Of a stretch of DNA of 18,104 nt, positions 1-18,104 are shown in pieces (within the stretch, counting starts at the first letter, position 1; each line of letters opens with the position of its first letter). Source of the DNA: a bacterium (GTDB lineage Bacteria > JAMCPX01); the NCBI GenBank assembly GCA_021792615.1, contig JAJYUJ010000045.1, forward strand, positions 1 through 18,104. Reading direction: 5' to 3'. The notes beneath the pieces are model-generated. The model made no database searches. It had not been told where the DNA came from and was given only the letters and a program-made list of their open reading frames with translations. A program made the position numbers and the translations under genes.

Positions 1-54
1 AACAATATAAACGGTATCCAGAACTTCATAGAGAGCAATTAGCATAGACAGCAT
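1..54 (-). CDS. YggT-family membrane protein, N-terminal fragment
   Basis: Reading the minus strand from the ATG at 54-52 gives 18 codons open to the window edge, beginning MLSMLIALYEVLDTVYIV. The LIAL-x-x-VLD-x-V pattern matches the first hydrophobic helix of YggT proteins, small two-helix-pair inner-membrane proteins of poorly known function. The gene would continue to the left of the window and is divergent from the DsrE-family gene. No Shine-Dalgarno sequence is visible before this ATG or before the second ATG at 45. The call rests on a short match, so a chance open frame is possible; two other short frames on the plus strand also end within the first 50 bases. Confidence 0.4.
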   Translation of the reverse strand, partial: MLSMLIALYEVLDTVYIV

Positions 55-247
55 GGTTTGTTCAATACAAAATGAAAATTCGCGGATAATCTGCCGTTTT
101 ACAGGTCATGGAAATCACCGGGCTAAAGCACGGCACACTCCATTATCTTGCTTGCGCCCCTTGCTTTTTTATACATTGGATTATACATTATTCTCAATCC
201 CGCCAATGACGTAACAGAACAGCGTGTTTAAAAAAAGAGGAGGTTCT
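55..247. promoter_or_regulatory. Divergent intergenic region with possible promoter for the DsrE-family gene
   Basis: This is the gap between the leftward YggT-like start and the DsrE-family start. A sigma-70-like pair, TTGCTT at 148-153 and TATACA at 170-175 with a 16-base spacer, points towards the DsrE-family gene. A second TATACA lies at 182-187. A strong ribosome site, AGAGGAGG at 236-243, sits four bases before the ATG at 248. I checked for a sigma-54 element and found none with the right spacing. The promoter call is by eye and weak. Confidence 0.3.
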
Positions 248-583
248 ATGAAACAAAAGGTTTTAGTGATCATTTCAACGGAGAACAAAGAAAATGCGCT
301 CGGGGCACTGATGTTCGTGCAAAACAGCATAAAAAACAAAAGGTTCGAAGACCTTAAGCTAATACTGTTCGGACCGAGCGAGAAACTGGCTTCAACGGAT
401 CAGGCGCTGCAGTCCATCATAGCCGATATCGTTTCGATGAACGGAAGCCCTGTTGCCTGCAAGGCTATTTCAGACATGCACAACATAGGAAAAGAGCTGA
501 CATCTCTCGGATTCAAGCTGGAATATGTCGGCGACCCCATTGGTCAGTTTATCAACGACGGCTACCTGCCCATGGTGTTTTAA
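248..583 (+). CDS. DsrE/DsrF-like family protein (cytoplasmic sulphur-relay type fold)
   Basis: The protein is 111 aa from the ATG at 248. That start is chosen because AGAGGAGG lies just upstream; a GTG at 224 in the same frame has no ribosome site. The fold is the DsrE alpha/beta type: an opening beta strand (KVLVIIS), a helix with the ENALGALMF pattern, a second strand ending in FGPSE, and PVACKAISD carrying the only cysteine, Cys71. That cysteine is at the position typical of single-cysteine DsrE-family proteins. Family members act in sulphur transfer or as small partners of redox complexes; the substrate here is unknown. It is 121 bases upstream of the MqnD-family gene on the same strand and may be co-transcribed. 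Many DsrE-family proteins occur near NrfD-type redox operons, which fits the convergent operon nearby, but a functional link is inference. Confidence 0.8.
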   Translation: MKQKVLVIISTENKENALGALMFVQNSIKNKRFEDLKLILFGPSEKLASTDQALQSIIADIVSMNGSPVACKAISDMHNIGKELTSLGFKLEYVGDPIGQFINDGYLPMVF

Positions 584-704
584 CACAACACACAGGCATT
601 GGCAGAGACGAATGTGACGATACGCCGGTAATCAGCGGCATTCAGACTGTGCCGGCCAAGGAAAGGGTACGGCAAGAAATAAACTCTAAAAAGGAAGATA
701 AGAA

Positions 705-1547
705 ATGAGCGAAAAGGTTTTGACTATAGGACACAGCCCGGATGCAGACGATGCGTTTATGTTTTATGCGCTTACGCATAATAAACTGCCTATAACAGAC
801 ATGAAATTCGAACATGTACTGACGGATATAGAATCTCTGAACAAACGTGCAATGAGAAAGGGTAACGGCGAACAGCCCTTGCTTGATATAACTGCGGCTT
901 CACTGCATGTATATCCCTATATAGCGAAGGACTATCAGATACTGTCATGCGGCGCGAGTATGGGTAAGGGATATGGCCCCATCGTTGTGAGCAAGGATGC
1001 GAGGCTTGCGGGCGGTACGGAAATAGCCGTACCCGGAGAGTACACCTCCGCACTCCTCGCCTTAAAGCTCTTTATGACGGATTTCAAATACCGGGTCATG
1101 CCGTTCGACAAGATCATGCCTGCGGTCAAGAACGGTGAGGTCAAGGCGGGTCTTATCATACACGAGGGACAGATCACCTATGCCGACGACGGGCTGAACA
1201 TCATTGTGGATCTCGGCAAGTGGTGGCTCGAAAAAACAGGCCTGCCGCTTCCCCTCGGTATCAACCTTGTCCGCCGGTCTCTTGACGAAAAGCTGAAGCA
1301 CACGATTAACCAGTCCATTAAGGACAGCATCGCCTATGGTTTTGCCCATGAGGATGAAGCCATGAGCTATGCAGCGAAATACTCCAGGGGCCTCGATATG
1401 AAAAGGGTCAAGCAGTTCGCCCTGATGTACGTCAATGCTTATACCCTGGAACCCGGCAAGGAAGGCAGGGCCGGCATCGAAGAGTTCATCAGACAGGCAG
1501 CCGCCAATAAACTGATACCGGATGTAAAGGTGGAATTCATCTCGTAA
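705..1547 (+). CDS. mqnD: MqnD-family protein, probable 1,4-dihydroxy-6-naphthoate synthase or close paralogue
   Basis: The protein is 280 aa and has the full MqnD/MqnA solute-binding-protein-like fold length. MqnD converts cyclic dehypoxanthine futalosine to 1,4-dihydroxy-6-naphthoate in the futalosine route to menaquinone. Visible family features are GASMGKGYGPIVVS (about residues 83-96), VPGEYTSALLAL (109-120), the LIIHEGQITY block (150-159) with His153 at the position of the catalytic histidine of characterised MqnD, and WWLEKTGLPLPLG. The N-terminal ligand loop reads HSPDADDAF (10-18), whereas classical MqnD has SPCPNDTF, so this may be a divergent clade. AAGGA near 691 precedes the ATG. 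No other futalosine-pathway gene is in the window. Menaquinone would be the natural quinone for the HybB-type subunit encoded next door. Confidence 0.7.
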   Translation: MSEKVLTIGHSPDADDAFMFYALTHNKLPITDMKFEHVLTDIESLNKRAMRKGNGEQPLLDITAASLHVYPYIAKDYQILSCGASMGKGYGPIVVSKDARLAGGTEIAVPGEYTSALLALKLFMTDFKYRVMPFDKIMPAVKNGEVKAGLIIHEGQITYADDGLNIIVDLGKWWLEKTGLPLPLGINLVRRSLDEKLKHTINQSIKDSIAYGFAHEDEAMSYAAKYSRGLDMKRVKQFALMYVNAYTLEPGKEGRAGIEEFIRQAAANKLIPDVKVEFIS

Positions 1548-1748
1548 ACCGATTCCGGCGAGGGTTTGAATGGGTGTTCGCCTCAATCCCCGCTATTTAT
1601 AGCGGCGGGTACACAGCGAAGCTGGGTCATGCGAACTATGCGAATAACATGTCCCCTGCCAACGAACAACCCTCGCTGTTTACAGCATGGTTCTTCAATT
1701 CTATCCCCCTGCCAGCCGTCCGGCAATGCAGTAGTTCTTCCCGCGAAC
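1548..1748. repeat. Structured intergenic element between convergent genes
   Basis: This 201-base gap lies between the convergent MqnD-family and cytochrome genes. It holds nested inverted repeats: outer GTTCGC (1576-1581) with GCGAAC (1631-1636), a hairpin CCGCTA-TTTA-TAGCGG (1590-1605) and a small hairpin CAGC-GAA-GCTG (1614-1624). ATGCGAA is repeated directly at 1629-1635 and 1638-1644. No run of T or A follows the hairpins, so a classical intrinsic terminator is not supported. A REP-like dispersed repeat or the end of a lost IS200/IS605-type element are possible readings. Open frames across the region are short and lack family signals. Confidence 0.4.
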
Positions 1749-2201
1749 TCAGTGCATGATCTCCATCCAGTACGTTTTGAAGTCGAACCCGCAGAACGTC
1801 GGGCTGGTTTTGTTGTGGCATTGCACGCAGGTCTGCGCTGCATGACGGTTCAAACCCGCGTCCCAGACCTTTTTAAAATTTTTCATCGTGTCCATGTCCG
1901 AATAATCGCTTCCCTGCCCGTGGCACGCCTCACACTGCACATTGGGGAATGCTGCAGTACCGCCTGTCGTGTGGCACGACAGACATCCAGGGTCTGTCTT
2001 TTCCTTTGCAGGTAAAGCATCATATGCCCTGGCATGTGCGCTTGCCTCCCAGACCTTGAACTGGTTTTCATGGCACATCTTGCACGCCTCAACGCCGGCG
2101 TATGTGCGGGAAGCGGCCATTCCGCGGGATACAGAAGATATCAAAGACAATGACAGCACGGTAACAATCATGAGCACTCTTTCAAAACTATTCTTCTTCA
2201 T
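1749..2201 (-). CDS. Periplasmic tetrahaem cytochrome c (cytochrome c-554-like)
   Basis: The protein is 150 aa from the ATG at 2201, chosen because GGAGG lies seven bases upstream; nine extra codons are open before it. Residues 1-30 form a Sec signal peptide (KK, then a hydrophobic core, then GMAA). Four haem c motifs follow: CKMCH (40-44), CLSCH (73-77), CEACH (90-94) and CVQCH (125-129). The YAGVEACKMCHENQFKVWE region and the SAHARAY block with His56 are typical of the cytochrome c-554 family, where such histidines can be distal haem ligands. It is the last gene of the minus-strand operon, 23 bases after the HybB-like gene, and is the likely periplasmic electron partner of that membrane subunit. 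Cytochrome maturation genes are not in the window. Its redox partner and direction of electron flow cannot be read from sequence. Confidence 0.9.
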   Translation of the reverse strand: MKKNSFERVLMIVTVLSLSLISSVSRGMAASRTYAGVEACKMCHENQFKVWEASAHARAYDALPAKEKTDPGCLSCHTTGGTAAFPNVQCEACHGQGSDYSDMDTMKNFKKVWDAGLNRHAAQTCVQCHNKTSPTFCGFDFKTYWMEIMH

Positions 2202-2224
2202 ACGGTAACCTCCGATCTCCAGCC

Positions 2225-3373
2225 TCAAACATCATGGATAATCTCAACCGGTCCTTCTTCTTTTTCCTCGACGTGGACAAAGACATTGAGGTACTTTGCC
2301 GCATAAGCAAAAGCCAGAAATCCCATGGTCACGAGGAATACGGAGATCATTACCTCACCGAAGGCCGGGAAATACGTTGTTCCCGACGAGGCCTCTACGC
2401 CGGTTATTGCCACATCCAGTCTGTTCATGATAAATCCGATCACGACAAACAACGACGTAACAAATAATCCCTTTGCACTCGTCCTCACGGCAGGGATCAA
2501 AAGCAGGAAAAACGGTATTACAACCTGCACGAGCGTCTCTATATCGAACATGATGCTTTCGAATCTTGTCGAAAAAATATCGCCAAGCACACCTCTGCCG
2601 GCCATATCCAGTATCTTTATGGTAAGGTAAAATGCCATGACAAGCACATTGACCCTTGCAAGGCCATTGAGGAGGTTGAGCTCTATGCCCTTGCCGAGGA
2701 ACCTCATGCTGAGAAAAGATTCCATCGTCACCATTGCAAGACCGACAGACACCGCAGAGATGAAAAAGAACAAGGGAAGATACGGTGAGTACCACAGTGC
2801 GTACAACTTCGTCGGCACTATCAGGAACAGAGACCCAAGCGATGATTGATGCAGGGTCGAAAGAATGACACCCAGTATGGACAGCGGTATAATCAGTATG
2901 TGGATAAGGTGATTCAGCCTGTGCAGCTTCAATCGTTCGAAAACAACGGTGCTGAACTCGAGTCCAAGGACTGTAAGATAGAGCATAACACACCATGCGA
3001 CCTCAAACATCACGGAATGGGGATTCCAGAAGACGATGGGGTGCCATACATCGAACCACTTTCCAAGGTCGTATAGCAGACCGACTGCAACAAGCGAGTA
3101 CCCTAAAAAGCCGGTGAGTATTGCAGGCCTGAGGATTGGTTTATACTCATCGATACGGAAAATGTAGACGGTCAGCGCAATGATAAATGCCCCGGCTGCA
3201 AGACCGACGCCGGTTACCACATCGAACCCTACCCATAAGCCCCACGGGTATTTATTACTCAGGTTCGTGACGGCACCAAGGCCTTTTGTGTACCGTAGAA
3301 CAGTATAGTATACACCGAGCATCGTTATCGCGGCAATTACAATCCTCCAGAATGTTACCTTCGGCAGTTCCAT
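2225..3373 (-). CDS. HybB/NrfD-family integral membrane subunit (quinone-interacting)
   Basis: The 382-aa protein is almost entirely hydrophobic, with about ten predicted membrane helices, the length and layout of HybB-type members of the NrfD family. Recognisable blocks are NKYPWGLWVGFDVVTGVGLAAG near residues 40-61, YDLGKWFDVWHPIVFWNPHSVMFEVAW near 101-127, and STLHQSSLGSLFLI near 172-185. Such subunits carry no cofactor of their own and exchange electrons and protons between menaquinone and an attached iron-sulphur protein. The start has GAGAGG (3379-3384) overlapping the stop of the preceding small gene, so the two are probably translationally coupled. No hydrogenase large or small subunit is present, so despite the HybA/HybB likeness there is no support for a hydrogenase here. 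The partner set (ferredoxin, tetrahaem cytochrome) resembles the membrane redox complexes of sulphate and metal reducers. Confidence 0.9.
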   Translation of the reverse strand: MELPKVTFWRIVIAAITMLGVYYTVLRYTKGLGAVTNLSNKYPWGLWVGFDVVTGVGLAAGAFIIALTVYIFRIDEYKPILRPAILTGFLGYSLVAVGLLYDLGKWFDVWHPIVFWNPHSVMFEVAWCVMLYLTVLGLEFSTVVFERLKLHRLNHLIHILIIPLSILGVILSTLHQSSLGSLFLIVPTKLYALWYSPYLPLFFFISAVSVGLAMVTMESFLSMRFLGKGIELNLLNGLARVNVLVMAFYLTIKILDMAGRGVLGDIFSTRFESIMFDIETLVQVVIPFFLLLIPAVRTSAKGLFVTSLFVVIGFIMNRLDVAITGVEASSGTTYFPAFGEVMISVFLVTMGFLAFAYAAKYLNVFVHVEEKEEGPVEIIHDV

Positions 3374-3382
3374 AAATACCTC

Positions 3383-3601
3383 TCAATGTTTAGCATCTTT
3401 GACCTTTTCTCTTCTGTTCGTTAGCCACCATAATCCGGCGATCATGGCTCCGCCCATCAGGACCTTCGGCGTTAAAAAACTGCGATTTCGCAGCCTGTCC
3501 GCCAGCACCTTGAGCTGCTCTTGTTTGATATCAACTGAGGGTAGCTTATACGCGGCAGGTTGATTGAATAATTTCGCTAAGAGTGTATTCAATAGATTCA
3601 T
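3383..3601 (-). CDS. Small one-helix membrane protein resembling the C-terminal anchor of the upstream ferredoxin
   Basis: The protein is 72 aa and its ATG overlaps the TGA of the ferredoxin gene (shared bases 3598-3601), so it is very likely a real, coupled gene. Residues 1-44 are soluble and amphipathic, with a basic stretch (DRLRNR). One membrane helix spans about 46-61 and ends in WWLTNRREKVK. This end closely mirrors the anchor of the neighbouring ferredoxin: both have GG, then G(L/I)WW(L/I)T(N/S)RR and an acidic/basic VK tail. I know no named family for it. A role as an extra helix packing against the HybB-like subunit is inference from its position and from the shared tail. Confidence 0.75.
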   Translation of the reverse strand: MNLLNTLLAKLFNQPAAYKLPSVDIKQEQLKVLADRLRNRSFLTPKVLMGGAMIAGLWWLTNRREKVKDAKH

Positions 3602-4380
3602 GGCTTATCTCCTTTACCCGTGAGCTTTTTTTGTTCTTTGTGCTTGATTTCATATTTTTTGACCTCATCCCTGCGGCTCGTTATCCACCATATACCTGTC
3701 AATACAACACCTCCTACGACGACGATGGTCGGTACCTTTTCCAGGGCAGCCCATGTATAAACCGGAAGAGGCTTGTCCGGCAGGTTTATATTGAACGGCT
3801 CCCCGAGTTTCTCAAACGGAACATTTGACAAATACAGCACCGAAGTACCGCCGACTTCCTCCAGACCATAGAGGCGATCCACATAGGTATGCGGATTGTC
3901 CTTGATCCTTTTCTGCGCTTCTTCGATGAGCTGATCCCGATCACCGAATATGCTGGCACCGGTCGGACATGCCGCAGTGCATGCCGGTTCGGAGCCTTCC
4001 GCAACCCTGTCCGCGCACATGTAGCATTTCTGTATGTAGGGAACCACCCTGTCCCATTGATACTTCGGCACACTGAAGGGACAGGAATACATACAATACC
4101 TGCAGCCGATGCATTTGTTTTTATCGTAGGTAACCGGACCTGCTGCCGTCTTTGTGAAGGCCCCTACGGGACAGACTGATACACACGTCGGATTCTGGCA
4201 GTGCATGCACATCCTTCTTACATAGGTACCGGGTAGTCTTTCCTGGACCACGGTATAGGCTGTTGCAGAGAGGTTGTTCTCAAGGTCAAGGGGCAGACCG
4301 TTTCGCATCTTACATGCCTTTTCGCAAGCACCACAGCCGATACATTTGGTTGTATCAATGAGAATACCCATCTTGGCCAT
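3598..4380 (-). CDS. HybA-like ferredoxin with four [4Fe-4S] clusters and a C-terminal membrane anchor
   Basis: The protein is 260 aa. Sixteen cysteines fall in the four-cluster pattern of HybA/DmsB/NrfC-type electron-transfer subunits: C13, 16, 19, 23; C58, 61, 66, 70; C90, 93, 96, 100; C119, 122, 134, 138. A single hydrophobic helix at about 217-234 is followed by a strongly basic tail. It would relay electrons between the HybB-like subunit and an unknown partner. Unlike typical HybA it shows no twin-arginine signal at the N terminus; the frame is open upstream only to a stop about 48 bases before the ATG and has no alternative start or RR motif. AAGGAG at 4389-4394 supports the chosen start. 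The basic tail predicts a cytoplasmic C terminus, which would place the clusters outside, at odds with the missing signal. Confidence 0.9.
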   Translation of the reverse strand: MAKMGILIDTTKCIGCGACEKACKMRNGLPLDLENNLSATAYTVVQERLPGTYVRRMCMHCQNPTCVSVCPVGAFTKTAAGPVTYDKNKCIGCRYCMYSCPFSVPKYQWDRVVPYIQKCYMCADRVAEGSEPACTAACPTGASIFGDRDQLIEEAQKRIKDNPHTYVDRLYGLEEVGGTSVLYLSNVPFEKLGEPFNINLPDKPLPVYTWAALEKVPTIVVVGGVVLTGIWWITSRRDEVKKYEIKHKEQKKLTGKGDKP

Positions 4381-4453
4381 ATATCTGCTCCTTTCTGGTT
4401 TTATCCTGTCACATTCTATCCCCGGTTAAAATCATGTATGCGTATGACCCTTT

Positions 4454-5140
4454 CTAACGGGGTTTACCGAGGAATTCTTCTTCAAAATATTTCACAGCCT
4501 TTTCGTCCATACGGCTCAGCATACCTTCCGAAAGACAGCCGCCGTCCTGACTTGTACGCCCGACCTCATACTGCAGTTCATCCTTTACGTAGTGAAGGTT
4601 TTCCCCGAGTGCAAATTCCCGGAATCTCCGGATCTCCGCCTTGAGCCATTCGACGGCATCTTCCGCGATCTTCATTGCCTTGAGGTTTGCAGAAAGGTTT
4701 GTGGGCTTTACCGACAGTATCCAGCCGCTGTTATATGCACTCTTTGCAACCTCAGCAGGATTGGCAAGCATGAGCTTGTTTATCGCAGCTACTTCGCCGT
4801 CGACCGGTGACAGGAACGAAAGCGTTTTATTGCCGGATTTTACGGAAAACGCCTTTTCTCCCTGTTTGAGCGCCTTACCCTGTTCCGGGAACTCTATGCT
4901 TTCTATATCTCCTATTACCTTCCGGACAAAGTCGTCAAACCCGACACGTACCTCACCGTTGGACTGTATGTTCACCCAGGTGTGTCCGGGATAAAAGAAG
5001 GTACTTACCGGAACCCGGAAGTCGGAAAAATCAAGTTTTATCTTTTGCTCTTCCTGAGCCTTTTTACTCTTTAAACTCTGGATTACCAGATCCAGAACAA
5101 CGAACCCTATAATTGTTATTGCAACCATTATCGCTACCAT
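4454..5140 (-). CDS. Membrane-anchored GcvH-like (lipoyl-domain-fold) protein
   Basis: The protein is 228 aa. Residues 2-21 form a membrane helix followed by a basic stretch, which predicts a cytoplasmic soluble part. Residues 48-135 match the glycine cleavage H-protein fold: YPGHTWV, VGFDDF, IGDIESIEFPEQGK and SPVDGEVAAIN, then NSGWILSVKP. In an ungapped alignment the residue at the canonical lipoyl-lysine position is Asn104, with Lys105 next to it (SGNKTLSF), so ordinary lipoylation is doubtful. A C-terminal extension of about 75 residues with an acidic helix follows. Standard H proteins are about 125-130 aa. AAGGAGGA at 5148-5155 sits seven bases before the ATG. No gcvT or gcvP gene is present, so a role in glycine cleavage is unlikely; location within a redox operon suggests a carrier, assembly or scaffold role, which is inference. 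Confidence 0.8.
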   Translation of the reverse strand: MVAIMVAITIIGFVVLDLVIQSLKSKKAQEEQKIKLDFSDFRVPVSTFFYPGHTWVNIQSNGEVRVGFDDFVRKVIGDIESIEFPEQGKALKQGEKAFSVKSGNKTLSFLSPVDGEVAAINKLMLANPAEVAKSAYNSGWILSVKPTNLSANLKAMKIAEDAVEWLKAEIRRFREFALGENLHYVKDELQYEVGRTSQDGGCLSEGMLSRMDEKAVKYFEEEFLGKPR

Positions 5141-5164
5141 TTTAGTGTCCTCCTTTTTTTTATT

Positions 5165-5908
5165 TTACTCATTCAGCAAGAATGCCCTCATGAGCGGTTT
5201 CCATTCTTCTTCGTTGATGACCGAGGCAAGGCTCTCGATCATGATCCCACCGTCCGTCATGGTAATACCGATATCCTGCCTGACTATGCTATGGAGTCTT
5301 TCTGCTTCTATCTCCATCCATTGCCCGGCCAGCGCATCGTTTAACAGCCACTTCATGCTATTGCTGGAAACGGCTGCCGCGAGCAGCCATCCGTTATCAT
5401 ACGGTTCCCTGTTCACGATGCCGGCATCCTTTCCGAGAGATCGGTTTATCGCTACTATCGTGCCGTCTACCGGGCTCATCAGGGTACCCGTTTTGCCTCC
5501 GCATTGGACATGCATAAACGCCTTGCCGCTGTTCAGAATGTTTGTACCGGATATGAACTCTACATGCTTTATGCTACTCAGCAATTTACTTGCAAAACCG
5601 TCGATACCGATCTTTACCTTGTTTTCGCCGTCCTGCTTCACCCAGGTGTGTCCGTAATGATAAAAGTAATTCTTTCTGATTATGAAGCCTTTCACATCTT
5701 TTTCCATAACTACTGCAGGATATGCAGGGTTTTCTGCCGTTTCTTTGCTCGTAGCCTCGCCGTATTGAGTGCACTGTTGATACTCTCCTGACAAACACAT
5801 GCTTTTCGTTTTCATCTGGTCCACGGGGATCATCTTTTTGAGCGGAAATAAAGAGCAATAACCACACACTTGAATTTTCAGGAATGGACACCTTTTGATG
5901 TTTTCCAT
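5165..5908 (-). CDS. GcvH-like protein with N-terminal five-cysteine cluster; first gene of the operon
   Basis: The protein is 247 aa with no membrane helix. Residues 1-50 carry C7, C15, C18, C38 and C46 in the pattern C-x7-C-x2-C-x19-C-x7-C, which could bind an iron-sulphur cluster or zinc. Residues 81-170 have the H-protein fold: YHYGHTWV, IGIDGFASKLL, MSPVDGTIVAIN and PYDNGWLL. The canonical lipoyl-lysine position is glycine, with Lys139 immediately after it (GGKTGT), the same one-residue offset as in the neighbouring paralogue. Cys136 lies beside the site. The C-terminal region (about 175-247) is helical and acidic. The start is set by CCTCCTT on the plus strand at 5914-5920 (AAGGAGG in the transcript). 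It directly follows the sigma-54 promoter and is separated from the next gene by 24 bases. Confidence 0.8.
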   Translation of the reverse strand: MENIKRCPFLKIQVCGYCSLFPLKKMIPVDQMKTKSMCLSGEYQQCTQYGEATSKETAENPAYPAVVMEKDVKGFIIRKNYFYHYGHTWVKQDGENKVKIGIDGFASKLLSSIKHVEFISGTNILNSGKAFMHVQCGGKTGTLMSPVDGTIVAINRSLGKDAGIVNREPYDNGWLLAAAVSSNSMKWLLNDALAGQWMEIEAERLHSIVRQDIGITMTDGGIMIESLASVINEEEWKPLMRAFLLNE

Positions 5909-5938
5909 GGCAACCTCCTTTCTCTAACAATTGTATAT

Positions 5939-5954
5939 TGCATACTCTGTGCCA
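5939..5954 (-). promoter_or_regulatory. Sigma-54 (RpoN) promoter of the six-gene redox operon
   Basis: On the minus strand, 5954 to 5939 reads TGGCACAGAGTATGCA. The -24 element TGGCAC and the -12 GC fall with exactly the spacing of the RpoN consensus (TGGCAC-N5-TTGC); the only departures are A for G after TGGCAC and A for the first T of TTGC. Transcription would start near 5928, about 20 bases before the ATG at 5908, leaving room only for the ribosome site. The divergent NtrC-type regulator gene supplies an obvious activator. Confidence 0.8.
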
Positions 5955-6127
5955 CGCAGGCGGTATGAACATGCCACGGTATCATATTGATTTCTTAATT
6001 AAAGATAACATACAGAAAAACAAGCATATTTTAATAGTGTCGATATATTAAACAGGTGTGGTAAATTTCTACATAATCATATTGTTGAATTGTAATGACA
6101 AACTTGGAAATGCGTTCTATTTAATCC
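5955..6127. promoter_or_regulatory. AT-rich divergent regulatory region with possible activator sites
   Basis: This segment lies between the sigma-54 promoter and the sensor kinase start and would hold enhancer sites for the NtrC-type activator. The 9-base word ATCATATTG occurs at 5981-5989 and 6076-6084, 95 bases apart, close to nine helical turns. TGCCACG occurs at 5950-5956 and 5972-5978. TTAATTAA at 5996-6003 is a perfect palindrome. None is a proven site. I could not pick a convincing promoter for the kinase gene. Confidence 0.35.
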
Positions 6128-7735
6128 ATGAAGGCTTATATGGTACGCAGAGGCATAACATTCAAATTGATAGTGTACATCATCGTCTTGCTTATTTCTA
6201 TTCTCGGCATTGTGCTGTATCTGAACATCGAGGACCAAAAAAAGCAGCTCCTCAATGAGGTGATACGGGGGGCAACACAGTTCAGCGATACGGTTATCAA
6301 GAGCACAAAATATGACATGCTCAGAAACCAGAGGAGCAATGTCTACCGGATCATCACGTATATCGGGATGCAGCCGGGCATAAGCAGGGTACGGATCTTC
6401 AACAAGGATGGCTACATCATGGTATCCACGGACCCCGGAGAGATTGGAAAGTTTGTCAACAAAACAGAGGAACAATGTTATGCATGTCACGCTGTCGGCA
6501 AACCCCTCGAAAAACTTACTATGCCCAAGAGGACACGAATCTTCAACCTCGCAAACGGAAGCAAAGTGCTCGGCATGATTACGCCCATATACAATGAACC
6601 GGAGTGCTCGTCCGCATCCTGCCATGCACATCCCGCGGGTCAGAAGGTCCTGGGGGTACTCGACATCAGTATGTCGCTGAATACCATAGAGCGCGAGATC
6701 AAAGGGATGGAAATCCGTTCCGTTATCATAGGCATCATAACGATGTGTTTCCTTTCAATCCTTATGATCCTTATTATAAAAAGCATCATAGACAAGCCTA
6801 TCAAGACGCTGATCACAGGGACCCACCGCATAGCCGGCGGGAACCTCGATGAGCCGATCGTTATCAATACCCGTGACGAGATGGGAGAGCTTGCGAACGC
6901 ATTTAACGATATGATGCATAAATTAAGCGAGGCAAAAAACGAACTGCTCAATCTCGTGGAAACACTCGAGAACAAGGTCGAAGAAAGGACCCACGAATTG
7001 AAGGCAGCACAGGACAACCTGATCCGGTCTGAAAAACTGGCATCCATAGGCAAGCTGTCCGCAACCGTAGCACACGAGATCAACAATCCGATAACAGGGG
7101 TGCTCACCTACATAAAACTCATGCTCAAAAAATTACGCCAGGAAGATACCAGCGACGAAGACATCAAAAAGTACATAGATTATCTGTCCCTTATGGAGCG
7201 TGAGACAGAACGGACATCCGGCATCGTAAAAAACCTCCTCGATTTTTCACGGCAGCGGGAGCCCCACTATAAGCTTGTCGATATCAATACGATCATAGAA
7301 GAAACCCTGATGCTCGTCCGCAATCAGATAAACCTGCAGGGCATAGAGGTCATCAAATCTTTTTCCGCAATACCGCAGACCATGGCAGATGCAGACCAGT
7401 TGAAGCAGGCGTTTATGAATATCATCATCAATGCCTGTGAGGCAATGAAAGAAGGAGAAAAAAGGCTTACCGTAGAAACCGGTTTTGATAATTTGAAAAA
7501 GGACATTAAAATAAGTATTAAGGATACGGGGACCGGCATACCCGAAGAGGATATGAATAAGGTATTTGAACCGTTTTACACAACAAAGGAAAAAGGAACA
7601 GGGCTTGGGCTGGCAGTGGTGTATGGTATCATCACGAAGCATAAGGGCAGGATAGATATCGTAAGCAAACGAGGGAAAGGAACGACCATAGAACTTACCA
7701 TACCGCTGAACGAGGACAAGAACCCTGCGCAATAA
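6128..7735 (+). CDS. Membrane sensor histidine kinase with haem-binding periplasmic domain
   Basis: The protein is 535 aa. A first membrane helix (about 12-32) is followed by a periplasmic domain (33-195) with two haem c attachment motifs: CYACH (117-121) and the rarer C-x4-CH motif CSSASCH (160-166). A second helix (about 197-217), a HAMP region (218-270), a coiled coil (about 270-300) and the kinase core follow. His316 in ATVAHEINNP is the phosphorylated residue; N, G1, F and G2 boxes are NIIINACEAM, DTGTGIP, FEPFYTT and GTGLGLAV. It would report periplasmic redox state or a haem ligand such as a gas to the NtrC-type regulator two genes downstream. The start is uncertain: the ATG at 6128 has no ribosome site, while GAAGG at 6130-6134 would serve the ATG at 6140. 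The protease gene begins eight bases after the stop. Confidence 0.9.
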   Translation: MKAYMVRRGITFKLIVYIIVLLISILGIVLYLNIEDQKKQLLNEVIRGATQFSDTVIKSTKYDMLRNQRSNVYRIITYIGMQPGISRVRIFNKDGYIMVSTDPGEIGKFVNKTEEQCYACHAVGKPLEKLTMPKRTRIFNLANGSKVLGMITPIYNEPECSSASCHAHPAGQKVLGVLDISMSLNTIEREIKGMEIRSVIIGIITMCFLSILMILIIKSIIDKPIKTLITGTHRIAGGNLDEPIVINTRDEMGELANAFNDMMHKLSEAKNELLNLVETLENKVEERTHELKAAQDNLIRSEKLASIGKLSATVAHEINNPITGVLTYIKLMLKKLRQEDTSDEDIKKYIDYLSLMERETERTSGIVKNLLDFSRQREPHYKLVDINTIIEETLMLVRNQINLQGIEVIKSFSAIPQTMADADQLKQAFMNIIINACEAMKEGEKRLTVETGFDNLKKDIKISIKDTGTGIPEEDMNKVFEPFYTTKEKGTGLGLAVVYGIITKHKGRIDIVSKRGKGTTIELTIPLNEDKNPAQ

Positions 7736-7742
7736 TTGACGG

Positions 7743-8300
7743 ATGACCTATATTTACCTACAACCATACGATGGCTGCGATAATGAACTATTGGATGAAA
7801 TAGCGAGAAGGCTTATGGATACATTACCTATACCGGTACGGGTGTTACCCTCAATAGAAAGTCCTGTTTATGCATTCGACCCCGACAGGAAGCAGTATTA
7901 CTCTACCAAAATTTTGCGCTACATCGTCAACAGCCACAGCGATTCCGCACTCAGGACAATCGGCATTACGGCTGTCGATCTGTTTATACCCATCCTTACC
8001 TATGTCTTCGGAGAGGCTCAACTGGACGGGAAGGCTGCAATCGTTTCCGGTGCGCGGCTGAAGCAGGAATACTACGGATTAAAACCTGATAAGCGCCTGT
8101 ACGTCGAAAGATTGTTTAAAGAACTTATGCACGAGCTGGGACACACCTTCGGGCTGACCCACTGTGATCTGTCCTACTGCGTCATGCATCTCTCGAACAA
8201 CGTTACTGGCATCGACAAAAAGACGGCAACGTTCTGTGAGAACCATAGGGATCAGCTTATCAACAAATTAAAGGAATTGGAGATACCGTATGGCAAGTAA
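7743..8300 (+). CDS. Archaemetzincin-family zinc metalloprotease
   Basis: The protein is 185 aa, the usual size for archaemetzincins, with no signal peptide or membrane helix, so it is predicted to be cytoplasmic. The catalytic motif HELGHTFGLTH gives zinc ligands His130, His134 and His140 with Glu131 as the catalytic base. The family's second, structural zinc site follows: Cys141, Cys146 (CVM with Met148 as the metzincin Met-turn) and Cys165. The last ligand of the family pattern, normally the second Cys of a CxxC pair, is His168 here (CENH). Bacterial members have no well-established substrate. The gene sits between the sensor kinase and its regulator, seven bases after the former, and overlaps the regulator start by 11 bases, so it is co-translated with the two-component system. 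The ribosome site is weak. Confidence 0.88.
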   Translation: MTYIYLQPYDGCDNELLDEIARRLMDTLPIPVRVLPSIESPVYAFDPDRKQYYSTKILRYIVNSHSDSALRTIGITAVDLFIPILTYVFGEAQLDGKAAIVSGARLKQEYYGLKPDKRLYVERLFKELMHELGHTFGLTHCDLSYCVMHLSNNVTGIDKKTATFCENHRDQLINKLKELEIPYGK

Positions 8301-9657
8301 ACCAAGCATTATGATAGTTGACGATGAAGAGATTGTGAGAACATCCCTGTCAAGCTGGCTGCTTGAGGACGGCTACGACGTCGTACCGGTAGAGAGCGGT
8401 AAGCTGGCGCTTGAGGCGCTGAAAAAAAAGAGCTATGATTTGATGCTCGTGGACCTCAAGATGCCCGAGATGGACGGCCTGGAGCTGATGAAAGAAGTAA
8501 AAAAGTTCCTGCCGGATCTGCCGGTTATCATCATGACGGCCTACGCGACCGTCGATACGGCGGTAAAGGCCATCAAGGAAGGCGCTTTCGATTACCTTAT
8601 GAAACCGTTCGATCCGGAGGAGATCTCGATCACGATCAAAAAGATCATGAAGCAGCAGATGCTCGAGCAGGAGAACATCTACCTGAGAAAAGAACTTGCG
8701 AAACAATTCCAGTTCCATCAGCTCTACAGCAAGAATAAAAAGATGCAGGAGATTTTCGAACTCATAAAAAACGTCGCAAAGACCGACGTTACGATCCTGA
8801 TCCACGGCGAGACGGGAACAGGAAAAGAGCTCATTGCACGGGCACTCCATGCGGAGAGCCTGAGAAAGGACAGGCCTTTTGTTCCGGTGTCGTGCACCTC
8901 TCTGACGGAGACGCTGCTCGAGAGCGAGCTGTTCGGACACGAGAAGGGTGCATTCACCGGTGCTTCAACCATGGTCAAGGGTATGTTTGAGATGGCGGAC
9001 AAGGGTTCCATTTTTCTTGACGAGATAGGAGACATAAGCCCCAAGTTACAGATGGACCTGCTGCGCGTCCTGGAAACAAAGGAGATCGTAAGGATTGGCA
9101 GCACACAACCCATACCGGTCGACGTCAGGGTAATTGCAGCCACGAACAGGGACCTGGGTAAAGCGATCGCGAACGGCATCTTCAGGGAAGACCTGTACTA
9201 CCGGTTGAATGTCATAACGATCGATATACCTCCCTTGCGTGAAAAACCGGAAGACATACCCCTGCTGACGGAACAACTGATCGAAAAGGTCAATAGAGAG
9301 ACCGGAAAATCTGTAAAAAGGGTAAGTCAGGATGCCATGGCACTGCTTATGCAGTACCGGTGGCCCGGTAACATACGGGAATTGAAAAATGTCATAGAAA
9401 GGAGCGTTGTGCTGGCAAAGGAAGATATCATAACGTTGAATGAAGTCGGCCCGTGCTTCGGACGAAACGTGAAGGACGGCATAAGCAGCGGAGGCAGTGC
9501 TGATATGTCGCTTGACCAGATGGAAAAGAATCATATAACCTCGGTACTGAAGAACAACAACTGGAATATCAGTACCTCTGCACAGATACTCGGTATAGAC
9601 AGGACGACCCTGTACAACAAAATCAGGAAGTATAATCTCGGTGAGGACAACAAATAA
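8290..9657 (+). CDS. NtrC-family response regulator, sigma-54-dependent activator
   Basis: The protein is 455 aa with the standard three-domain plan. The receiver domain (about 5-120) has acidic residues D11-D12, phospho-acceptor Asp55 (LVDLKMPEMDG), Thr and Lys (MKPFD) at the usual places. The AAA+ domain (about 145-380) has Walker A GETGTGKE (173-180), the sigma-54-contacting loop GAFTGA (220-225) and the Walker B region GSIFLDEIGD. The C-terminal Fis-type helix-turn-helix (about 410-450) includes AQILGIDRTTLYNKI. It would be phosphorylated by the haem-type kinase and act at the sigma-54 promoter at 5939-5954. GGAG in the end of the protease gene serves as ribosome site, and the reading frames overlap by 11 bases. 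Confidence 0.95.
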   Translation: MASKPSIMIVDDEEIVRTSLSSWLLEDGYDVVPVESGKLALEALKKKSYDLMLVDLKMPEMDGLELMKEVKKFLPDLPVIIMTAYATVDTAVKAIKEGAFDYLMKPFDPEEISITIKKIMKQQMLEQENIYLRKELAKQFQFHQLYSKNKKMQEIFELIKNVAKTDVTILIHGETGTGKELIARALHAESLRKDRPFVPVSCTSLTETLLESELFGHEKGAFTGASTMVKGMFEMADKGSIFLDEIGDISPKLQMDLLRVLETKEIVRIGSTQPIPVDVRVIAATNRDLGKAIANGIFREDLYYRLNVITIDIPPLREKPEDIPLLTEQLIEKVNRETGKSVKRVSQDAMALLMQYRWPGNIRELKNVIERSVVLAKEDIITLNEVGPCFGRNVKDGISSGGSADMSLDQMEKNHITSVLKNNNWNISTSAQILGIDRTTLYNKIRKYNLGEDNK

Positions 9658-9663
9658 TTCGCG

Positions 9664-10452
9664 ATGGAAAACAAGACAAACTTCTGGAATCATATAGAAG
9701 AATTAAGAAAACGGCTCATCATGTCCATCCTCTTTGTGGCTGTCGGGGCAACGGCGGGCTTTTACTTCGCGGCGGACCTGCTCTATTTTATCGAATTCCC
9801 CCTGCGCTCGAGATTGCATGTGTCTTTTCACGCCCCCTACGTTTATCTCATAACGGTCGCCAAACCGTTGAAGCTCGTTTATATTACGCCCATAGAAGCT
9901 ATCTGGACGTATCTGAAGCTTGGTCTGATCGCAGGACTTATTATCACGCTGCCGCTCGTGCTCTATGAGATCTGGCTCTTCATAAAACCGGGCCTTTATC
10001 CGGAAGAAAGGAAGTATGTGAGGCTGTTCGTTATCGCCGGCGGGATTTTTTTCCTGATAGGCGGGGGGTTCAGCTTCTTTATCATATTGCCGTTCGCGAT
10101 ACACTTTTTGCTCAGTATCGGTGCCGGCAATCTTGTCCCGATGCTGAGCGTCGGCGAGTATGTGGATTTCTGTCTTCAGTTCATGCTGTCGTTCGGACTC
10201 ATATTCGAGCTTCCCTTCGTCCTGCTTATCCTCGTGGCCATGGGTATTGTATCGCCCAAGGGGCTTGCGGAGAAAAGGCGGTACGCAATAGTCGGGGCGT
10301 TCATACTCGGTGCCATATTGAGTCCGAGCCCGGATGTTTTTAATCAGACACTCGTAGCTGTTCCGCTGATCGTGCTGTACGAGATAGGCATACTTCTCTC
10401 GCGCATGTTTGTCAGCAGAAGACAAAAAAACAAAGAACAAGCCGCGTCCTGA
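9664..10452 (+). CDS. tatC: Twin-arginine translocase subunit TatC
   Basis: The protein is 262 aa with six membrane helices. Family marks are the N-terminal FWNHIEELRKRL, with the conserved Glu and Arg residues that bind the RR signal, the periplasmic loop between helices 1 and 2, GLYPEERKYV near residues 113-122, and LPFVLLILV. TatC recognises twin-arginine signals and, with TatA/TatB, exports folded, often cofactor-bearing proteins. No tatA is in the window. It begins six bases after the regulator stop and has no clear ribosome site, so it is probably the last gene of the kinase-protease-regulator operon. Co-location with a redox operon is suggestive, but the ferredoxin there lacks a visible RR signal. 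Confidence 0.93.
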   Translation: MENKTNFWNHIEELRKRLIMSILFVAVGATAGFYFAADLLYFIEFPLRSRLHVSFHAPYVYLITVAKPLKLVYITPIEAIWTYLKLGLIAGLIITLPLVLYEIWLFIKPGLYPEERKYVRLFVIAGGIFFLIGGGFSFFIILPFAIHFLLSIGAGNLVPMLSVGEYVDFCLQFMLSFGLIFELPFVLLILVAMGIVSPKGLAEKRRYAIVGAFILGAILSPSPDVFNQTLVAVPLIVLYEIGILLSRMFVSRRQKNKEQAAS

Positions 10453-10569
10453 CAAACGCGGACTGCGGACATCCTCTTGCCATTCCTGCTTTCAGCATTC
10501 CTGTCTGTTTGACAATCATGTCAACTTTGCTTGCATTATGGCGTTTTATAATCTATATGCAACAACATT
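10453..10569 (+). promoter_or_regulatory. Promoter and palindromic operator candidate upstream of the exporter gene
   Basis: A 16-base inverted repeat, TTGACA-ATCA-TGTCAA, lies at 10509-10524. A perfect -10 box, TATAAT, lies at 10547-10552, but has no good -35 at the normal distance. TTGACA itself could be a -35 with CATTAT (10534-10539) at a 19-base spacer. The first arrangement would start transcription about ten bases before the ATG at 10570, giving a very short leader with no Shine-Dalgarno. The palindrome resembles a dimeric repressor site, but no regulator gene adjoins it. Confidence 0.4.
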
Positions 10570-12831
10570 ATGAAAAAATTAGTCCAGATCGCAATGAACC
10601 ATCCGTGGCGGGTTATTATCGTTATTGCCTTGCTTACGGCAATAGCAGGCTACTTCGCAATCGGCGTCCCTGTCCAGGACGATATCATGAAAACCCTGCC
10701 CGAACATGACCCCCAGGTAACGCTGTTCAACAATATCGGAAAACGCTTTGGCGGCACGGACTACTTCCTCGTAGTCATGGAGGGTGACAATCTGTTTACC
10801 CATTCGAGCCTCGAAAAACTGAAAACCATAACCGGCAAACTCGAATCGCTTCCGGAGCTCAACAGGGTCGAAAGCCTGACCAATGTAGAAGACATCAAGG
10901 CAAACCGCGGAGAACTCGATATCTCGAAATTCATGGAACACATCCCGGATAATCCACAGGCACTGGAAACGATCAAACGGGACGCGCTGTCCAACAAGCT
11001 GTACCTCGGCAACCTTATTTCACCGAACGGAAAGGCACTTGCCATCCTGTGCCAGATCAAAAAGGACATCAACAGCGAAGCACTGGTCAGAAGGATCGAC
11101 ACGATCATCCGGCCATACCGGGGACCCGAGAGTATCTATTTGATCGGTGTGCCCGTTGATAACGATCTTATCAGCAGGGCGATACATTCCGATTTAGGAA
11201 AACTGCTTCCGCTTGCGATACTGCTCAATATCATCATCATGTTTATTTTGTTCCGCAATTTTATCAGCGTCGTCCTGAGGCTTACGCCGGCGCTCATTGC
11301 CATAGTCCTGACCGTCGGTGCCATGGGCATAACGCACACACCATTCACCATGTTGTCCGTAGGCATGCCCACACTGCTTATCGCGCTCGGCAGTATCTAC
11401 AGTATTCACATCATGACACGGTACTACCAGCTGCTCGAACACACGAAGAACAATGAACGTGCATTGAACGGAATGATCAAGGAACTCGGCATGCCCATGC
11501 TGTTTATCGGGCTGATAACCTCCATAGGCTTTTTTGCCAACGTATCTTCAACGATCATTCAGGTAAAACAGGCCGGCATATTCGCGGGCATCGGCATACT
11601 GTTCTCCATGTTTATATCCGTAACCCTGGTCCCCGCCCTGCTCACCCTCAGGCACAAGGGCAAGGAAGAGCAGCTTACAAGCAAAAAAAGCAAGTTCGAT
11701 CATTTCCTCGAGAACCTCTCCGGATGGGTTCAGCGGCATAATTACCTGATCCTCGGTGTCGGCATAGGACTTGCGGTACTCGCGATCGTCCGGGTAAAAA
11801 CCATCAACACGGAAACAGACATCACGAAGTTTTTCAAGGCGGATTCCATTGTGCGGAAGACATCCGCAAAAGCGGTTAAGGACTTCGGCGGTGTGTTTGT
11901 GCTCCAGATCCTCGTACACGGCGATATCAATTCCCCTGCCGTCATGAACACCATGGCAAAACTCGAAGCTGAGCTCGGTACCATCAACGGGGTCAATTAT
12001 CCCTTCAGCATTGCCGACCTGGTCGAGAAGATGAATGAGGTGATGCATGACAACAACCCCGCTTACCGTACTATACCGGACACAAAAAATGCCATAGCCC
12101 AGTACCTGCTCCTCTATTCCATGTCGGATCAAAAAATGCTCGATTCGCTCATCACACCCGATTCGAAAGAGGCCATTATCCAGGCAAGGATCGGGAAATT
12201 CGGTTTCCATGAGATAGAAAAGATCGTCAGTCAGATCGAGCAGAAGGTACAGCCCCTGCATTCAAAGGAAGTCCATTTTACGCTGTCCGGTTCGCCCATG
12301 CTCATCATAACCATCAACAAACACCTTATAGAAAATCAGGAGACCAGCCTCTATATATCCATTTTCGCCGTTTTGTTTCTGTTATCCATCGTATTCCGGT
12401 CGTTCATCGGAGGTTTGATCACCCTTATCCCGCTGCTGATAAAGGTCAGCTACAACTACGGCATCATGGAGCTCTTCCATATACCCCTGAATGTTGCAAC
12501 AGGGCTTATCGCGAGTATGACCATCGGTGTCGGGGTCGATTATATCATCCATTTTGTCATGGGATTCAGGGAACGGTACAAAGAAGGCTCAAGCCATTCC
12601 ATCGATACTGCCATGAAAGAGGCAACGGTCATAACGGGACGATCTATCCTGAACAGCGCCATCGTGCTGGTCGGGGACTTTTCCGTGCTCACGCTCTCGA
12701 GCTTTCTGCCCATGATCTACTTCGGAATACTCTCCGCAAGCATGGTCATCTACAGCTCCATCGTCTCCATCACCCTGTTCCCCGCCCTGCTGCAGGTGGC
12801 CCACAAGCACCTCAAATGGCTAAAAAAGTAA
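10570..12831 (+). CDS. RND-superfamily exporter with two MMPL-type halves
   Basis: The protein is 753 aa, much shorter than AcrB-type pumps and typical of the RND exporters grouped as COG1033. It has two repeats, each with one helix, a large periplasmic domain and five helices: TM1 near 15-32, loop 34-205, TM2-6 near 206-365, TM7 near 392-410, loop 411-590 and TM8-12 near 590-748. The second half carries IGVGVDYIIHF, with the Asp of the proton relay; the matching site in the first half reads ALGSIYSIHI, without Asp. Members export hydrophobic molecules or lipids; the cargo here is unknown. No membrane-fusion or outer-membrane partner is adjacent. The ATG lacks a ribosome site. Confidence 0.88.
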   Translation: MKKLVQIAMNHPWRVIIVIALLTAIAGYFAIGVPVQDDIMKTLPEHDPQVTLFNNIGKRFGGTDYFLVVMEGDNLFTHSSLEKLKTITGKLESLPELNRVESLTNVEDIKANRGELDISKFMEHIPDNPQALETIKRDALSNKLYLGNLISPNGKALAILCQIKKDINSEALVRRIDTIIRPYRGPESIYLIGVPVDNDLISRAIHSDLGKLLPLAILLNIIIMFILFRNFISVVLRLTPALIAIVLTVGAMGITHTPFTMLSVGMPTLLIALGSIYSIHIMTRYYQLLEHTKNNERALNGMIKELGMPMLFIGLITSIGFFANVSSTIIQVKQAGIFAGIGILFSMFISVTLVPALLTLRHKGKEEQLTSKKSKFDHFLENLSGWVQRHNYLILGVGIGLAVLAIVRVKTINTETDITKFFKADSIVRKTSAKAVKDFGGVFVLQILVHGDINSPAVMNTMAKLEAELGTINGVNYPFSIADLVEKMNEVMHDNNPAYRTIPDTKNAIAQYLLLYSMSDQKMLDSLITPDSKEAIIQARIGKFGFHEIEKIVSQIEQKVQPLHSKEVHFTLSGSPMLIITINKHLIENQETSLYISIFAVLFLLSIVFRSFIGGLITLIPLLIKVSYNYGIMELFHIPLNVATGLIASMTIGVGVDYIIHFVMGFRERYKEGSSHSIDTAMKEATVITGRSILNSAIVLVGDFSVLTLSSFLPMIYFGILSASMVIYSSIVSITLFPALLQVAHKHLKWLKK

Positions 12832-12836
12832 GGTAA

Positions 12837-12977
12837 GAAGATCTTCACACCATAGCGGGCGCAAAAAACATCTGCGTTTTGTCCCGGAATCCGGATTCCT
12901 TTCCTCTTGAAGAAGCGAATGCACGGAGCACCTATGATTTTGCCAGCATGATCTTTGGTTTAGTTCCGGAGTTATAA
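12837..12977 (+). pseudogene. Possible gene remnant or very small ORF
   Basis: The frame starting at GAA (12837) runs 46 codons to TAA (12975-12977) and uses codons typical of the window. Its end reads PLEEANARSTYDFASMIFGLV followed by PEL, which looks more protein-like than chance. There is no ATG near its start; a TTG at 12879 lacks a ribosome site. It could be the tail of a decayed gene. I recognise no family, and a random open frame is not excluded. Confidence 0.2.
12886..12899. repeat. Perfect 14-base palindrome
   Basis: GGAATCCGGATTCC is its own reverse complement. It lies in the 213-base gap between the exporter and the SDR gene. With no loop and no T-run it is more like a protein-binding site than a terminator. 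The same gap also contains a weak hairpin (GGG...CAAAA/TTTTG...CCC, about 12857-12885). Confidence 0.35.
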
Positions 12978-13044
12978 CTTTCGGTGCATGATAATAAATT
13001 CTATGCTATGCGTGGATTATGATTTTATCCCAGGGGAGGTTTGT

Positions 13045-14052
13045 ATGAAAAAGGTGCTCATAACCGGTGCAACAGGCTTCATAGGTGGTAACCTCGTCAA
13101 GGCAAACATCTCAAAAGGCAATCATGTCCGTGCATTCGTCCTGCCCGGCGACCCCGATGAACCAAAGCTCAAGTCCCTCGGCGTTGAAACAGTCCATGGC
13201 GACATACGGGAATACGATGCCGTGCGCAGGGCTGCTTCGGGTATGGACATTATTTTCCATTGTGCCGCTGTTGTAACGGACTGGGCACCGTGGAAGCTCT
13301 TCGAAGAAATAACTGTAGGGGGCATCGAGAACGTGTGTAAGGCTGGTGTGGACGCGGGTGTTTCGAGACTCGTCGACATCAGCACCAACGATGTCTTCGG
13401 CACCAACGAATCCGTGGTCATGGATGAAACCTTTCCCTTGAAGCCATGGGGCGAGCCTTATCCCGACTCAAAGATCCAGGCGGAAGAAATCACCTGGCGC
13501 TACCACAAAGAAAAAAAACTTCCCGTGACCATGGTCTATCCCTGCTGGGCATTCGGACCCGGAGACAAGACATTCGTACCCCTGCTTGCGGACTCCATCA
13601 TCAAGCGTGAGCTGATATTCTGGCGTAAAGACGTGCTCGTCTGGCCTACCTTCATAGAAAACCTTGTCGACCTGCTTTTGCTGATCTCCGAGGACGAACG
13701 TGCAGTCGGGAACGGGTATCTTATTCATGACGGTGAATCCGTCACCCTGCAGGACTTTTGCAAAGGCATAGCCGATACCCTCGGTGCAAAACCTATTACT
13801 GCCCAAATCCCTTACTTCGCCGCTTATGCGGGTGCTGTCGTGATGGAAGTTCTGTGGAAGGCGTTCAACATAAAAACCAGGCCGCTGCTCACGACCTATA
13901 CGGTAAAAAACCTCGGCTCACGGCTGAAATTTTCCATAGCCAAGGCAGAGAGGGAACTTGGATGGAAGCCGAAAGTCCCGTTCCAGGAGGGGTTTGCAAA
14001 AACGATGGAATGGCTGAAGACACTCGATCTGAAAACACTCAAGCAAAAATAA
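13045..14052 (+). CDS. Extended short-chain dehydrogenase/reductase (NAD-dependent epimerase/dehydratase family)
   Basis: The protein is 335 aa from the ATG at 13045, chosen because AGGGGAGG (13032-13039) lies five bases upstream; an in-frame ATG at 12988 gives 19 extra, non-conserved residues. The Rossmann nucleotide motif GATGFIGG is at about 8-15, HCAAVV follows near residue 73, STND near 113, and the catalytic Tyr and Lys are in YPDSK near 138-142. Family members reduce or epimerise sugars, sterols, flavonols or polyketides; the RND exporter upstream hints at a lipid-like substrate, but this is guesswork. It is separated from the exporter by 213 bases and converges with comEC, with only two bases between the stops and no terminator between them. 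Confidence 0.85.
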   Translation: MKKVLITGATGFIGGNLVKANISKGNHVRAFVLPGDPDEPKLKSLGVETVHGDIREYDAVRRAASGMDIIFHCAAVVTDWAPWKLFEEITVGGIENVCKAGVDAGVSRLVDISTNDVFGTNESVVMDETFPLKPWGEPYPDSKIQAEEITWRYHKEKKLPVTMVYPCWAFGPGDKTFVPLLADSIIKRELIFWRKDVLVWPTFIENLVDLLLLISEDERAVGNGYLIHDGESVTLQDFCKGIADTLGAKPITAQIPYFAAYAGAVVMEVLWKAFNIKTRPLLTTYTVKNLGSRLKFSIAKAERELGWKPKVPFQEGFAKTMEWLKTLDLKTLKQK

Positions 14053-14054
14053 AC

Positions 14055-16496
14055 CTAAATATCGACAGAGTTCTTTATCTTGATTTGTTTACCATCGGTC
14101 GTAATCGTTATCGCACCGCAGCGGTCTGTGCGTAACACATTGATGTTACGCTTGAACAACCGCCGGAGTACCGCCTTTGAAGGCATATGGAACGGATTGT
14201 CCCTGCCGACCGGTATAACGACGATCCCCGGCTGAACCGCATCGAGGAACACGGCAGAGGTTGATGTCCTGCTTCCGTGATGCGCAGCTTTCATGATATC
14301 GGACTTTAAAGCGTCCTGATACGTTTCTGCAAGCAAGCGCTCTGCATTCTTCTCGATATCGCCGGTGAACAGCACGCGCACATCTTTATAGGTAATCATG
14401 GCAAGGACTGCGTCGTTGTTTATATCTTTCCGGAACGAAGGATCGCATGCTTCATGTGGCATGCTGAAAAGGGTAACGCCCACACCGTTGACAGAGAGCG
14501 TTTCAACAGTACCGGTGATGGTCGAGACTGCGGCACCAGATTCGTTCACTGCCTCCATAAATGCCCGGTAAACAGCAGTGTCGGGTGCACAGTCGCTCTT
14601 ATAAACTCTCTTTACCTCCATATTTTTTATAATAAAGCAAAGACCGGCCATGTGGTCCTCCTGCGGGTGTGAAGAAACGGCATAATCAATCCTTGTCCGC
14701 TTCAAAGACCATAGATACCTTGCAACAACTGCCTCTCCTGTATCATAGCTGCTGTACGCGCTGCCGCCCGCATCGATCAGCATTGTTTTCCCGTACGGGA
14801 ATTCTATGAGTGCACTATCCCCCTGCCCCACATCGATAAACGTTATCCTCAGTTCTTTGTTAAACCGTGTTTTTGAAACAAAGGAACCGATATCAACCGT
14901 CAAAAGCAGAAAAATAAACAAGAGCAGGGATAATGCCGTTTTAGGTCCCATCCTCTTAAAATTAAGCAGGATTATCATACCTCCATAGTAAAGGAAGATT
15001 TCAAAAACGGTTGGAGTCGGGACCCTTATTGAGGCTATGGGCAAGTTCGCACCATGCCTGACGACCTCAACAATTGCATGTATGAGCGCTGCTATGATCA
15101 CGAACAGGTAATGGCTGAACCACGGCAGAACTAGGCCTGTCGCCGAGGCTATGAGTGAAAGCGGCAGCACAAGGTAGCAAAAGAACGGTATCACGATGAG
15201 ATTGAGCAGGATGCCGAACAAGGGAAGTGTATTGAAATAAAACGCAATCACTCCGAACAGTCCGGTTGTTACAAAAAAACTTACGAGCAGCATGCCGGTC
15301 AGCGACCGGACAATCTCCCTGACCCAATGCTTTTCGAAACGCCGGCTGACGGCCGATACGACGGTTGTTATGACGGGCATACAGGCAATGATGGAGCCGA
15401 CAGCAACAAACGAAAGTTGGAATGATATGCTGTAGACCGCCGCTGGATTCACGGCCAGGATGAAAATGGCCGCAATCAGTATACCTGTCCACCGCGTTTG
15501 GGTCTTGTTGATGAGGAACAGGAAGCCGTATACCGCGATCATGATGCCGCTCCTGACAACAGGCGGATTTGCACCGCTGAGGAAGATAAATGCGGTCATC
15601 GGTATCATAGACATGACCAGTGCAAGCTTGGGAATAGCGGTGTGAACACACAGGTACGCCGAGCGGGACAGGAGAAATTTGGTCAGCAAATAAAAAAGAT
15701 GGGTTATGATTGCAAGGTGCAGTCCGGCAACCACAAGAATATGGATAATGCCGGTTGATGCGAACATCCTTCTGACATCCCGGGAAATATATCCCTGATC
15801 GCCTATGACCAATGCGGTAACAATGCCGGACACGGTTTGATCCACTGTGTTTTTAGCTATGACATCCTTTATGCGCAGGCGTGCCCCGTCGATAAACCGC
15901 AGTATACCCGGTTCAGCCATTGCCGGGTCAATCGTGATGTCTTCTCTGTTATTGACGTAGGCAACCAAACCGATGCCTTTTTTTGCGAGTGAATCACGAT
16001 AATCGAAAGACCCGGGATTATTCAAATTCTTCGGCATCCTGAGACGCGTAACCATCCGGACATAATCGCCCCTGAGCAGGTGTACGGCGCCGTTGTTTTT
16101 ACGAAATGCAAAAAGCTGAATCAAACAGTCATGCCCTCTGCGGGATCCGTCGTGTGACCCGTTATCAAGGCGGTCCGTCTTCAGCAGGATCTTTTCTCTG
16201 TCCGGGTATTCCGCAACAGGCCCGGCAATCCAGCCCGACACTGCAACCTTCCGGTTTCCCGCATACGCCAGGACATCATCCACACACGATGTTGAAGACG
16301 GAGGAGACGCCCCCATACCGAGAACAAAAGAGAGTGACGAAGCCAGCAAGAACCAGACATATTTGTTCCTTGTAACGACAACCGCATATAAAAACAATGC
16401 TGCCATAACGCCATACGCATAAACCGGCACTGCTGGATTCATACCCGACACTACAATACCGGCAACCTGCGCTATAAAGATTAATAATAGCCCCAT
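14055..16496 (-). CDS. comEC: ComEC/Rec2-family DNA-uptake channel protein
   Basis: The protein is 813 aa, the normal full length. The N-terminal region has several membrane helices with a soluble segment (about 70-190, the DUF4131-like domain). The Competence domain (about 210-500) includes the block VVAGLHLAIITHLFY and ten or so helices. The C-terminal metallo-beta-lactamase-like domain (about 545-813) has FIDVGQGDSALIE, MLIDAG, SHPQEDHMAGL near residue 610 and AAHHGSRTS, so the metal-binding residues are kept. ComEC moves single-stranded DNA across the inner membrane during transformation. The start at 16496 has no ribosome site, so it is uncertain. No other competence gene is in the window; comEC is often carried by species not known to be competent. 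Confidence 0.92.
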   Translation of the reverse strand: MGLLLIFIAQVAGIVVSGMNPAVPVYAYGVMAALFLYAVVVTRNKYVWFLLASSLSFVLGMGASPPSSTSCVDDVLAYAGNRKVAVSGWIAGPVAEYPDREKILLKTDRLDNGSHDGSRRGHDCLIQLFAFRKNNGAVHLLRGDYVRMVTRLRMPKNLNNPGSFDYRDSLAKKGIGLVAYVNNREDITIDPAMAEPGILRFIDGARLRIKDVIAKNTVDQTVSGIVTALVIGDQGYISRDVRRMFASTGIIHILVVAGLHLAIITHLFYLLTKFLLSRSAYLCVHTAIPKLALVMSMIPMTAFIFLSGANPPVVRSGIMIAVYGFLFLINKTQTRWTGILIAAIFILAVNPAAVYSISFQLSFVAVGSIIACMPVITTVVSAVSRRFEKHWVREIVRSLTGMLLVSFFVTTGLFGVIAFYFNTLPLFGILLNLIVIPFFCYLVLPLSLIASATGLVLPWFSHYLFVIIAALIHAIVEVVRHGANLPIASIRVPTPTVFEIFLYYGGMIILLNFKRMGPKTALSLLLFIFLLLTVDIGSFVSKTRFNKELRITFIDVGQGDSALIEFPYGKTMLIDAGGSAYSSYDTGEAVVARYLWSLKRTRIDYAVSSHPQEDHMAGLCFIIKNMEVKRVYKSDCAPDTAVYRAFMEAVNESGAAVSTITGTVETLSVNGVGVTLFSMPHEACDPSFRKDINNDAVLAMITYKDVRVLFTGDIEKNAERLLAETYQDALKSDIMKAAHHGSRTSTSAVFLDAVQPGIVVIPVGRDNPFHMPSKAVLRRLFKRNINVLRTDRCGAITITTDGKQIKIKNSVDI

Positions 16497-16647
16497 ACTT
16501 TTAGTATATACGAATAATAAGCGTACTGCAAACTTATTTTATCGAAGTGTATTTTTTATCGTCAGGGTACGGATTACGGAAGTGCCCTTTCTCATTGGGG
16601 TTCGCTCTTCTTGCCTTTTTGTGGAATAATTGGTTTATTGGGATGAT
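16497..16647. promoter_or_regulatory. Divergent intergenic region between comEC and the ABC exporter
   Basis: The gap is AT-rich on the comEC side. TTGCCT (16611-16616) and TTTATT (16634-16639), with a 17-base spacer, could promote the ABC genes, which would give an almost leaderless message. I see no convincing terminator, operator or RNA element. Confidence 0.25.
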
Positions 16648-17394
16648 ATGATAGAAATAAAATCCATAACAAAGGTCTATACGAAGCTGAAAGCTGTAGA
16701 CAACGTCGATCTCGATATACGGGAAGGCGAATTGTTCTCACTGCTTGGTCCAAACGGTGCGGGTAAAACGACACTGATGAAGATGATCGTCGGCCTTTTG
16801 AATCCGACATCCGGAGACGTTCAAATCGACGGGCACAGTATCATGAAAGAGCCGATAGCCGCCAAACGCTTCATGGGCTATATACCCGATCGGCCTTTTG
16901 TATATGAAAAGCTTACGGGCCTCGAGTATATTCTCTTTGTTGCAAACATGTATCATCTCGACGGTAATGGTATAGAGAAACGCGCAAAGGAACTCCTTGA
17001 GCTGTTCTCTCTTACTGGCTTCTTGAACGAGATGATAGAGGGATATTCGCACGGCATGAAACAAAGGCTGGTGTTTGCATCTGCAATGATCCACGAGCCA
17101 AAGTACCTTATCGTGGATGAGCCGATGGTCGGTCTCGATCCCCGGGGTATCAAGCTGTTAAAGGCGATTTTCCGCGGGATGAAGAAACGGGGAAAGGCCA
17201 TACTCATGTCGACACATGACCTCTACGTTGCCGAGCAGTTATCCGACAGGATCGGGATCATCAATGAAGGAAAGATCATCGCCCTGGGTACAGCCCAGCA
17301 GCTCAGGGAACAGGCGGGCATTAAAGGCGGGAACCTCGAAAGCGTATTCTTGAAGCTCACGCATGAAGATATCACCGAGGAACTCGATTTATGA
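16648..17394 (+). CDS. ABC transporter ATP-binding protein (ABC-2-type exporter)
   Basis: The protein is 248 aa from the ATG at 16648; an in-frame TTG at 16630 would add six residues not expected for the family, which begins with MIEI/MIEV-type strands. Walker A GPNGAGKTT is at 34-42, the Q-loop region near 79-84 reads YIPDRPFVY without a clear Gln, the signature is YSHGMKQR (133-140), Walker B YLIVDEP (153-159), the D-loop is GLD, and the switch His190 is in STHD. The signature type and the C-terminal tail fit exporters working with ABC-2 permeases. Its stop overlaps the permease start by four bases. The cargo is unknown. Confidence 0.9.
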   Translation: MIEIKSITKVYTKLKAVDNVDLDIREGELFSLLGPNGAGKTTLMKMIVGLLNPTSGDVQIDGHSIMKEPIAAKRFMGYIPDRPFVYEKLTGLEYILFVANMYHLDGNGIEKRAKELLELFSLTGFLNEMIEGYSHGMKQRLVFASAMIHEPKYLIVDEPMVGLDPRGIKLLKAIFRGMKKRGKAILMSTHDLYVAEQLSDRIGIINEGKIIALGTAQQLREQAGIKGGNLESVFLKLTHEDITEELDL

Positions 17395-18104
17395 TGAAAC
17401 TGCTTGTCCCGTCGTTCCTGTCCCTGAAAAGGACGTTCTCCCCGGCCCGGAAGAAAAACGGTATGAAGATTGCCGGCATCTTGCTCCTGGCGGCTGGATT
17501 CTTTACGGCAGAGTACCTCTTCATAGCGAAGATGCTTGTTTATTTTTCCAAAACAGAACTCATAGGCCGCCTGTTGATAGAAAAAATGCTCTCCATGGCA
17601 AACTTCATTTTTTTTGCCATGCTGATCTTCAGCAATATCATTACTTCCATATCCACCTTCTATACCGCTGACGATATTCCGCTTATCATGAGCACGCCAA
17701 CGACGTACGAAGAATTTTTCTACGGGAGGCTCCTGCATACGGTCGTCAAAAGCTCATGGATGGTGCTCCTGTTCGGACTCCCCATTTACCTGGCGTACGG
17801 CACCATACTGGGCGGGAATGCACTTTACTATGTTATCATGTTCACCGGGCTGATCGCCTTCATATTCGTCGCCTCATCGACCGGCGTCATGGTTACCATG
17901 ATTGCGACATATCTTCTGCCGGCGCGCAGATTCAGGGAGCTCATGCTTTTTCTATCACTTATAGTATTTATCGGCGTATATATAGGGTTCAGGGTGATCA
18001 GGCCAGAAAGATTCCTGAACCCCCAGAGGTTCGAAAACGTCATGGGATACATGTCGACACTCAGGTCTTCCCAATCCATGCTCTTGCCGAGCACATGGTT
18101 CAGC
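17391..18104 (+). CDS. ABC-2-type exporter permease, N-terminal part, runs off the window
   Basis: From the ATG at 17391 (or the next codon, also ATG, at 17394) the frame is open for 238 codons to the window edge. The first ATG overlaps the TGA of the ATPase gene, so the two are translationally coupled. After a basic N terminus, membrane helices are visible near residues 26-50, 70-90, 120-140, 145-170 and 185-200. The block MSTPTTYEEFFYGRLL between helices 2 and 3 is typical of putative ABC exporter permeases of this size class. The remainder, and any further operon members, lie outside the window. Confidence 0.85.
   Translation, partial: MMKLLVPSFLSLKRTFSPARKKNGMKIAGILLLAAGFFTAEYLFIAKMLVYFSKTELIGRLLIEKMLSMANFIFFAMLIFSNIITSISTFYTADDIPLIMSTPTTYEEFFYGRLLHTVVKSSWMVLLFGLPIYLAYGTILGGNALYYVIMFTGLIAFIFVASSTGVMVTMIATYLLPARRFRELMLFLSLIVFIGVYIGFRVIRPERFLNPQRFENVMGYMSTLRSSQSMLLPSTWFS

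Follow-up and report, generated by a model that had tools for sequence, protein, structure and literature searches.

GcvH-like proteins that lack the lipoyl-acceptor lysine are encoded together with HybA, HybB and a haem-c sensor kinase in about ten bacterial phyla, including cultured Geothrix. That this core is a conserved, regulated unit is well supported. We put at about 0.5 the probability that the block specifies a HybAB-type membrane redox complex with a dedicated signalling cassette, in which the GcvH-like proteins serve as adaptors. Many anaerobes have HybAB-type complexes, and the iron reducer Geothrix is among them. If the proposal is right, a haem sensor tied to HybAB through a repurposed GcvH would be a testable, and possibly post-translational, control point of respiration. 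Neither the cluster nor the receiver-GcvH architecture discussed below was found described in the open-access literature.

Organization of the gene block

The window, by which we mean the whole stretch of 18,104 nucleotides that was analysed, is an entire contig of a MAG that carries dsrA. The first-pass annotation had claimed nine genes here, and all nine open reading frames are where it placed them, with the domain content it gave. The minus strand carries gcvH1 (5165-5908; GCV_H, 3.4e-19), gcvH2 (4454-5140; GCV_H, 2.7e-21), hybA for a ferredoxin-like subunit (3598-4380), a gene for a 72-aa one-helix protein (3383-3601; no Pfam or NCBIfam match), hybB for an NrfD/HybB-like quinone-reactive subunit with 10 TM helices (2225-3373; Pfam NrfD, 3e-18) and c4h for a tetrahaem c-type cytochrome (1749-2228; Pfam Cytochrome_C554, 8.8e-10). 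On the plus strand lie the genes for a membrane histidine kinase (HK, 6128-7735), the M54 archaemetzincin Amz (7743-8300; NCBIfam NF033823, 165 bits against a cut-off of 145) and an NtrC-type sigma-54 activator (RR, 8290-9657). The overlapping frames claimed earlier are also real, at 4 bp for c4h/hybB, 4 bp for the 72-aa gene and hybA, and 11 bp for amz/RR.

The menaquinone gene mqnD is found at 705-1547 of the window, c-haem assembly genes and rpoN are present in the genome, and an Hmc-like set of the same genome is encoded on a separate contig (C67). The tatC gene at 9664-10452 was considered as a further member and set aside: the genome has no other tatC, and only some of the relatives have it after the regulator.

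Conservation of the core

The neighbourhood search proposed for the GcvH-like protein yielded 61 non-redundant loci. HybA and/or HybB accompany it in 50 of these, most exceptions being contig ends, and the haem kinase is present in 42; archaemetzincin and the NtrC-type regulator are added in many copies. The collection was scanned with a six-sequence profile, one made from all the GcvH-like proteins being too diverse, so that counts of the receiver-type and Cys-rich forms are probably too low. Some GcvH-like pairs, as in L074 and L042, stand apart from HybAB. The original proposal that the whole block is a unit holds for GcvH-like proteins, HybA, HybB and haem kinase, and does not extend to the tetrahaem cytochrome and the 72-aa protein, which are restricted to the family of the window.

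The HybB tree requires at least six changes, and the cassette has therefore joined several HybAB lineages. It follows that what stays constant is the signalling cassette, not the respiratory enzyme. A chance neighbourhood is ruled out by this tree together with the recurrence across phyla.

The proposed redox complex

HybB of the window scores closest to HmcC (319 bits; cut-off 550) and then HybB (282; cut-off 450) among NCBIfam models, and HybA to HmcB (250; cut-off 420) and then HybA (201; cut-off 263); neither HmcC nor HmcB can be assigned as an equivalog at these scores. The quinone-site and ion-path residues of HybB in E. coli Hyd-2 have been listed (PMC8076601), and the window HybB keeps D58, D109, R89, Y99, Y141, E148, E155, H184, E291 and R329, as in an NrfD-type complex of the HybAB/HmcBC kind. 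The earlier idea of one quinone-reactive redox complex is thereby supported for HybAB, where the conserved catalytic residues point to such an activity. In the alignment, the hybA product keeps 16 Cys, enough for four [4Fe-4S] clusters, and has a TM helix at the C-terminus. The 72-aa protein, which is family-specific, resembles this C-terminal helix weakly (E about 1e-5 to 1e-6).

On which side of the membrane does HybA lie? A Tat signal is absent from the window HybA and from most of its HybB clade, and is present in other module lineages. A SoeC-like inverted HybB could account for a Tat-less HybA, but the charges of the loops balance as in E. coli HybB in each of the 17 module sequences examined, and the inversion was rejected. 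The HybA tail suggests an N-out orientation. The point matters, since the electron path changes if HybA is cytoplasmic.

The c4h product has four CXXCH motifs and a hydrophobic export segment at its N-terminus, and is probably a periplasmic electron carrier. Its gene holds the same position in loci L033-L038 and L048; other lineages have 3-, 5-, 9- or 13-haem cytochromes inside or adjoining the operon, and some loci have none. In the proposed scheme, HybB would exchange electrons with menaquinone, and HybA would relay them, in one direction or the other, between HybB and a periplasmic multihaem cytochrome, which in the window would be the tetrahaem protein.

The nearest described systems are the HmcABC, HybAB and NhcABCD complexes, which likewise combine a HybA-like protein carrying four [4Fe-4S] clusters with an NrfD/HybB membrane subunit, usually alongside a multihaem cytochrome. 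The module differs from them in having no 16-haem HmcA, NhcA or hydrogenase, in scoring below the HmcB, HmcC, HybA and HybB equivalog cut-offs, in the Tat-less HybA of the window, and in the addition of GcvH-like proteins and a dedicated haem kinase.

Perhaps HybAB is itself a sensory device, which reads the quinone pool or periplasmic cytochromes and signals through the GcvH-like proteins to the haem kinase, with the controlled genes elsewhere. The constancy of the kinase and GcvH-like protein while HybAB lineage and cytochrome vary would fit, as would the loci without cytochromes. However, the retention of catalytic and ion-path residues in HybB goes beyond what a sensor needs, and a conserved promoter for the NtrC-type regulator lies within its own module; we consider such a device distinctly unlikely.

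GcvH-like proteins without the lipoyl lysine

Both GcvH-like proteins of the window have the GcvH fold (GCV_H E-values of 1e-19 to 1e-21), and the AlphaFold model of gcvH1 finds GcvH structures as its best matches, with TM scores of 0.84-0.90 by target. Module proteins share the HxW, PVxG and GW motifs of the glycine cleavage protein, but differ from it in their N-terminal domains (TM, Cys-rich or receiver), in a C-terminal extension with a DGG motif, and above all in the alignment column of the lipoyl lysine, which is K in 4/96 module proteins against 6/6 true GcvH proteins. In gcvH1, a Cys-rich domain (CPFL..CGYC..C..C) precedes the GcvH-like domain and the critical residue is G; in gcvH2, a TM helix precedes the domain and the residue is N. 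Both end in the DGG motif. With the lysine absent from 92 of the 96, the alignment indicates that these proteins cannot be ordinary lipoate carriers. The proposed cassette would also be a caution to annotators, as many gene products now labelled 'glycine cleavage H protein' have no lysine to be lipoylated at the canonical position.

A less ordinary carrier might still be considered, along the lines of the LbpA proteins of the sHdr sulfur-oxidation pathway, which are also GcvH-like and occur in two or three copies in a redox gene cluster. Lipoate or another group would then sit on a shifted lysine. The GcvH fold would fit, as would the residue one past the canonical position, which is K or R in 58/96 module proteins. 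However, 27 proteins have Arg there and 38 have neither K nor R, and LbpA proteins retain the canonical Lys in 95/95 (PMC6067878) and adjoin hdr and lplA genes, neither of which applies to the module, where inspection of the gene neighbourhoods showed no hdr-type cluster. A redox or acyl carrier of this kind is very improbable. In the adaptor model that we prefer, the GcvH-like proteins would belong to the complex as adaptors or regulators in the cytoplasm, most of them tethered to the membrane, and would link it to the dihaem redox/NO sensor.

The haem kinase

The haem-type kinase claimed in the first-pass annotation is borne out by CYACH and CSSASCH motifs in HK. Its sensor is a periplasmic sCache-fold domain with a CXXCH motif and, 43 aa further on, CX4CH; both are found in nearly all complete module kinases (exceptions L040, L043 and L096). 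Matches of the sensor model include WalK and 3b42, the haem sensor of GSU0935, and the periplasmic sCache fold, haem c motif and attached signalling output are those of the sCache_heme sensors GSU0582 and GSU0935, from which module kinases differ by the near-invariant second motif. Covalent haem and NO binding have been demonstrated for other members of that family (PMC12889525). The module kinase would sense periplasmic redox state or NO through a covalently bound dihaem.

Sigma-54 promoter, regulator and archaemetzincin

The claim of a sigma-54 operon with a shared intergenic region is supported by a predicted -24/-12 box, TGGCACAGAGTATGCA, at 5939-5954 on the minus strand, about 30 bp upstream of the gcvH1 start. 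The box is conserved in related loci, and boxes of that quality precede 8/57 first-of-operon module genes against 1/392 control genes (p=3e-7, which is overstated because the genomes are related). A second block, TGTcGAtATatTaaACAggTGTG at 6036-6060, is made up of columns that do not vary among seven aligned intergenic regions and could serve the NtrC-type regulator as an upstream activator site. RR itself has the receiver, an AAA+ domain with GAFTGA and a Fis-type HTH, and its genome encodes sigma-54. The kinase architecture, receiver-AAA+-Fis regulator and promoter type are those of the NtrC, ZraSR and AtoSC systems; the module departs from these in placing an archaemetzincin between kinase and regulator, or, in other lineages, in having a receiver-GcvH instead. 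In the window, the kinase would act through RR on the sigma-54 promoter to switch on the gcvH1-gcvH2-hybA-hybB-c4h operon.

The archaemetzincin motif HEXXHXXGXXHCX4CXMX17CXXC is represented in the window by HELGHTFGLTHCDLSYCVM, with the final CXXC reading CENH; the catalytic part, HExxH..HC..CxM, is kept in 17/17 module copies. An apparent kinase-archaemetzincin fusion in L108 proved to be an open reading frame extended out of frame. The enzyme would be a co-expressed cytoplasmic protease, which may serve to remove a component of the signalling or GcvH-like kind. If the cassette works as proposed, bacterial archaemetzincin would gain a physiological context, which has so far been largely missing.

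Receiver-GcvH fusions

A response-regulator receiver is fused to a GcvH-like domain in 26 cases adjoining the haem kinase (25/117 GcvH-like proteins plus L154), with the phospho-Asp in each. A search for the fusion in plasmids gave no match. The association of redox-complex and haem-kinase genes with these GcvH-like proteins, in some species fused to a receiver, suggests an undescribed wiring of respiration to signalling.

Could the block nevertheless be an ordinary Hmc/Nhc-like quinol:cytochrome c oxidoreductase, in which the GcvH-like proteins play a passive part in assembly or structure and the regulators do no more than control expression? The conserved HybAB residues, the sigma-54 control and the variable multihaem cytochromes of the operon would all be expected. 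It is difficult to see, however, why a passive subunit should be fused to a receiver next to a kinase, or why the cassette should have moved among HybAB lineages, and we regard this explanation as rather unlikely.

How, then, would the adaptor model apply to lineages that have no regulator or protease and carry the receiver on the GcvH-like protein? In those lineages the complex would be the immediate target of the kinase. A bolder version, possible but tentative, is that the lipoate-free GcvH fold is a new kind of response-regulator output, which docks on the cytoplasmic face of HybAB-type quinone complexes and gates electron flow. The phosphorylated receiver-GcvH, and receiver-less relatives such as gcvH1 and gcvH2, would then respond directly to the dihaem redox/NO sensor, and a two-component system would control respiration post-translationally. 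Among the 42 loci with a kinase, 21 have receiver-GcvH only, 15 archaemetzincin only, none both and 6 neither, an exclusion weighted mainly by Holophagaceae. Strong sigma-54 boxes are confined to loci without receiver-GcvH.

Gene organization and promoter

Each of the nine genes named in the first-pass annotation proved to be a genuine ORF with the domain content claimed for it. The minus-strand operon runs from gcvH1 (5165-5908) and gcvH2 (4454-5140), which encode the two GcvH-like proteins, through hybA (3598-4380), a gene for a 72-aa one-helix protein (3383-3601) and hybB (2225-3373) to a tetrahaem cytochrome gene (1749-2228). The plus-strand operon encodes the haem kinase (6128-7735), the archaemetzincin (7743-8300) and the NtrC-type regulator (8290-9657). 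Directly 3' of the regulator lies tatC (9664-10452, plus strand), the only tatC of the genome, which also adjoins the regulator in genomes G001, G002, G004 and G005. In the window and several relatives, the module adjoins mqnD (705-1547, plus strand) of the futalosine menaquinone pathway, which fits menaquinone as the quinone partner.

The gap separating the divergent operons contains a -24/-12 box, TGGCACAGAGTATGCA, at 5939-5954 (minus strand), which is kept in a family alignment of seven intergenic regions. The same alignment conserves a second element, TGT..ACA, some 85 bp farther upstream, which could be a binding site of the NtrC-type regulator. Across all loci, strong boxes (score at least 14.5 of 15.5, within 150 bp before the gene) precede 8 of 57 first-of-operon module genes versus 1 of 392 other genes; receiver-GcvH loci (see below) have none.

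The window is an entire 18,104-base contig of a 2.54-Mb MAG (99.5% complete). Its genome encodes rpoN, c-type haem assembly genes, dsrA and a second, separate HybAB, Hmc-like and with a 16-haem cytochrome, and hence the organism probably reduces sulfite or sulfate.

Conservation of the module

Within a 60-genome sample, the GcvH-like protein, module-type HybB and module-type archaemetzincin have near-identical distributions; none of the three is present in G006, from the same family as the window's genome. Scanning 84,980 species genomes yielded 50 loci. The cultured organisms among them are Geothrix (G. fermentans, G. fuzhouensis and G. limicola), and the MAGs belong to Holophagaceae, Ignavibacteria/Bacteroidetes, KSB1, Neomarinimicrobiota, Schekmanbacteria, Tectomicrobia, Eisenbacteria, Zixibacteria, Myxococcota and one gammaproteobacterium. 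The proposal that the whole gene set forms a unit holds in part: neighbourhood search with the GcvH-like protein found HybA and/or HybB in 50 of 61 non-redundant loci and the haem kinase in 42. Most loci that depart from this pattern lie at contig ends, L074 being a clear exception. Only the window's family, however, has the tetrahaem cytochrome and 72-aa protein. Other loci encode a cytochrome with 3, 5, 9 or 13 haems or lack one altogether. GcvH-like neighbours are absent from all the other HybB loci taken as controls; one of these, L125, is a part of G031:C86 next to that genome's own module.

Three layouts recur: the window type, the Ignavibacteria type (a single row, gcvH-hybA-hybB-gcvH-kinase-regulator-archaemetzincin) and the Geothrix type (hybA-hybB-kinase-receiver-gcvH).

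The GcvH-like proteins

The module proteins score under the NCBIfam GcvH cut-offs, and the predicted model of gcvH1 has the GcvH fold (TM 0.84-0.90 against solved GcvH). Of 96 module proteins, 92 lack the lipoyl lysine; it is retained in all six ordinary GcvH of the same genome set and in 95/95 LbpA proteins of the sHdr system (PMC6067878). Module proteins are also extended at the C-terminus by a segment bearing a near-invariant DGG; the ordinary GcvH compared have no such segment. At the N-terminus they differ: gcvH2 adds a TM helix and gcvH1 a Cys-rich domain, and others bear a receiver domain.

The receiver, with its phospho-Asp, is found on 25 of 117 GcvH-like proteins (PF00072, E ~1e-25 to 1e-29 among fusions scanned), and L154 has an additional receiver-GcvH next to a further HybAB and dihaem kinase. 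Since the kinase can reach only a cytoplasmic receiver, the GcvH domain of the TM-receiver-GcvH form would be cytoplasmic as well. Receiver-GcvH and archaemetzincin occur together in 0 of 42 kinase loci, one side of this comparison being mostly Holophagaceae.

The N-terminal 50 aa of gcvH1 (CPFL..V.YC....KKMIP....S.CL..Y..C..Y) have no Pfam match, are doubled in L157:11883-12839, and constitute a possible Fe-S or Zn site. A different Cys-rich domain (CIW..AGVLNYKLCD...C..CPLDAAL) occurs in Ignavibacteria and others. A short GcvH-like type in which the usual ESVK motif is missing (AGKYIG and TRKWIG) is present at L153:6767-7228, adjoining a haem kinase, and at L161:5230-5676.

The haem kinase, HybAB and a proposed pathway

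The sensor of nearly all module kinases contains CXXCH followed, 43 residues on, by CX4CH. Its model matches sCache sensors, WalK being the top hit and the haem sensor GSU0935 (3b42) ranking sixth. NO binding by haem-containing sCache sensors that are joined to signalling modules (PMC12889525) makes redox state or NO the likely input of the kinase. Fourteen of the best 15 sensor matches in the 60-genome sample are in module-bearing genomes, inside the module or on contigs resembling its split halves.

HybB retains the quinone-site and ion-path residues given for E. coli HybB in PMC8076601, including D58, Y99, E148, H184 and R329, and its orientation is normal by loop charges. HybA retains 16 cluster Cys. 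The window's HybA, like most others in its HybB clade, lacks a Tat signal, which other module HybA possess.

The best-supported reading is that a menaquinone-linked HybAB would trade electrons with a multihaem cytochrome, with the GcvH-like proteins as cytoplasmic adaptors and the dihaem kinase as input. With NtrC and archaemetzincin in the locus, output would be transcriptional; in loci lacking them, the receiver sits on the GcvH-like protein itself. Gene content, conservation, motifs, folds, the promoter and the fusions are established by the analysis, whereas the electron path, contact between GcvH-like proteins and HybAB, the phosphotransfer partners and the protease substrate are inferences. 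Every enzyme of the cluster falls in a known family, but no account of this gene set, or of any protein joining a receiver to GcvH, turned up in the open-access literature searched. We think it possible, though less likely than not, that the GcvH domain represents a novel type of signalling output.

Association with HybAB lineages

The HybB tree implies seven gains or losses of GcvH association, at least six on supported branches, which means that the cassette was joined to several HybAB lineages, in part perhaps through horizontal transfer. At L095:1-11000, two back-to-back HybAB sets, one HybA with a Tat signal and the other without, share a single dihaem kinase as well as three GcvH-like proteins. 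Tat-less HybA, as in the window, recurs in a separate conserved cluster (L113, L114, L115, L116 and L118) with a HybB-hexahaem cytochrome domain fusion, a kinase, response regulators and an NtrC-type regulator.
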